A stretch of DNA of 64,000 nucleotides from assembly GCF_947179015.1 (NCBI RefSeq), contig NZ_CAMXCM010000002.1, positions 248,001 through 312,000 on the forward strand, in the 5' to 3' direction. The position numbers were made by a program, and so were the translations under genes. Below are positions 1 through 64,000 of this stretch, piece by piece. Position 1 is the stretch's first letter. The number at the start of each line of letters is the position of its first letter. The notes beneath the pieces are model-generated. The model saw nothing but the letters and a program-made list of their open reading frames with translations, searched no databases and had not been told where the DNA came from. Source of the DNA: Commensalibacter communis. GTDB taxonomy: Bacteria > Pseudomonadota > Alphaproteobacteria > Acetobacterales > Acetobacteraceae.

Positions 1-670
1 CCGAAGGTCCCCAACCCGCCAGATAAATAAAAATCCGTGGGCCGAGATCACGAGCTGGATTAATCGCCCATCCTTCAAGATAGCCCGCAGAAGCACCAAT
101 TGCTGCAACGACAAGGCCAATCATAAAAGCACCACTATTGGCCTGAGGGGCAACTGTATTATAACTTTCTGTAATTGCAAAAATGCTGAATACTAAAAAT
201 GCAGTCAGTAAAATCTCGTCATAAAAAGCGTGAATAGGGGTAATAGCCAACCCTGGCGAAGTAACAAATACCCCAGCACCACCGCCCAACAGACGCGTAA
301 TGTGGTGCACTTCGTTATAATGATTAATGACGGGGGAGTATAAGCAATAAACGAGCACAGCCCCACAAATGCCACCAACTATTTGTGCCATACAATAGGC
401 TGGGACTTTCTTCCACGAGAACCCTCGGTATAAAGCTAATGCCAACGTTACTGCTGGATTAGCATGGGTTCCGCTGACGCTTCCTGTTGCATAAATTGCA
501 AAAGTAACAGACAGCCCCCATGCGATGGCAACTCCCCAATATGCATTTTGATAAGGGCTGGGATCGTATAAAATAAGCATCGCAGCAGCCGAACAACCGA
601 TAAAGATAATAATAGCAACGGCGATTGCTTCTGATATAAGTTCGCCAATAAATTTTTTAGTAGGAGACAT
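1..670 (-). CDS. glpF: Aquaglyceroporin (MIP family), 3' end cut by the window
   Basis: This inner-membrane channel probably lets glycerol enter the cell. Reading down from ATG at 670 gives 223 codons without a stop to base 1, so only the last part is missing. Both pore signatures are present: the first NPA at residues 71-73 (SGTHANPAVT) and the second at 204-206 as NPARDLGPR. The Asp after the second NPA (residue 208) is the known mark of glycerol-conducting rather than strictly water-conducting members. Several hydrophobic helices surround them. It lies 30 bp downstream of glpD on the same strand, which supports a glycerol uptake operon. Confidence 0.9.
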   Translation of the reverse strand, partial: MSPTKKFIGELISEAIAVAIIIFIGCSAAAMLILYDPSPYQNAYWGVAIAWGLSVTFAIYATGSVSGTHANPAVTLALALYRGFSWKKVPAYCMAQIVGGICGAVLVYCLYSPVINHYNEVHHITRLLGGGAGVFVTSPGLAITPIHAFYDEILLTAFLVFSIFAITESYNTVAPQANSGAFMIGLVVAAIGASAGYLEGWAINPARDLGPRIFIYLAGWGPS

Positions 671-700
671 CAAGCAAATACTTTCTAAAATCATCAAAAT

Positions 701-2206
701 TTATTGGAGTTTTTCCGCTAAATATTTTTGTAAATTTTGGATTTCATCTTGCGAGAAATATAACCCTAACTTTGTTCTCCTCCACAAGATATCTTCTGCT
801 GTTATAGCCCACTCTTTTTCAATTAAATAATCAACTTCTCGTTGGCTTAATCCATGACCAAAATCGGTGCCGAGATCTTCTTTACTATTGGCTTTGTTTA
901 ACACTTCAAACACATCTGTTCCATAGGCATGTGCCATGCGTTTTGTGGTAATTTCATCCAAGAAAGGAATATTTTTGCGCAAATTATTATAAAATAATTT
1001 AAAATCACCATTGGTAATATGACCTCCAGGCAAAGCCTCAGATCCTGTCCATGAACCACGACTATATTGGAAAAACGGCGCTAATTGTTCCATACTATGT
1101 TCAGCTAATCGTCTGTATGTTGTGATTTTTCCACCAAATATCGATAATAGAGGTGTTTTTCCTACATTTTGATTTAAATCCAAGTGATAATCACGCGTCA
1201 CAGCGGATGCATTGCTTGCAGCATCATCGTATAATGGTCTGACCCCAGAATAATCCCATATGACATCTTTTGGAGTGATGTTTTTGGTAAAATAATTATT
1301 GATTGAATCACACAAATATTGTGTCTCATCTTGATCAATTTTTGGTAAAGCATCAGGGGATTGATCCCAAGATAAATCAGTGGTTCCAATCAATGTAAAT
1401 TCTTCATGGTAAGGAATAGCAAATACAATGCGTTTATCTGCATTTTGTAAAATATAGGCTTGTGGGCCATCGAAAAGCTTTTTCACTACAATATGGCTGC
1501 CTTTGACCAAACGCACATTCATTGAGCTTTTAACTTGTAGATCTTGTAAAACTTCTGCAACCCAAGGACCTGCTGCATTTACAATTGCTTTCGCTTGAAC
1601 AGTTGTTTGATCTTTGGTTTTGTTATCTTGAATAATTGCTTCCCAAACATCGTCTTTACGTTCTGCTTTTAGTAAAGTGGTTTGTGTGCGAATATCTGCG
1701 CCCTTATCGCGTGCGCCTTTGGCGTTTAAGACAACCAATCGGCTATCATCAACAGCACAGTCCGAGTAAGTAAAGCCTTTTTTAATATCGTTTCGTAATG
1801 GTTGGCCGTAAGGAGATTTTTGCATTGCAATTTGTTGTGCATTTGGCAATTTAGGGTGGCAAGCAAGATGGTCATACAGAAATAACCCTGCACGAATCAT
1901 CCATGCTGGGCGAACCGCATTACGATGAGGAAGAACAAATTTCAGAGGATGGATAATATGTGGTGCAAGGTTTAATAAACGTTCGCGCTCTTGTAATGCT
2001 TCTCTGACCAATCTGAATTCATAATATTCTAAATAGCGTAAGCCACCATGAATTAATTTAGTGCTGGCAGAGGATGTATGTTGAGCAAGGTCGTCCTTTT
2101 CAACCAATAATATTTTTAACCCTCGACCTGCGGCATCTCTGGCTATACCAGTTCCATTAACACCGCCACCAATAATCAATAGGTCATAAACCGCTTGAGT
2201 AGACAT
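701..2206 (-). CDS. glpD: Aerobic glycerol-3-phosphate dehydrogenase
   Basis: It oxidises sn-glycerol 3-phosphate to dihydroxyacetone phosphate with FAD and passes electrons to the quinone pool at the inner membrane. The 501-residue length is normal for GlpD. The N-terminus has the FAD-binding Rossmann motif GGGVNGTG (residues 13-20), followed by the family segment with STKLIHGGLRYLEYYEF. The C-terminal part matches the usual GlpD cap domain. ATG at 2206 follows an AGGAGA ribosome site. The aquaglyceroporin gene follows after 30 bp, so the two probably form a glycerol operon. No glycerol kinase gene is visible and it may lie beyond the left edge. Confidence 0.95.
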   Translation of the reverse strand: MSTQAVYDLLIIGGGVNGTGIARDAAGRGLKILLVEKDDLAQHTSSASTKLIHGGLRYLEYYEFRLVREALQERERLLNLAPHIIHPLKFVLPHRNAVRPAWMIRAGLFLYDHLACHPKLPNAQQIAMQKSPYGQPLRNDIKKGFTYSDCAVDDSRLVVLNAKGARDKGADIRTQTTLLKAERKDDVWEAIIQDNKTKDQTTVQAKAIVNAAGPWVAEVLQDLQVKSSMNVRLVKGSHIVVKKLFDGPQAYILQNADKRIVFAIPYHEEFTLIGTTDLSWDQSPDALPKIDQDETQYLCDSINNYFTKNITPKDVIWDYSGVRPLYDDAASNASAVTRDYHLDLNQNVGKTPLLSIFGGKITTYRRLAEHSMEQLAPFFQYSRGSWTGSEALPGGHITNGDFKLFYNNLRKNIPFLDEITTKRMAHAYGTDVFEVLNKANSKEDLGTDFGHGLSQREVDYLIEKEWAITAEDILWRRTKLGLYFSQDEIQNLQKYLAEKLQ

Positions 2207-2409
2207 TGATCTCTCCTAAATTATCTAATGGTTTACCGAATAAATAAGACTATTCATTTAGATAATACTATTTGTATGTTGTAAATATTTTTATATATTG
2301 AAGTCTGATCGATTATAAAGCCTATATATAACAATTTTGTTATTTTTTAAGGTCTTACAGAAGTATTAAGATCTTTATTAAATAATTATGATTTAAATAG
2401 AGAAAATAT

Positions 2410-3179
2410 ATGCTTTTAAAAGATAAAACGGTTATTATTACAGGGGCTTCTCGGGGTATAGGAAGAGCAGCTGCGTTTGAATGTGCAAAACAAGGTGCGA
2501 ATATTGTGATTGGTCACAGTGGTCGCCCATCAGGGAGCCAAGCAGCACAAAGCCTAATTGCTGAGATTAAAAATATAGGCCGTCATGCCATAGATGTTGG
2601 CTCGGACGCTGCTAATCTAGATACAGGTGAGCTTTTGGTTCATGAAGCGGTCAAGGCGTTTGGACAGGTTGATGTATTTGTCAATAATGCGGGAATATGT
2701 CCGTTTCACTCGTTTTTGGATATGCCAAGAGAAACTTATCTGGAAACAGTTAATACCAATCTTAATGGGGCGTATTTTGCTGTACAAGCAGCAGCTAATC
2801 AAATGAAAAGCAAGGGCGGGGTGGGTCTATTATCGCCGTAAGCTCTATTAGTGCTTTGGTGGGTGGTGAGTTTCAAACACATTATACACCCACAAAGGCA
2901 GGGCTTCTATCTTTGATGCAATCATGTGCCGTGGCATTGGGGAAATATAATATTCGTTGCAATGCGGTGCTGCCTGGAACGATTGCTACAGATATTAATA
3001 AAGAGGATTTGGCCGATCCTGAGAAATTAGCTTATATGAGCAGCCGTACTTGTTTGGGACGCTTGGGCGAACCAGAAGATTTGGCTGGGCCCATCGTGTT
3101 TTTAGCCTCTGACATGTCAAGATATGTGACCGGTGCCTCTTTGTTGGTCGATGGTGGATTGTTCGTTAATTTACAATAA
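2410..3179 (+). pseudogene. SDR dehydrogenase, L-rhamnose 1-dehydrogenase-like, frameshifted
   Basis: A classical short-chain dehydrogenase split by one missing base. Part one (2410-2841) has the NAD(P) motif TGASRGIG (residues 11-18) and NNAG (92-95). Part two restarts in another frame at about 2820 and carries the Ser-containing strand, the catalytic YTPTK and the usual C-terminus ending DGGLFVNLQ. The break is in the G-rich stretch AAGGGCGGGGTGGG (2812-2825). Adding one base there restores Lys-Gly-Xaa-Gly-Gly-Ser and one protein of about 256 residues, normal for the family. The sequence resembles bacterial L-rhamnose 1-dehydrogenases; that substrate is inference. It may be truly inactive or a homopolymer sequencing error. 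Confidence 0.85.
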
Positions 3180-3343
3180 TTATTAATCTTCAATGAGATG
3201 TCTGATTATATTTATGGTCGTATCACGTGAAGGTGTATTGTTTTTGTCCTAAATAATTTATAGAATTTTATTTCTATATTTATGCTTTTCTATATTTTTT
3301 TAGAAAAGTATTTTCAAAAATTGTTTGTCGAGGAGTAAAAACA

Positions 3344-4843
3344 ATGACTGGGAATATTATTGGGCATTTCATTAATGGTGAAACTGTAAAAGATTCAGCA
3401 CAAACGCAAGATGTATATAATCCTTCTACGGGGGAAGTAAGCAAGCAAGTATCTTTGGCTTCCAAAGCAACAGTAGAGCAAGCCATTACTGCGGCACAAA
3501 AAGCGTTTCCTGGATGGAGAAATACACCTCCTTTAAAACGTGCCAGAATTATGTTTCGTTTTAAAGAGTTACTTGAACAAAATGCAGATAAAATTACCAA
3601 ATTAATAGGTGAAGAACATGGAAAAATCCTACATGATGCGAGAGGAGAACTGCAACGAGGAATCGAAGTCGTTGAATATGCTTGTGGTGCCCCTGAATTA
3701 TTAAAAGGCGAATATACAAAAAATGTGGGCACCAATATTGACGCATGGAGCGATTTCCAACCCTTAGGTGTGGTTGCTGGCATTACGCCTTTTAATTTTC
3801 CAGCCATGGTGCCTTTATGGATGTTTCCAATGGCGATTGTCTGTGGAAATACATTTGTTTTAAAACCCTCAGAAAGAGACCCCAGCTCTACTTTATATAT
3901 TGCTGAGCTTTTACATGAAGCAGGACTGCCAAAAGGGGTGATGAATGTGGTCAATGGTGGTAAAGAAGCCGTCGATACTCTGTTGCATGATCCGATAGTT
4001 CAAGCGATCAGTTTTGTTGGCTCCACACCGATTGCTGAATATATTTATAAAACAGCTGCGGCGAATGGTAAACGTTGTCAAGCATTAGGCGGCGCAAAAA
4101 ACCATGCGATTATTATGCCAGATGCTGACTTAGATAATGTGGTAAGCTCTTTGTTAGGGGCTGCATTTGGTTCTTCTGGTGAACGTTGTATGGCGTTATC
4201 GGTTGCGGTAACAATTGGCGATGAAATGGCTGATAAGCTTATTCAAGAATTAACCCAAGCCATGAAGAAATTAAAGCTTGGTGCATATTCTGAAATGAGT
4301 AATGATTTTGGCCCAGTTATCACGAAACAGCATAAGGATAAAATTATTGGTCATATTACCAGTGCTGAACAGCAAGGTGCAAAAATTATTGTTGATGGTC
4401 GTCAGACTCAAGTAAGTGGGTATGAGAACGGATTTTACGTCGGCGCAACATTAATCGATCATGTTAAGCCGGATATGGATAGTTATAAAGCAGAAATCTT
4501 TGGCCCTGTTTTGCAAGTTATTCGTGTGAACACCATGGAAGAAGCCATGAAATTAATTAATGACCATGAATATGGCAATGGTACTTGTATTTATACCAGA
4601 GATGGTGAAGCAGCGCGTTATTTCTGTGATAATATCTTGGTAGGAATGGTTGGGGTAAATATTCCACTTCCTGTGCCTGTTGCGTATCATAGTTTTGGTG
4701 GCTGGAAACGTTCTTTGTTCGGTGATCTACATATTTACGGGCCTGATGGAGTGCGCTTTTATACCAGACGTAAAACAGTGACCCAACGTTGGCCATCTTC
4801 GGGGGTAAGGGAAGGTAGCCAATTCTCCATGCCAACACTATAA
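3344..4843 (+). CDS. mmsA: CoA-acylating methylmalonate-semialdehyde dehydrogenase
   Basis: An aldehyde dehydrogenase superfamily enzyme that converts methylmalonate or malonate semialdehyde plus CoA and NAD+ to propionyl-CoA or acetyl-CoA, in valine, inositol or beta-alanine breakdown. Its 499 residues fit the family. The catalytic Cys is residue 282 in SSGERCMALS. The position that holds the general-base Glu in ordinary aldehyde dehydrogenases reads GGAKNH (249-254), with Asn, as expected for the CoA-dependent MmsA subgroup. It lies 164 bp downstream of the broken SDR gene and ends at a strong terminator. ATG at 3344 follows the GAGGAG ribosome site. Confidence 0.93.
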   Translation: MTGNIIGHFINGETVKDSAQTQDVYNPSTGEVSKQVSLASKATVEQAITAAQKAFPGWRNTPPLKRARIMFRFKELLEQNADKITKLIGEEHGKILHDARGELQRGIEVVEYACGAPELLKGEYTKNVGTNIDAWSDFQPLGVVAGITPFNFPAMVPLWMFPMAIVCGNTFVLKPSERDPSSTLYIAELLHEAGLPKGVMNVVNGGKEAVDTLLHDPIVQAISFVGSTPIAEYIYKTAAANGKRCQALGGAKNHAIIMPDADLDNVVSSLLGAAFGSSGERCMALSVAVTIGDEMADKLIQELTQAMKKLKLGAYSEMSNDFGPVITKQHKDKIIGHITSAEQQGAKIIVDGRQTQVSGYENGFYVGATLIDHVKPDMDSYKAEIFGPVLQVIRVNTMEEAMKLINDHEYGNGTCIYTRDGEAARYFCDNILVGMVGVNIPLPVPVAYHSFGGWKRSLFGDLHIYGPDGVRFYTRRKTVTQRWPSSGVREGSQFSMPTL

Positions 4844-4853
4844 TAGAATTATA

Positions 4854-4888
4854 AAAAAAGCCTTACATTAGTTTTGTAAGGCTTTTTA
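4854..4888. terminator. Bidirectional intrinsic terminator between mmsA and the Yellow-like gene
   Basis: A 13-bp perfect stem (AAAAAGCCTTACA / TGTAAGGCTTTTT, loop TTAGTTT) flanked by A and T runs. It lies between two convergent genes and can end transcription from both sides. Confidence 0.88.
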
Positions 4889-4894
4889 TTAAAG

Positions 4895-6076
4895 TTAATG
4901 GGTATCTTGACTGGGTTTAATAACTGGAGGGGTTTTCAATGGAATCGCGAGAAGTAAATAATTAGGCTCACGTAAATCTTTTCCTTGATGAAATCCTGCT
5001 AGCCTTTCCCACTGTCCAGCCACAACATAAACGATATCACCTTGGACAGCAATGCCGTCTGGCCAATCAATTCTTGGGTCTCTGGCGATTAAATCCATGT
5101 GGCCATCAGGCCAACGCCTCCAGATACTATTATGTTCACCATTGGTTGTATAAATTCGATCTTGAGGATCGTTGGCCAATCCATCAGCAAATCCTTTCTC
5201 GCCTAAATCTTTGACATTTTTTTCAAGCGTTCCCTCGCTGGCTTGAAAGTCAGAGAGAATGGCGGTGGGGATAGAATATAAGCGCCGACTGGTTAGTGGG
5301 GCATAATAAAGCGTTTTTGAGTCATGACTGAGTGTAATCCCATCTGCCCCACCTACGGGGAAAGAAGGATGTTGTGGGTCGTACAACCTTGGTTTTCCCG
5401 CTAAGTAAGCAACAAATCCTTTTTCAGGTTGGGTTGATATATGATTAGCAAGCACTCTGCGTTGTTTTCCAGTGGCAAGATCGACAATAACAAGAGCTGG
5501 AGACGTGCCAAAAGAAGAATCTGTGATATAAGCCGTTCCTTTTTCCCCATGGGTTAAGTCAACACGTAAATCATTCAGATGGCTATCTTGTAAAAGTGTT
5601 GGTGCATGAATAGGAATGGACGCAATGACTTTATGAGTATGAATATCAAAACCAACAACTTTCGCTGCACCATCAGGAATTCCTTTGATTCCTGCACGTT
5701 TACCATCATCAATAACCCATAAATTATTTTGGCTATCTAATGCAATCCCGTGAACTGAAATTAATCGATCTTTCAAAGAGAGATCAGAGGGCAGACTCAT
5801 TTGATTATTGGGAAAAGGTACCCTCTGTCCATCAATAATTTCTGCTAAGGTAGCATCTTTATGATTTTGTGCATGTCGAGGAAAACTAACAAATATTCGC
5901 TTATCGGGGGTTACTGCAATTCCTGAAGGGCCTGGATCTGTAAATTGATCCAGAACCTCTATGCTTCCTGCAGGAATAGCAGAAGGATCACCAGTGTCCC
6001 CTAAAGGAGCTGCATAACAGAAAGGACTGCTTTGCAAAAGCATAAATAAAGTAGCGGTTAATAATGTTTTTTTCAT
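4895..6076 (-). CDS. Secreted Yellow/major royal jelly protein family beta-propeller
   Basis: A 393-residue exported protein with a clear signal peptide (residues 1-22, ending FCYA). The mature part has repeated beta-propeller-like segments (GIAVTPDKRIFVSF, HGIALDSQNNLWVIDD, DGITLSHDSKTLYYAP, DGLANDPQDRIYTT). This arrangement matches the bacterial relatives of insect Yellow and major royal jelly proteins (MRJP family, sometimes called L-dopachrome tautomerase-related); SMP-30/gluconolactonase propellers are more distant. The enzymatic role of bacterial members is not settled, so none is assigned. It stands alone, convergent with mmsA. Confidence 0.75.
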   Translation of the reverse strand: MKKTLLTATLFMLLQSSPFCYAAPLGDTGDPSAIPAGSIEVLDQFTDPGPSGIAVTPDKRIFVSFPRHAQNHKDATLAEIIDGQRVPFPNNQMSLPSDLSLKDRLISVHGIALDSQNNLWVIDDGKRAGIKGIPDGAAKVVGFDIHTHKVIASIPIHAPTLLQDSHLNDLRVDLTHGEKGTAYITDSSFGTSPALVIVDLATGKQRRVLANHISTQPEKGFVAYLAGKPRLYDPQHPSFPVGGADGITLSHDSKTLYYAPLTSRRLYSIPTAILSDFQASEGTLEKNVKDLGEKGFADGLANDPQDRIYTTNGEHNSIWRRWPDGHMDLIARDPRIDWPDGIAVQGDIVYVVAGQWERLAGFHQGKDLREPNYLLLAIPLKTPPVIKPSQDTH

Positions 6077-6166
6077 AGCAGCTTGCCCGATAGAAGTAAG
6101 ATTCAGTTAGGTTTAAAAGCGCATTTTAGAATATTGATATGTTAATAAAAGGCGTAAATTTATGCT

Positions 6167-7471
6167 TTATTGATCTTGGCGTAAAACACTGCCCGCAAGA
6201 TATAAACTCCCACAAATCAAGATACGTATAGCAGAAGACCTACTTTGTTTATTAAGAGTTGAGAGAGCCTCTTTAACTGTTCCACCTGATATCGCATAGT
6301 TATCAGATGCTTTGATAATTTCAGAGATTGGCATGGCCAAATGCTGGTCTGGTTCGACAACGGCTTGAATAGAGGCACTCAAAGGGATTAAAGGAGCCAA
6401 ATATTCACGAACGTTCTTATTGTCTTTCATTCCAATAATCAAATGCAATGGTTTATCTTGCCATTTATCCTGAATTAATTGTGCCAGTATTTTTCCAGCA
6501 TCTGGATTGTGACCACCATCTAACCAAATCTCGCTGTCATGAGAAACGAGTTCGGTTAATTTGCCATGAAGTTGCTGTAATCTGGCAGGCCATACTGCTT
6601 TGGCGATGCCTTGATAAGCTTGGACAGAGATAGGAAGATTGCTATTTCTGAGCGCAGCAATCGCTAATCCAGCGTTACGAAATTGATGTTGTCCTAAAAG
6701 GCTGGGTAATGGCAGTTCCAAACATCCTTTTGCATCTTTATAGATTAGTTGGTTTGCCGTTGGTGTAACACTCCATTCTTGATCTTTAATAAAATAAGGA
6801 GCGTTCAAGGAAATAGCAGTTTCTTTGATAACAGTTAATGCTTCGGGGGCTTGCTGATCGACAATAATAGGAATATTTTCCTTGATAATACCAGCTTTCT
6901 CGGTGGCAATCTTAGCCAAATTATCCCCTAAGAAAGCCTCATGGTCCATGGAAACAGAGGTAATCACGCTAATCATTGGCGTGATAATATTGGTTGCATC
7001 AAAACGTCCACCTAAACCAACTTCAATAATTGCTAAATCAGCAGGATGTTTGGCAAATAAGACAAAAGCAGCAGCGGTTAATACTTCAAAAACAGTAATC
7101 GGTTGTTGTTGATTGACGCGTTCGATTTCAATTAACGTTTCAGATAGTTCTTCTTCGCTGACCAACTGTCCTGCAATACGAAAACGCTCTGTCACATCAA
7201 CAAGGTGAGGAGACGTGGAAACATGAACCTTTAATCCAGCTTCCTCTCCTATAGCTCTTAGAAAAGCACACGTGCTGCCTTTCCCATTGGTTCCAGCAAC
7301 GTGGATAATAGGGGGCATATGACGTTCAGGATTTCCAAGATTATTGAGTAATCTGACCAATCGATCCAAGGAAAGATCAATGAGAGCAGGATATAATTTA
7401 TTCAGACGTTCCAAAATTTCACCAGAGCGTCCTGAAAATTCTGTAAGAATAGGAGAAGAAGTAGAAGACAT
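6167..7471 (-). CDS. folC: Bifunctional folylpolyglutamate/dihydrofolate synthase
   Basis: It adds glutamate to dihydropteroate and to reduced folates using ATP. The P-loop HVAGTNGKGST lies near residue 60, followed by the Mur-ligase-like central domain and the C-terminal glutamate-binding domain with DGGHNPDA. I place the start at ATG 7471, one base after the accD stop. A TTG at 7480 in the same frame would overlap accD by 8 bp and is less likely. It is the last gene of trpB-trpA-accD-folC, a gene order common in alphaproteobacteria. Confidence 0.92.
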   Translation of the reverse strand: MSSTSSPILTEFSGRSGEILERLNKLYPALIDLSLDRLVRLLNNLGNPERHMPPIIHVAGTNGKGSTCAFLRAIGEEAGLKVHVSTSPHLVDVTERFRIAGQLVSEEELSETLIEIERVNQQQPITVFEVLTAAAFVLFAKHPADLAIIEVGLGGRFDATNIITPMISVITSVSMDHEAFLGDNLAKIATEKAGIIKENIPIIVDQQAPEALTVIKETAISLNAPYFIKDQEWSVTPTANQLIYKDAKGCLELPLPSLLGQHQFRNAGLAIAALRNSNLPISVQAYQGIAKAVWPARLQQLHGKLTELVSHDSEIWLDGGHNPDAGKILAQLIQDKWQDKPLHLIIGMKDNKNVREYLAPLIPLSASIQAVVEPDQHLAMPISEIIKASDNYAISGGTVKEALSTLNKQSRSSAIRILICGSLYLAGSVLRQDQ

Positions 7472-7472
7472 A

Positions 7473-8342
7473 TTATGCAACTTTTTCAGAAGGCTGAGCG
7501 GTATTGGATAATAATCTTAGTATTTTAGCTAACGTAGGGCGCAGCTCTTTTCTGCTGGCGACAATATCAACCATTCCATGTTCTAATAAATATTCTGACC
7601 GTTGGAAGCCTTCTGGTAATTTTTCATGTACTGTATTTTCAATGACGCGAGGACCAGCAAAGCCAATCAAAGCATTGGGTTCTGCAATATGAATATCACC
7701 TAGCATTGCAAAAGAGGCAGTTACCCCACCCGTAGTCGGATCGGTAAAGACGACAATATATGGAATTCCCGCTTCTTTGAGCATTTCCACAGCAATAACC
7801 GTACGAGGCATTTGCATCAAACTGAGCATTCCCTCTTGCATTCTTGCCCCACCAGAAGCGGTATACACAATCAAGGGGGTTTGCTGTGCTAAGGCCAAGC
7901 GTGCAGCTGCAATAAAACCTTCACCAAACGCAGCGCCCATTGTGCCAGCCATAAATTCAAAAGCCATCACAGCAACAACCGCCTTTTGACCTTCGATGGT
8001 TCCATGCGCAACGACAATGGATTCATCAAGCTGTGACTTAGTTTTATTTTCTTTTAAACGGTCTGCATATTTCTTTTTGTCTTTGAACTGCAACGGATCA
8101 ACAGGTGCTTTGGGAAGATCAAGACGTGTGTAAGAATTAGGATCGAACGTCCAGTCGAACCGTTGTGTCACCGAAGCACGCATATGGTGATTACAATGAG
8201 GACAAATATTTAGATTTTTTTCTAAATCTTTGATTAACAGCATTTGACCACAAGAATCACAGTTTTTCCAGACATTATCTGGAACTTCTTTTTTTAAAAA
8301 CCCTTGGATTTTAGGTCGAACAAATTCGGTAAGCCAGCTCAT
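7473..8342 (-). CDS. accD: Acetyl-CoA carboxylase carboxyltransferase subunit beta
   Basis: This subunit joins AccA to form the carboxyltransferase that makes malonyl-CoA in the first committed step of fatty acid synthesis. The N-terminal zinc ribbon is visible as Cys28, Cys31, Cys47 and Cys50 (CDSC and CPHC). The crotonase-like core has GGARMQEG and GGVTASFAMLGD. The 289-residue length is normal. It lies between trpA (46-bp gap) and folC (1-bp gap), so it is probably cotranscribed with both. Confidence 0.95.
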   Translation of the reverse strand: MSWLTEFVRPKIQGFLKKEVPDNVWKNCDSCGQMLLIKDLEKNLNICPHCNHHMRASVTQRFDWTFDPNSYTRLDLPKAPVDPLQFKDKKKYADRLKENKTKSQLDESIVVAHGTIEGQKAVVAVMAFEFMAGTMGAAFGEGFIAAARLALAQQTPLIVYTASGGARMQEGMLSLMQMPRTVIAVEMLKEAGIPYIVVFTDPTTGGVTASFAMLGDIHIAEPNALIGFAGPRVIENTVHEKLPEGFQRSEYLLEHGMVDIVASRKELRPTLAKILRLLSNTAQPSEKVA

Positions 8343-8388
8343 AAGATAAACCTTTAAGTTTAATAAAATGTTTCAAATAGGATATTGG

Positions 8389-9213
8389 TTATTTCTGAAC
8401 GCTATGTGTGCCTTGGGCAAGTAATCTGGCATGCTCAATCACTTTCGTAACAGTATCTTTTGTTGGTTGATTCTTTTCATCCAAAGTAGAGGTCAGCGTT
8501 TTTAACAAAGCAGAGCCAACGACAGCAGCATCGGCAATTTTTACTGCATTTGCTGCATGTTCAGGCGTGGATAATCCAAAGCCGATAGCAACCGGTAAAT
8601 CAGAGGCTTCTCTAATCATTGGAATAGCTTTTTGCAAGCTATCGTTACTGGCTGTGCTTGTGCCTGTAATTCCTGTTATGCTAACGTAATAAATAAACCC
8701 AGAGGCTTCTTTTAATACCAATTTTAAACGATCAGGAGACGTTGTTGGGGCGACTAAGTAAATAATATCGATTTGATGCTTGATAGCATAGGGTTTGATA
8801 TTCTCTATTTCTTCTGGGGGCATATCAACAATAATTAACCCATCAACTCCGGCTTTTTCTGCATCTTGGCAGAATTTTTCATAACCATAATATTCAACAG
8901 GATTGGTATATCCCATTAGAATAATGGGGGTATGTTGATTATCATTTCTAAATTCTGAGACCAGTTGCAATGTTTTCTGCATAGTCGCACCCGCTTGCAA
9001 AGCACGAATTGCAGCCGCTTGCACTGTGGGACCATCAGCCATAGGGTCACTGAATGGCATCCCAACTTCAATTAGATCGGCTCCAGCCTCTGGTAAAGCG
9101 TTTAAAATCTCTAAAGAGGTTTGATAATTGGGATCATTTGCCTCTAGATAAGGAATAAAAGCGCCACGTTTTTGTTGTTTTAACGCGGCAAAACAGTCTG
9201 CAATACGGCTCAC
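8389..9213 (-). CDS. trpA: Tryptophan synthase alpha chain
   Basis: It splits indole-3-glycerol phosphate into indole and glyceraldehyde 3-phosphate and channels indole to TrpB. The TIM-barrel signature [16 protein letters not shown] is present, with catalytic Glu49 and Asp60. The phosphate-binding [10 protein letters not shown] and GSALL lie near the C-terminus. The start is GTG at 9213, which overlaps the trpB stop by four bases (GTGA), indicating translational coupling. The length of 274 residues is typical. Confidence 0.96.
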
Positions 9214-10436
9214 AATTCCACCTTTAAATATTTAGCAACACTATCAATATCTTTATCACCGCGTCCAGAAAGATTAATAATGATAATATCTTCTTTTGAC
9301 ATGGATGGGGCTATTTTTAATGCATGAGCAATAGCATGGGAACTTTCTAGTGCTGGGATAATCCCTTCTTTGGTTGTGCATAGTTGAAATGCGTTGATGG
9401 CCTCATTATCGTTAATGGCTACATATTCAACGCGCTTAATATCATTTAACCATGAATGTTCTGGTCCAACACCAGGATAATCTAAGCCAGCACTGATGCT
9501 ATAAGGTTCAATGATTTGCCCATCTTCATTTTGTAGCAAATAGGTACGATTCCCATGCAATACGCCAGGAGATCCACGTTCAATGGAGGCAGCTGTTTCA
9601 CCGCTATCCAAGCCCATTCCACCAGCTTCTACACCAATGAGTTCGACATTACTATCGTCAAGGAAGGGATGAAAAATACCAATTGCATTCGATCCGCCAC
9701 CAATGGCTGCAATAATTTTATTAGGCAATCTTCCTTCAGCTTCTAAAATTTGTGCTTTGGTCTCATTACCGATCACACATTGGAAATCGCGTACCATGGC
9801 AGGGTAGGGATGAGGACCTGCAACTGTTCCCATGAGATAATAGCTATTATGGACATTGGTAACCCAGTCGCGCATTCCCTCATTAATAGCATCTTTTAAT
9901 GTACCATTTCCTGAGGTCACAGAGACCACTTTGGCGCCGAGTAATTTCATACGAAAGACATTGGGTTTTTGACGCTCAATATCAACAGCACCCATATAAA
10001 TAACACATTCCATGTTAAATAATGCACAGACAGTTGCAGTGGCAACGCCATGTTGACCAGCACCCGTTTCAGCAATAATACGGGTTTTTCCCATACGACG
10101 TGCCAGTAAAATCTGACCCATCACATTATTAATTTTATGTGCGCCAGTATGGTTCAAATCTTCACGCTTTAAGTAAATCTTTGCACCTTGACCAGCATCG
10201 GTTAATCTTTGCGCAAGCCATAACGGGCTGGGTCTTCCGACATAATGTTTCAGATAGTAATCAAGTTCCTTTTGAAATGTCGGATCCTTTTGAATATCAG
10301 CATATGCTTGCTGTAATTCAAGGATCAAAGGAATTAATGTTTCTGAAACAAAAATACCACCAAAAATGCCAAAGCGACCATGATCGTCAGGTCCTTGGCG
10401 CAAGCTATTTAAAGGCAGGTCAGATTCACGCCTCAC
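9210..10436 (-). CDS. trpB: Tryptophan synthase beta chain
   Basis: A PLP enzyme that joins indole with L-serine to give L-tryptophan. The PLP lysine is Lys101 in HTGAHKINN, and the phosphate-binding loop GGGSNAIG lies in the second half. At 408 residues it has full length. The start is GTG at 10436, preceded by a TTTGAGGAG ribosome site seven bases away. It leads the operon trpB-trpA-accD-folC; trpF, which often precedes trpB, is absent here. The 366-bp gap to divergent rho should hold its promoter, but I could not pick a convincing one. Confidence 0.96.
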
Positions 10437-10802
10437 GTTTTTCTCCTCAAAGATAACTTAATAATTTGTAAGGTTTTTAAAATTTAATTCTATAATATAC
10501 CATTAATCATAAAGTTAGTCTAAATTATATGAATAGCAAGGTTAAATGAGTTGAAAAAAACTTTGTTAATTAGGTGTGAAATCGCTTAATAAAAAGCGCT
10601 TGACACGTAAAAAAAATAAAAGTATTTTTTAGCAATAGTTTAGATATTTATATCTAGCATCCCCTCCTCGTATGGAATTATGTATTTTTATTTATAATCG
10701 TTTGTTTAAATTAAAAATCGCTGTTCATTCAATTTGGATATTTATGGGTTTGAACGATATTTCCTTTTTCATTCATGATTTTTTCTATAATTAGAGCTAT
10801 CA
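10437..10802. other. Divergent regulatory region between trpB and rho
   Basis: A 366-bp AT-rich gap between divergent trpB and rho. It contains a good sigma70-type promoter for rho (listed separately) that would give a leader of about 165-170 nt. A TATAAT lies at 10786-10791, only 11 bases before the rho ATG, without a matching -35. No convincing hairpin-plus-T-run attenuator was seen. Confidence 0.5.
10600..10628 (+). promoter_or_regulatory. Candidate sigma70 promoter for rho
   Basis: A perfect TTGACA (-35, 10600-10605) is followed after exactly 17 bases by TATTTT (10623-10628, 4 of 6 matches to TATAAT). It faces rho and leaves a long leader, which suits a gene known to control itself by Rho-dependent leader termination in other bacteria; that last point is inference here. 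Confidence 0.45.
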
Positions 10803-12074
10803 ATGCAACTTGCCGACCTTAAGGCTCAATCTCCAGCAGAACTTCTTGCATATGCAGAGAGTTTAGAAATTGAGAATGCATCTTCGCTGCGCAAGCAGGA
10901 TATGATGTTTGCAATCCTCAAAAAATTTGCAGATAATAATCAAGCAATTTATGGGGAAGGCACATTAGAAATCCTTCCTGATGGTTTTGGGTATTTACGT
11001 TCTCCCGAATCCAATTATTTGCCAGGACCTGATGATATCTATGTATCTCCTGCACAGTTAAGACGATTTAGCTTAAGGACTGGGGATACAATTTCAGGCG
11101 AAATTCGCGCACCTAAAGAAGGTGAACGATATTTCTCTTTGTTAAAAGTGGATTCTATTAATTTCCAAGATCCAGAAGCCGTCCGTCATCGGATTAACTT
11201 TGATGATTTAACGCCGTTATTTCCAAATGAGCGTTTGAAAATGGAAATTCCGTCTTTGATGGAAGGCAAAAATCCCAGCAAAGATTTTACGCATCGTGTA
11301 ATTGATTTGGTGACACCGATTGGTAAGGGACAACGTGCTTTGGTCGTTGCTCCTCCCAGAACAGGTAAAACGGTCATGTTGCAAAATATTGCAACTGCGA
11401 TTGCGACCAATCATCCAGAAGCAGTATTGATCGTTTTATTGATCGATGAGCGTCCAGAAGAAGTCACAGATATGATTCGTTCCGTGAAGGGTGAAGTGGT
11501 TTCTTCGACATTCGATGAGCCAGCCAATCGTCATGTTCAAGTCGCTGAAATGGTATTGGAAAAAGCCAAGCGCTTGGTTGAGCATAAACGTGATGTAGTG
11601 ATTTTATTAGATTCGATCACTCGTTTAGCCCGTGCTTATAACACGGTCGTTCCATCATCTGGTAAAGTATTAACAGGTGGTGTGGATGCAAATGCCTTAC
11701 AACGTCCAAAACGGTTCTTTGGTGCGGCTCGTAATATTGAAGAGGGCGGTTCCTTAACCATTATTGCAACAGCATTGATCGATACGGGTAGCCGTATGGA
11801 CGAAGTGATCTTTGAAGAGTTTAAAGGCACAGGTAATGCTGAGTTAATCTTGGACCGTAAATTGGCTGATAAACGTACATTCCCTGCGATTGATATTACC
11901 AAGAGTGGTACTCGTAAGGAAGAATTACTTGTGGATCGTGCTAGCCTTTCGAAAATCTGGGTATTACGCCGTATTTTGGCACCAATGGGAACCATGGATG
12001 CGATGGACTTCTTGCTTGATAAATTAAAATACAGCAAGAATAACCAAGATTTCTTTGATGCGATGAATACGTAA
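10803..12074 (+). CDS. rho: Transcription termination factor Rho
   Basis: The hexameric ATP-driven RNA translocase that ends transcription at unstructured C-rich RNA. The N-terminal helical domain runs to about residue 45, the cold-shock-like RNA-binding domain to about 120 ([21 protein letters not shown]), and the RecA-like ATPase has Walker A PPRTGKT at 184-190 and Walker B VVILLDS. The start at ATG 10803 aligns well with the conserved N-terminus of other Rho proteins. The length of 423 residues is typical. An intrinsic terminator follows. Confidence 0.97.
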
Positions 12075-12091
12075 TCTTGAACAAATAAGTT

Positions 12092-12129
12092 AAAAGCCAG
12101 CTTTTTTCATTAAAAGCTGGCTTTTTTTA
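12092..12129. terminator. Bidirectional intrinsic terminator after rho
   Basis: A 14-bp stem, AAAAGCCAGCTTTT / AAAAGCTGGCTTTT, with a short loop and T run. It separates convergent rho and ogt and overlaps the ogt stop codon by a few bases. Confidence 0.88.
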
Positions 12130-12573
12130 TTTGAAAAGCTGTTCCATATTCAATAAATATTCTTTTGTTTCAATACCTTCTCCGCCTGAATATCCTCCAA
12201 GTCCATTTTTACCGATTACTCTGTGACAGGGAATAATCAGAGGAATAGGGTTGGCTCCATTGGCACCTCCAATAGAACGAGGGCTGCCCCCTACTATCTT
12301 TACAAGCTCTTGATAAGAGCAGGTTTCTCCATAAGGAATATCTTTTAAAGCCTGCCAAACTTTGAGTTGATAGTTGGTACCAAAAGGGCGAACAGGTAAC
12401 TCAAACTGCTTTAACTGACCATCAAAATAAGCATTAAATTGTTTCTTAGCTTCGATTAATAAGGGCGTTTCTTCCTGAAGACTTCCCCAGCCCCAATCAA
12501 CAGAAACGATAAATCCATCATCTTCGGCAATGCTGAGTTCCCCTACAGGGGAGTGAAATGATATTTGTGACAT
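12127..12573 (-). CDS. ogt: Methylated-DNA--protein-cysteine methyltransferase
   Basis: A suicide repair protein that transfers the alkyl group from O6-alkylguanine to its own cysteine. The active-site motif PCHRVIG is present with acceptor Cys116, and the preceding DNA-binding part has PYGETCSYQEL and the GGANGANPIPLIIP segment. At 148 residues it has a short N-terminal domain, as in the Ogt type, and no Ada regulatory domain. ATG at 12573. Confidence 0.9.
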   Translation of the reverse strand: MSQISFHSPVGELSIAEDDGFIVSVDWGWGSLQEETPLLIEAKKQFNAYFDGQLKQFELPVRPFGTNYQLKVWQALKDIPYGETCSYQELVKIVGGSPRSIGGANGANPIPLIIPCHRVIGKNGLGGYSGGEGIETKEYLLNMEQLFK

Positions 12574-12677
12574 ATAGAATTAACTTTATTTGTTATAGAT
12601 TGTTCAGAATATTATATTGTATGAAGAATAAAAAGAAAGAATGATTTATGATGTTTTCATTCTTTATAGGTAAGAAG

Positions 12678-13982
12678 TTAATGCTTCTTTGAATTTGCTT
12701 TTAATGTATGACAGGCATCTTCATTATCGTGTAAACAGACGACAATAAAATAGTCATTTGCTGTTTTTGAGTCTTTTTTCATACCTAGCCCTTGTTGATA
12801 CATTTTACCAAGAAGATACATTGCTTGCAAATTATCACAACATTTATATTTAAATGCTGTTTCTAAAATGGTTTTTGCTCTTCGATAATCCTTTGGCACA
12901 TATTGCCCATTTATATAGAGTTGTGCCAACATAATTCCAGGAATGCCTTGAGAGTAAATGGCCGTTTCTTCGTAATATCTTAATAAGCGAATATATTCTT
13001 GTAATTGTTGAATGCCATTTTGAATTTCATCACGAGAGCGGTGTAGCTTGATTGCAATGACACCTGATAATCCATGAATGGTTTGATATAGAGGTTGATC
13101 TACTAATCCATGTTCACACCTCATCATAGGTAAACCTTTTTCTGCATCCTGTTTTGCGTATTCGTTACATAGTTTTGCATCATGATGTAATTTTTCTTCA
13201 AAACTATCCAGCAAGATTTGTGTTTTTATATAGTCATCTGAATTTTGGGCATGAGTGATATTAAACGTTATCATTTTAAAAAACCACCGATTGCTATGTT
13301 GATGCAACACTTTGACAAGATAAAAACTGGCTTTATTCTGATCCTTTGGAACATCTTTTCCTTGTGCATAAAGAATAGCCAAAGCAAGCAGGGCTTGTTC
13401 ATTATTTTTTGCAGCTGCGACTTCTAACAATGGTAATGTTTGATGAATGTTGTTATTTCTTAAAGGTATTTCTGATAAGTTTGGTAACGTCTGCGCATCA
13501 TTCTCTTGATGAGTTGTCTCAGTTGAAAATTCTTTAAGTTTTTGAATTAATGAAGTTTTTATGTCTGGATCTTGATCTTTGTTTGCGCGATAATACCATA
13601 ATTGAGCAAAGCCATAACTATAGAGCTCTGAGCCTTCTTTATAATAGTTTTTGGCTATGATGGTTTTTGCTTCTGTGCTACCAAGATTTGCTGCTTTTAT
13701 TAAAAATTTGAGACCTAACTGTTCTTTACGAAAGACATTTTGCCCATCTATTAATTGTTGTCCATATTGAATCAGTAAATTTGAATTACGTGTTCTTTGT
13801 GCGTTGTCTATAAGGATATCTGTATTTTTCTTTTGCGTCTCTCCTTTTTTATACCATGCGAGGGCGGTTTCATAATTTTGTGGAACTATTTTGCCTACTG
13901 TATAGATTTTACCTAGATACTCTACACCACAATGATTGTTATTTTGATAGGCTTTTTTTTGCCCATTCAATGGCTTTGGCAT
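12678..13982 (-). CDS. Sel1/TPR-like repeat protein, C-terminal part of a split gene
   Basis: A 434-residue reading frame made of Sel1-type repeats (for example VPQNYETALAWYKKG, NNEQALLALAILYAQGKDVPKDQNKA and YLLGKMYQQGLGMKKDSK), which form alpha-solenoid scaffolds for protein contacts. It has no signal peptide. Its first repeat continues directly from the last repeat of the upstream frame (13939-14814) if the eight-A run at 13953-13960 (coding strand) loses one A. I therefore read it as the C-terminal two thirds of one protein of about 715 residues. Whether it is translated from its own ATG at 13982, through slippage, or not at all cannot be decided here. Confidence 0.7.
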   Translation of the reverse strand: MPKPLNGQKKAYQNNNHCGVEYLGKIYTVGKIVPQNYETALAWYKKGETQKKNTDILIDNAQRTRNSNLLIQYGQQLIDGQNVFRKEQLGLKFLIKAANLGSTEAKTIIAKNYYKEGSELYSYGFAQLWYYRANKDQDPDIKTSLIQKLKEFSTETTHQENDAQTLPNLSEIPLRNNNIHQTLPLLEVAAAKNNEQALLALAILYAQGKDVPKDQNKASFYLVKVLHQHSNRWFFKMITFNITHAQNSDDYIKTQILLDSFEEKLHHDAKLCNEYAKQDAEKGLPMMRCEHGLVDQPLYQTIHGLSGVIAIKLHRSRDEIQNGIQQLQEYIRLLRYYEETAIYSQGIPGIMLAQLYINGQYVPKDYRRAKTILETAFKYKCCDNLQAMYLLGKMYQQGLGMKKDSKTANDYFIVVCLHDNEDACHTLKANSKKH

Positions 13983-14814
13983 ATCCTACTTTATTTTGTT
14001 GGTCGTTGTACAATGTGATGATTTCACATTGTGCTGGTTTATAGTCAGTATTGGCTAAGGACAAGAGAATATTCATCCCTTGATGATGATCCTCTTTGAC
14101 ATGGTCATAGCCTCTGTAAATCATGCTTCCAAGTTCAAATTGCGCATCTTTATGGCCTTGTTGAGCTGCTTTTTCATACCAAGATTTTGCTTTGACAAGA
14201 TCGGTGCCCAGTTTCTTTTGATATAACTGACCCATATTATATTCAGCGTTCGCATCACCAGTATTCGCTATTTTCAATCCAAGCTCAATGGCTCTTGCTT
14301 TGGTATCATACTTGTTATCAGAACTGCTATGAGAGGCAAGTATATTCGTGATTTCTATCATCTCGGGTATATCAGCATGTTCGGCGGCACGATCAAGCCA
14401 TTTCATGGCCTTGTTTTTATTATTAAGCTCGTCATTCTTAGAATCAGAATGCTTATCAAAGTAATGTTTTCCCAATTCTATTTGCGCATAAACATTATTT
14501 TTTGAAGCCAGTTTTTTCGTGATCTTCAGTGCCTTTTTTCTGGTTTCTTCATGGTCTTCTAAAATATTTACAGCGTCCATTTGCTGTTTGGGCGTACCAT
14601 TTTTTATAGCATCATTTAGTAATTGAATGGCTTTCTTATCGTTATTATCAAAATAGATGTCGGCTAGTTTAATTTTTGCATTGATAACGCCTTGGTTTGC
14701 TTGTTGTTGTAACAATGGAATATCGATATCATCACGACAATATTCTGCAACAACATTGGATGGTGTGGCAGCAACTAAACTTGCGGTAATCAGTAAAATA
14801 GATTTTAATTTCAT
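13939..14814 (-). CDS. Secreted Sel1-repeat protein, N-terminal part of a split gene
   Basis: A 291-residue protein with an N-terminal signal peptide (MKLKSILLITASLVAATPSN...) followed by Sel1 repeats, such as YAQIELGKHYF, NAEYNMGQLYQKKLGTDLVKAKSWYEKAAQQGHKDAQFELG (36-44 residue unit) and YAKAIEWAKK. Sel1 proteins in the envelope often act as adaptors; the partner is unknown. The frame ends right after an A8 run, where the next frame continues the repeat array. With seven A instead of eight the two parts make one uninterrupted repeat protein. It is transcribed away from mnmE. Confidence 0.75.
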   Translation of the reverse strand: MKLKSILLITASLVAATPSNVVAEYCRDDIDIPLLQQQANQGVINAKIKLADIYFDNNDKKAIQLLNDAIKNGTPKQQMDAVNILEDHEETRKKALKITKKLASKNNVYAQIELGKHYFDKHSDSKNDELNNKNKAMKWLDRAAEHADIPEMIEITNILASHSSSDNKYDTKARAIELGLKIANTGDANAEYNMGQLYQKKLGTDLVKAKSWYEKAAQQGHKDAQFELGSMIYRGYDHVKEDHHQGMNILLSLANTDYKPAQCEIITLYNDQQNKVGYAKAIEWAKKSLSK

Positions 14815-15198
14815 TCAGGATCTCTGGGTGTAACGCACTTTGATTATTTCGATCGATAATAGTATTTATATTCATATATTCCTAGGTCTATATGAGGCTG
14901 ATGGTGTCTAAGAAAATGATGATGTTTTATATCTAGACCAAGATTTTTGGTCGGATTTATTGATACCAATAGGTTGTGATGATATTCAATAATTGCCAAA
15001 AGATTTGGTTTTCAAATAAATTCATGTTCGTAAATCTCATATTTTCGAAAGAACTATTTCTTTATTTCTTGTTTAATTGAGAAAAATATATAAATACTCT
15101 GGATTAGCGTCTTCTTTTTGGTGTAAAAGAAGTCAATATTGTCTATCAAAAGACGGTTACAATTTTTATCATGATTGTATAAAGTTAAGCCAACATCC
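14815..15198. other. Intergenic region between the Sel1 gene and mnmE
   Basis: A 384-bp AT-rich divergent gap. The only notable structures are a perfect 6-bp-stem hairpin (GACCAA-GATTT-TTGGTC, 14936-14952) and a wider 6-bp inverted repeat GGTCTA/TAGACC. Neither has a T run. No small gene could be supported. Confidence 0.4.
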
Positions 15199-16527
15199 AT
15201 GAATATATTCACTTCTTCTCACTCTACAATTTTTGCTTTAGCAACAGCTTCTGGCCGTGCTGCGGTTGCGATTATGCGCATTAGTGGCCCTCAAACATTA
15301 TCTATTTTGGAGAAGCTGTGCAACAGTGTGCCAAAAGTCAGGCAAGCCTCTGTTCGACAATTATGGAGAAGGGGTGATCAAGATGAGTTATTAGATCAAG
15401 CTTTGGTTATTTGGTTTAAGGGGTCAAACAGTTATACGGGTGAAGATAGTGCAGAGTTGCATTTACATGCAGGCCCAGCCGTTATCGATGCGGTTGCTGA
15501 TGCATTGGTTTATTATGGCGCACGGCCTGCACAGGCGGGCGAGTTCAGTAAACGAGCTTTCTTGAATGGTAAAGTTGATTTGCTACAGGCAGAAGGTATT
15601 TCCGATCTTGTAGAGGCTGAAACACAAGCTCAACGTCGCCAGGCACTGGAACAGACAGAAGGTAGTTTGAGTATTGTCTATCAAGGATGGGCTCAAAAAC
15701 TTCGTGAAGTTTTGGCATTTCAGGAGGCACTCATTGATTTTCCTGATGAAGATTTGCCCGAGGAAGTTGAAGAGAATTTAAAGAATACGATCAATAATTT
15801 ACATCAAGAAATGAAGAATCATTTAAATGATGCTGGTCGTGGTGAGCGTTTGCGTCGTGGGTTGGTGTTTGCGATATTAGGGGCTCCTAACGCAGGTAAA
15901 TCAAGTTTGTTAAACCTATTAGCAGATCGTGATGCTGCGATTGTAACGGAACAAGCAGGAACCACTCGCGATGCGATTGAGGTTCGTGTTGTTCTAGGTG
16001 ACGTTCCTGTAACATTGGTTGATACTGCTGGGTTGCGCGAAACAGAAGACTTGATTGAAGCAGAGGGAATTAAGCGTGCACAGAAAATTGGTCGTGAGGC
16101 AGATTGTGTGTTATGTCTAACCGATGCTTCTGTTGATGTGTCTGAACCAGAAGTTGAATGCGATTTTTGGATCAGAACAAAAAAAGATCTTAATGTTTCA
16201 CGTGAAACATTGGAACGAAATAATAACAAAAAACTGTATATTAGCGTTAAAACAGGTGAAGGCATTGACTATTTAAAACAAGTTCTTGCAGAAAAAGCAA
16301 AGTTTTTAACGGCAAGGCAGGGGCCACCCCCTTTGACAAGGGTGCGCCATCGTTTGGGGATAGAAGAATGTGTTCAACATTTAGAGGAAGCTCAACGATT
16401 GGACTGGCCAGAATTACGAGGGGAAGAATTGCGCCTCGCGATGCAAAGTTTGGGTAGATTAACAGGCACGATTGGTGTAGAGGATTTGTTGGATACAATT
16501 TTCAGTCAATTCTGTATCGGTAAATAA
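15199..16527 (+). CDS. mnmE: tRNA uridine-5-carboxymethylaminomethyl modification GTPase
   Basis: It works with MnmG to put the cmnm5 group on U34 of certain tRNAs. The N-terminal folate-binding domain begins SGRAAVAIMRISGP. The G domain has the P-loop GAPNAGKS (about residues 228-235) and DTAGLRE, and the protein ends with the family motif CIGK, whose Cys is needed for the reaction. I start at ATG 15199; the frame stays open to a TTG at 15175, but the family N-terminus fits the ATG. The codons for NVSRET contain a perfect parS site. mnmG follows after 38 bp. Confidence 0.95.
   Translation: MNIFTSSHSTIFALATASGRAAVAIMRISGPQTLSILEKLCNSVPKVRQASVRQLWRRGDQDELLDQALVIWFKGSNSYTGEDSAELHLHAGPAVIDAVADALVYYGARPAQAGEFSKRAFLNGKVDLLQAEGISDLVEAETQAQRRQALEQTEGSLSIVYQGWAQKLREVLAFQEALIDFPDEDLPEEVEENLKNTINNLHQEMKNHLNDAGRGERLRRGLVFAILGAPNAGKSSLLNLLADRDAAIVTEQAGTTRDAIEVRVVLGDVPVTLVDTAGLRETEDLIEAEGIKRAQKIGREADCVLCLTDASVDVSEPEVECDFWIRTKKDLNVSRETLERNNNKKLYISVKTGEGIDYLKQVLAEKAKFLTARQGPPPLTRVRHRLGIEECVQHLEEAQRLDWPELRGEELRLAMQSLGRLTGTIGVEDLLDTIFSQFCIGK
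16194..16209. other. parS centromere site inside mnmE
   Basis: The exact 16-bp palindrome TGTTTCACGTGAAACA, the known ParB binding sequence. It lies about 2.9 kb before parA and encodes part of Asn-Val-Ser-Arg-Glu-Thr in MnmE. Confidence 0.9.
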
Positions 16528-16565
16528 GTGTTGGTTGATAAAGCAATGAAAATGAGCAAAAGATA

Positions 16566-18458
16566 ATGGTTAATGAAAAATACGATGTTATTGTTGTAGG
16601 TGGTGGTCATGCTGGCAGCGAAGCCGCGGCTGCTTCTGCACGTATGGGCGCAAAAACATTATTGTTAACGCATTATCAACATACGGTTGGGACGATGTCT
16701 TGCAATCCTGCAATTGGTGGAATTGGTAAAGGGCATTTGGTGCGTGAAATTGATGCGATGGATGGCATCATGGCGCAAGCAGCTGATCGAGCTGGTATTC
16801 ATTTTAAACTTTTAAATCGCTCTAAAGGCCCGGCAGTCCATGGTCCACGCGCTCAAGCCGATCGTATTTTGTATCGCCAAGCAATACAGGATCTGTTGGC
16901 AGCTACGCCTAACTTAACAATTGTGGAGGGGGCTGTTGCTGACTTGCGCGTTGGGCAAGGAAACTGTATTCAAGGGGTTGTTTGTGAAGATGGACGTGAA
17001 TTTGTTTCTGGTGCTGTTGTATTAACGACGGGAACCTTTTTACGAGGTATGATTCATATTGGTGAGAAGAGCAGTCCTGCAGGGCGTGTTGGTGAAGATC
17101 CAGCAACATTGTTGGGTGCACGTCTAGAGGCGCTTGGACTTAGAATGGGACGTTTGAAAACAGGAACGCCACCTCGTTTATTAAGAACCAGTATTGATAT
17201 GGAAAGTCTGGCTGAAGATAAAGGTGATGAACAACCAGAATTCTTTAGTCGTTTTACGTTCAAAGCATATAATCCAATGGTGTCATGTCGTATTACGGCA
17301 ACTACACCTGAAACACACCAAATCATTCAAGATAATATTCATCGTTCAGCCATGTATGGTGGATCCATTACGGGAAAAGGGCCTCGATATTGTCCGTCGA
17401 TTGAGGATAAAATTGTGCGTTTTGCTGGGCGTGATCGTCATCAATTATTCTTGGAACCAGAAGCATTGCCTCATCATGAAGGTGGAGATTTGATTTACCC
17501 AAATGGGATTTCAACAAGTTTAGCAGAAGAAATCCAAGAAAGAATGGTACATTCTATTCCTGGGTTAGAAAAGGCCGTGATTGTACGTCCTGGTTATGCT
17601 GTGGAGTATGATTTTATTGACCCACGTTCATTGAATCCTACGTTAGAATTGCCCCAATATGCAGGCCTGTTTTTAGCTGGACAAATTAACGGAACGACAG
17701 GTTATGAAGAGGCTGCAGCGCAAGGGTTGTTGGCTGGATTAAATGCAGCATTACATGCAAGTGGATCAGATAAAATTACCATTGATCGTAGTCAAGGCTA
17801 TATTGGGGTGATGATCGATGATTTAACTACGCAAGGGGTGACGGAACCTTATCGTATGTTTACTTCACGTGCGGAATATCGGTTGACGTTGCGTGCAGAT
17901 AATGCGGATGTGCGACTAACGCCATTAGGTGAAAAGCTAGGGTGCGTCGGTACAGAACGTTTGGCATTATATCGTCAAGATCAAAATTATATCCAACAAG
18001 CAGTCGAGCGGGCGAGGGAAGAGAAGTTCTTACCTAAAACTCTATTGGAACAAGGGTTGACAATCTCCTCTGATGGACGTTGGCGTTCTTTCTTCGAGGT
18101 GCTTTCATTGATGCCTTCACAGGAATCGATATCTCAATTAGCCCCTTGGTTTGTCGAGCTCCCTAAAAATATTCAAGAATATGTACGAACAGAAGCACGA
18201 TATGATGGGTATTTAGTAAGGCAAGCACGTGAAATACGGCAATTAGATCAAGAAGCAAAAATTACGTTCCCTGTAGATTTAGACTACAAGCAAATCGGTG
18301 GATTAAGTCGTGAAATGCAGGAACGTTTAGAGGCTGTAAGGCCTGTTAGCTTCAGCGCAGCACAGCGTATACCTGGGGTAACGCCTTCGGCTTTGATGGC
18401 GATTTTGGCACATATTCGCAGCTTGGATGGGGTATCAAAGCATGCAGTTAAAGAATGA
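16566..18458 (+). CDS. mnmG: tRNA uridine-5-carboxymethylaminomethyl modification enzyme
   Basis: The FAD-dependent partner of MnmE. The N-terminal FAD motif is [11 protein letters not shown], followed by the signature [21 protein letters not shown] region. The second family signature around [16 protein letters not shown] is complete, and the C-terminal helical domain ends with a HhH-like [13 protein letters not shown]. The 630-residue length is normal. It sits between mnmE and rsmG in the usual order near the parAB locus, and its end overlaps the rsmG start. Confidence 0.96.
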
Positions 18459-19056
18459 AGATGCTAATTTATTAGAAAATGTTTCACGTGAAACAAAAGA
18501 AAAACTAGAGCTTTATGTTTCTTTGTTACAGCAATGGAATACCAAGATAAATCTTGTCTCAAAACAAACGATCGATCAAATATGGGATCGTCATATTTTG
18601 GACAGTTTGCAATTGGCAAGTTTTATTGATCCATCCGTTGGGTCGATTGCTGATTTTGGCTCTGGTGGAGGGTTTCCTGGGTTGGTGTTGGCGATTGTGA
18701 CAGGAATACCAATAACGCTTATTGAATCTGATATGCGTAAGACTGTTTTCTTACGAGAAGTTGCCAGACAAACGCAAGCAAACGTTAATATTTTATGTAA
18801 ACGTATTGAACAAGTAGATATTCCTTCTGTGGATGTGATTACAGCAAGAGCCTTGGCTTCTTTAGAGATTTTACTATCATTTTCTGAAAATAGAGTTAAA
18901 GAAAATGGATATTGTTTGTTCCTAAAAGGTCGGCAAGTCGATGATGAAATCGCAGAAGCACAGCAAAATTGGGAATTTGACTATTTGAAAATTCCTAGCA
19001 AGACCAGCTCCGATGGGGTTATAGTAAAAATCAATCAATTTAGACATATTGTGTAA
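18442..19056 (+). CDS. rsmG: 16S rRNA (guanine527-N7)-methyltransferase
   Basis: It methylates G527 of 16S rRNA with S-adenosylmethionine. The SAM site is [15 protein letters not shown], and the N-terminal helices have [13 protein letters not shown] and [10 protein letters not shown], all typical of RsmG (formerly GidB). I choose ATG 18442, which has a GGATGGGG stretch upstream and overlaps mnmG by 17 bp; an ATG at 18427 would add five residues. A perfect parS lies in codons for NVSRET near the N-terminus. parA follows after 5 bp. Confidence 0.92.
18480..18495. other. parS centromere site inside rsmG
   Basis: A second exact TGTTTCACGTGAAACA, about 570 bp before parA and 2.3 kb after the copy in mnmE. 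It again encodes Val-Ser-Arg-Glu-Thr, in the start region of RsmG. Confidence 0.9.
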
Positions 19057-19061
19057 GAAGT

Positions 19062-19850
19062 ATGACCGAGAAAAATAAAAAACAAAAGACACCTCATATC
19101 TTGGCAATCGCCAATCAAAAAGGAGGGGTTGGGAAAACGACAACAGCAATTAATCTGGCAACAGCATTGGCAGAAAAGAAAAAGGTTTTATTGATTGATT
19201 TAGACTCTCAGGGGAATAGTTCCACAGCATTAGGCGTTGATTATAATGATCGTGCTCTTGGAACCTATAATTTGTTGATTGATGGGGCTGTCAGTGAAGG
19301 AATGATTAAACAAGGAGTTGTTCCTAATTTATCATTAATTACGGCTGATGGAAATTTGGCTGGTGCAGAGTTAGAATTGATTGATGTTGAAAAGCGGGAA
19401 TTTCGGTTAAAGAATGCGTTGACGACTTTGCCTCAACATTATGATTACATTTTAATTGATTGCCCACCTAGTTTAGGCATGTTGACATTAAATGCTTTGG
19501 TTGCTGCAAATGGATTGATTGTGCCATTGCAATGTGAGTTTTTGGCATTGGAGGGGATCAGTCATCTTGTTAAAACGGTAACAAGAGTGCAAAAATCTTT
19601 AAACCCTGAATTAGATATCAGAGCCATTGTTTTAACAATGTATGATAAACGTAATAAGCTCTCTGAACTGGTTGCTGAAGATACCAAAGCATTCTTTGGT
19701 GAAAAAGTTTGTAAAACGGTAATTCCTAGAAATATTCGTATTTCAGAAGCTCAAAGTTATGGTAAACCCATTATGCTATATGATCGTAGATCTGCAGGGG
19801 CTGTGGCTTATATGAGCCTTGCCAAAGAGCTGACACGTCGTTTTCAATAG
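19062..19850 (+). CDS. parA: Chromosome partitioning ATPase ParA
   Basis: A Walker-type ATPase that moves ParB-parS complexes and helps segregate the chromosome origin. The deviant Walker A is KGGVGKTT (residues 20-27), with the second lysine-containing start of the motif, and DLDSQGNSS plus LIDCPPSLG follow. The 262 residues fit chromosomal ParA/Soj. It lies 5 bp after rsmG and 19 bp before parB, in the conserved origin-proximal cluster. Confidence 0.96.
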   Translation: MTEKNKKQKTPHILAIANQKGGVGKTTTAINLATALAEKKKVLLIDLDSQGNSSTALGVDYNDRALGTYNLLIDGAVSEGMIKQGVVPNLSLITADGNLAGAELELIDVEKREFRLKNALTTLPQHYDYILIDCPPSLGMLTLNALVAANGLIVPLQCEFLALEGISHLVKTVTRVQKSLNPELDIRAIVLTMYDKRNKLSELVAEDTKAFFGEKVCKTVIPRNIRISEAQSYGKPIMLYDRRSAGAVAYMSLAKELTRRFQ

Positions 19851-19869
19851 GGTAAAAAGGTAGATCGTT

Positions 19870-20772
19870 ATGGCTGGTAAAAAAGGGCAAGAGAAGGCAC
19901 GTTTGGGAAGAGGCTTAGCTGCTTTATTAGGAAATGCGGTAGAAGAAACTGTACAGCGTTCTCAAAAAAATAGCGCAGATTTATCCAATGCGCCAATATC
20001 TTTGTTGAATGTGCCAATTGAATTTGTTGAGCCTGGTCCTTTTCAACCTCGTCAGGTCATGATGCCAGAAGCATTGCAAGAACTAGCAGATTCAATCAAG
20101 CATCATGGAATTTTACAACCCTTATTAGTGCGCGAGAAACCAGGGTCTCAAGGGCATTACCAGATTATTGCAGGTGAACGTCGTTGGCGTGCAGCGCAGC
20201 TTGCAACTATTCATGAGGTTCCGGTTCGTGTTTGTCAGCTTAGTGACAGTGACGCGATGGCTGCGGCTTTGGTTGAGAATTTGCAGCGTGCAGATTTAAA
20301 TATCGTTGAGGAAGCTGAAGGTTTTTCTAGGCTATTAGAAGAATTTGAACTGACACAAGATGAGTTGGCTTCGGCTGTCGGAAAATCGCGTCCTCATATC
20401 GCAAATACTATTCGTTTATTACAGTTGCCACAGGAAGTTCGTCAGTTTTTGAAAGAGGGAAAATTGACAGCCGGGCATGCGAGAGCGTTATTAATGCATC
20501 CCGATCCTGTAGCTGCTGCAAAAGAAGTGATACAACGTGGACTAACTGTACGTCAAACCGAAGAGTTGGTAAAGCGCGATCAAGAAAAAAAACCAAGAAC
20601 GCACAAGGAAATAGAGCCTTTGGACGCAGAAATCAAACTGCTTGAAAAAGATTTGCGCAGCAAATTAGGATTGAATATTCAAATCAAATTTGATGGTAAA
20701 GGTGGCTCCGTGCAAATTTATTATAAATCTTTGGAACAATTTGATGAGTTATTGGGATTGTTAAAAAAATAA
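19870..20772 (+). CDS. parB: Chromosome partitioning protein ParB
   Basis: A CTP-dependent DNA clamp that loads at parS. The N-terminal ParA-stimulating peptide has LGRGLAALLGN. The CTPase/ParB domain shows PFQPRQ, GERRWRAAQ and ENLQRADLNIVEEAEG, followed by the HTH with KSRPHIANTIRLL. The C-terminal dimerisation part follows. At 300 residues it is normal. Two perfect parS sites lie upstream in the same cluster. Confidence 0.96.
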   Translation: MAGKKGQEKARLGRGLAALLGNAVEETVQRSQKNSADLSNAPISLLNVPIEFVEPGPFQPRQVMMPEALQELADSIKHHGILQPLLVREKPGSQGHYQIIAGERRWRAAQLATIHEVPVRVCQLSDSDAMAAALVENLQRADLNIVEEAEGFSRLLEEFELTQDELASAVGKSRPHIANTIRLLQLPQEVRQFLKEGKLTAGHARALLMHPDPVAAAKEVIQRGLTVRQTEELVKRDQEKKPRTHKEIEPLDAEIKLLEKDLRSKLGLNIQIKFDGKGGSVQIYYKSLEQFDELLGLLKK

Positions 20773-21205
20773 AGAACTACATTTTTTTTTTGAGATTATT
20801 TTTTTGCTCTGTTTGTTTAATAAATTGTGACCTTTAATATGTCGAAGAAATTATTAGGTGTTTCGAGATGAGGGGTAATTTTGTATGCAAAAATAGCCTT
20901 ATGAGACTATGTTAATCTCTTAAAAATACCGTGGCTATGCAACTTATCCGGTAATGGGATATGATATATCAGTAAAATGTCTGGTTTTGGTCAATCTAGG
21001 ATGTTCGTTGATACAGCGATTAATATTGTGTTTTTTTAGGTCGATAATTTGAGTTGTGGATATATAAAATATTTGCAACTTTGTAAAAATAATACTGTTT
21101 TCTCTATAAACCGCATAAATAATTAATAGAAATTTACGGAATTACTGAGATTTAAAACTTGTATTTTAAATGAGGCTTTGATATTGATAATGGCAATTCT
21201 TAGAT
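20773..21205. other. Intergenic region between parB and tRNA-Lys
   Basis: A 433-bp AT-rich gap. I see a T-rich stretch just after parB without a clear stem, an ATAGCC/GGCTAT pair enclosing a shorter GAGA/TCTC pair around 20895-20937, and a GATAAT (21186-21191) at a good distance to be the -10 box of the tRNA gene. No open frame looks real. Confidence 0.35.
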
Positions 21206-21281
<76 letters not shown>

Positions 21282-21304
21282 AGCTTAGACAGATATAGCT
21301 ATTA

Positions 21305-22636
21305 TCATATAGCAGCATTTTTATTTTTTCTTATTAGCATAAAAAATGCTTGTAAAATAATTAAAATAAAAGCAGCAATAACTGTTGCAGGACCAATGCC
21401 ACCCAATTCCCAGTAATGAATAGAGACATAAAGCATAGGTAAGAAGATTAAGACATCAATCCCTTTGGCATAAATGGCTCCACTTGTGTTGCCTGTCGTA
21501 ATTAAAATAGGTTCCAATGACATTCCCCAGGTTAAAATGAGCTCTGCTCCTGCTAGCCAATATAACAGGGTAAGGGTCTCAGGGGGCGGGTCCTTGTGCA
21601 AGAGTAAATGCATAATGGGCACGGCAATGTAGGGCAGAACTAAAAGAACAAGAGAGGTAAAAACGCCTGCTGATATTGTAATTTGTGATGCCATTTTATA
21701 GAGATGAGAAGGTTTATTGCTCTGCCAAGAACGCACCATTTCTGGGTATAAAGTGGATTGTAATAAGACAATTGGCTTTGCCATGGCTTCTGCGATTTTA
21801 TTGGCAATATTATAATATCCAGCAGCAATGGGGCCCAAAATCCCGCCAATAACGAGCGTTGTAACTTGTTTAAATGCCAAAGAAAACGTCATATTTAAAT
21901 TAGTGTTCCAAGCAAATCTCCATATTCCAGGTAAATCTTTTGTTAACCCGTGATTGATTCCTTTTAAAAAGTTTTTTAATAATCCATGTAGATGTAATTG
22001 GTATAATGCAAAAGCAAGAAAAGTGGTCAGGTTGATAATTGCTGCCAACATCCATATTCCTACGGCATCTGCCAGTCCACCCCCGATTAAAATCAAGCAA
22101 ACCATTCCTAAGACGCGAATAAAATTAGCGACAGTCCCTTGTATCGCGATAAGGTCATATCTATTCAGCAGTCTTAAAATTCCATTGGAAGTGGCACTGG
22201 TTGTGAAAATAACGCTGCAACTGTAAAAAATGCCTAAGTAACGCCATTCAGCGGGCCATCCTAAATAAGAACTGCAATAAATAGCGCATAATAAACCAAC
22301 AATAAGCGCAAAGACGCCACTACAAATATCTAGGAAAAATGAAAATCGTAATACGCGTTGTAATAAAGGAATATCCTTGTTTTTATAGGATTTAAATCCA
22401 TAATGTAATACGGTTTGCCAAGACTGAAACTCGGCCAAATCGCCAATGGTTTGGGAAAAAGAATGTATTAAAATAAGAAAGCCATAGCCTTTATCCCCTA
22501 ATAGATGGGTGGTTAAAGAAATTTGTAATAGACCAAGGGGGACATTAACAGCTTTACCGCTTAATAGTTTTAAAAGATTACGCCCTGAACGTCTTAAACT
22601 ACCCGTATTAGAAGGGGGAGTGGTTGTATGAAACAC
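21305..22636 (-). CDS. Lipopolysaccharide biosynthesis flippase (MOP superfamily)
   Basis: A 443-residue polytopic inner-membrane protein with about 12 hydrophobic segments, of the polysaccharide/O-antigen exporter type (Wzx-like, MOP superfamily). Typical parts are the N-terminal SGKAVNVPLGLLQISL, GYGFLILIHSF, the central PIAAGYYNIANKI and an alternating helix pattern to the C-terminus. It likely moves lipid-linked saccharide units across the membrane. The nearby rfbBACD genes supply dTDP-rhamnose, a likely sugar of that polymer. The first codon is GTG. The exact substrate is not visible. Confidence 0.8.
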   Translation of the reverse strand: MFHTTTPPSNTGSLRRSGRNLLKLLSGKAVNVPLGLLQISLTTHLLGDKGYGFLILIHSFSQTIGDLAEFQSWQTVLHYGFKSYKNKDIPLLQRVLRFSFFLDICSGVFALIVGLLCAIYCSSYLGWPAEWRYLGIFYSCSVIFTTSATSNGILRLLNRYDLIAIQGTVANFIRVLGMVCLILIGGGLADAVGIWMLAAIINLTTFLAFALYQLHLHGLLKNFLKGINHGLTKDLPGIWRFAWNTNLNMTFSLAFKQVTTLVIGGILGPIAAGYYNIANKIAEAMAKPIVLLQSTLYPEMVRSWQSNKPSHLYKMASQITISAGVFTSLVLLVLPYIAVPIMHLLLHKDPPPETLTLLYWLAGAELILTWGMSLEPILITTGNTSGAIYAKGIDVLIFLPMLYVSIHYWELGGIGPATVIAAFILIILQAFFMLIRKNKNAAI

Positions 22637-22752
22637 TATATATTCCCCAATGGTTGATAATTTTAATCATTGTAAAGTTTCTTGTAGATTTCGTTATCTT
22701 AAACTTATCAGGCTTACTTCATATAATTTAAATGAAATAAGATCTTTATTGT

Positions 22753-23418
22753 TCAAAACATAGGATATTCATTGATTGTTAATCCACGCCAATGATTTTG
22801 GTTATTTTCTAAAACGGTTAGAGATAGGTTTACAATAGAAAGTGACAATGCAGAATCTACGGGAATCTTTAAACTATGGGCAATGGCGGCTCTAATTGCA
22901 CCCCCATGAGAGATGATAATGACGTCTTGCCCTTGATGTGTTTGGGTAAGTTGTTCTAACCTTTTTCCAACGCGTTTTGTTACATCATACATTGTTTCAC
23001 CATTGGGAGGTATTTCTTTAGCGCAAAAAGGCCAAAAAGGATGAGGAGGATATTGATAATATTGATTAGCTACCCCATGGGCTTTTCCCTGCCAATCTCC
23101 GAGATGTTGTTCTATGAAAGAATCGTCTATTTGAATAGGACATTGCCCATAACCAGCGTTTTGGATTAGCTTGGCAGTATCTTGTGTTCGGGAAAGCGAC
23201 GTTGTGAACCAAGATGTTGATTGGGGTAGCCTGTTCGCTAAATGTTGATAAATATGGAGCTGCTGCTTTATGTGATCTGGGCATAATAAGACATCCATAG
23301 TGCCATAAAGATATTCTCTGTCTTTTTGATTAACAATAGCGTGGCGGACAAACCAAAAACGTGTTGTGTTTTGTAATAACGTAGGGTTATCTAAAAATTG
23401 ATACGTATTTTTTGTCAT
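22753..23418 (-). CDS. Histidine phosphatase family protein
   Basis: A 221-residue member of the phosphoglycerate mutase-like (histidine phosphatase) superfamily. The catalytic His lies in FVRHAIVN, where the usual RHG is RHA, and the second His in IIISHGGAIRAAI. Between them TTSLSRTQDTAKLI provides the conserved Arg. Members act on sugar phosphates, cobalamin precursors or proteins; nothing here decides which. It lies between the flippase and the rhamnose operon, on the opposite strand to the latter. Confidence 0.8.
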   Translation of the reverse strand: MTKNTYQFLDNPTLLQNTTRFWFVRHAIVNQKDREYLYGTMDVLLCPDHIKQQLHIYQHLANRLPQSTSWFTTSLSRTQDTAKLIQNAGYGQCPIQIDDSFIEQHLGDWQGKAHGVANQYYQYPPHPFWPFCAKEIPPNGETMYDVTKRVGKRLEQLTQTHQGQDVIIISHGGAIRAAIAHSLKIPVDSALSLSIVNLSLTVLENNQNHWRGLTINEYPMF

Positions 23419-23573
23419 TTTAATTTGATGAAATCCCAGAATAGATGAAGATGCTTAGCTTTATTTAAGATACCTTATTATCAAGGAAAGTAAATTACTT
23501 GATATTATGTATAGACAAGGCTAAAAAAGAACAAAGTTTTGACTTTAAAGTTTTTTAAAGGTGTATTTTAGTT

Positions 23574-24626
23574 ATGCAAATCCTTGTTACGGGCGGTTGT
23601 GGTTTTATTGGTTCTGCTGTGGTTCGTCATTTGATTCATAATACCAAACATTCAGTGGTCAATGTTGATGTATTAACTTATTCAGCTTCTCTTGAAACAG
23701 TTGCTGAAATTGAGCAAGACGATCGGTATCATTTTTGTCAGGTGAATATCACGGATGCCGTGGCACTAACAAAAGTTTTTGAAGAATTTAAGCCAGATGC
23801 AGTGATGCATCTAGCTGCAGAATCTCATGTTGATCGGTCGATTGATGGTCCTGGGGTGTTTGTTGAAACAAATGTTGTTGGTACGTATACTTTGTTGAAC
23901 GTGGCGTATGAATATTGGAAAAATTTGACTGAAGATCAGAAAAAGAATTTCCGTTTTCATCACATTTCAACCGATGAGGTTTTTGGTCATCTTGAAATCA
24001 ATGACCCACCATTCACAGAAACAACCCCCTATGATCCCCGTAGTCCATATTCTGCATCAAAAGCAGCTTCAGATCACTTAGTGCGTGCTTGGTTTCATAC
24101 TTATGGATTACCAACGTTCGTTACAAATACGACAAACAACTATGGTGTTTGGCATTTCCCAGAAAAGTTAGTCCCTTTGATTATTATTAATGCTTTAGAG
24201 GGCAAAGACTTACCTGTTTATGGTAAGGGCGATAATATCCGTGACTGGTTATTTGTTGAAGATCATGCCGAAGCATTAGTAAAAGCAGTTGAGATTGGTG
24301 AGCCAGGTGAAACTTATGCAATTGGTGCAAAACAACCTAGAACTAATTTAGATGTTGTAAGAGCAATTTGCTCTATTTTAGATGAGTTAAGACCAGATTC
24401 AAATGGCAAATACGAACGGTTAATCAAATTCGTAGGCGATCGTCCTGGCCATGATTTCCGTTATGAAATTGATCCTTCTCATGCTGAAAAATCCTTAGAT
24501 TGGAAAGCAAAGCACAATTTTGAAACTGGGATTCGTAAGACGGTTCAATGGTATTTAGATAACCAAGAATGGTGGCAATCTATTCGTGATAAGCGGTATA
24601 GTGGTCAACGCTTAGGTATGAAATAA
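23574..24626 (+). CDS. rfbB: dTDP-glucose 4,6-dehydratase
   Basis: The second step of dTDP-L-rhamnose synthesis: it makes dTDP-4-keto-6-deoxyglucose with bound NAD+. An extended SDR with GGCGFIGS (residues 7-14), the dehydratase triad loop STDEVFG (132-138) and catalytic YSASK (159-163). The length of 350 residues is normal. It is the first gene of the operon rfbB-A-C-D, with 10-12 bp gaps to the next genes. Confidence 0.96.
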
Positions 24627-24636
24627 GGAAGCCAAG

Positions 24637-25545
24637 ATGCAAGAAAAACCAATGAAGGGGATTGTACTAGCGGGGGGATCTGGAACCCGTTTACATCCAT
24701 TAACCTTGGCATCTAGTAAACAATTATTGCCTGTTTATGATAAGCCTATGATCTATTATCCGTTGTCGACGTTAATGTTAGCGGGCATTCGGGATATTAT
24801 GATTATATCAACCCCACAAGATACCCCTCAATTTAAAAGGCTATTGGGCGATGGATCTGATTGGGGCGTAAATTTTGAATATTGCGTTCAGCCCAAGCCC
24901 GATGGATTAGCGCAGGCCTTTGTTCTTGGTAAAGATTGGTTGGACGGTGCACCGTGTGCGTTGGTTCTTGGGGATAATTTAATATTCGCAGATCATCTAA
25001 GTATCCTTTTACAGCAAGCTGCACAACGTCAGAATGGTGCAACGGTATTTGCGTATCAAGTACGTGATCCCGAGCGTTATGGTGTTGTTTCTTTTGACGA
25101 AGATGGTAGAGCACAACAAATTATTGAAAAACCAATTGATCCACCATCAAACTGGGCTGTAACAGGATTATATTTCTATGATTCTAAAGTGACAGAGTAT
25201 GCTAAAGAAGTAAAACTTTCTCCCCGTGGAGAGTATGAAATTACTGATCTCAATAAAATGTATCTTGATAATCAAGAGCTGCGCGTTGAACGGCTAGGGC
25301 GTGGGTGTGCATGGCTGGATGCAGGCATGCCAGACAGTTTGATGCAAGCAGGGACTTTTGTACAAACAATTCAGTCTCGTCAAGGAATGTTAGTTGGCTC
25401 ACCAGAAGAAGTGGCTTTTCGTCGTGGATTTATTGATGCTGACCAATTGCGTGTATTGGCTAAAAGAGTACACAAAACTGAATTAGGTCGTATGTTATTT
25501 GAATTAGCAAATGATGTTCATCATAAAGATAATAAACAATTGTAA
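24637..25545 (+). CDS. rfbA: Glucose-1-phosphate thymidylyltransferase
   Basis: It joins dTTP and glucose 1-phosphate to give dTDP-glucose, the first step of dTDP-rhamnose synthesis. The nucleotide-binding motif GGSGTRLHP lies at residues 13-21 and the family segments KPMIYYPLSTLMLAGI and RGEYEITDLN are intact. The ATG at 24637 follows AAGGAAG; a second ATG five codons later is also possible. Full length at 302 residues. Confidence 0.95.
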   Translation: MQEKPMKGIVLAGGSGTRLHPLTLASSKQLLPVYDKPMIYYPLSTLMLAGIRDIMIISTPQDTPQFKRLLGDGSDWGVNFEYCVQPKPDGLAQAFVLGKDWLDGAPCALVLGDNLIFADHLSILLQQAAQRQNGATVFAYQVRDPERYGVVSFDEDGRAQQIIEKPIDPPSNWAVTGLYFYDSKVTEYAKEVKLSPRGEYEITDLNKMYLDNQELRVERLGRGCAWLDAGMPDSLMQAGTFVQTIQSRQGMLVGSPEEVAFRRGFIDADQLRVLAKRVHKTELGRMLFELANDVHHKDNKQL

Positions 25546-25557
25546 AGAGATAGACGC

Positions 25558-26121
25558 ATGAAGATAGAATTTTTAGCTATTCCTGAGGTTGCTCTTATTA
25601 CGCCTCCTCGTTTTCAAGATAATCGTGGTTTTTTTTCTGAAACCTATAATGCAGAACGGTTAAAAGAAGCAGGAATCCATTTGCCTTTTGTACAAGATAA
25701 TCAAAGTCTTTCTACTCAAAGAGGTGTCGTTCGTGGGTTGCATTGTCAATTAGAACCTCATGCACAAGGAAAGCTTGTTCGTTGTACTCAAGGTTCTATT
25801 TGGGATGTGGCGATTGATGCTCGTACGGGGTCTCCAACTTATGGTAAATGGGTTGGCGCAGAGCTCTCTGCAGATAATTGGTCACAATTATGGATTCCAC
25901 CTGGGTTTTTACATGGTTTTTGTACGTTAACAGATAACGTAATGGTACAATATAAATGCACAGGTTTATATGACAAAGCCAGTGAACGTGCAGTTCGTTG
26001 GGATTGTAAAGATCTTGCGATTGATTGGCCGATTAAGCCAGAAGAAGCAATCTTGTCTGATAAAGATGCACAAAATCCAGGGTTTGCCGAAGCAAAGGGC
26101 TGGTTTTCATATTCAAAATAG
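25558..26121 (+). CDS. rfbC: dTDP-4-dehydrorhamnose 3,5-epimerase
   Basis: It epimerises C3 and C5 of dTDP-4-keto-6-deoxyglucose. A cupin-fold enzyme of 187 residues with the signature RGFFSETYN, the catalytic-His segment RGLHCQLEPHAQGKLVR (His62) and WIPPGFLHGF. It follows rfbA after 12 bp and precedes rfbD by 10 bp. Confidence 0.95.
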   Translation: MKIEFLAIPEVALITPPRFQDNRGFFSETYNAERLKEAGIHLPFVQDNQSLSTQRGVVRGLHCQLEPHAQGKLVRCTQGSIWDVAIDARTGSPTYGKWVGAELSADNWSQLWIPPGFLHGFCTLTDNVMVQYKCTGLYDKASERAVRWDCKDLAIDWPIKPEEAILSDKDAQNPGFAEAKGWFSYSK

Positions 26122-26131
26122 GGGAATATTA

Positions 26132-27013
26132 ATGACAATTCTTGTCATCGGCGGAAAGAATGGACAATTAGCGGAATCATTTAAACTTTTAAATGATGAT
26201 CGTTTAGTGTTTGTTGGTCGTCCAGAATTTGATTTTACACAACCTGATACATTAAAGAGCGTTTTTCAAGGCGATCAGAAGCCCGAATTGATTATTAATA
26301 CAGCAGCTTGGACTGCGGTTGATGCTGCTGAAACCAACCAAGAAGATGCTTATTTGGTCAATCGTGATGGCCCTGCACAATTAGCAAAATTATGTGCTGT
26401 TTATGATGTGCCATTGATTCACGTTTCAACAGATTATGTTTTTTCCGGTGATAAAGGTTCGCCTTATACAGAAACGGATCCTGTTTCTCCTGAAACTGTT
26501 TATGGTGCAAGTAAAGCCGAGGGCGAGCAAGCTATTTTGGCTGCTCAACCTAATAGCGTGATTTTAAGAACAGCTTGGGTTTACTCTGCTCATAATAAAA
26601 ACTTTGTTCTCACAATGATTAATGCTGGTGCGAAAAATCCTGCACTAAAAGTTGTTGGTGATCAACATGGTAACCCAACTTGTTCCGATGATTTGGCTTG
26701 GGCAATTATGCAAATTGCTGATCGTTATTTAAAAGAAGGTTGGAATTCAGAGTGGAACGGTATTTACCATGCTGTTGGTACTGGGGATGCGACTTGGTAT
26801 GAGTTGGCTACAGAAGCACTGCAACAAGCAGCTCTATATGGTCAGAAAATGCCAGAAGTATCAGCGATTAAAACAGAAGATTGGCCAACCCCTGCAAAAC
26901 GTCCACAAGATTCTCGTTTAAATACAGATAAATTATATCAAATATTTAATGTACGTTTGCCCAAATGGCAGGATAGTGTGGCAAAAGTTGTGAAAACAGT
27001 TTTTAGTGCTTGA
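26132..27013 (+). CDS. rfbD: dTDP-4-dehydrorhamnose reductase
   Basis: The last step of dTDP-L-rhamnose synthesis, an NAD(P)H-dependent reduction. The N-terminus MTILVIGGKNGQLAES has the GxxGQLG-like cofactor loop; STDYVFSG and YGASKAEGE carry the catalytic residues. The frame is open back to 25970 inside rfbC, but the ATG at 26132 follows GGGGAATATTA and gives the expected 293 residues. A strong terminator follows. Confidence 0.95.
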   Translation: MTILVIGGKNGQLAESFKLLNDDRLVFVGRPEFDFTQPDTLKSVFQGDQKPELIINTAAWTAVDAAETNQEDAYLVNRDGPAQLAKLCAVYDVPLIHVSTDYVFSGDKGSPYTETDPVSPETVYGASKAEGEQAILAAQPNSVILRTAWVYSAHNKNFVLTMINAGAKNPALKVVGDQHGNPTCSDDLAWAIMQIADRYLKEGWNSEWNGIYHAVGTGDATWYELATEALQQAALYGQKMPEVSAIKTEDWPTPAKRPQDSRLNTDKLYQIFNVRLPKWQDSVAKVVKTVFSA

Positions 27014-27036
27014 TTTTCCTAAGATATATTTAGATG

Positions 27037-27065
27037 AAAAGCCCTGAGACAATCAGGGCTTTTTT
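27037..27065 (+). terminator. Intrinsic terminator of the rfbBACD operon
   Basis: An 11-bp stem AAAAGCCCTGA / TCAGGGCTTTT with loop GACAA, followed by T residues, 23 bp after the rfbD stop. Confidence 0.88.
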
Positions 27066-27313
27066 ATTGGGTTATCCATTATTTCAGCATATGTGCTGAC
27101 GTAAATATCATTTGTTAGCTTATAAAATAGTTTTTCTTAGATGATGAATTATTACGAATGTTGTAGCTGTATATGTCTCACCAATAGTTACAGAAAACGA
27201 TATAGATTTGGATATTTATCTTTGATCTTTATTAATGTGTTCAAGTAGATAAACTTGAACTATCTGAGTTTATGAACAGGCTCTTTTTATAGTGATATGT
27301 CTTTTCGAGTTAT

Positions 27314-27970
27314 TCATAAGATATCCAATTGCTGTAATTCAGAAATCATATGTTTTGGAGGCTCAGCAATTGCAGAGAGGGGAGGGGATAAAGGTAAGGA
27401 AATCTCACGACTAAAGAGATGTAAATAACGTTCTTGATCGCCCTTAGAATTATAAATTGTATCCCCAATAATAGGATGCCCTAGGATAGCGCAGTGTGCT
27501 CTGGCTTGATGAGTGCGTCCTGTTAAAAGCTTTAATTCAAGGCAACTTATATGACCATTTGACCCCAATAATTTCCATTGAGTCGAAGTAGACTGTCCTT
27601 TGGGGTTCGCTTGCATTGACCATTGTTTATTTTTGGTGATTTTTAAAAGTGGTGTATCAATTTTTCCGTAATTTTCTTGCGGTTTTCCTTGTACGATTGC
27701 CCAATATATTTTTGTGACTTGTTTGGTGTCGAAACAATGTTGTGCATCGATTAGGGCTTGTTTACGTAAAGCAATAACCAAGCATCCCGCAGTATCTTGA
27801 TCTAGCCGATGAACTAACCAAGGGCCATCTTTCCGCTTTGACATCATCGGGAAGAAATCTTCAACAGATTGTTGCGTGGTATGCTTGTTATTATAAACAG
27901 GCATACCTGCAGGCTTATTGATAATAATATAGTAATTATTTTGAAACAAAATAGGGAAAGGAAGCACCAT
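27314..27970 (-). CDS. RluA-family RNA pseudouridine synthase
   Basis: It converts uridine to pseudouridine in rRNA or tRNA. The catalytic motif HRLDQDTAG (residues 54-62, Asp57) is present, as are NKPAGMPVYN and TGRTHQARAH. With 218 residues and no N-terminal S4 domain it resembles the short RluA/TruC/RluE-like members. The exact target cannot be told. It lies 9 bp downstream of ftsK and is probably cotranscribed. Confidence 0.85.
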   Translation of the reverse strand: MVLPFPILFQNNYYIIINKPAGMPVYNNKHTTQQSVEDFFPMMSKRKDGPWLVHRLDQDTAGCLVIALRKQALIDAQHCFDTKQVTKIYWAIVQGKPQENYGKIDTPLLKITKNKQWSMQANPKGQSTSTQWKLLGSNGHISCLELKLLTGRTHQARAHCAILGHPIIGDTIYNSKGDQERYLHLFSREISLPLSPPLSAIAEPPKHMISELQQLDIL

Positions 27971-27979
27971 GTGATGATC

Positions 27980-30685
27980 TTATTCGTTTGGCAGTTTATT
28001 GATTAAAATTTCTCTTTTCCCAACATGATTTGCGGGACTTACGATGCGTTCTTTTTCCATTTGTTCGATAATCTTCGCAGCACGATTATAGCCTATGGAT
28101 AAATGGCGTTGAATGAAAGAAGTGGAAGCTTTTCCTTCTTTTACAACTAAAGCAATGGCTTGATTATATAGTTCATCATCATTATTATTCCCTCCAGAAC
28201 GCCCAGTGTTATTATTTTCCTCGACAGGTTCAGCGGTTACATCTTCAACGTAAATAGGTTCGCCTTGTTGACGTAGATGATGAACTACTTTATCGACCTC
28301 GTCATCGGAAACAAAAGGACCATGCACACGTTGAATACGCCCACCGGCTTGCATGAATAGCATATCCCCTTGGCCTAACAACTGTTCTGAACCTTGCTCA
28401 CCCAAAATAGTTCTACTGTCGAATTTACTAATCACTTGAAAGGAGATCCGTGTCGGAAAATTGGCTTTGATAGTGCCCGTAATCACGTCAACAGAAGGTC
28501 GTTGCGTTGCCATAATCACATGAATACCAGCAGCACGCGCCATTTGAGCCAAACGTTGCACGGCGGCTTCGATATCTTTACCTGCAACCATCATCAGATC
28601 AGCCATTTCATCAATGACTACAACAATATAAGGGAAATGCTCTAGTGGAATTTGCTGTTCTTCAAAAGTAGGTCTGCCTGTTTCTGTGTCAAATCCAGTT
28701 TGTACACGACGTGTCATAACCTTGCTTTGGTTACGTGCATTGGTAATCCGTTGATTATAACCATCAATATTTCGCACACCAAGCTGAGACATCAGGCGAT
28801 AACGACGTTCCATTTCTCTGACCGCCCATTTCAGTGCAGATAATGCTTTGTGAGGGTCGGTAACGACTGGTGTTAAAAGATGTGGAATCCCTTCATAAAC
28901 AGATAATTCAAGCATTTTGGGGTCAATTAAAATTAATCGACATTCATCAGGGGATAAACGATAGAGTAAGGATAAAATCATCGAGTTTACCCCAACTGAT
29001 TTACCTGACCCTGTTGTTCCTGCAATTAGAAGATGCGGCATTTTGGCTAGGTTCGTATAAATGGGTTCACCGAAAATATTTTTACCCAAAGCCAAACAAA
29101 GTTTAGCTGTATGCCTGCGCCATGCTTCGGTTGTAAGCATTTCAGAGAAATATACCATTTCTCTGGTGCTGTTTGGCACTTCAATTCCAATAATATTACG
29201 TCCAGGAACCGTTGCAATGCGCACAGATATGACGGATAAAGAGCGTGCAATATCATCGGACAAGCCAATTACTCTGGCTGAACGAATACCTGGTGCGGGT
29301 TCAAGTTCATATAAGGTAACAACTGGACCACATAAGATTTCACCAATTGTTCCTTTGACGCCATAATCATCCAGAATTGTTTCCAACATGCGCGCATTGG
29401 CTTGTAAAATTTGCTCGCTAGGTCTGTTATTATTTCCCGCAGGATTTTCTCTTAATAACGAAACTGGTGGGAATGACCATGAATTTTCATTTGTATAAGG
29501 ATCTTGTTGCTTATAAGGATCAGCAGCTTGCAGAGTTTCTTTGATTGGCGCAATATGTTCGTTTACGATATGTTCTTTAATTGGGGTTAGGCGTTCTTTG
29601 ATTGGTTTGTTAAAGAGTGAGAAAATATCTTTTACTTTTGGTGGTGCGGCCGTCTCAGTTTCTTCATATACAGTGTTTTCTTCTTGATAAACTTCATTGC
29701 TAGTTTCAATAGATGGTGATGTCGGAGCAGCAGAAGTTATTTGTGCTGGAGCAGAAGAGTAAGGGGCGTGTTTGGTGTTTTTTTCTTGCACATCTTGGGG
29801 ATTAAAAATAGGGGTATTATCAGGTGCCATTTCACTTGCTACTTGCTTTTTAGGTGCAGGAGCAGAGTAGGGTGTATGGGTTGTTGCTCTGATTGATTCT
29901 TGATAAGAGGGAGGGGTATAATCTTGTTCAAATACAGTGTTTGGGTCAGATTTAAAAGGTGTTTTATCGTATGAACGCACGGGTGCTGAATATGCACTGT
30001 TTGTATATTGATCTGTCTCAGTAGTAGTTTTTTTTCTTTTGAAAATTAGATAAGTGATAATACTAAAAATACGTTTAAAAAACCTGATGATTTTTTGCCA
30101 TTCTTGTTTTGACAACCCCATTGATAAAGGGATTAATAACGCGCATAAAATCAGCCCTAGTGACCAGATTAAGATCTTACCAGACAGTCCCAGAGCGTCG
30201 AACGCTGCTGTGAAAGAGGTTTGAGCAATGACAAATCCCACTGATCCACCAATTCCAGATTCACTGGGCCATTCAGGAGAATAATTATTTGAAACAAAAA
30301 GTGGTATAGCAGCGATGACAGCAGCACAAACAGGTAAAGCAAACAGCATCGCAATAATGCGTAGAATAAATCCATGTAAATGTTGGTGTTTGATAATACG
30401 CCATCCCCACGCCATAAAAACTATAACGGGAAAAAAGCTGGCAATTCCAACCCATTGAATTAACATATCAGATAAATACGCTCCAACATACCCAAGTAAA
30501 TTAGTAGGGGACTGAGTCGATGAAGTGTTAAAAGAAGGATCGGCGGGATTATAACTGATTAATGCGACAATCAATAGCAAGGCGAATACCCAAAGAATCC
30601 AGCCACTAAGCTGCACAACTCTTTTTCCAAATGCAGACTGTAATTCAGAAGAAATAATTTTTTCTGTTTTGTTATGGCCGATCAC
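27980..30685 (-). CDS. ftsK: DNA translocase FtsK
   Basis: A septal DNA pump that clears chromosome ends and activates XerCD at dif. Four membrane segments lie at about residues 28-46, 70-95, 108-131 and 166-190. A Pro/Thr/Gln-rich linker runs to about 420. The RecA-like motor has Walker A GTTGSGKS (556-563), VVVIDEMADLMMV and MATQRPSVDVITG. The C-terminal gamma winged helix (YNQAIALVVKEGKASTSFIQ region) reads KOPS sites. The 901 residues fit the alphaproteobacterial size. Confidence 0.95.
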   Translation of the reverse strand: MIGHNKTEKIISSELQSAFGKRVVQLSGWILWVFALLLIVALISYNPADPSFNTSSTQSPTNLLGYVGAYLSDMLIQWVGIASFFPVIVFMAWGWRIIKHQHLHGFILRIIAMLFALPVCAAVIAAIPLFVSNNYSPEWPSESGIGGSVGFVIAQTSFTAAFDALGLSGKILIWSLGLILCALLIPLSMGLSKQEWQKIIRFFKRIFSIITYLIFKRKKTTTETDQYTNSAYSAPVRSYDKTPFKSDPNTVFEQDYTPPSYQESIRATTHTPYSAPAPKKQVASEMAPDNTPIFNPQDVQEKNTKHAPYSSAPAQITSAAPTSPSIETSNEVYQEENTVYEETETAAPPKVKDIFSLFNKPIKERLTPIKEHIVNEHIAPIKETLQAADPYKQQDPYTNENSWSFPPVSLLRENPAGNNNRPSEQILQANARMLETILDDYGVKGTIGEILCGPVVTLYELEPAPGIRSARVIGLSDDIARSLSVISVRIATVPGRNIIGIEVPNSTREMVYFSEMLTTEAWRRHTAKLCLALGKNIFGEPIYTNLAKMPHLLIAGTTGSGKSVGVNSMILSLLYRLSPDECRLILIDPKMLELSVYEGIPHLLTPVVTDPHKALSALKWAVREMERRYRLMSQLGVRNIDGYNQRITNARNQSKVMTRRVQTGFDTETGRPTFEEQQIPLEHFPYIVVVIDEMADLMMVAGKDIEAAVQRLAQMARAAGIHVIMATQRPSVDVITGTIKANFPTRISFQVISKFDSRTILGEQGSEQLLGQGDMLFMQAGGRIQRVHGPFVSDDEVDKVVHHLRQQGEPIYVEDVTAEPVEENNNTGRSGGNNNDDELYNQAIALVVKEGKASTSFIQRHLSIGYNRAAKIIEQMEKERIVSPANHVGKREILINKLPNE

Positions 30686-30740
30686 AATGATTATCCGTTT
30701 GTTTGTAAGATGGTAAAAAAGATTCTTTAAGAAGAGTAGT

Positions 30741-31307
30741 TCACTCTATCATATTGCTATATTTCCAGAATTTCAAATATGCGGCTCCTATTTTTCGTTC
30801 ATTTAATAAGGTTACTGATTGATCCATCAGTAATGGTTCATCAATAGCTGTTTCTGTAATAATTAACGCATCTTTTGATATATATTGATTTCTTCTTAGA
30901 TGTTCGAATGCAATAGGAATTAATTTTTGATGATAAGGAGGATCAAAGAAAATAAGATTACATAAATAATTGCTAGGTGGAGATGTTAACACATCTTTAT
31001 ATAGGATACTCTGCGAATTTGCACGGCAAAGTTGAATGTTTTTTTCTAAAACTTGCCTTGTTTGCGTATTTTTTTCAAAAAAAATTGCTTTTTGTGCGCC
31101 GCGAGAGAGTGCTTCGAGTCCCAAAGCACCCGTGCCAGCAAAGGCATCCAGAATAATTGCATCTTCTATAAAAGATTTTCCTGCCCAAGGGGCATGCAAC
31201 AAGATATCGAACAAGGTTTGTCTTGCACGGTCTGATGTTGGACGTGTTTCTTTGCCCGTTGGGGTGTATAAATGGGTGCCTTTATAATGTCCTGCAATAA
31301 TACGCAT
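30741..31307 (-). CDS. rsmD: 16S rRNA (guanine966-N2)-methyltransferase
   Basis: A SAM-dependent methyltransferase acting on the 30S subunit. It starts with the family sequence MRIIAGHYKG, has TRPTSDRARQTLFDIL, the SAM motif DAFAGTGALG (54-63) and the catalytic DPPY (122-125). The length of 188 residues is normal. It lies 6 bp after the upstream pseudouridine synthase gene on the same strand. Confidence 0.93.
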   Translation of the reverse strand: MRIIAGHYKGTHLYTPTGKETRPTSDRARQTLFDILLHAPWAGKSFIEDAIILDAFAGTGALGLEALSRGAQKAIFFEKNTQTRQVLEKNIQLCRANSQSILYKDVLTSPPSNYLCNLIFFDPPYHQKLIPIAFEHLRRNQYISKDALIITETAIDEPLLMDQSVTLLNERKIGAAYLKFWKYSNMIE

Positions 31308-31313
31308 ACTAAC

Positions 31314-32090
31314 TTACTTTTTTTTGGATTCTGCGGGGTTCCAACCCAGTTGTTCTTTGATAACTTTCAAGGTTACTTCGTCTAAACTTCCTTTGGGTAA
31401 AGTGCCCAGTTGGAATGGGCCGTATGCAATGCGGATCAGTCGATTGACTTGCAAGTTAATATGTTGCATGACCCGTCTAATTTCGCGGTTACGTCCTTCT
31501 TGTAGGGAAACCGTTAGCCATGTGTTATTCCCTTTTTGAGAATCAACTTTGACGTCAATAGGGGCATAATGAATGCCTTCAACGGTGATCCCTTTTTTCA
31601 GTTTGTTAAAATCGTCTTGATTAATGGTGCCAAAAACGCGAACGCGATAGCGTCTTGTCCATTGGCTGCTGGGCATCTCTAGTTTTCTGGCCAAAGCACC
31701 ATCATTGGTTAATAGTAGTAAACCTTCACTATTTAAATCCAAACGACCCACACTGACTACTCGAGGCATTGTTTCAGGCAGGGCTTCGAAAACGGTTTTA
31801 CGACCCTCTGGATCTTTGTGTGTGGTGATTAAACCAACGGGTTTATGATACCGCCATAAACGCGTACGGTCTGGTGGAGAAATGACTTGTCCGTCAACGC
31901 GGATAATATCGTTTTCTTGGACAAAGGTTGCAGGTTGAGTAACAGGTTCATTATTTAGTGAAATTTTACCTGCTTCGATCATGGCTTCTGCTTCACGGCG
32001 AGAGGCAACGCCTGCTCTTGCCAACCATTTGGCAATACGTTCTCCCTTAACAGCAGATGGAGAATCAGAATTATTATTTGTGTTGTGCAT
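31314..32090 (-). CDS. RsuA/RluB-family rRNA pseudouridine synthase
   Basis: An N-terminal S4 RNA-binding domain ([22 protein letters not shown]) is followed by the RsuA-type catalytic domain with [17 protein letters not shown], in which Asp is the nucleophile. This domain order is that of RluB/RluF/RsuA; RluB (23S U2605) is the most common in this family group but the target is inferred. I use ATG 32090; an in-frame TTG at 32108 would add six residues and overlap the upstream gene more. The C-terminus ends in a short Lys tail. Confidence 0.88.
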
Positions 32091-32817
32091 AGAGTTTCGC
32101 CTTGGCAATTAAAGCAGAGAAAATTTTTCGATCAGGATATTCTATTCCAAATTCGGGATGCCACTGTACACCAACAAAGAAATCTCGTGAAGGATCTTCA
32201 ATCGCTTCAATCAGATTATCTTCGGCAACCGCAGAGACAATACCTCGTCCAGTAGATTTAATCCCTTGATGATGGGAGGAGTTAACAGCCCATTGCGGTC
32301 TTTGGCTTAAAGTTGATAAAATTGTATTGGGTCGAATGATAACACTATGGCTGCCTTGATGAGGGGGTAAGTCTTGCTCATGGGGTAAAGCATCAGGAAG
32401 ATCATCTGGAAGATGTTGATAAAGCTCGCCGCCTAAATATACAGCCATTAATTGTGCGCCACCGCAGATTCCTAAAATGGGAATATTTCTTTCCCATGCT
32501 GCTTTTACAAGTGTTAATTCGAACGCAGTGCGTGCTTCATTGAATTGGACGCTTGGATGTATATCTGAGCTGCCATATAAAGAGGGATGAATATCAAAAT
32601 TCCCTCCACTGATAATCAACCCATCAATTTTATTTATTAAAATATCGATATTTTTATGGTTAAGCGGTGGAAGTCCTATTGGGATTCCGCCGGCTTCGAT
32701 GGTTATTGTTGTATAGTTTTTACGCAAAGCAACCCAAGGATAAGCAGAATATCCATTGGCTGAACCATTTAGCGCGTCAAGGGTAATACCTATGATGGGA
32801 GGGGATAGGTTTGTCAT
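32074..32817 (-). CDS. Gamma-glutamyl-gamma-aminobutyrate hydrolase family protein
   Basis: A 247-residue class I glutamine amidotransferase-like hydrolase of the PuuD group. The nucleophile elbow is GICGGAQ (Cys118), and the His-Glu pair is in VQWHPEFG near residue 216. The N-terminus PIIGITLDA and the middle [17 protein letters not shown] match this family, which cleaves gamma-glutamyl-GABA in putrescine breakdown. No other puu genes are nearby, so the substrate is uncertain. Its 3' end overlaps the next gene by 17 bp. Confidence 0.85.
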
Positions 32818-32971
32818 TAATAGAATAATCTATACTTAGAGAATGTGGATGAATAATTTCTTTTTTAAAAAGAAGTGTTATGTTTGTCAAAGTCTCTTTG
32901 TACATTATAAAAATTAAATTAATTTATACAAAATATATTTGGTTAATTCTGCTTCATTAAGGACAATAAGA

Positions 32972-33457
32972 TTGCATAAAAAAGATCGCTCTTTTTGGAA
33001 GATGGATGTTGCATTGCATCTGGCAAAACGTGCTTTTGATGCAGGTGAAGTTCCCGTGGGTGCTTTGATATTATCACCAGAACGGTATATTGTTGCCCAA
33101 GCCTTTAATCAAATGGAACAACTCCAAAATCCGACGGCACATGCAGAATTATTGGCATTAGCGCAAGCCTGTAAAAAATTAAATCAAAAACGGTTAGTTG
33201 GATATACATTAGTCGTGAATTTAGAACCTTGCCCCATGTGTGCAGCAGCAGCGATGCATTATCGCGTAGATCGTATCGTTTTCGGGGCGTATGATTCGAA
33301 AGGTGGCGGAACAGAACATGGTGCTTGTGTTTTCTCTCATCGGCAATCTTTACATCGACCAGAGATTATTGGCGGGGTCAGAGAGCAAGAAAGTCAGAAT
33401 TTAATAAAAAAATTTTTTCAAAAAGTAAGAACAACCTCTTGTCAATTTTTGCCATAA
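32972..33457 (+). CDS. tadA: tRNA-specific adenosine deaminase
   Basis: It deaminates A34 to inosine in tRNA-Arg(ACG). The zinc and proton-shuttle motif is TAHAE and the second zinc motif PCPMC, both complete; GEVPVGALI precedes them. I prefer TTG at 32972, with AAGGA eight bases upstream, giving 161 residues. Alternatives are TTG 32939 without a ribosome site and ATG 33002, whose purines lie directly against the codon. Only the extreme N-terminus differs between the choices. Confidence 0.9.
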   Translation: MHKKDRSFWKMDVALHLAKRAFDAGEVPVGALILSPERYIVAQAFNQMEQLQNPTAHAELLALAQACKKLNQKRLVGYTLVVNLEPCPMCAAAAMHYRVDRIVFGAYDSKGGGTEHGACVFSHRQSLHRPEIIGGVREQESQNLIKKFFQKVRTTSCQFLP

Positions 33458-33516
33458 TTACCAATCATAATATGTCTTAACTATTCATGATGATGAATTT
33501 TAAAATTAGGTGTTCA

Positions 33517-35079
33517 ATGATTAATCGTTTAAATAAAGACAAAATGGTCAAACTATTTTCTCAACTTACCCCTTATATACGTCAAGGGGTAATGGTCTCT
33601 CTATTGATGGGGAGTTCCATATCATTGGTTGGAATGCCTTCAGCTTACGCTGCTGAAGGATCAAAGTTATTGAATGAACATAGCGGGGCGATAAAACCCG
33701 TTACATCTGCGCAAAATCTGCCTAATTTTGTAAGCTTGGTAAAACAAGTTAAGCCAGCGGTGGTGTCTATTACGACCAAAATGACCGTTGGTGGTGACGA
33801 TCAAATGATTGATGGTTTTCCCGATAATGAGGGTTTTTCTGGCAGAGGTGGATTCTCGTCTCCTTTTCCTTTTCCGATGTTCCCTCAGCAAATGCCTAAA
33901 CAGGTTGTAGAAGCGCGAGGATCTGGGTTTATTATTTCCCCTGATGGATATGTGGTGACCAACAACCATGTTGTCAAAGGAGCAAAGAAAATCACTGTTT
34001 CCCTTGAGGACGGTGCTAAATATCAAGCCAAAGTAATTGGCCTGGATCCAAAAACAGATCTAGCGTTGCTGAAGATTCAATCTGATAAGCCTTTTTCATT
34101 TATACAACTAGGGGATTCTAATGGGGTCGAACCAGGAGAATGGGTGGTGGCTGTTGGCGACCCATATGGTTTAGGCGGGACGGTAACGGCTGGTATTGTT
34201 TCAGCACGCGGGCGAGATATTGGTGATAGCCCCTATGATTCGTTTATTCAAATTGACGCACCAATTAATCGTGGAAATTCTGGAGGGCCATTATTTTCCC
34301 AAGACGGTAAAGTAATCGGTGTGAATACTGCTATTTTATCCCCATCAGGGGGGTCTATTGGCATTGGTTTTGCTATTCCTTCGAATACAGTAAAAACGAT
34401 TATCACCCAACTTGAAAAAACTGGACATGTAACCAGAGGTTATATTGGTGTTGCAGCGCAATCTGTGACGTCTTCTATGGTCAAAGCATTAAAACTGCCT
34501 GAACCTGAACATGGTATTGCCCCTCAAGGCGCATTGATTGCGTCGATTTCTCCAGACAGTCCTGCTGAAAAAGGAGGGTTGAATGTTGGGGATGTTGTGC
34601 TTACACTAGATGGAAAAACAGTTCAAAATCCTCGTGAATTAGCAGTTAAAGTAGCTGGTATTACCCCTGGAACAGAGGCTAAACTGGTTGTTTTACGTGA
34701 TGGTGTCAAAAAAGAGCTTTCTATCAAAGTTGCTAATTTAAATGATGGTAAAGAAGATAATAAAGAAGTCGTTAAGAAACCAAGTAATATTGGAGTGGCA
34801 TTATCACCATTAACGCCTGACATCAGACAACAAATTGGTGTTGATGAAAGCATCAAAGGGGTTGTGATTAGTGGCATTAAAAGCAATTCCCCAGCAGATC
34901 GTGCAGGTTTACAGCCAGGAGACGTGATCGTTTCCGTTGATAATCATCCCGTTAACAATCCAAATGCTGCGACAGATGCGATTACGAATGTTCTGAAAAA
35001 AGATTCGAATGTTTTATTGAGAATCTTAAGAGGTAATCAGTCTTTATTTGTTTCGATTAGCACGAATGATGCTGAATAA
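33517..35079 (+). CDS. Periplasmic DegP/HtrA-type serine endoprotease
   Basis: A trypsin-like protease and chaperone for misfolded envelope proteins. Starting from ATG 33517 (AGGTG upstream) there is a signal peptide ending at about SAYA-AEG. The catalytic triad is His151 (TNNHVVKG), Asp181 (KTDLALL) and Ser255 (RGNSGGPL). Two PDZ domains follow (GYIGVAAQ..., then GVALSPLTPDIRQQ...). A Gly/Phe/Pro-rich loop lies before the protease core, as in many Do-family enzymes. An ATG at 33487 would add ten residues but has no ribosome site. A terminator follows. Confidence 0.93.
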   Translation: MINRLNKDKMVKLFSQLTPYIRQGVMVSLLMGSSISLVGMPSAYAAEGSKLLNEHSGAIKPVTSAQNLPNFVSLVKQVKPAVVSITTKMTVGGDDQMIDGFPDNEGFSGRGGFSSPFPFPMFPQQMPKQVVEARGSGFIISPDGYVVTNNHVVKGAKKITVSLEDGAKYQAKVIGLDPKTDLALLKIQSDKPFSFIQLGDSNGVEPGEWVVAVGDPYGLGGTVTAGIVSARGRDIGDSPYDSFIQIDAPINRGNSGGPLFSQDGKVIGVNTAILSPSGGSIGIGFAIPSNTVKTIITQLEKTGHVTRGYIGVAAQSVTSSMVKALKLPEPEHGIAPQGALIASISPDSPAEKGGLNVGDVVLTLDGKTVQNPRELAVKVAGITPGTEAKLVVLRDGVKKELSIKVANLNDGKEDNKEVVKKPSNIGVALSPLTPDIRQQIGVDESIKGVVISGIKSNSPADRAGLQPGDVIVSVDNHPVNNPNAATDAITNVLKKDSNVLLRILRGNQSLFVSISTNDAE

Positions 35080-35108
35080 ATTCGTCGATTAAAATATATT
35101 AAAGAGTT

Positions 35109-35140
35109 AAAAAAACCAGGCAATATGACCTGGTTTTTTT
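35109..35140 (+). terminator. Intrinsic terminator after the DegP-like gene
   Basis: An 11-bp stem AAAAAACCAGG / CCTGGTTTTTT with loop CAATATGA, ending in seven T, 30 bp after the stop codon. It insulates the fluoride riboswitch transcript. Confidence 0.88.
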
Positions 35141-35165
35141 ATGGATTTTGCCAAAGCAAAAGAAT

Positions 35166-35194
35166 TTGACAGTTTTATAAAGCTGAATTAAAAA
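35166..35194 (+). promoter_or_regulatory. Candidate promoter for the crcB riboswitch transcript
   Basis: A perfect TTGACA (35166-35171) is followed after 17 bases by TAAAAA (35189-35194, 4 of 6 matches). The site starts transcription just before the riboswitch aptamer. A TATTAT at 35195-35200 is an alternative -10 but the 23-base spacing is too long. Confidence 0.4.
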
Positions 35195-35209
35195 TATTAT
35201 AAAGAAGAT

Positions 35210-35303
35210 TAGGAGATGATATCCTCCTTGTAAACTGCCGCATTTTGCGGATGATGATATCTACGTCAAGCCGGTTTTGTACGGGGCGCGTAGATCTGTA
35301 CCT
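35210..35303 (+). ncRNA. Fluoride riboswitch (crcB motif) with expression platform
   Basis: The aptamer (about 35210-35266) has the parts of the crcB/fluoride motif in order: GGAGATG...CCTCC, then AAACTGCCGC paired with GCGG after an ATTTT loop, and the 3' TGATGATATCTACG tail. A competing 7-bp stem, ATCTACG / CGTAGAT (to about 35296), could be the expression platform. It lies directly before crcB (fluC), the fluoride exporter, which is the classic target. One or two positions deviate from the textbook consensus (for example AAACTGCC instead of AACCGCC). Confidence 0.8.
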
Positions 35304-35336
35304 ATCTGGCAATGTTATTTGTATGAAGGATAGGAT

Positions 35337-35720
35337 ATGTTTAATTCAATTATCATGATTAGTGTCGGTGGGGCACTAGGGTGCTTGTTGCGCTGGTGGT
35401 TAGGGTTATCCCTTAACGCTTTGTTTCCGTGTATGCCATTGGGAACTTTTGCAGCAAATTGTATCGCAGGATATTTAATTGGCGTTGCAATGGCTGTCTT
35501 TTTGTTGATTCCATCATTGGCACCGTGGCGATTATTCATTATTACAGGCTTTCTGGGCGGTCTTTCAACATTTTCGAGCTTTTCTGCAGAAGTCGTAATG
35601 TCCATGCAAGAGGGACGCTTTTTTTGGGCAGGAACTGAAATCGTGACTCATGTTGTCTGTTCAGTTGCTTTGACAATATTGGGGATGATGACAGTTCATT
35701 TTTTCTTTAACAATCTATAA
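35337..35720 (+). CDS. crcB: Fluoride ion channel CrcB/FluC
   Basis: A small four-helix inner-membrane protein that forms dual-topology dimers and lets fluoride leave the cell. The 127 residues show [11 protein letters not shown] at the N-terminus, the [13 protein letters not shown] helix and the pore signature [13 protein letters not shown]. The upstream fluoride riboswitch supports the assignment and tells how it is controlled. ATG 35337 follows AAGGATAGGAT. Confidence 0.94.
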
Positions 35721-35923
35721 GAAAAAGAATTTTAGTAACTTTTTGATTTAAATGAAATATTTGGCTGTAATTGTAAGGTTTTTACAGATATAGATAACTA
35801 TACGTTGTTCTATTGAAGTATTAATAGGCAATATTCACCCATATTCAATTAAAATTTGGGTTAATTTTTATTTATAAAATTGATTTGATTTTGAAACGAT
35901 GAAGTGGTATCTACCCTTCCGAC

Positions 35924-35956
35924 AACATTTTCAAAAGACCGCTTTTGTAAAATGTT
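35924..35956. repeat. Inverted repeat between crcB and the peptide gene
   Basis: AACATTTT-C-AAAAG / CTTTTGT-AAAATGTT around loop ACCG, with about 13 paired bases and one small internal mismatch. It begins 77 bp before the ATG of the double-glycine-leader peptide and ends in T-rich sequence. It may be a weak terminator for crcB or an operator or RNA hairpin for the peptide gene. Confidence 0.5.
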
Positions 35957-35999
35957 TATCATTTTTGCTATTATTTTTAATCAATATTAGGATATAATC

Positions 36000-36209
36000 A
36001 TGTTAAAAGAATTAACAAGTGCAGAAATCTCTGAAGTATCTGGAGGTTGTTTTATTTTCTGTCGTCCACGTCCTTCTAAATGCAGTCCATACCCAAAACC
36101 TTCCTATCCTTCGCAAAAACCTCAGTACCCACAACAGCCTTCATATCCACAATACCCTTCATATCCACAGCAGCCTTCCTACCCTTATGGACGTCGTTTC
36201 TCGAGATAA
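36000..36209 (+). CDS. Double-glycine-leader Pro/Tyr-rich small peptide, candidate bacteriocin precursor
   Basis: A 69-residue peptide I do not recognise as a named family. Residues 1-16 match the double-glycine leader rule cut by peptidase-containing ABC exporters: Leu(-12), Thr(-11), Glu(-8), Ile(-7), Val(-4), Gly(-2), Gly(-1). The predicted 53-residue core has three Cys near its start (core positions 1, 5, 12), then a PSYPQ-type repeat, with 14 Pro and 8 Tyr. It has eight Lys/Arg and no Asp/Glu, and ends GRRFSR. ATG 36000 has AGGA eight bases upstream. No exporter or immunity gene lies beside it. Antimicrobial action is inference; a cell-surface role is possible. Confidence 0.7.
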   Translation: MLKELTSAEISEVSGGCFIFCRPRPSKCSPYPKPSYPSQKPQYPQQPSYPQYPSYPQQPSYPYGRRFSR

Positions 36210-36412
36210 GCCTGTTGTAAAATGGGGGATTGCTTATGTAATTCCCCCTAGTCAGTGGTAATTACAAAAAAGCATTACTTATCTGTGAATATTTTCCTAT
36301 ATTAACCTTATTATTTAGTTCTATGTTCAACTAATAAGTAGTAACAAATCATTCTTTATAGACATGTCCAAATATGACAATATGATCTTTTTTATGAGAA
36401 GGATCATTCGAG

Positions 36413-36859
36413 ATGTCAAGAAAGTTGTTTACATGGATAATAGGTCTCCAGATAGTGATAGGCAATATTTATGCTTTTGCTCAAACCGTTAAAATAAAAC
36501 CTCCATTTGATGAATCTGTGTGGCGTATAGAGACTTTGTATAATCAACCAAAAACCATTCAAACCTATCAAGGGGAAAGGAATTATGCGTCTATTTCTTT
36601 CAACCCTTATACACATCGGGTAACAGGTCGTGGTTTATGCAATAAATTTATGGGAAAATTTGAAAAACACAATGATAAAGTAACCATTCGTGACGTGATT
36701 ACGACCCATGAAACGTGTCTATCTGAGGATGTAAATACACAAGATGATCGCCTTTTTAATTATTTAAAATCCGTTCAATCTTATTCTATTCATGGAAAAA
36801 TATTAAGATTAAAGGATGCTCAAAATCATTCCTTGATTATCGCACGTTGGGCTAAATAA
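36413..36859 (+). CDS. META-domain (HslJ-like) exported protein
   Basis: A 148-residue protein with an N-terminal signal or anchor segment (to about residue 23, ending YAFA). The mature part has the META/HslJ pattern: a DESVWRIETL strand, the hallmark GRGLCNKFMGKFE and a C-terminal LRLKDAQNHSLIIARW strand. META-domain proteins are linked to envelope stress and heat or novobiocin resistance, but their chemistry is unknown. There is no lipobox Cys. Whether it works with the preceding small peptide gene is unknown; they are 203 bp apart. Confidence 0.72.
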   Translation: MSRKLFTWIIGLQIVIGNIYAFAQTVKIKPPFDESVWRIETLYNQPKTIQTYQGERNYASISFNPYTHRVTGRGLCNKFMGKFEKHNDKVTIRDVITTHETCLSEDVNTQDDRLFNYLKSVQSYSIHGKILRLKDAQNHSLIIARWAK

Positions 36860-36893
36860 TAGTTAATTTGAATTGAAAGATATAGGTGAATAA

Positions 36894-37631
36894 ATGATCA
36901 TCCAAACCGATGAAATTCTTGATTTAAATACGCCAACAGGCTTGATGCGTTGTCATATTTTTCGCCCTGTTGCCGGAGGAAAATATTCTATCGTTATTTT
37001 TTATTCCGAGATTTATCAGGTTACTCAGCCTATTCGTCGTTTGGCTGCCTATATTGCGGGGCAAGGATATATCGTGATTGTGCCAGAGGTATATCATGAA
37101 TACGAACCTTTGGGGACGGTATTGGAATACGATAAAGATGGTACGGATCGTGGCAATTGTTTGAAATTTGAAAAGCCTATTTCTGCCTATGATTCAGATG
37201 CGCATACAGTGATCGAATGGGCAAAAAAATACGAGCACGGAAATGGTAAGGTCGGCACGATGGGCGTTTGTCTTGGTGGGCATTTGGCATTACGCGCTGC
37301 ATTACATTCTGATGTTTGGGCAGCAGCGTGTTTCTATCCAACGAATGTCCACGATTCAACTTTGGGGCAAGGGCAGAATGATGATACGATCCATCGTTTA
37401 GCAGAGTTGAAAGGCGAGGCTATGTTTGTCTTTGGCAGACAAGATCCTCATGTGCCTTTTGCAGGTCGTATCCAAATTCAGCAAGCATTACAACAAGCAG
37501 GGGCTAACTATGAATGGCATGAATTTAATGCGCAACATGCTTTCTTGCGTGATGAAGGGCCACGATACGATGCGGCTTTATTTCAAACTTGTATAGAATT
37601 AGTTATTCGTTTATTTGGACGGAATTTATAG
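36894..37631 (+). CDS. Dienelactone hydrolase family protein
   Basis: A 245-residue alpha/beta hydrolase. The Cys nucleophile sits in GVCLGGH (Cys126), Asp in VFGRQDPHVP and His in NAQHAFLRDE, which is the Cys-Asp-His triad of dienelactone hydrolases. The substrate is not clear because no aromatic-degradation genes are near. It starts 34 bp after the META-domain gene on the same strand and may share its transcript. Confidence 0.85.
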   Translation: MIIQTDEILDLNTPTGLMRCHIFRPVAGGKYSIVIFYSEIYQVTQPIRRLAAYIAGQGYIVIVPEVYHEYEPLGTVLEYDKDGTDRGNCLKFEKPISAYDSDAHTVIEWAKKYEHGNGKVGTMGVCLGGHLALRAALHSDVWAAACFYPTNVHDSTLGQGQNDDTIHRLAELKGEAMFVFGRQDPHVPFAGRIQIQQALQQAGANYEWHEFNAQHAFLRDEGPRYDAALFQTCIELVIRLFGRNL

Positions 37632-37696
37632 TTTACTTACAATATGTTATGACATAAAAATGAAACATATTATCTCATCTATTAAGGAAAAACTAT

Positions 37697-38184
37697 ATGT
37701 TTCATTTAAAACGACGATTTGCACTAGCACCTCATCACAAGGAAAAAACAATACAAGATTTTAAGGTAGAAACAGTAAGATTACAGCAAAAATCATTAAT
37801 TAAAGACGATCCTATTGAAACGTTCAAAGCGTTTTCTTTGTGCTTTTATTGACTACAGTAGTTTGTTCAGCATTCTCTGAAATGCATTCTTCGTTATCTG
37901 TTATAATGCGTTTATTCTCTGTTGAATATTTTATTTTAAATTGTGTGCTTTAAACTTTTGTAACTTTTTTTAAATGCTTTATTTCGGGAAAATGGGTTTT
38001 AAAGCAACTAGATAAATTTCATATTTATATTCAAATGATAATTGTTGTTATCAGCTTTACGGTTATTGCAATATTGGCGATAGGTTTGATGGTTTTTTAT
38101 GGGTATTTGCTAAAGATTTTTATTGATGAAGCGATCAATTATCAATTGATTACGCTTTTTTTCACATTGATAACAAACCGTTGA
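37697..38184 (+). pseudogene. Decayed small membrane protein gene
   Basis: ATG 37697 has AAGGA eight bases upstream and opens a 51-codon frame (MFHLKRRFALAPHHKEKT...) that ends at TGA 37850. A frame shifted at about 37837 then encodes a hydrophobic segment (FVLLLTTVVCSAF). It meets one in-frame TAA after about 38 codons and continues in the same frame through a second hydrophobic segment (MIIVVISFTVIAILAIGLMV) to TGA 38182. The start signal and two membrane segments joined by one frameshift and one stop indicate a degraded gene for a two-helix membrane protein of about 160 residues. Family not recognised. Confidence 0.6.
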
Positions 38185-38237
38185 TATTTTGTGATTAGCA
38201 TTAGAACTCGCGATGAATTCTAATGCTCTTGTATTAC

Positions 38238-38492
38238 TTATTTAGTTTCTTCAGTATTTTCTTTGACATAAGCCTCGACAGGGCCACTCAATTTCATGGT
38301 CATTGGTGTGCCATCACGTTTTACAGTGTTACTAACAGTTACTCTAACCCACTGTTCGCTGATGCAATATTCCAAAATATTGTCTTTTTCAACGCCTTTG
38401 AAACGAATACCGACCCCACGGTTCAGCAGTTCTTCGTTATAAAAAGGGCTGTTTGGATCAGCAGACAGGCGATCTGGAAGCGTATCAGTCAT
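38238..38492 (-). CDS. DUF3297 family protein
   Basis: An 84-residue protein that matches the DUF3297 pattern: MTDTLPDRLSADPNSPF at the N-terminus, RGVGIRFKGVEKDNILEYC in the middle, and GTPMTMKLSGPVEAYV at the end. The function is unknown; the family is widespread in proteobacteria as a small single-domain protein. It faces the decayed membrane gene and lies about 240 bp from the candidate retron RNA on the other strand. Confidence 0.88.
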   Translation of the reverse strand: MTDTLPDRLSADPNSPFYNEELLNRGVGIRFKGVEKDNILEYCISEQWVRVTVSNTVKRDGTPMTMKLSGPVEAYVKENTEETK

Positions 38493-38734
38493 GTGAAGTT
38501 CCTTTGGTTGTAATTTTTAATAAAGTGCTTTTATCTATTACAAAAAAATATTGAAACATGACAAGGAAAATTGTCCGTACGTTGGTTATTTATAGATAAT
38601 AAAACAAAATAAAGTTGCCTGTGAGGACATTTTATAGTTGAATTTGGCAAATATATATTATATATATAATTTCAGAGCAGATGTTTCATCTGTCTACTTT
38701 GTTCTTTGAATTATTAAAATGAATAGATCTTTAA
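38493..38734. other. AT-rich region upstream of the retron-like cassette
   Basis: A 242-bp gap. It has a perfect 6-bp hairpin (CAGATG-TTT-CATCTG, about 38676-38690) and a long TATATATTATATATATAAT stretch. It must hold the promoters for the DUF3297 gene and the retron RNA, but no clear -35/-10 pair could be chosen. Confidence 0.4.
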
Positions 38735-38958
38735 AATTAAGCTTGATTTGTGCCTTTCGGGGCGCTGGTTCTGCCAGATTTTACTAGCCATATGATTAAT
38801 TTGATAGGTTGTTTGTAACAATTGTCTATTAGGTAACGTGCTTTGAAAACAGGACACGAGATATAAACAAGCTACAGTATTATGGCAAGGGTAAGAAAAA
38901 CTTTTTGAGATGTAAGGTGAGTAACTGGGCATCAACAGAATTTCTTTTCAGCTTAATT
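38735..38958 (+). ncRNA. Candidate retron msr-msd RNA
   Basis: A 224-bp segment bounded by a perfect 9-bp inverted repeat, AATTAAGCT (38735-38743) and AGCTTAATT (38950-38958), in the place of a1/a2. The a1 side contains AGC, whose G (38741) could be the branch point. Seven to eight bases later comes a hairpin GTGCC-TTTCGG-GGCGC (38750-38765) with UUU in its loop, then CTGG-TTCTG-CCAG, like the msr stem-loops retron RTs recognise. A further imperfect hairpin lies at 38803-38830. It precedes the HTH and RT genes. The fold was done by eye; exact ends and the msd stem are uncertain. Confidence 0.5.
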
Positions 38959-39032
38959 GCTATGCAAGGGGGCAATATTGCCTGGTTAGAAGGGAATATC
39001 ACTATTCCCCCCAAGTAAAAAGGAAGATTTAA

Positions 39033-39284
39033 ATGTCTTTTAATAAATTAAAGCAAGCGGTAAAGAAATTACAACGCGCGCTTGAGGAACATGGTGGTTC
39101 TCTTGATGCCCAAATAAGATTGGCTTTTGAAATTGAAATACAGGAATTGTTACTAGAGATTGATGAACAAAATGAAAGGAGGAAGCAAGAATTACAAGCA
39201 ATGTATTTGAAACTATTAGCGGGACTATTATCCGCTTTACCAGTTCTCAAACAGTTGTTGGATATGTTTTATCATCATTTTTAA
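39033..39284 (+). CDS. Small helical protein of the retron-like cassette, unknown function
   Basis: An 83-residue protein with no family I recognise. Residues 5-58 look like a charged amphipathic coiled coil (LKQAVKKLQRALEEHGG; EIEIQELLLEIDEQNERRKQ). Residues 57-80 are much more hydrophobic (YLKLLAGLLSALPVL) and could insert in or bind a membrane. ATG 39033 follows AAGGAAG at a good distance. It lies between the candidate msr-msd RNA and the XRE gene on the same strand, so it may be an accessory or effector protein of the retron; this is inference. Confidence 0.65.
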   Translation: MSFNKLKQAVKKLQRALEEHGGSLDAQIRLAFEIEIQELLLEIDEQNERRKQELQAMYLKLLAGLLSALPVLKQLLDMFYHHF

Positions 39285-39311
39285 GGTAGTTTCATGTTTC
39301 AATACTCAAGA

Positions 39312-39336
39312 GTGAGCTTGTTTAAAAGTTGCTCAC
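39312..39336. repeat. Inverted repeat before the XRE gene
   Basis: GTGAGC / GCTCAC arms with a 13-base spacer, followed by T-rich sequence. It lies between the 83-residue gene and the HTH gene. It could be an operator for the HTH protein or a weak terminator that separates the two. Confidence 0.4.
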
Positions 39337-39370
39337 CCTATTCTAATTTTTAATTTGATTGGATTTTATT

Positions 39371-39649
39371 ATGAATGTAGCTCATGCGATAAAAATATGT
39401 AGAGCTGCTAAAAAACTTTCTATTGAAGCACTTTCTAACGAATCAGGTCTTTCAAAGTCATATATCTCAAAGCTTGAAAATGGCAAGCGTAAGCCTTCTA
39501 TGGAAGCGATTGAAAAAATATCAGAAACATTAGGGATACCTGTAGTAGTCTTATTGATGTTAGCTGCTGAAAAAGGTGAGATTTCTACGTTAAGTCCCGA
39601 TCTTGTATCTGAATTACAAAAATCAGTATTGGATGTTTTAGGAAGTTAA
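39371..39649 (+). CDS. XRE-family helix-turn-helix protein
   Basis: A 92-residue protein with an N-terminal Cro/C1-type HTH: LSIEALSNESGLSKSYISKLENGKRKPS is the classic helix-turn-helix run, followed by AIEKISETLGIP. A short C-terminal helix follows. ATG 39371 is chosen; the frame is open to a TTG at 39359. Its stop is only four bases before the reverse transcriptase ATG, so the two are translated together. HTH proteins are known accessory genes of some retron types; it could also simply repress this cassette. Confidence 0.85.
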   Translation: MNVAHAIKICRAAKKLSIEALSNESGLSKSYISKLENGKRKPSMEAIEKISETLGIPVVVLLMLAAEKGEISTLSPDLVSELQKSVLDVLGS

Positions 39650-39653
39650 TTTG

Positions 39654-40595
39654 ATGCAATATCTGTCTTATACAAAAGAAAATAGAATTCAAAATATCTC
39701 TTCATTATGTTTGGCATTAAAGATTAAGCAAGACGATTTATTAGAAATTGCAAATAATGTGCAGAATTATTATAAGCCACCATATTTTATCGAAAAGAAA
39801 AATGGTGGGCAGCGCTGTATTATTGATACAGTTGATCCTTTGAAACCATTATTAAAGTCAATTAATAAAGTGTTTTTTAAGAATGTTTACTTTCCTGACT
39901 ATTTAACAGGCTCTATTTCAGGAAGGGATTATATTTCAAATGTTAAGATTCATCGTAATTCGAAAAATATTATCACAGAGGATATAACTTCGTTTTTTGA
40001 TAATATTACAGAAAGTCATGTATATGATATTTGGAGACGTTTCTTTAGATTTTCTGATTCAGTTGCACAAATATTAACCCAATTAACGACTAAAGATGGA
40101 AAGATACATCAAGGTGTTCCGACAAGTTCTTATCTTGCAAATCTCTCATTATGGCGACATGAGCAACATTTTGTTAACGATCTGAAAAAGAAGGGATTTG
40201 TTTATAGTCGATATGTTGATGATATGACGATATCATCCTCTAATGTGATTAGTAGAGAAGATAAAACATGGGTTATTTCACATTTGATTGGTATGTTGTC
40301 TGCTAATACGTTACGTATAAAACGGTCTAAACATGCGGTTTTAACAAGTAATAAGCCAATGAATATAATGGGGTTAAATATCAACGGTTCTAAACCAACG
40401 ACCCCTAAAAAAGATCGTGATATTATTAGGGCAACGTTGCATCGTTTTGATAAGCATCCAGCTTCTTTTTCAGTAGAAGATTTACGTAGTTTACAGGGAA
40501 AGATCATAAATATTCGGCGTATGCATGTATCAAAAGGTGAGAAGTTTCTTAAGCAATTCAAAGAAACGTTACATAAAAATCATATTACTATATAA
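39654..40595 (+). CDS. Retron-type reverse transcriptase
   Basis: A 313-residue enzyme of retron RT size. In order (counting from a TTG one codon upstream) it has KNGGQR near residue 50, NVKIH at 97-101 matching the retron NAxxH region, EDITSFFDNI with catalytic Asp111, HQGVPTSSYLANL (RT4) and the catalytic YVDD (188-191). The retron VTG motif, tied to msr recognition, reads IMGLNIN. These features favour a retron RT over group II intron, DGR or Abi enzymes; no maturase or endonuclease domain is present. It would copy the upstream RNA into msDNA. It follows the HTH gene by 4 bp. Confidence 0.88.
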   Translation: MQYLSYTKENRIQNISSLCLALKIKQDDLLEIANNVQNYYKPPYFIEKKNGGQRCIIDTVDPLKPLLKSINKVFFKNVYFPDYLTGSISGRDYISNVKIHRNSKNIITEDITSFFDNITESHVYDIWRRFFRFSDSVAQILTQLTTKDGKIHQGVPTSSYLANLSLWRHEQHFVNDLKKKGFVYSRYVDDMTISSSNVISREDKTWVISHLIGMLSANTLRIKRSKHAVLTSNKPMNIMGLNINGSKPTTPKKDRDIIRATLHRFDKHPASFSVEDLRSLQGKIINIRRMHVSKGEKFLKQFKETLHKNHITI

Positions 40596-40708
40596 GATTT
40601 AGCTTAATATAAATTTGTATATTTAAAATTGAAGTATATTTGCTTTGTAAATAAGCATTTTATTTAATAAAGTTATAAATAATTTTAGTTTAGGGAGAGA
40701 GCATACCA

Positions 40709-43700
40709 ATGGTTCATATCAGTCGATGGAAGAAATTATTATTCAGCACCATGTTGGTGCAAATTGGAACTGTTGGTTATGGGATGATTTCGATCCCTGC
40801 GTGGGCGGATGAAAATACTAAATCTGCACAAACACAAGAAAAAACACAAGAACAGGCATTGATGCGTTATCCAACCTTACACGGGGATAAGATTGCATTT
40901 GTTGCGCGTGGTGATGTGTGGGAAGTCGATAGAAAAGGTGGAACTGCACATCGTTTGACTGCGGATACGGGTGAAGATTTAATGCCACGATACTCGCCTG
41001 ATGGAAGATGGTTGGCTTTTACCGCCAGCTATCAAGGCAATCGTGATGTTTATGTCATGCCTGCCGCTGGTGGAGCGGTTAAACGGTTAACTTATCACTC
41101 TGATGTTGTCGCTTCGGCTCCTGAACGGTGGGGGCCTGATAATATGGTTGTCACATGGACGCCTGATTCAAAGGAAATTGTCTTTTTATCTCGTCGTAAT
41201 GCGTGGAACAGTTGGATGAGCTTGCCGTTTACGGTTTCTGTCGATGGTGGTTTACCTAAACAACTTCCCTTAGATCGCTCTGGATTTATCAGCTACGGCG
41301 CTTCGGACAAAGAAATTGCTTATACCCGTATTTACCGTGATTTCCGCACATGGAAACGGTATGATGGCGGGCTGGCTCAAGACGTTTATACGTATAATTT
41401 TGATACAAAAAAGCTCGATCAAATTACCCATTGGAAAGGCACAGATACCATTCCAATGTGGTATCAACATAAGATTTATTTTCTATCAGATCGTGATGCC
41501 AATCGTCGTTTAAATTTATGGGTATATGATAAAACGACGGGGAAAACCACACAGGTTACACATTTTACGGATTATGATATTGATTTCCCATCATTAGGTG
41601 ATAATGGCATTGTTTTCCAACAAGGTGGCAAACTCTACGTCTTGGATTTACCTTCGGAACAACTTCATACGGTTTCAGTTAAAGTTCCTGATGATGGCAC
41701 ACGTACGATGCCTCGTTTTGTAGAGGTCAGTGATTCTATTTGTAAAATTGATGCTGCACAACAACCTGATTATTCGATTTCTCCGAATGGTAAACGTGCT
41801 GCCTTTGCTGCCAGAGGAAATATCTTTACCGTGCCAGTCGAACACGGTGCGATACGGAACTTAATTTATGCGAGTGATGTGGATGCAGATCATCCAGTTT
41901 GGTCTCCTGATGGGCAATGGATAGCCTATACAACGGATAAAAATGGTGAGCAAAATATTGCAATTCGTCCATCAATTGGTGGTGAAGAAAAAATCTTAAC
42001 GGATTTCAAATCAGGATATTATTATGCACCGCGTTTTTCTCCAGATGGTAAAAAACTAGCTTTTTCTGATGGAAATCATAATTTATGGCTGGTCGATGTT
42101 TCTGGTAAGAATCTAAAGCAAATTGCTGTGGATCGGAATGCAGAAATTCATGATTTTAATTTCTCGCCTGATAGCAAATGGATTGCATATAGCCTAACAC
42201 AAGCCAACCAACAACGTACCTTATGGGCGTATAATATTGCTCAGAATATGCCTTCTCGGCTGACTACAGGTCAAAATAGTGATTATTTACCTGTATTTTC
42301 TCCTGATGGTAAATATTTATATTTTGTTTCTAACCGATATGAAAATACAGTGTTTGCTGATAATGAAATGAATGCACTAACGGTTAAAAGTGCAGGAATC
42401 TATGTCGCGACTTTGGCTTCGGATATCCCATCACCTTTTGCTGTGCGTTCCGATGAAGGCCAAACTGAAACCAAAGACGACAAAGAAGCGAAAAAAGCAT
42501 CTGTGCCAGAAGTAAAATTTGATACGCAAGGATTTGGTGAACGGATTGTTCCCGTGCCGATGACTGGTGGTGAAATTACAGATATGCAAGCTGCTGGGGA
42601 TAAGATTTATTATTTACTATCTCCACCACAAACGATTTCTGGAGAATTTTCTGGTGAAAAGCCTGAATTGCATGTTTATGATCTCAAAGAACGTAAAGAT
42701 TCATTGATTGAAAAAGGGATTGATAATTACAGCCTGTCTTATGATGGTAAAAAGGTTCTCTACAATCAAAAAGACTCTTGGATTATTGCGGATGCCAAAG
42801 AAAAACATAGCGATGATAAAACATTAGACGTTTCTTCGATGCGTGCTCGGATAGAGCCACCCAAAGAATGGCAAGAAATGTTTGATAATGCTTGGCGTTT
42901 ACAAAGAGATTTATTTGTTAATCCAAAGATGAATGGTCAAGATTGGCAAGCCATTCACGATAAATATGTGGCTTTGATGTCTTTGGCGGGTTCCAGAGCT
43001 GACGTAAATTATATTATCGGACAAATGGTGGGTGAAATCGGGAACTCTCATACTTATGTAGGGGGTGGGGATCAACAAGACCCCGTTAAAGCAGTTCCAA
43101 CTGCTTTATTAGGTGTTGATTTTGCCTATGATGCACAAAAGGAACGCTATTCATTGGCAAAAATTTACCAAGGGGATAATAGTCGTCAACAATATCGCAG
43201 TCCTTTGACAGAACCAGGGCTAAACATTAACGAGGGGGATTACTTATTGTCTGTGAATGGGCAAGAGGTCAAAGGAAATGTGAATCCTTATCAGTTCTTT
43301 GTTGGGGTTTCTAATCCTGTGCAATTGTCTTTTGAAGATAAAGATTCAGGTAAAATCAAAAATGTTGAAGTGAATACCCTTAAAAACGAGCTTTCTTTGA
43401 AAGAAAGAGCATGGGTAGAGCATAATCGTAAACTCGTTGATCGTTTATCAGATGGCAGAATTGCTTATATTTATCTGTCTGATATGGAAGAGTTGGGAAT
43501 GCAGCAATTTATTCGCCAATTTTACTCTCAACTTGACAAAGAAGCCGTGATTATTGATGACCGCTGGAATGGCGGTGGGTTCATTGATCAAATTCTGTTG
43601 GAAAGATTACGACGCATCTTGGTTGGTATGACAACCAATCGTGAAAAGATGCAAGCAACCCTGCCTCAACAATTAATTAATGGACCCAAAGTAACTTTGG

Positions 43701-44107
43701 TTAATCAATATTCTGCTTCTGATGGCGATATTTTTCCATATTATTTCCGTAAATATGGATTGGGTAAAGTCATTGGTAAACGCACATGGGGCGGTGTTCG
43801 TGGTATTCGCGGATATTGGCCTTTACGTGATGGGGGATATATTACCATTCCAGAGGAAAGCCTGTATGGATTGAACTCTGAATGGATTATTGAAAATTAT
43901 GGTGTTGAACCTGATATCGAAGTCGAAAACACACCAAGTGAATTACAAGATGGTCATGATAAACAACTGGAAACAGCAGTGAACTATTTAATGAAAGAAT
44001 TAAAAGATCACCCTACGAATTTGCCATCTTCTCCAAGTTGGAAGACTGCTTATCCTCCTCAAGGAGAGCCATTTGCTAAAGATCAACCTAATAAAGAAAC
44101 TAAATAA
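40709..44107 (+). CDS. Tricorn-like S41 family peptidase
   Basis: A 1132-residue exported protein with a signal peptide (to about residue 33, ending PAWA). The first half is a WD40/TolB-like beta-propeller array (RYSPDGRWLAFTAS, VWSPDGQWIAYTTD, RFSPDGKKLAFSDG, VFSPDGKYLYFVSN). Then come a tricorn C1-like helical domain, a PDZ domain (about 800-880) and the S41 catalytic core with NQYSASDGDIFPYYF, where the Ser near residue 1000 is the nucleophile. It likely degrades peptides in the periplasm. It stands alone with its own terminator. Confidence 0.9.
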   Translation: MVHISRWKKLLFSTMLVQIGTVGYGMISIPAWADENTKSAQTQEKTQEQALMRYPTLHGDKIAFVARGDVWEVDRKGGTAHRLTADTGEDLMPRYSPDGRWLAFTASYQGNRDVYVMPAAGGAVKRLTYHSDVVASAPERWGPDNMVVTWTPDSKEIVFLSRRNAWNSWMSLPFTVSVDGGLPKQLPLDRSGFISYGASDKEIAYTRIYRDFRTWKRYDGGLAQDVYTYNFDTKKLDQITHWKGTDTIPMWYQHKIYFLSDRDANRRLNLWVYDKTTGKTTQVTHFTDYDIDFPSLGDNGIVFQQGGKLYVLDLPSEQLHTVSVKVPDDGTRTMPRFVEVSDSICKIDAAQQPDYSISPNGKRAAFAARGNIFTVPVEHGAIRNLIYASDVDADHPVWSPDGQWIAYTTDKNGEQNIAIRPSIGGEEKILTDFKSGYYYAPRFSPDGKKLAFSDGNHNLWLVDVSGKNLKQIAVDRNAEIHDFNFSPDSKWIAYSLTQANQQRTLWAYNIAQNMPSRLTTGQNSDYLPVFSPDGKYLYFVSNRYENTVFADNEMNALTVKSAGIYVATLASDIPSPFAVRSDEGQTETKDDKEAKKASVPEVKFDTQGFGERIVPVPMTGGEITDMQAAGDKIYYLLSPPQTISGEFSGEKPELHVYDLKERKDSLIEKGIDNYSLSYDGKKVLYNQKDSWIIADAKEKHSDDKTLDVSSMRARIEPPKEWQEMFDNAWRLQRDLFVNPKMNGQDWQAIHDKYVALMSLAGSRADVNYIIGQMVGEIGNSHTYVGGGDQQDPVKAVPTALLGVDFAYDAQKERYSLAKIYQGDNSRQQYRSPLTEPGLNINEGDYLLSVNGQEVKGNVNPYQFFVGVSNPVQLSFEDKDSGKIKNVEVNTLKNELSLKERAWVEHNRKLVDRLSDGRIAYIYLSDMEELGMQQFIRQFYSQLDKEAVIIDDRWNGGGFIDQILLERLRRILVGMTTNREKMQATLPQQLINGPKVTLVNQYSASDGDIFPYYFRKYGLGKVIGKRTWGGVRGIRGYWPLRDGGYITIPEESLYGLNSEWIIENYGVEPDIEVENTPSELQDGHDKQLETAVNYLMKELKDHPTNLPSSPSWKTAYPPQGEPFAKDQPNKETK

Positions 44108-44123
44108 TAAATAATTTTATAGT

Positions 44124-44156
44124 AAAAGGGCATATTTGATAGAATATGCCTTTTTT
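44124..44156 (+). terminator. Intrinsic terminator after the tricorn-like gene
   Basis: GGCATATT / AATATGCC stem with loop TGATAG, flanked by AAAAG and six T, about 20 bp after the stop codon. Confidence 0.85.
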
Positions 44157-44231
44157 ATATTTTAATAGTGACCTGATTAAACAAAATAATATATTTGTAA
44201 TGTAAGAAATATTATTCTTGGAGATATACCA

Positions 44232-44759
44232 TTGATAAACCGTTTCTTTTGCTGGAGCATCCAAGCGATACAAAGATCTTTTGATTATAAAGGTCGTGCT
44301 TGCAGAAGAGAGGTTTGGAGTTCCTTTTTTCTTTTTCTTGGAATTGGTGTAATCGTATCTTTATTAGCATCATGGATGAGTGATGGTGCATATCTTTTGT
44401 TACTATTGATGATGTTTGGGATCTTTATTGTTCCTGTTATTTCATCATGGGTGCGCAGGTTTCACGATATTAACCTCAGTGGAAAATGGTTTTTTCTTTT
44501 ATTGAGTATGATCCTTTCTTGTTTTGGATATTTGATTAATTATTTTATCTTGGCATTACCTAGGACTTTACAAGACTGGGAAGCGTTAGAAAATGTGGAA
44601 CGAGCAGAGGACCCATTATGGGTTGCTCTGAGTATATTATGCTTATTTTGTGTGTTGTTGATCGTCTTTTTGACGTTGATGTTAGTCCGTGGTTCGGAAA
44701 AAAATAAATACGGCTTACTTCATGATTATATAGATCATGATAATTGGTTACTTCGTTAA
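44232..44759 (+). CDS. DUF805 family membrane protein
   Basis: A 175-residue protein with four hydrophobic segments. The DUF805 start pattern is clear (SFDYKGRACRREVWSSFF), as is the conserved SSWVRRFHDINLSGKWF after the second helix. The function is unknown. The likely start is TTG 44232, with TTGGAG eight bases upstream; there is no ATG before the domain. The C-terminus has the common RGSEKNKYG ending. Confidence 0.85.
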   Translation: MINRFFCWSIQAIQRSFDYKGRACRREVWSSFFLFLGIGVIVSLLASWMSDGAYLLLLLMMFGIFIVPVISSWVRRFHDINLSGKWFFLLLSMILSCFGYLINYFILALPRTLQDWEALENVERAEDPLWVALSILCLFCVLLIVFLTLMLVRGSEKNKYGLLHDYIDHDNWLLR

Positions 44760-44837
44760 GTAAATAGATACTGAAGGATATGTAGCTTATTGATCAAATC
44801 TTGTTAGGAATATTAAGAAGTATCTTAGTTGCTATTG

Positions 44838-45326
44838 CTAAAAGTATTTTTTCATTTGAAAGTTTGTTAATAGTTGCCCACGACAATATACATGCTGATG
44901 GGTAACAACTGTAAATTGATGTTTTTCAAAAAAAGGTTTAGCAGTAATGCTGGCATCGGTACTGAGCATTTTTATATGATGTATCATTTCTTGATCTTCT
45001 AATTTTTTTAAAAGTTGAGCTGCTACACCGATACGTTGATAGGTTGGATGAACATAGAGCATCTCAATATGATGAGTTGCTTGGAGGCTGATAAAGCCAA
45101 TAATGAAATTTTCTTTTGTTATAGCAACCCATGTGGTCAGTTCTTTAAATTTATTATGCCATTGTTCAGGGTTGATTTGCGACCATGCTTTAATTTGTTC
45201 TGGACTATAGTCTTTATTGGCAGTTTCATGGATGGATTTAACAAACAAATCTATAAGCAAACCTGAATTGTCAGCTTCCAAAGGACGTATTGTAAATTTT
45301 GTATTATGAATCACTGGCATGCTCAA
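44838..45326 (-). CDS. GNAT family N-acetyltransferase
   Basis: A 162-residue acetyl-CoA-dependent transferase. The acetyl-CoA loop is in EMLYVHPTYQRIGVAAQLLKKLE (Q/RxxGxA), and the ending DASITAKPFFEKHQF is like YafP-type members. The substrate is unknown. It lies between two unrelated genes, on the minus strand, 31 bp before the cysteine-repeat gene's 3' end. Confidence 0.85.
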   Translation of the reverse strand: MSMPVIHNTKFTIRPLEADNSGLLIDLFVKSIHETANKDYSPEQIKAWSQINPEQWHNKFKELTTWVAITKENFIIGFISLQATHHIEMLYVHPTYQRIGVAAQLLKKLEDQEMIHHIKMLSTDASITAKPFFEKHQFTVVTHQHVYCRGQLLTNFQMKKYF

Positions 45327-45356
45327 TATTTTATAGAGTGTGTGAATTAATACAGC

Positions 45357-45722
45357 TTACAACAACGGTAAATGCGGTACAAATATTGTGTAATACCCAG
45401 TGGCAAGGGTACAGCTTTCTATCTTTTTACCGTTTTGTATGGGGCATTGAACCCAATGATGATTTTCTAAGATCATAGCAAAACCATCTTCTTCTTTACA
45501 ATCTTTTTTTAACCATCCATTAGCAACGGTGCATTTTTTATAAAGGTCTTTTTCTTTGATAAAATAATAGCCATCTGCTGGGTTGCAATTAATGGTTGCC
45601 ACGCCTTCTTTAATCCAACATCTTTTATAATTAGCATATGCAGAACATGAACCGACCAGACTTGAAAAACATATTCCTAAAAGGGTAAGGAAATTTATAC
45701 GGTGATGAGGCATAATATTCAT
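45357..45722 (-). CDS. Secreted protein with three cysteine-pair repeats, unknown function
   Basis: A 121-residue protein with a signal peptide (residues 1-30, ending SAYA). The mature part is three tandem units of about 25 residues. Each has Cys-x10-Cys (CWIKEGVATINC, CTVANGWLKKDC, CPIQNGKKIESC), with an internal Gly and a following Gly-aromatic (GYYFI, GFAMI, GYYTI). The spacing suggests one disulfide per unit. I do not recognise the family. I chose ATG 45722 because of the AGGA just before it; ATG 45713 is also possible, and the longer frame to TTG 45776 would spoil the signal peptide. Confidence 0.65.
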   Translation of the reverse strand: MNIMPHHRINFLTLLGICFSSLVGSCSAYANYKRCWIKEGVATINCNPADGYYFIKEKDLYKKCTVANGWLKKDCKEEDGFAMILENHHWVQCPIQNGKKIESCTLATGYYTIFVPHLPLL

Positions 45723-45830
45723 ATTTCCTATATTGAGATGCAGAATACAAAGAATGATATTGTTTTCAGGGATCAAGATAGCTTAGGATGCGTAAGGAAG
45801 AAATTCTTTTTTATACATAAAGGATAAAAA

Positions 45831-46295
45831 GTGCAAAAATATTATAAAATCAAGTCTGCAGCTCTTTGTGTTTTGGTAGGAGCTAGCGTTTTGGGAACGT
45901 CTGTATATGCAATTGATGTCAAAAGCTCTATTCCAAAAGCGAACCAAACATTGCAGGCTGGCACTCAAGAAATCATGTTGAAATACGATCATGAATTTAA
46001 CCCTTTTCGTAGCAGATTATTACTGGTTGGGGAACAAGGAGAGCCAAAGCTCATCCCAGCAACGGTTTCTTTAGATCACACGCAAGTAAAAACACAATAT
46101 CCATTAACAGCAGGAAAATACAAACTGCAATGGCAGATTTGGACGTGGAAAGGCGAAGAAAGCTCTGGTGAAATTCCGTTTACAGTCGAGGAAAATGCAC
46201 TTGATACCACTCACTCTACGGCTAATTTAAGTCCAGCCCCAGCGACGAATGGGCAAAGTGGTAATGCCAGTGCAAAACAAGCCCCGAGTAATTGA
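45831..46295 (+). CDS. CopC-domain periplasmic protein without the usual copper ligands
   Basis: A 154-residue exported protein with a signal peptide ending SVYA. The CopC beta-barrel pattern is visible (SIPKANQTLQAGTQEIMLKY, SRLLLVGEQGEP, YPLTAGKYKLQWQIW and a final GEIPFTVE). Canonical CopC copper residues are missing: no His at the mature N-terminus and no Asp-x-His before the last strand. The Ser/Ala/Pro-rich tail overlaps the 3' end of ccmB on the other strand by 85 bp. The start is GTG 45831 after AAAGGAT. The role may be structural rather than copper binding. Confidence 0.72.
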   Translation: MQKYYKIKSAALCVLVGASVLGTSVYAIDVKSSIPKANQTLQAGTQEIMLKYDHEFNPFRSRLLLVGEQGEPKLIPATVSLDHTQVKTQYPLTAGKYKLQWQIWTWKGEESSGEIPFTVEENALDTTHSTANLSPAPATNGQSGNASAKQAPSN

Positions 46296-46876
46296 AGGTG
46301 AGGCATATAATTTAATGCATGGAGCTGAGCATCCGTAATCATTGCGCCGAAAATGATAATTGGGGTTAGTAAAGGAAAGGTCAGTAAAGGAAGTAAGAAA
46401 GCACTTCTTCTGGCACCTAGGGCAATACAAGTTGCCATGCCGCCGAGTAAGGACAAGCATCCTGTGCCAATCATCAGGCTAAATAGGAATAAAGGGATTG
46501 CATGATAGGGAAAATTGAACATCAACGCTAAAGGAACACTGGCAATCAGTAAAGGCATCCCTGTTGTTAACCAATGCCCTACTATTTTTGCGAATGCAAC
46601 ACCATATGGGGGCAATCCCAACAATAAGAGTTGCTCCAATGATCCATCTTCATATTCATGGTTAAACAGACGCTCTATGGGTAATAGAGCGGCGAGTAAA
46701 ACACATACCCATAAAATACCTGGGGCGATTTGACGCAATAATTGTGGCTCTGGCCCCAAGGCTAATGGAAACAAAGAAGCGATTAAAATAAAAAATAAAA
46801 TCGTGCCTAAACTATCCGTCCCGTATTTCAAGGACAATTGTATTTCTCGGTGAATAAAGAATAAAAATATACGCAT
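46211..46876 (-). CDS. ccmB: Heme exporter protein CcmB
   Basis: The membrane subunit of the CcmAB transporter needed for cytochrome c maturation. At 221 residues it has six hydrophobic segments and the CcmB features FIHREIQLSLKYGTDSLG, HEYEDGSLEQLLL and GARRSAFLLPLL. It begins one base after the ccmA stop. ccmC, which usually follows, is absent here; the convergent CopC-like gene occupies that place. Confidence 0.92.
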   Translation of the reverse strand: MRIFLFFIHREIQLSLKYGTDSLGTILFFILIASLFPLALGPEPQLLRQIAPGILWVCVLLAALLPIERLFNHEYEDGSLEQLLLLGLPPYGVAFAKIVGHWLTTGMPLLIASVPLALMFNFPYHAIPLFLFSLMIGTGCLSLLGGMATCIALGARRSAFLLPLLTFPLLTPIIIFGAMITDAQLHALNYMPHLQLLGACFALALPLCPFVAGAGLKLAVE

Positions 46877-46877
46877 T

Positions 46878-47519
46878 TTATAGGGATGGTACCAAAGACG
46901 ATAAAGAGGGTAGATGAAGCGTTTTGCTATTTTCTAAAGGTAAGGGAATATGAGTTGTGGTAATAATCATTCCCCCTTGTTTTGTAAATTTTTTAAAGAT
47001 TAAACCTAATTGTTCGATGGTTTCTTGATCTAATCCAACAGACGGCTCATCCAACAACCATAATTGTGCAGGTTTTAATAAAATACGTGCTAATGCTGTG
47101 CGTCGTTTTTGCCCTGCGGATAGCATGCGCACAGGAATATCCGCCATGTGATCTAGGTTCACTGTTTTTAAAGCTGCTTGAAGATCAGTTTTGTAAATTT
47201 GGCTGGTGATTAGTAAATTTTCTTTGACGGTAAGAGCGGGTTTTAAAGAATCTTGATGGCTCAGCCAAGCAATATGTTGTGTATGTTCTATAGCGTTTTT
47301 GGTAATATCGGCCTTATTCCAAGTCATTTGTCCAGCATCAGGCGATCTAAGTCCTGCTAAGAGACGCAGTAATGTACTTTTTCCTGCCCCATTTTTTCCT
47401 GTGATAATCAAAGACTCACCGGAAGAAAGTGAAAAGCTGATATTTTTTAAAACTAACTTTTCCCCATGAAATGCGCTGATATTGATAATCTCAAAACAAT
47501 TTGTTGATATAATAGACAG
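46878..47519 (-). CDS. ccmA: Heme exporter ATP-binding protein CcmA, non-standard start
   Basis: The ABC ATPase of the cytochrome c maturation system. Walker A is GKNGAGKST, the signature MLSAGQKRRTALARIL and Walker B LWLLDEPSVGLD. The first usual start codon (TTG 47411) lies only six codons before Walker A and would delete the first beta strands. Upstream the frame stays open for 36 codons (…HGEKLVLKNISFSL…), clearly CcmA sequence, back to a stop at 47523-47525, with no ATG, GTG or TTG. AAGGA lies eight bases before CTG 47519, so I take that as the start, giving 213 residues; ATA 47522 or ATT 47513 are possible. Confidence 0.82.
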   Translation of the reverse strand: MSIISTNCFEIINISAFHGEKLVLKNISFSLSSGESLIITGKNGAGKSTLLRLLAGLRSPDAGQMTWNKADITKNAIEHTQHIAWLSHQDSLKPALTVKENLLITSQIYKTDLQAALKTVNLDHMADIPVRMLSAGQKRRTALARILLKPAQLWLLDEPSVGLDQETIEQLGLIFKKFTKQGGMIITTTHIPLPLENSKTLHLPSLSSLVPSL

Positions 47520-47688
47520 TATTTATATCCTTTTCGTTTCAGTACACACGTAAGTGAAAAAACAAATTGACTCATATAATTGCTTTTATTCGATTCGGGA
47601 TATAAAAACTATAGTAATCGATAATTTTGGTAAAATAGTTTACTATATAGATTGTTCAGAAACGAAATACACGAATAAGGAAGCCATT

Positions 47689-50376
47689 ATGAAGCTCATT
47701 GGCCAAGATAGTTTAAAAACATGTCGCACATTAGATGTTGATGGAAAAAACTATCATTACTTTTCTTTACCCGAAGCAGAAAAACAAATAGGCTCTGTTA
47801 AACATTTGCCTGTTACGTTAAAAGTATTACTTGAAAATATTCTACGCTTTGAAAATGGAAAAGCCTTTACCGTTGAGAATGCAAAATCTGTCGTAGAATG
47901 GTTAAAAAATCATCGTAGTGATTCCGAGGTTCCATTTCGTCCAGCACGTATTTTGATGCAAGATTTCACAGGGGTTCCTGCCGTTGTTGATTTGGCGGCT
48001 ATGCGTGAAGGGATGATTAGTTTAAAAGGCGACCCTCAAAAAGTTAATCCTTTGATTCCTGTGAATTTGGTTATCGACCACTCTGTGATGGTCGATTATG
48101 CAGGTTCTTCAACAGCATTAACACAAAATATTACGTTAGAATTTGAACGTAACGCTGAACGTTATGCATTTTTACGGTGGGGACAAGAAGCATTCAAAGG
48201 TTTCTCAGTGGTTCCTCCTGATACAGGGATTTGCCACCAAGTCAATTTGGAACATATTGCCAAAGTGGTTTGGCATAATGAGGAAGATGGTAAAACCTAC
48301 GCATATCCCGATACGTTATATGGAACTGATTCACATACAACCATGATTAATGGTTTGGGTGTTTTGGGTTGGGGTGTTGGTGGAATTGAAGCCGAAGCCG
48401 CAATGTTGGGGCAGCCAATCACCATGTTAATTCCTGATGTTATTGGGTTTAAATTAACAGGCAAATTGGCTGCTGGTGTAACTGCTACAGATTTAGTTCT
48501 TAAAGTTACCGAAATGCTGCGTAAAAAAGGTGTTGTTGGTAAGTTTGTTGAATTTTTTGGTCCAGCGTTGGATCATTTGCCACTTTATACTCGCGCAACA
48601 ATTGCAAATATGGCTCCTGAATATGGGGCAACTTGTGGATTCTTCCCAGTTGATCAACAAGCCCTTGATTATTTACGCTTAACAGGCCGTGATGAACATC
48701 AAATTAAATTAGTTGAAGCTTATCTTAAAGCTCAAGGCATGTTCCGTGATGCAAACGCGGTTGATCCAGAATTTACCGATACATTAGAACTTGATATTGG
48801 CACTGTTGTTCCTTCTATTTCTGGCCCTCGTCGTCCACAGGATCGGATTGATTTATCTGCTGCAAAAACGGTATTTGAAAAAGAATTAACAGACGGATTT
48901 AATGTTCCAGCGGCTCAAGACAAATCTTATCCTGTTGCCAATGCTGATTATGAATTAGAACATGGTTCTGTCGTGATTGCTGCGATTACCTCTTGTACCA
49001 ATACATCCAATGCTGAAGTGATGATGGCTGCTGGGTTGTTGGCGAAAAAGGCACATGCATTGGGATTAACCCGTAAACCTTGGGTTAAGACCTCTTTGGC
49101 ACCAGGATCTAAAGTTGCAACAAATTATTTGCAGAATGCTGGCTTGATTGAGCCTTTAAATGCATTAGGATTTAATATTGTCGGATATGGTTGCACAACT
49201 TGTATCGGGAATTCAGGTCCGTTAGAAGATGATATCATTGATACGATTGAAAATAATAAAATGGTAGCCACAGCCGTTCTATCTGGTAACCGTAATTTTG
49301 AAGGTCGTATTTCTCCGAACGTTCGTGCGAATTATCTTGCCAGCCCTCCGTTGGTGGTTGCTTATGCAATTTTGGGAACATTGCGTAAAGATATTACCAA
49401 AGATCCAATTGGCGTTTCCAAAGATGGTAAAGAAATCTATTTGAAAGATATTTGGCCATCAGCCAAAGAAATCTCTGATGCCATGGCTTCTTCGATTACC
49501 AAGGCTGAATTCCTTAAAGGATATGATGGCGTTGAAAAAGGTCCTAAAGAATGGCAAGCTTTGTCTGTTGCAACTGGGTCGCAAACGTATAGTTGGGATG
49601 AAAAATCAACTTATGTCCGTAATCCACCATATTTTGATGGCATGGGTCAACAAGCACCAGCAACACGTCCTGATATCAAAGGGGCCAGAGTATTAGCAAT
49701 CTTGGCTGATAACGTAACAACTGACCATATTTCTCCAGCAGGCTCTATTCGTAAGGATTCCCCAGCAGGAAGATATTTGACCGATCATGGTGTGAAAGTC
49801 GAAGACTTTAACTCTTATGGTTCTCGTCGTGGTAACCATGAAGTCATGATGCGTGGAACCTTCGCTAATATCCGCATTCGTAACGAGATGGTTCCAGGTG
49901 TTGAAGGTGGCTACAGTAAACATTATCCAGATGGCAAAGAAGGTGCGATTTACGATGTTGCGATGCAATATATGCAAGAAAACACCCCACTAGTTGTCTT
50001 TGGTGGTAAAGAATACGGAATGGGTTCTTCTCGTGACTGGGCAGCCAAAGGCACCAATCTTTTGGGTGTGAAAGCTGTTGTTGCAGAAAGCTTTGAGCGT
50101 ATTCACCGTTCTAACCTTGTAGGAATGGGTGTGCTTCCATTATTATTTGAAGAAGGAACAACGCGCAAAACGTTAAACCTTAAAGGGGATGAGCAAATTG
50201 ATATTCTTGGTGTGGAAACATTACAACCACGTCAAAAGATGACAATGCGTATTCATCGTGCTGATGGGTCAACTCAAGATGTTCAATTGATTTGTCGTGT
50301 GGATACCCAAGAGGAAGTTGAATATTACCGTCATGGTGGTATTTTGCCTTATGTTCTTCGTCTTATGGCTGAATAA
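47689..50376 (+). CDS. acnA: Aconitate hydratase A
   Basis: The TCA-cycle enzyme that interconverts citrate and isocitrate with a [4Fe-4S] cluster. Cluster cysteines are in ITSCTNTSN and GCTTCIGNSG. The SRDWAAKG loop and the C-terminal swivel domain (GARVLAILADNVTTDHISPAG onward) are complete. The frame is open to 47554 but ATG 47689 follows AAGGAAG and matches the family start, giving 895 residues. Divergent to ccmA. Confidence 0.96.
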   Translation: MKLIGQDSLKTCRTLDVDGKNYHYFSLPEAEKQIGSVKHLPVTLKVLLENILRFENGKAFTVENAKSVVEWLKNHRSDSEVPFRPARILMQDFTGVPAVVDLAAMREGMISLKGDPQKVNPLIPVNLVIDHSVMVDYAGSSTALTQNITLEFERNAERYAFLRWGQEAFKGFSVVPPDTGICHQVNLEHIAKVVWHNEEDGKTYAYPDTLYGTDSHTTMINGLGVLGWGVGGIEAEAAMLGQPITMLIPDVIGFKLTGKLAAGVTATDLVLKVTEMLRKKGVVGKFVEFFGPALDHLPLYTRATIANMAPEYGATCGFFPVDQQALDYLRLTGRDEHQIKLVEAYLKAQGMFRDANAVDPEFTDTLELDIGTVVPSISGPRRPQDRIDLSAAKTVFEKELTDGFNVPAAQDKSYPVANADYELEHGSVVIAAITSCTNTSNAEVMMAAGLLAKKAHALGLTRKPWVKTSLAPGSKVATNYLQNAGLIEPLNALGFNIVGYGCTTCIGNSGPLEDDIIDTIENNKMVATAVLSGNRNFEGRISPNVRANYLASPPLVVAYAILGTLRKDITKDPIGVSKDGKEIYLKDIWPSAKEISDAMASSITKAEFLKGYDGVEKGPKEWQALSVATGSQTYSWDEKSTYVRNPPYFDGMGQQAPATRPDIKGARVLAILADNVTTDHISPAGSIRKDSPAGRYLTDHGVKVEDFNSYGSRRGNHEVMMRGTFANIRIRNEMVPGVEGGYSKHYPDGKEGAIYDVAMQYMQENTPLVVFGGKEYGMGSSRDWAAKGTNLLGVKAVVAESFERIHRSNLVGMGVLPLLFEEGTTRKTLNLKGDEQIDILGVETLQPRQKMTMRIHRADGSTQDVQLICRVDTQEEVEYYRHGGILPYVLRLMAE

Positions 50377-50397
50377 GATTTGCTGTTATAGATCATG

Positions 50398-50425
50398 AAA
50401 AGGGAGGCTTTAAAAGCCTCCTTTT
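50398..50425. terminator. Bidirectional intrinsic terminator after acnA
   Basis: AAAAGGGAGGC / GCCTCCTTTT stem around a TTTAAAA centre, between convergent acnA and the secreted hypothetical gene. Confidence 0.85.
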
Positions 50426-50439
50426 GTGTATGGAGATTA

Positions 50440-50916
50440 TTAGTCGGCAGAATCAGTATTGCCTTCTTTTTTACAAGAGTTTGTCAGTTGAACTAAGAAA
50501 ATAGCAGCATCTTGTTTATAATAAGTAAGAATTTGTTTTAGTCCCTTATTGGGGAATTGTGGCTTTACGTAATAGTTAAAGCGTTTTTGGAAAGTTGGCC
50601 AAGACACAAAAGGATATTCTTGACTAATATCTGGTTTCCCCAAAGCAGCTCTTTTTTCTTGCTCTAACATAATCTGACTTGTAATGGCGATATCAGCAAG
50701 AATACATTGTTGAATATCAGGCGACGTTCTATCTGTGTTTTCATAGCAATCTGATATTGCATTGATCAGACCTCCTATATCTCCTTGACATAAAGGTGGG
50801 GAAAACCGTTTTGATGCAGCTTCTATTGTATCAAAAGCTAAAGGTTTTTTTGTATTTGCAGCAGAAGCGCATATGGGTAAAGCCATTAAACCTGCCACAA
50901 TTAATATTTTCTTCAT
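50440..50916 (-). CDS. Secreted hypothetical protein
   Basis: A 158-residue protein with a signal peptide (residues 1-19, ICASA cleavage region). The mature part is mostly helical, with four Cys (LCQGD, DCYENT, QCILAD, SCKKEG) and no family motif that I recognise. Helical secreted proteins with paired Cys are common in host-associated bacteria, but no function is claimed. It stands alone between acnA and pflA. Confidence 0.75.
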   Translation of the reverse strand: MKKILIVAGLMALPICASAANTKKPLAFDTIEAASKRFSPPLCQGDIGGLINAISDCYENTDRTSPDIQQCILADIAITSQIMLEQEKRAALGKPDISQEYPFVSWPTFQKRFNYYVKPQFPNKGLKQILTYYKQDAAIFLVQLTNSCKKEGNTDSAD

Positions 50917-51067
50917 GAAAAATCCTGTTATATTTATGATTGTTCACTGAATATATACAGACATATAATACTTATGAAATTTTTTAATAAAAATAATTAT
51001 TATTTAATTATTATAGTTGCTGATAAACAATCAAGATGTATTTATTATTCGTGGCGATCGTCAAAAA

Positions 51068-51817
51068 TTAATAAATAACCTTATGCCCATAACTTGCCAG
51101 AATAGATTGTAACCGTTTTAAAGTTTCAGCAGATGGGGGTTCAACGCCTTCCAATTTATATTCTTTTCCTAGAGTTTTCCATTTGTTTGCGCCCATTTGA
51201 TGGAAAGGCAACATTTCAATACGTTCAACATTATCCATCTCTTTGGTAAATTGTCCCAATAAATGTGCGGATTCATCGTCATCTGTCCATCCAGGAACAA
51301 TAACATAACGTATCCAAGTGCGTTGATTTTGTTGATGTAAATATTTTGCAAACTTTTTGGCATATTGATTGGAAATGCCAGTCAGTTTTCTATGGATATC
51401 ATCATTCATTTGTTTTAAATCAAGCATGACCAGATCAGATTCATTGACTAAATTAACAATATCTTGATTATACTCACCGACATAACCATTGGTATCGAGG
51501 CAAGTCGTTAGTTGTTCTTGATGCACGGCTTTAAAAAGTTCTGTTACAAATTTTGCTTGTAAAACAGCTTCTCCCCCAGAAGCAGTAACCCCACCGCCAT
51601 TCGGTTGTAAGAAAGGTTTGTAGGTTACGATTTCTTTCATTAACTCAGGAACGGTGACAATTTTCCCTCCTTTAATATCCAAAGCATCGGGATTATGGCA
51701 GTATAAACATTGCATTAAACAGCCTTGAACAAAGACAATAAATCGAATTCCATCGCCATCAACAGTACCAAAAGATTCAACGGAATGAATACGTCCTGTA
51801 ATAAGCTCTGCTGACAT
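51068..51817 (-). CDS. pflA: Pyruvate formate-lyase-activating enzyme
   Basis: A radical SAM enzyme that installs the glycyl radical on PflB. The [4Fe-4S] motif is CLMQCLYC (Cys33, 37, 40). GDGIRFIVFVQGC and GGGVTASGGEAVLQ are typical PflA sequences. The length of 249 residues is normal. It lies 92 bp downstream of pflB, after a perfect hairpin. Confidence 0.95.
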   Translation of the reverse strand: MSAELITGRIHSVESFGTVDGDGIRFIVFVQGCLMQCLYCHNPDALDIKGGKIVTVPELMKEIVTYKPFLQPNGGGVTASGGEAVLQAKFVTELFKAVHQEQLTTCLDTNGYVGEYNQDIVNLVNESDLVMLDLKQMNDDIHRKLTGISNQYAKKFAKYLHQQNQRTWIRYVIVPGWTDDDESAHLLGQFTKEMDNVERIEMLPFHQMGANKWKTLGKEYKLEGVEPPSAETLKRLQSILASYGHKVIY

Positions 51818-51843
51818 ATTTATGCTTTCATTTATAGTTGTAA

Positions 51844-51867
51844 GAAAGACCCTATAAAGGGTCTTTC
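51844..51867 (-). other. Perfect hairpin between pflB and pflA
   Basis: A 10-bp perfect stem GAAAGACCCT / AGGGTCTTTC with a four-base loop. There is no T run on the downstream (pflA) side, so it is more likely an RNA-processing or stability hairpin that sets the pflB:pflA ratio than a full terminator. Confidence 0.55.
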
Positions 51868-51909
51868 GTTAGTATTCGTTCGTTATAGAGTAAAAGGATT
51901 GTTTAATCT

Positions 51910-54192
51910 TTACATAGAAGCTGTGAATGTACGATTAATCACATCATTTTGCTGTTCAGTGGTTAACGAGTTAAATCGTACCGCATATCCAGAAACACGG
52001 ATCGTTAGGCTTGGATATTTTTCAGGATGTTGTTGTGCATCGACCAAGGTTTCTTTGTTAAATACATTGACGTTCAAATGCTGCCCACCTTCACGGTTGT
52101 CATTATGATGGAAATATCCATCCATCATGCCTGCAAGGTTGGCTTTGCGCACAATGTCGTCTTTACCCAAGGCATTCGGAATAATTGAAAATGTATAAGA
52201 AATGCCATCTTTTGCATAGGCATAAGGTAGTTTAGCGACAGAAGTCAAAGAAGCAACAGCGCCTTTTTTATCCCTGCCATGCATCGGATTTGCGCCTGGT
52301 CCAAATGGAGCTCCAGCACGACGACCATCAGGCGTATTGCCTGTTTTTTTGCCATAAACAACATTCGACGTGATGGTTAGCACAGATTGTGTTGGTACGG
52401 CACCACGATACATGGGAAGTTTACTAATCTTCTTCATAAAGCGTTCAACAAGATTACATGCAATATCATCTACACGATTATCATTATTGCCGAATTGCGG
52501 ATACTCGCCCTCAATTTCAAAATCGACAGCAACCCCATTTTCATCACGAACAGGGTGAACTTTGGCGTATTTGATTGCTGATAAAGAATCTGCAGCAACG
52601 GAAAGTCCAGCGATACCACAAGCCATTGTGCGAATAACATCACGATCATGTAACGCCATTAATGCAGCTTCATAGCTATATTTATCATGCATATAATGGA
52701 TACAATTCAGGGCTGTGACATATTGTTTTGCTAACCAATCCATAAAGTTATCCATACCTGCCATCACTTTATCAAAGTCAAGCACTTCATCCATCATAGG
52801 CGCAGTTTTAGGTCCAACTTGAGCTTTTGATTTTTCATCAACACCGCCATTAATGACATAAAGCAATGTTTTAGCAAGGTTTGCACGTGCGCCAAAGAAT
52901 TGCATTTGTTTACCAACGACCATTGGGCTGACACAACATGCAATGGCATAATCATCACTGTTAAAATCAGGACGCATTAAATCGTCATTCTCATATTGCA
53001 ATGATGAAGTGTCAATGGAAACTTTACTGCTGAATTCTTTAAAGCCTTGAGGCAGTTTTTCAGACCATAAAATGGTAATATTTGGTTCTGGTGAGGGTCC
53101 CATTGTGTAAAGCGTATTTAGGAAACGGAAAGAGTTCTTTGTGACCAAGGTGCGCCCGTCAAGTCCCATACCACCAACAGATTCTGTTGCCCAAATTGGA
53201 TCACCAGAAAAGAGCTCATCATATTCTGGAGTGCGAAGGAAACGAACCATTCGCAATTTCATCACAAAGTGATCGATAAACTCTTGAGCTTGCTCCTCAG
53301 TAATAACACCATTGTCTAGGTCACGTTGAATATAAATGTCCAAAAATGTTGATGTACGTCCCAAAGACATTGCCGCCCCATTTTGGGATTTAACAGCTGC
53401 CAAGTAAGCAAAATATGTCCATTGAATGGCTTCTTGTGCGTTGGTGGCTGGGGCTGAGATATCGTAACCATAGGATGCTGCCATGGTTTTCATATCATTT
53501 AAAGCACGATACTGCTCTGTAATTTCTTCACGTAAACGAATAGTTTCTTCTAAGTTTTTGCCTGTTTCCAAATTATCTTGTAAAGAATCAAATTGTTGAC
53601 GCTTTTCAGCCATTAAGAAATCAATACCATAAAGGGCTACACGGCGATAATCGCCGATGATACGACCACGACCATATGCATCAGGAAGGCCGGTAATAAC
53701 ACCAGATTTACGACAAGCCATGATTTCAGGGGTATAGACATCAAAAACGCCTTGATTATGGGTTTTACGATATTTGGTAAAGATGTCCAAAACTTCAGGA
53801 TCCAATGTTTTATCATAGGCTTTACAAGAACTTTCGATCATACGAATACCACCATTTGGCATAATCGCACGTTTTAAAGGTTTATCGGTTTGTAAGCCAA
53901 CGATTTTCTCTAAGGATTGGTCGATATATCCGGCGTCATGAGAAGTAATGGTTGAGATAATTTTAGTATCAAAATCCAAAGGTGCCTTGGTGGCATTTTC
54001 GATTTTAATTCCCTCCATAACGTCAGCCCATAATGCATCCGTTGCTTTGGTAGCAGAAGCTAAAAAGGTTTCATCTCCTTCATAAGGAGTGTAGTTATCT
54101 TGGATAAAGTCGCGAACTTCGACTTTAGCTTGCCAAGAGTGACCTTTAAAACCTTTCCAGGCCAGGACTTGTTTTTCAGTGAGGTTAGACAT
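51910..54192 (-). CDS. pflB: Pyruvate formate-lyase (formate C-acetyltransferase)
   Basis: It cleaves pyruvate with CoA to acetyl-CoA and formate without oxygen. Catalytic adjacent cysteines are in [12 protein letters not shown]. The glycyl radical loop RVSGYAVRF is near the C-terminus (Gly735 of 760). The closing NDVINRTF(T)ASM is typical of PflB. I use ATG 54192, seven bases after GGAG, rather than an in-frame codon at 54204. PflB is oxygen-sensitive, so its presence in an acetic-acid-bacterium background is notable. pflA follows. Confidence 0.95.
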
Positions 54193-54367
54193 ATTCATCT
54201 CCATAGATAGTTTAGTAAGAGAAAATCGTTTTCATTTTTAATATGAAATGATAGGCAAATCCTTTGTTTGATATATTTTTGAATAAAATTTAGAAATATT
54301 CGTCGTAAAATAAAAATAGAGCTTACGGCTGAAATAATATTGAACACGCAAAGCTGAATAAAACGGC

Positions 54368-54438
54368 GAAGATTGGCATAGCCTCTTAATAAAAGGGAGG
54401 AGGCGTTAAAGAAAATTTTATATTTCGCCAATCTCTTC
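54368..54438. repeat. Nested inverted repeats upstream of pflB
   Basis: The outer arms are GAAGATTGGC (54368-54377) and GCCAATCTCTTC (54427-54438), complementary with a two-base bulge. Inside lies a second pair, GCCTC (54381-54385) and GAGGC (54400-54404). It would sit about 180-250 nt before the pflB start as a structured leader, or act as a paired operator for the divergent genes. Confidence 0.5.
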
Positions 54439-54599
54439 ATAGATTTTAACTCTATATTCTATAACGTCACTAAATTCACGTTATTGTGATTATTAGTTTA
54501 AGGTTGATATTGTTTTTTTTCAAGGGTTAAGTAGTATAATTGATAAATAAAGCTAAAGGTTTATTAATAATTACAGAATCTGTTACATTAATATTTAAG

Positions 54600-54621
54600 T
54601 TCGCAAATATTTCGCAAATAT
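54600..54621. repeat. 11-bp tandem repeat before gldA
   Basis: TTCGCAAATAT occurs twice back to back (54600-54610, 54611-54621), ending 23 bp before the gldA ATG. The 11-bp period equals about one helix turn, so a dimeric regulator could bind both copies on one face of the DNA. Confidence 0.5.
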
Positions 54622-54644
54622 TAAGTCTGAGTAAGGAAAGAATC

Positions 54645-55745
54645 ATGCCCAATCTTCCTCGTACGGTTACGTCTCCTAAGAAATTTATTATCGGTAGTGG
54701 AATATTAAAAGAGCTGCATGAATATATTAAAGATTTTGGAACTAATGCATTGTTGCTTTGTGATGAGTTTATCATAGAGCGTGTTAACCAAGAAACGTTG
54801 CCTTATCTGCATATGGCAGGATTTAAAGGAAAAACTGAAAAATTCAACCGTGAATGTACTGATGCAGAAATTAAGAGAATTATCAGTATCATTGATGGTG
54901 CATCTGCCGATATTATTGTGGGAATTGGTGGTGGAAAAACGCTTGATACAGCCAAAGCTGTTGCTTTTTATAAAAAAATCCCCGTGATTATCTTTCCAAC
55001 GATTGCCTCTACGGATGCGCCTTGCACAGCATTAACGGTTGTTTACAAAGAAGGTGGGGCATTTGATCGTTATTTATATTTACCACAAAATCCAGATGTT
55101 GTGATTGCAGATACTTCTATTATTGCGCAAGCCCCGGCTCGGTTTTTTGCTGCTGGAGTAGGGGATGCATTGGCGACTTATTTCGAGGCCAGAGCTTGCT
55201 ATGCTGTGGATGGTGTTAATCTTGTGCTAAAAAGACCTTCTCGAACAGGATTGGGATTGGCACATTTATGCTATCAAGTATTGCAAGAAAATGTCGAATG
55301 CGCCATGGATGCGGTGCGCGATAAAATCGTGACTCCTGCTTTGGAACAAGTCATAGAGGCCACGATTTATCTAAGCGGCGTCGGTGCGGAATCAGGCGGA
55401 TTGGCAGCTGCACATGCGGTGAATAATGGAATGTCTATGGTGCCCGATTTACACAAAGCACAACATGGTGAAAAAGTAGCTTTTGGACTGTTAACACAGT
55501 TGGTTTTAGAAAATGCCCCCAAACATGAATTTGAAGAAGTTATTCGAATTATGAAAGTGGTCGGGTTACCTTTGACCTTACAAGATATGGGACTAACCAA
55601 GTTTGCAGAACAAGAATGGCGTAAAGTAGCCGAAGTTGCTTGTGATAAGCATGATACGATGACGAATATGCCTAAGAAAGTCACGTCAGCAATGCTTTAT
55701 GATGCTATTATTGCAGCGAATAATTTGGCTGAACGCTATAAATAA
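54645..55745 (+). CDS. gldA: Glycerol dehydrogenase
   Basis: An NAD+-linked iron-type alcohol dehydrogenase superfamily enzyme that oxidises glycerol to dihydroxyacetone. The NAD motif GIGGGKTLDTAKA is present, and metal ligands are in GVGDALATYFEA (Asp), AAAHAVNNG (His) and LHKAQHGEKVAFG (His). ATG 54645 after AAGGAAAG gives 366 residues, the family length; the frame is open to 54540. It is divergent from pflBA, and the two may share control in anaerobic glycerol use. Confidence 0.93.
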   Translation: MPNLPRTVTSPKKFIIGSGILKELHEYIKDFGTNALLLCDEFIIERVNQETLPYLHMAGFKGKTEKFNRECTDAEIKRIISIIDGASADIIVGIGGGKTLDTAKAVAFYKKIPVIIFPTIASTDAPCTALTVVYKEGGAFDRYLYLPQNPDVVIADTSIIAQAPARFFAAGVGDALATYFEARACYAVDGVNLVLKRPSRTGLGLAHLCYQVLQENVECAMDAVRDKIVTPALEQVIEATIYLSGVGAESGGLAAAHAVNNGMSMVPDLHKAQHGEKVAFGLLTQLVLENAPKHEFEEVIRIMKVVGLPLTLQDMGLTKFAEQEWRKVAEVACDKHDTMTNMPKKVTSAMLYDAIIAANNLAERYK

Positions 55746-55857
55746 TTGTTTTATATACGATAATAATGTCACGAAGATCGTTGTTAAAAAAGTTAATGCT
55801 TGTAAACCAGAGTAGTTTCAAGTAAATTGATAAAAAATTATCTTCCTTATTGTGGGG

Positions 55858-55889
55858 GGTGGCCTTAGTCGGCCGCCTTTTTTGTTTTG
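55858..55889 (+). terminator. Intrinsic terminator overlapping the rimP start
   Basis: A 7-bp GC-rich stem GGTGGCC / GGCCGCC (one G-T pair) with loop TTAGTC, followed by TTTTTT-G-TTTT. The T run reaches into the TTG start codon of rimP at 55887. It can end transcription of gldA, and can also act as an attenuator for the nusA operon. Confidence 0.82.
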
Positions 55890-56504
55890 GATTCATTAGA
55901 ATTTTCAGATAACCGTCTTGAACACCGTATTGCTGCATTGATCGAACCAACATTGATCGATATGGGATACGAAGTTGTAAGAATTATGATCTTAGGTAAG
56001 GTCGCATTGACCTTGCAAATTATGGTCGATCGTGCCGATGGATCTTTGATTAATGTCGAAGATTGCGAACAGATCAGCCATGCTGTAAGCGCTATTTTAG
56101 ACGTCAGCGATCCTATCGATGGCGCATGGACATTAGAGGTCTCCTCTGCTGGGATTGATCGTCCTTTGGTTCGTCCAAAAGATTGGAATCGTTTTTCTGG
56201 GCATTTGGCAAAAGCTGAAACCATGATTCCGATTGAGAGCAGAAGACGCTTTTCTGGTATTGTCCTAGGGGCAGATGATGAGTATGCTCGGATGCGTTTG
56301 GATGATGGGTTGGAAGTGGCATTGCCATTTTCAGAAATTCGCAAAGCGAAATTGGTCTTAACAGATGCGTTGATTGATGCTTGTCAGCATATGTTGAGTT
56401 CTAGTGGTGGTGTATCTGACAATTCGCAAGATGCTGTCGAAGAAGATACAAAAAAAGACCAGTCAAAACGACCTGGTAAACATAATCGTTATAAAACACA
56501 TTGA
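55887..56504 (+). CDS. rimP: Ribosome maturation factor RimP
   Basis: It helps assemble the 30S subunit. The N-terminal domain has [24 protein letters not shown], the middle [11 protein letters not shown]-type helix and [19 protein letters not shown], all typical. The only possible start that keeps the conserved N-terminus is TTG 55887. This codon lies in the T run of an intrinsic terminator and has no clear ribosome site. The C-terminus is a long charged tail ([17 protein letters not shown]), giving 205 residues. First gene of rimP-nusA-ylxR-infB-rbfA. Confidence 0.9.
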
Positions 56505-56513
56505 GAGGTTTCA

Positions 56514-58046
56514 ATGGATACGTCTGTTTCTCGTCCTGAGTTGTTATTAGTTGCGGATGCGGTCGCTCGTGAAAAAGCGATTAGTCGAGATGAAGTGCTT
56601 GAGGCCATGGAACAGGCCATTCAAAAGGCTGGTCGCGCTAAATATGGTCATGAAAAAGATATTCGTGCTGTGATTGATCGTAAAACAGGAGAGGTTCGCC
56701 TTTCCCGTTGGACAGAAGTTGTCGAAGAGGTCGAACACGAAGATTCTCAGATTCCGTATGCAATTGCGATCAAAATTCAACCCAATATTAAAATTGGTGA
56801 ACATATTATTGATCCGTTGCCTCCGATTGATTTTGGACGAATCGCAGCACAAACGGCGAAGCAAGTCATTGTGCAACGCGTTCGTGAGTTTGAACGTAAC
56901 CGTCAATACGAAGATTTCAAAGACCGTGTAGGCGAAATTGTTAACGGAACGATTAAACGTACAGAATATGGTAATTTATTGGTTGAAATCGGTAGTTCAG
57001 AAGCATTATTACGTCGTGACGAATTGATTCCTCGCGAAAACTTCCGTAACTCTGAACGGGTTCGTGCCTATATTTATGACGTTCGCAAAGAACCTCGTGG
57101 GCCACAAATTTTCTTATCTCGTTCTCACCCAGCATTTTTAGCAAAGTTATTTGCTCAAGAAGTTCCTGAAATTTATGATGGGATTATCGAGATTAAAGCG
57201 GTTGCCAGAGATCCTGGCTCTCGCGCGAAAATGGCTGTGACCTCAAAAGATACCACGATTGACCCTGTGGGTGCTTGTGTGGGTGTTAGAGGGTCTCGTG
57301 TTCAAGCAGTCGTGCAAGAATTACAAGGTGAAAAGATTGATATCGTACCTTGGAGTGGTCAAGCGGCGACTTTTGTGGTCAATGCGCTTGCTCCAGCTGA
57401 AGTCACCAAAGTGGTGATGGATGAAGAAGCTGGTCGTGTAGAGGTAGTTGTCCCTGACGATCAACTGAGTTTAGCGATCGGTCGTCGTGGTCAAAATGTG
57501 CGTCTTGCAAGTCAATTAACACGCTGGGATATTGATATTCTGACGGAAACAGAAGAATCAGAACGTAGACAAGAAGAGTTCAAAACCAGAACAACGGCTC
57601 TTGTGAATGATTTAGATGTTGATGATGTGATTGCAGGCCTACTGGTTACCGAAGGATTCCACAATATTGATGAACTTGCTTTTGCAGCGCCCGAAGAAAT
57701 TGCCGAGATTGATGGTTTCGATGAAAATGTTGCACAAGAGCTTGTTCAACGTGCGGAAGAATTTCTAGTAAAACAGCAAGATTCCTTGGATAAAAAACGT
57801 CAAGAGCTTGGTGTAACGGATGATATTGTTGAACTTGATTGCTTCACACCACAAATGTTGATATTATTAGGTGAGAAAGGCGTTAAAACGCTTGACGATT
57901 TGGCTGATCTTGCAAGTGATGAACTGATCGATATCTTGGGGGCAGATTCTTTGGATGAAGAAACCGCAAACGCAATCATTATGAGTGCGCGTGAGCATTG
58001 GTTTGAAGATGAAGAAGTCGAAGAGTCTCAGGAAAATGAAGGGTAA
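56514..58046 (+). CDS. nusA: Transcription termination/antitermination factor NusA
   Basis: It binds RNA polymerase and promotes pausing, termination and antitermination. In order: the N-terminal polymerase-binding domain, an S1 domain (about 135-200), two KH domains (GACVGVRGSRVQAVVQELQG; LAIGRRGQNVRLASQL) and two C-terminal helix-hairpin-helix repeats (GFHNIDELAFA; GVKTLDDLADLA). The 510 residues fit alphaproteobacteria. It starts 9 bp after rimP. Confidence 0.96.
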   Translation: MDTSVSRPELLLVADAVAREKAISRDEVLEAMEQAIQKAGRAKYGHEKDIRAVIDRKTGEVRLSRWTEVVEEVEHEDSQIPYAIAIKIQPNIKIGEHIIDPLPPIDFGRIAAQTAKQVIVQRVREFERNRQYEDFKDRVGEIVNGTIKRTEYGNLLVEIGSSEALLRRDELIPRENFRNSERVRAYIYDVRKEPRGPQIFLSRSHPAFLAKLFAQEVPEIYDGIIEIKAVARDPGSRAKMAVTSKDTTIDPVGACVGVRGSRVQAVVQELQGEKIDIVPWSGQAATFVVNALAPAEVTKVVMDEEAGRVEVVVPDDQLSLAIGRRGQNVRLASQLTRWDIDILTETEESERRQEEFKTRTTALVNDLDVDDVIAGLLVTEGFHNIDELAFAAPEEIAEIDGFDENVAQELVQRAEEFLVKQQDSLDKKRQELGVTDDIVELDCFTPQMLILLGEKGVKTLDDLADLASDELIDILGADSLDEETANAIIMSAREHWFEDEEVEESQENEG

Positions 58047-58116
58047 TTAAGCCAATTTACGTAATATTTGTAGCTGTTTTGATGAAACCTCTTTTAATTC
58101 TTGGTAAACTGCGGTA

Positions 58117-58698
58117 ATGATGAAGAAATCTGAAGCACCAAAGGAACAGCGTTGTTGTTTGGTCACAAGAGAGAAAGGTCGTCCAGAAGATTTGATTCGT
58201 TTTGTTGTATCCCCTGATGAAATGGTGGTTCCCGATTTAACAGAGCGTCTTCCTGGGCGAGGAATGTGGTTGCAAGCCAATCAAAATGTGCTACAAACAG
58301 CAATACAACGTCGTATGTTTTCCAAAGCAGCACAATGCCAAGTAAAAGTCCCAGATAATTTATTATCAATGATCGTTGATGGTTTAAAATTTAGGATAAA
58401 AGATGGCTTGGGTCTTGCAAGACGTGCTGGACAGATTACATATGGTTTCGTAAAAGTAAGGGAAAAGATTTCTCAAAATAATGTTGGGTTAATCATACAA
58501 GCCACAGATGGTAGTGAAGACGAGAAAAATCGTTTACTTTCTGGGGCAAAAAATTTGCCAGTTGTAGCAATTTTTACGGGTGAAGAATTAGGAAAATTCT
58601 TTGGTCGTGATTATGTGGTTCATGCGGCAATTCACACAGGTCCGTTTACGGGTCGTCTTTTGAACGATAGTAAACGTTTGGCAGGGTTTATCAATTAA
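58117..58698 (+). CDS. YlxR/L7Ae-fusion RNA-binding protein
   Basis: A 193-residue fusion of the YlxR (DUF448) nucleic-acid-binding domain (CCLVTREKGRPEDLIRFV and the GRGMWLQ motif) with an L7Ae/YlxQ-like domain (AGQITYGFVKVREKI, VGLIIQATDGSEDEKNRL). It lies between nusA and infB as usual and probably serves RNA or ribosome functions. ATG 58117 has no strong ribosome site; the second ATG codon right after it is equally possible. Confidence 0.88.
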   Translation: MMKKSEAPKEQRCCLVTREKGRPEDLIRFVVSPDEMVVPDLTERLPGRGMWLQANQNVLQTAIQRRMFSKAAQCQVKVPDNLLSMIVDGLKFRIKDGLGLARRAGQITYGFVKVREKISQNNVGLIIQATDGSEDEKNRLLSGAKNLPVVAIFTGEELGKFFGRDYVVHAAIHTGPFTGRLLNDSKRLAGFIN

Positions 58699-58752
58699 GG
58701 TATTGGGTTCGGCGGGTTAAATCCGGCGAATGGATAAAGAATAGGCAGGTAT

Positions 58753-61623
58753 ATGAGCGAAGGCAACGATCAAGAACAAGGGCAAGGCAAAAAACGTCTA
58801 TCTTTACGTTCGCCAGTAAGACAAGATGCAGGACGTACAGTCGATGCTGGGTCGATAAGACAAAGCTTTAGCCATGGGCGTACAAAAGTCGTGCAAGTAG
58901 AAGTTCGCAAGAAACGCGGTGCTTCTGGAAATAGTGAAAAAGCAACGGGGGCTTCAACTGGGGTTGCTCGTAAACCAACTGCAAAGAAAACAGCTGGATC
59001 ATCGACTGGCAAACGTGCTTTGACAGCTTCAGAGTTGGCAACACGTCAACGCGTGCTAGAAGAACAACGTCTTGATTTGCAGCGCAAAGAAGCGGAACGT
59101 AGAGAGCAAGAAAAGATTGCAATTCTATCCGCAGCAGAAGAAGCAAAGCGCCGTGAAGAAGAAAAAGTGCAGCAAGAGGCTGCCGCTGCATTAGCAGCAA
59201 AAGAAGCCGAGCAAGCAGCTCGTTTAGAAGCCGAAGCTGCTGCAGAGCAAGCAAAAGCTGATAAAGGTAACACTGAAAAAGAAGTTGTTAAAAAACAATC
59301 TTCTGCACCTAAAGCTGCAACTGGTGCCAGAAAGAATGTTGATCAATCTTTACCTGTGCGTAAAACAAAGGTTTCGCATACACCAATTCCTGGTGAAATT
59401 ACATTGGCACCAACGCCAAAACCTGTTGAACCTTTGGCAAAACGTGCAGTGATGCCAAGTAGACCTGCATCTAAGAGTAATTCTGCGTCTGCTGGTGTGG
59501 AAAATGATAAAAATGCTGGTTTTGCTGGGCGGAAAACTGATAAAGACGATAAAGTTATTAAGAAAAGTAATGACTTTGTTCGCACGCGTACTCCATCTCA
59601 TGACGATTCTGATGGTGATGATGGGGATGGTCGTAAAGGTGGTTCTCGTCGTGGCGGTGCTGGTGGTGCTGGCGCTGGCGCAGGTCGCAAAGTTAGCAGC
59701 GGTCGTGGAAAAAGTGGTGATAATCGTCGCTCTGGAAAAATTGATATTCAGGCAGCGATTGAAGGTGAAGACGACAAAGTTCGTTCATTAGCTTCAGTTC
59801 GCCGTCAAAGAGAACGTGAACGTCGCCAGGCTGAGCTTGAAAGATTACGTGCAGACCAAGTTAAAGTCGTACGTGATGTGACACTACCTGAAACCATTAC
59901 TGTGCAAGAGTTAGCCAACCGTATGGCGGCACGTCAAGGCGATGTCATTAAAGCCTTGATGAAAATGGGCGTTATGGCCACGGTTAATCAATCATTAGAC
60001 GCAGATACTGCTGAATTAGTGATTGAAGAATTCGGCCATCGTGTTCACCGTGTTGCCGATAGTGATGTTGAATTGGGTATTGAAGGTATCGAAGATACAA
60101 CAGAAAACCTACTTTCTCGTCCACCTGTTGTGACTGTGATGGGGCACGTCGATCATGGTAAAACCTCTTTACTAGATGCGTTACGTACAACAGATACAGC
60201 CAGAGGTGAAGCGGGTGGAATTACTCAACATATCGGTGCTTATCAAGTAAAACTGCCTTCTGGTGCTAGAATTACATTCTTGGATACTCCAGGTCACGAA
60301 GCTTTCACGGCGATGCGCTCTCGTGGTGCATCTGTGACGGATATTGTGGTATTGGTTGTTGCTGCTGATGATGGGGTAATGCCTCAAACCATCGAAGCGA
60401 TTAAACATGCTAAGGCTGCTGGGGTTCCGATTATTGTTGCGATTAATAAATGTGATCTTCCAGGTGCTAATCCAGATCGCGTTCGACAAGAATTACTGCA
60501 ATATGAAATTGTCGTTGAGCAAATGGGTGGTGATACCCAGGATGTTGAAGTTTCCGCTAAAAAACGCATTGGTTTAGATAAGCTTGAAGAAGCAATTATT
60601 TTATTGGCTGAATTTCAAGAGTTAAAAGCAAATCCAAATCGTATTGCCGAAGGTGCAGTGATTGAAAGTCGTTTGGACAAAGGACGTGGACCTGTTGCAA
60701 CGCTATTAGTGCAAAAAGGAACCTTGAACAAAGGGGACGTGATTGTTGCTGGTGCTGAGTGGGGTCGCGTTCGTGCGATGCTAGATGATAAGAGCGTGAA
60801 TATGAAACATGCTGGTCCATCTGCTCCTGTTGAATTGCTTGGGTTAACCGGTGTGCCTCGTGCGGGCGAGCCTTTCATTGTCGTTGATAGTGAAAGCAAA
60901 GCCAGAGAAATCTCTGAGTTCAGACAACGTAAAGTTCGTGAAAAGCAAGCTGCTGTTCGTTTGGCTGCTCGCGGTACTTTGGATCAAATGCTTGAACGTA
61001 TTCAGGCTGGTGAACAAAAAGAAGTTGCTGTTTTGATTAAGGCAGATGTTCAAGGTTCAGCTGAAGCGATCCAAGCAACTGTTCTGAAGCTTGAGCATGA
61101 AGAAATTAAGGTTAATGTAATTTCTGCTACTGTTGGTCAGATTACAGAAAGCGATATTCAGTTAGCAAAAGCATCAAATGCGATTATTGTTGCCTTTAAT
61201 GTGCGTGCAACTGTTCAGGCCAGAGAATTAGCTCAGCAAGAGGGTGTTGGAATTAATTATTATTCAATTATCTATCAAGTGATTGATGATGTTGAAAAAA
61301 TGATTAAAGGACGTATTGCTCCTAAACAACGTGAGAAATTCTTGGGTTATGCAGAAATCCGTAAAGTATTTACTATTGGTAAAACGATTAAGATTGCGGG
61401 TTGTTATGTCACACAAGGCGTTGTTCGACGTGGATGTGGTGTACGTTTGTTACGCGATAACGTGGTTATTCATGCAGGCAACTTAAGCCAATTAAAACGC
61501 TTTAAAGACGATGTTAAAGAAGTCACACATGAATATGAATGCGGACTTTCTTTCGCAGGATTTAACGATCTCCGCGAAGGCGATGTTGTTGAGTGTTACG
61601 AAATGGAAACTATTGAAGCGTAA
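58753..61623 (+). CDS. infB: Translation initiation factor IF-2
   Basis: A GTPase that brings fMet-tRNA to the 30S subunit. The long N-terminal third is low-complexity: Ala/Glu/Arg-rich coiled coil (about 95-175), then Lys/Pro and Gly/Arg-rich stretches (about 290-330). The IF2_N domain has [27 protein letters not shown]. The G domain starts with GHVDHGKTS near residue 463 and has DTPGHE and NKCD. Domains II-IV follow to the C-terminus. The 956-residue length is in the alphaproteobacterial range. Confidence 0.96.
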
Positions 61624-62048
61624 TGAATAAGCCTTTATTTACAGGAAAGGGTTCCTTGGGCAATATGCCCAAGGGCCCATCCCAAAGACAATTACGTGTA
61701 GCAGAAGAAGTAAGACACGTGCTTGCGGACGTCTTCGCTCGTACAGAATTTCGTGATCCTGAGTTGCGTGATAAACGCTTAACAGTGACCGAAGTCAGAA
61801 TGACTCCTGATCTTCGCAATGCTATTATTTATGTTGTTCGTTTAGGACAAGATAATGTTGAGGATTTATTGCCTGCTTTAAAAAGAGCAGCACCGTATCT
61901 TCGTTCTCAATTAAGTCAAAAATTACGTCTTAAATTCTTGCCTGAATTACGGTTTCATGCCGATACAGGTTTGGACTATGCCGCTAAAATTGATGTATTG
62001 CTGCATAGTCCAGAAGTTTTAAGAGATTTAGATAAAGATGATGAATAG
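61623..62048 (+). CDS. rbfA: 30S ribosome-binding factor RbfA
   Basis: A KH-like maturation factor of the 30S subunit. The 141 residues have [38 protein letters not shown] and [14 protein letters not shown]. The ATG overlaps the last base of the infB stop (TAATG), which shows coupling. It ends one base before the convergent lipoprotein gene, with no visible terminator between. Confidence 0.95.
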
Positions 62049-62049
62049 A

Positions 62050-62649
62050 TTAACGTAGCTGCTGAATAGTTGTATTAATATTATTTGTCAGCTGCGTTAA
62101 CGCATTTTGTTCTAATTTCACAATATCATTATCGGTTTGTATTGACCCCTGAACAACGAAGCTCGATCTTTGTTTTTGTACAGGGGCTTTGTCGTTTTGT
62201 GGAATGATTGACCATGAGGCCTCAAGGTTCAAAGTTCCAGTTTTATTTGCTTCTGCTTGTAGGTCAAATCGTCTGATATTAATCCTTACTTGATAGGCAG
62301 GTGGACTGACCGGTGCCTCGTCTGTAATCCATAAATTAGGATTTTTGTCTGTTAGAAGATTTGTAATTAATCCTGTAGCACCCACAGACAAAATACTGCT
62401 TAGTCGACCATTGACACTATGAGTTAACGCTGTGCCATTGCGTGTCGTAATATCAGTTGTATTAAGATAATCAGGGACAGTGACTCGCGCAATATAGATG
62501 ATAGAGGCATTATTTGTAGGGGTAAATGTTTGCGCTGATTTTGGTGCGGGGTTGCCTTCCGTTAATGTATAATATTGTAGAGAAGGCGCAGCGCATCCCG
62601 CAAAGAAAGCGAGAGCACTGAGAGAACAATAGGTAATTATCTTATTCAT
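62050..62649 (-). CDS. ABC-type transport auxiliary lipoprotein (PqiC/Mla-associated)
   Basis: A 199-residue lipoprotein with signal peptide and lipobox LAFFAGC-A (Cys19). The mature part has the ABC_trans_aux (DUF330) pattern: YYTLTEG at the start, then YIARVTVPDYLNTTDITTR, and VRINIRRFDLQAEANKTG. Such lipoproteins tether MCE-type lipid transport to the outer membrane. It overlaps the MCE gene by four bases (ATGA). Confidence 0.87.
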   Translation of the reverse strand: MNKIITYCSLSALAFFAGCAAPSLQYYTLTEGNPAPKSAQTFTPTNNASIIYIARVTVPDYLNTTDITTRNGTALTHSVNGRLSSILSVGATGLITNLLTDKNPNLWITDEAPVSPPAYQVRINIRRFDLQAEANKTGTLNLEASWSIIPQNDKAPVQKQRSSFVVQGSIQTDNDIVKLEQNALTQLTNNINTTIQQLR

Positions 62650-63596
62650 TGGCGACGACCTGTCAGTAAGATTTTAGGATTGCGTTCGATTTGAGTTGAA
62701 AAACCTCGTAGAGATGTAGCCGCATCAGCAAGGTTTTGCAGAATAATTTCGAGGTTATTCCGTGTTGTTGAACGTACAGAAGTCATAGATTTGATATTTT
62801 GTAAAACATCAGTTGCTGCGGTAAGAGTTTTATTGGTAGAGGTTAACACCTGATGGATCTCGGCACCTTTACTTTTGATTTGTTGGTCTCCATCAATCAG
62901 CAATCTATTTAAATTTGTAAATAAATTATCCAGCTTTTGATCAACATTTGAAATGAGTTTATTACTGCTTTCAGATGTTCTTGTAACATTTTCAAGCAAA
63001 GTTGGAACTTGTTCATTTAATGTGTCAGCAAGTTGTCCAACCTTAAGAATAGTCTCATTCAAATCTTTGGACAGTTTTTCTAATTGCAAATTCATTAATT
63101 CTGATTTGATTTGTTGAATAGTCGATGGGTGGGATGGAATTTCAATTAATCCATTAATGAACTGAGGATGAAAAGTAGGTTTATCATTCGGATAAAAATC
63201 CAAAAATATATTTGAAGATCCTGTTACGAAACTTTCGGTACTAATTTCGGCACGTAACCCGTTTGCGATCATCGTATCCATAAAATCTTTATAATTTTTA
63301 TAATGTGCATCAAGACGTATTTTTTTTGGGTCGATACTCACGACAACAGGGATATAAGCTTTGTGATCTTTTGGATCAAATTGTAACGTAATAGAATTAA
63401 CCGTTCCGACTTGAACCCCTCTAAAATTAACTGGCGCGCCAATTGATAAACCGGTTACAGAACCGGGAAATACAACAATTGCCTGTCTTTTAGAGGAAAA
63501 TAGGTTGAAATTTCCAAAAAGGATAATAGCCGCCAATGCAAGGATGATCCCTCCTAGAACAAATGCTCCAATAGATGTTTGTTTAGTGATTGTCAT
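62646..63596 (-). CDS. MlaD/MCE-family phospholipid transport protein
   Basis: A 316-residue periplasmic protein held by an N-terminal membrane helix (SIGAFVLGGIILALAAIILFG). The MCE domain follows (AIVVFPGSVTGLSIGAPVNFRGVQVGTV), with a long coiled coil after it (EKLSKDLNETILKVGQLADTL... to about 260). MCE rings or tubes carry phospholipids between the two membranes. It lies in an operon with the ATPase upstream and the auxiliary lipoprotein downstream. Confidence 0.9.
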   Translation of the reverse strand: MTITKQTSIGAFVLGGIILALAAIILFGNFNLFSSKRQAIVVFPGSVTGLSIGAPVNFRGVQVGTVNSITLQFDPKDHKAYIPVVVSIDPKKIRLDAHYKNYKDFMDTMIANGLRAEISTESFVTGSSNIFLDFYPNDKPTFHPQFINGLIEIPSHPSTIQQIKSELMNLQLEKLSKDLNETILKVGQLADTLNEQVPTLLENVTRTSESSNKLISNVDQKLDNLFTNLNRLLIDGDQQIKSKGAEIHQVLTSTNKTLTAATDVLQNIKSMTSVRSTTRNNLEIILQNLADAATSLRGFSTQIERNPKILLTGRRQ

Positions 63597-63610
63597 AATG
63601 GATAGTCTTT

Positions 63611-64000
63611 CTATTTCGGATTTTGAACGGTTTGGCGATGCATGAAGTCATTGACTAATGCGCAAGGTGGATTATCTCGTAACGCTCTGGGAGAGCCATG
63701 AGCAATCGGTCTTTTTGTTTCTGCATCAAGGAATATTCCATCGTCTGCAATGGTGAAAAGACTAGGCAATTCATGACTGACAATAATGATTGTCGTTCCC
63801 AATCCATCGCGCAGATTTAAAATCAAATCATCCAACCGTTTTGAAGTAATAGGGTCTAGTCCAGCAGAAGGCTCGTCAAAAAACAATATTTCTGGATCCA
63901 ACGCCAGTGCTCTGGCTAAACCACACCGTTTTTTCATCCCTCCACTAAGCTCGGAAGGATATAAATTAATGGCGTGGCTCATTCCTACAAGACCCAGTTT
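63611..64000 (-). CDS. MlaF-like ABC transporter ATP-binding protein, 5' end cut by the window
   Basis: The frame stays open through base 64000, so the N-terminal part with Walker A is outside. The visible 129 codons have the ABC signature LSGGMKKRCGLARALALDP, Walker B EILFFDEPSAGLDP and the switch His in IIVSHEL. The GLDPITS pattern is like MlaF/Ttg2A. It drives the MCE transporter encoded 14 bp downstream. Confidence 0.92.
   Translation of the reverse strand, partial: KLGLVGMSHAINLYPSELSGGMKKRCGLARALALDPEILFFDEPSAGLDPITSKRLDDLILNLRDGLGTTIIIVSHELPSLFTIADDGIFLDAETKRPIAHGSPRALRDNPPCALVNDFMHRQTVQNPK

Follow-up and report, generated by a model that had tools for sequence, protein, structure and literature searches.

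Class II microcins of the microcin V type, which are exported by CvaA/CvaB/TolC, are among the closest described relatives of the secreted peptide considered here, and their features (a double-glycine signal, a C39 exporter, a fusion protein, and TolC) were used as tests (PMC9746304). In the same source, the catalytic triad of CvaB is Cys, His, and Asp, and some microcins may be without an immunity protein. A second system comprises the biofilm proteins EbfG1 to EbfG4 of Synechococcus elongatus PCC 7942, which are exported by PteB. EbfG1 has a GG leader, its efficient secretion needs the C39 peptidase cysteine of PteB, and mass spectrometry of culture fluid gave TTYNPPSYPYPSYPK as its mature N terminus (PMC4997328), while EbfG1 to EbfG3 form amyloid (PMC9981879). 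The class IIb leader family TIGR03949 (lactobin A/cerein 7B) is a third point of comparison. Among insects, apidaecin and abaecin are proline-rich antimicrobial peptides that are also cationic.

The peptide reported here is encoded in a 64-kb stretch of Commensalibacter DNA, the whole of which is called the window. It resembles the class II microcins in its double-glycine leader (15 to 16 residues in these systems) and in the genome around it, which encodes a C39 ABC exporter with the triad, an HlyD-type partner, and TolC-type genes. It is unlike them in that the exporter is unlinked, no immunity gene was found, and the core is rich in proline and tyrosine with a charge of +8. With the EbfG proteins it shares the GG leader and predicted C39 export. 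The closest precedent for the window core is EbfG1, whose core opens with PSYPYPSYP, a stretch resembling the PxYP repeat. Unlike those proteins, the window peptide lacks the amyloid hotspot A[FI]NI[GS] of EbfG1 to EbfG3 (PMC9981879), comes from a single orphan gene in another phylum, and has a conjectural biofilm role. Its likeness to TIGR03949 is confined to the leader (residues 3 to 17), and the core does not match. The insect peptides are likewise proline-rich and cationic, but the window peptide is bacterial and has a GG leader, a tyrosine-rich repeat, and a cysteine segment. The mode of secretion is already known, and we file the peptide as a double-glycine secreted peptide, not a proven microcin.

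A precursor gene with a proline- and tyrosine-rich core

The features of the gene are collected in Table 1. Within the precursor, the leader MLKELTSAEISEVSGG is followed by the core CFIFCRPRPSKCSPYPKPSYPSQKPQYPQQPSYPQYPSYPQQPSYPYGRRFSR. A 15-column leave-one-out profile, made from 28 distinct leaders of the genus with the window leader excluded, gave the window leader 19.4 bits (i-E 9e-5), and the next-best match across all six frames of the window reached 3.3 bits. Dinucleotide shuffling of the window, repeated 60 times, never gave a best score above 14.6 bits, and none of the 60 shuffles reached 19.4. The sequence comparison thereby upholds the double-glycine leader proposed in the preliminary description and confirms the small peptide gene as more than chance; it looks real. 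The sole NCBIfam match of the precursor was TIGR03949 (12.7 bits, E 0.08, cut-off 21.5 bits), and the sole Pfam match was DUF2076 (9.9 bits against a cut-off of 38 bits). No Pfam or NCBIfam model, microcin and bacteriocin models included, exceeded its curated cut-off.

Table 1. Features of the precursor gene (window positions)
Feature	Position	Strand	Basis
AGGA ribosome-binding-like site, 7 nt before ATG	35989..35992	+	Sequence
Precursor gene, 69 aa plus stop, ATG start	36000..36209	+	ORF and leave-one-out leader profile, 19.4 bits
16-aa double-glycine leader MLKELTSAEISEVSGG, predicted C39 cleavage after GG	36000..36047	+	Leader comparison/profile
53-aa core, +8, no acidic residue, 14 Pro, 8 Tyr, 3 Cys	36048..36206	+	Composition count
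Cysteine segment CFIFCRPRPSKC, Cys at core positions 1, 5, and 12 (CxxxCx6C)	36048..36083	+	Sequence
Six PxYP units (PSYP/PQYP)	36099..36185	+	Sequence
10-bp stem-loop past the stop codon, without T run, possible 3' end structure	36224..36247	+	z -2.4

The core had been described as highly cationic and free of acids, about 53 residues long, with three cysteines and then PSYPQ-type repeats, and the counts agree. It is 26% proline and 15% tyrosine, with 7 Gln, 8 Ser, 8 Lys/Arg, and no Asp or Glu, a computed pI of 9.8, and a mass of 6363 Da (6363.1 Da average, reduced); an RPRP motif lies near its N terminus. The PxYP units lie at precursor residues 34, 41, 47, 50, 53, and 59, and at 36129-36178 TRF reported an 18-bp unit repeated 2.8 times. 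The second position of the unit alternates between Ser and Gln and the P-x-Y-P pattern is kept, while the Tyr and Pro codons of the copies vary solely at third positions. Such synonymous-only differences are evidence that the frame is coding. The "Cys-knot start" of the preliminary description did not survive: a cystine-knot peptide has six cysteines in three disulfides, and the three cysteines here are too few. Outside the frame the signals were weaker. Promoter-like sites near the gene numbered 5 against a shuffle mean of 4.0, which is not above shuffles, a terminator scan near the gene found none, and the stem-loop past the stop codon was equalled in folding by 4 of 200 shuffles.

Leaders and cores in the genus and beyond

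Leaders were collected from nine Commensalibacter genomes, one per species (G000 to G008, with G000 the window's genome), by a pattern search, then by short frames with a start codon, and then by a profile search. The pattern matched 63 times in the nine genomes, against 16 for a reversed control pattern, and 11 times against 5 in G000. The search profile was built from 19 leaders with the window leader among them, and its results are in that respect partly circular; it found 35 leader places at E≤0.001, corresponding to 33 distinct peptides (G000, 3; G001, 4; G002, 1; G003, 5; G004, 3; G005, 3; G006, 11; G007, 2; G008, 3). The next places stood at 0.033 and 0.049, then at 0.08 and weaker. The cores behind these leaders are diverse, as the suggested search for the leader with variable cores in related genomes had anticipated. 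Most of them, 22 of the 35, have 79 to 111 residues, a Gly share of roughly 14% or above, and a net charge of -3 to +2, and Gly-rich cores of such a kind resemble class II microcins. Among the remainder, some are His-rich and some are short and basic. When the 35 cores were tabulated together with the next two (37 cores), the window core had the highest proline share (26%; next, 10%), the highest net charge (+8; next, +6), and the most cysteines (3; next, 1), and its tyrosine share was second only to that of a 6-aa stub.

Several members of this leader set have features of their own. A short GG-leader peptide of the window's genome with the core FGAYISWNNKDGFHAGAFLGKKPGKG (L132:6037-6162) lies among phage genes (terminase, SSB, and minor tail), and a similar core, FGVQWGHTHNSFWIKPFLGRRPGRG, occurs in G001 (L112:1501). 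The third leader peptide of the window's genome, of the GG(GA) type, is an orphan on contig C5 with a Gly-rich core of 80 aa (L131:7891-8178). G003, G005, and G008 encode a GG-leader peptide (L032:1276-1545 and likewise L033 and L034) whose core starts with the His/Asn-rich HGHNNNHQHHNNNQQHNNHHD and is perhaps metal-binding. G006 encodes five GG-leader peptides in tandem, Gly-rich in their cores, directly upstream of hlyD and a C39 exporter gene (L087:7720-9963).

At the cut-offs used, leaders of this type are rare outside the genus. A family scan of 249 genomes at E≤0.005 found the leader in 12, half of which (6) belong to Commensalibacter, and a class scan found it in 3 of 385 genomes at E≤0.001, all three Commensalibacter. 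The leaders read in the six other family genomes (seven loci) precede Gly-rich or hydrophobic cores, none of them rich in proline and tyrosine. The leader model TIGR01847 matched nothing in G000 at E≤10, and across the nine genomes no sequence cleared its cut-off; that it misses the leaders of the genus counts mildly against labeling them standard bacteriocin leaders.

Searches for homologs of the whole peptide gave weak matches. Of 397 family genomes, 26 matched at E≤0.01, the window's own included, and the best other match had an E value of 5.3e-4. Three of the weak family matches were read (L162, L164, and L166) and showed no small GG-leader gene, so that by sequence comparison, with three weak matches read, the 397 genomes offer no convincing case of a homologous core. 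Nor did 40 relatives, a GTDB scan, or the family genomes, again with three weak matches read, yield a homolog in which the core forms part of a larger structural protein, an outcome that the preliminary description had named as grounds for rejecting its view. Of the 40 relatives, 31 gave one or more matches at E≤1, and all matches except the window's own had E≥0.02. Two weak matches in the genus, L008 (internal stop) and L016 (31% identity), were re-aligned and taken as chance. None of 85 pattern stretches from a GTDB scan and none of 22 from viral contigs was confirmed, and plasmids and phages gave no match to the peptide. Among the papers listed by literature searches, none was found to describe the peptide or Commensalibacter double-glycine peptides, and phrases on proline- or tyrosine-rich bacteriocins found nothing.

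The exporter and the neighborhood of the gene

The peptide had been called an orphan without an exporter nearby, which would use one encoded elsewhere. The 2.58-Mb genome indeed contains a single C39 exporter match (E 7.8e-37), on contig C9, and the peptide gene is on contig C2; the other outcome named as grounds for rejection, a genome with no C39 exporter, is thereby refuted. The exporter gene (C9:18114-20285; L022:8114-10285, minus strand) has an open frame, as does that of its partner, and encodes a 723-aa protein whose C39, ABC membrane, and ATPase domains all exceed their cut-offs. Abutting it is the gene for an HlyD partner of 436 aa (C9:20282-21592; L022:10282-11592), with Pfam HlyD_3 (55.6 bits, cut-off 22.2) and HlyD_D23 both over cut-off. 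TolC-type channels are represented by 12 OEP domain matches, two in each of six genes of the window's genome. In an alignment of nine exporters from eight of the nine genus genomes (G008 left out; triad columns matched by eye), the catalytic Cys (AECG/SECG), His (NHFVVL), and Asp (NDP) were kept in all nine. The nearest PDB chains are peptidase-containing bacteriocin transporters, e.g., 8vp3 and 4ry2. Six of seven loci with exporter relatives are from Commensalibacter (73 to 90% identity), and the seventh is from a clostridial MAG (28%). A C39 ABC exporter was present in all nine genus genomes, ten exporters altogether, and a "bacteriocin exporter" gene has been described in all Commensalibacter genomes studied in PMC10149009.

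At eight of the ten exporters, one or more GG-peptide genes lie beside hlyD; the exporters of G000 and G001 have none. A single GG-peptide gene in G004 and in G007, and a set of five in G006, separates hlyD from a phage-type repressor gene, and in G002, G003 (both exporters), and G005 such genes come directly before hlyD, an arrangement with which G008 agrees by coordinates only. The 545-bp gap by the G000 exporter contained no leader, and comparing it with the equivalent stretches in G004 and G007 gave nothing significant (best E 0.09). The G000 exporter had dN/dS values of 0.036 to 0.038 against G007 and G004, compared with 0.045 between G007 and G004; dS was 1.5 to 1.9, near saturation, and the ratios are therefore rough. 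As judged from these sequence ratios, the G000 exporter is under purifying selection. An exporter under selection without a linked substrate presumably serves orphan substrates like the window peptide. Candidates in G000 are the window peptide and two others, one in phage surroundings on C7 with a core of 26 aa and one on C5 with a core of 80 aa. Adjoining the exporter are phage-type repressor and replication genes (L022:12138-15338), including one for a phrog_37226 protein that is also found in the C7 phage region, and parts of this gene order recur in G004, G006, and G007.

Around the peptide gene, the order in G000 is an htrA-like gene, crcB, the peptide, a META-domain gene, and a dienelactone-hydrolase gene. 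A fluoride riboswitch (35203-35270; Rfam RF01734, 41.5 bits) precedes the crcB fluoride-exporter gene (35337-35720), and farther along the window, at 39033-40595, PADLOC reported a Type VI retron-like set (SP_VI, weak, 7.5e-4; HTH_VI, 8e-24; RT_VI, 4e-69). No peptide-specific immunity gene was found next to the precursor gene. The META-domain gene was rejected as an immunity partner because META occurs in eight of the nine genus genomes, and the CrcB gene was rejected because, besides G004, five species without an intact peptide gene have crcB. In G007 no peptide separates crcB from META, and the distance between their matched ends is about 270 bp. In G002 a hydrolase gene precedes META, with crcB absent from the fetched stretch. 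In G004, crcB is followed by other genes, and a remnant of the peptide gene lies directly before META. The remnant spans 91 nt (71% identity, E 3e-6) and reaches the leader start, with AGGA ahead of it as in G000; it reads MLKELTKYEI and is soon stopped, and a 43-nt match (81%) to sequence beyond the gene in G000 follows. The leader start accordingly either goes back to a common ancestor or passed from one species to another, and G004 no longer has the core. Intact, the gene is present in one of the nine species.

These observations bear on whether the window gene is itself decaying or non-expressed, in which case its low-complexity repeat would be the degenerate core of what was once a GG-peptide. 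Such a history would fit the clear decay seen at this position in G004, the promoter-like sites at shuffle level, and the lack of a convincing homologous core in the family genomes (three weak matches read). The frame is nevertheless intact, the start and ribosome-binding-like site are kept, and the repeat codons for Pro and Tyr differ at synonymous sites only; we consider decay quite improbable.

Possible roles of the core

We propose that the ABC exporter encoded on contig C9 would receive the docking leader at its C39 peptidase domain and would work with its HlyD partner and a TolC-type channel; the leader would be cut after GG, and the 53-aa cationic core would be released outside the cell. 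The gene, leader, and exporter comparisons make this export part very probable. Once released, the core would most likely act on neighboring bacteria, making it a class II microcin-like peptide of an unusual kind. For the whole chain, in which we infer expression, docking, cleavage, export, and the antibacterial role, we put the probability somewhat below even, at roughly 0.45, and the final role of the core is the weak step. An antibacterial role is suggested because the core is cationic and free of acids, the distribution is accessory, and the leader set around the peptide is microcin-like; presence in one of nine species together with decay in G004 fits an accessory competition gene. Counted against it are a core that is not Gly-rich and is an outlier of the 37 tabulated, the unlinked exporter, and the unremarkable promoter-like sites, and the experimentally studied precedent for a PSYP-type core works in biofilm. 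The missing immunity gene counts against it as well, both at this locus and between the tandem peptides of G006, where the gaps of 79 to 275 nt hold no separate frame of at least 50 aa; for that reason the whole leader set may not be bacteriocins.

A biofilm role needs no immunity gene, and the peptide could be a surface protein of the EbfG type, exported in the same way, whose Pro/Tyr repeat sticks cells together or to the gut lining without killing. The leader, the PteB dependence, and the amyloid of the EbfG proteins lend this weight, and in a local alignment of TTYNPPSYPYPSYPK with the window core the score was 47, matched by 47 of 5000 core shuffles (mean, 32.3; maximum, 58), although this likeness covers the 15 EbfG1 residues compared, is low-complexity, and is modest beyond composition. 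The missing amyloid hotspot, the charge of +8 with three cysteines, and a gene that stands alone instead of in a transporter operon speak against such a role. We regard the surface role as a tentative possibility and lean slightly toward the antibacterial one.

A missing immunity gene would also fit an intracellular target, as expected of a secreted analogue of the insect proline-rich antimicrobial peptides that enters target cells and stops translation, with no membrane immunity needed. The 26% proline, the charge of +8, the RPRP near the N terminus, and the lack of acidic residues point the same way, but the high tyrosine content and regular PxYP spacing are atypical of the insect peptides, the N-terminal cysteine segment is unusual for them, and the producer would still need protection, which together make this explanation unlikely. 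In a related idea, a Gram-negative insect symbiont would send out the cationic Pro/Tyr-repeat peptide by microcin V-type export, with a leader common to diverse cores across the genus and with no membrane immunity protein, and the peptide would be the bacterium's equivalent of proline-rich antimicrobial peptides made by its insect host (or else an adhesive rich in Tyr and Pro); this also seems doubtful, if marginally less so.

Whichever role applies, the 35 leaders in nine species are proposed substrates for the Commensalibacter exporter, the window peptide among them. Its proline- and tyrosine-rich core shows the distance to which double-glycine cores can stray from the Gly-rich pattern. The set raises a testable question, namely, whether acetic acid bacteria of the insect gut use such exporters for competition, for colonisation, or for both.
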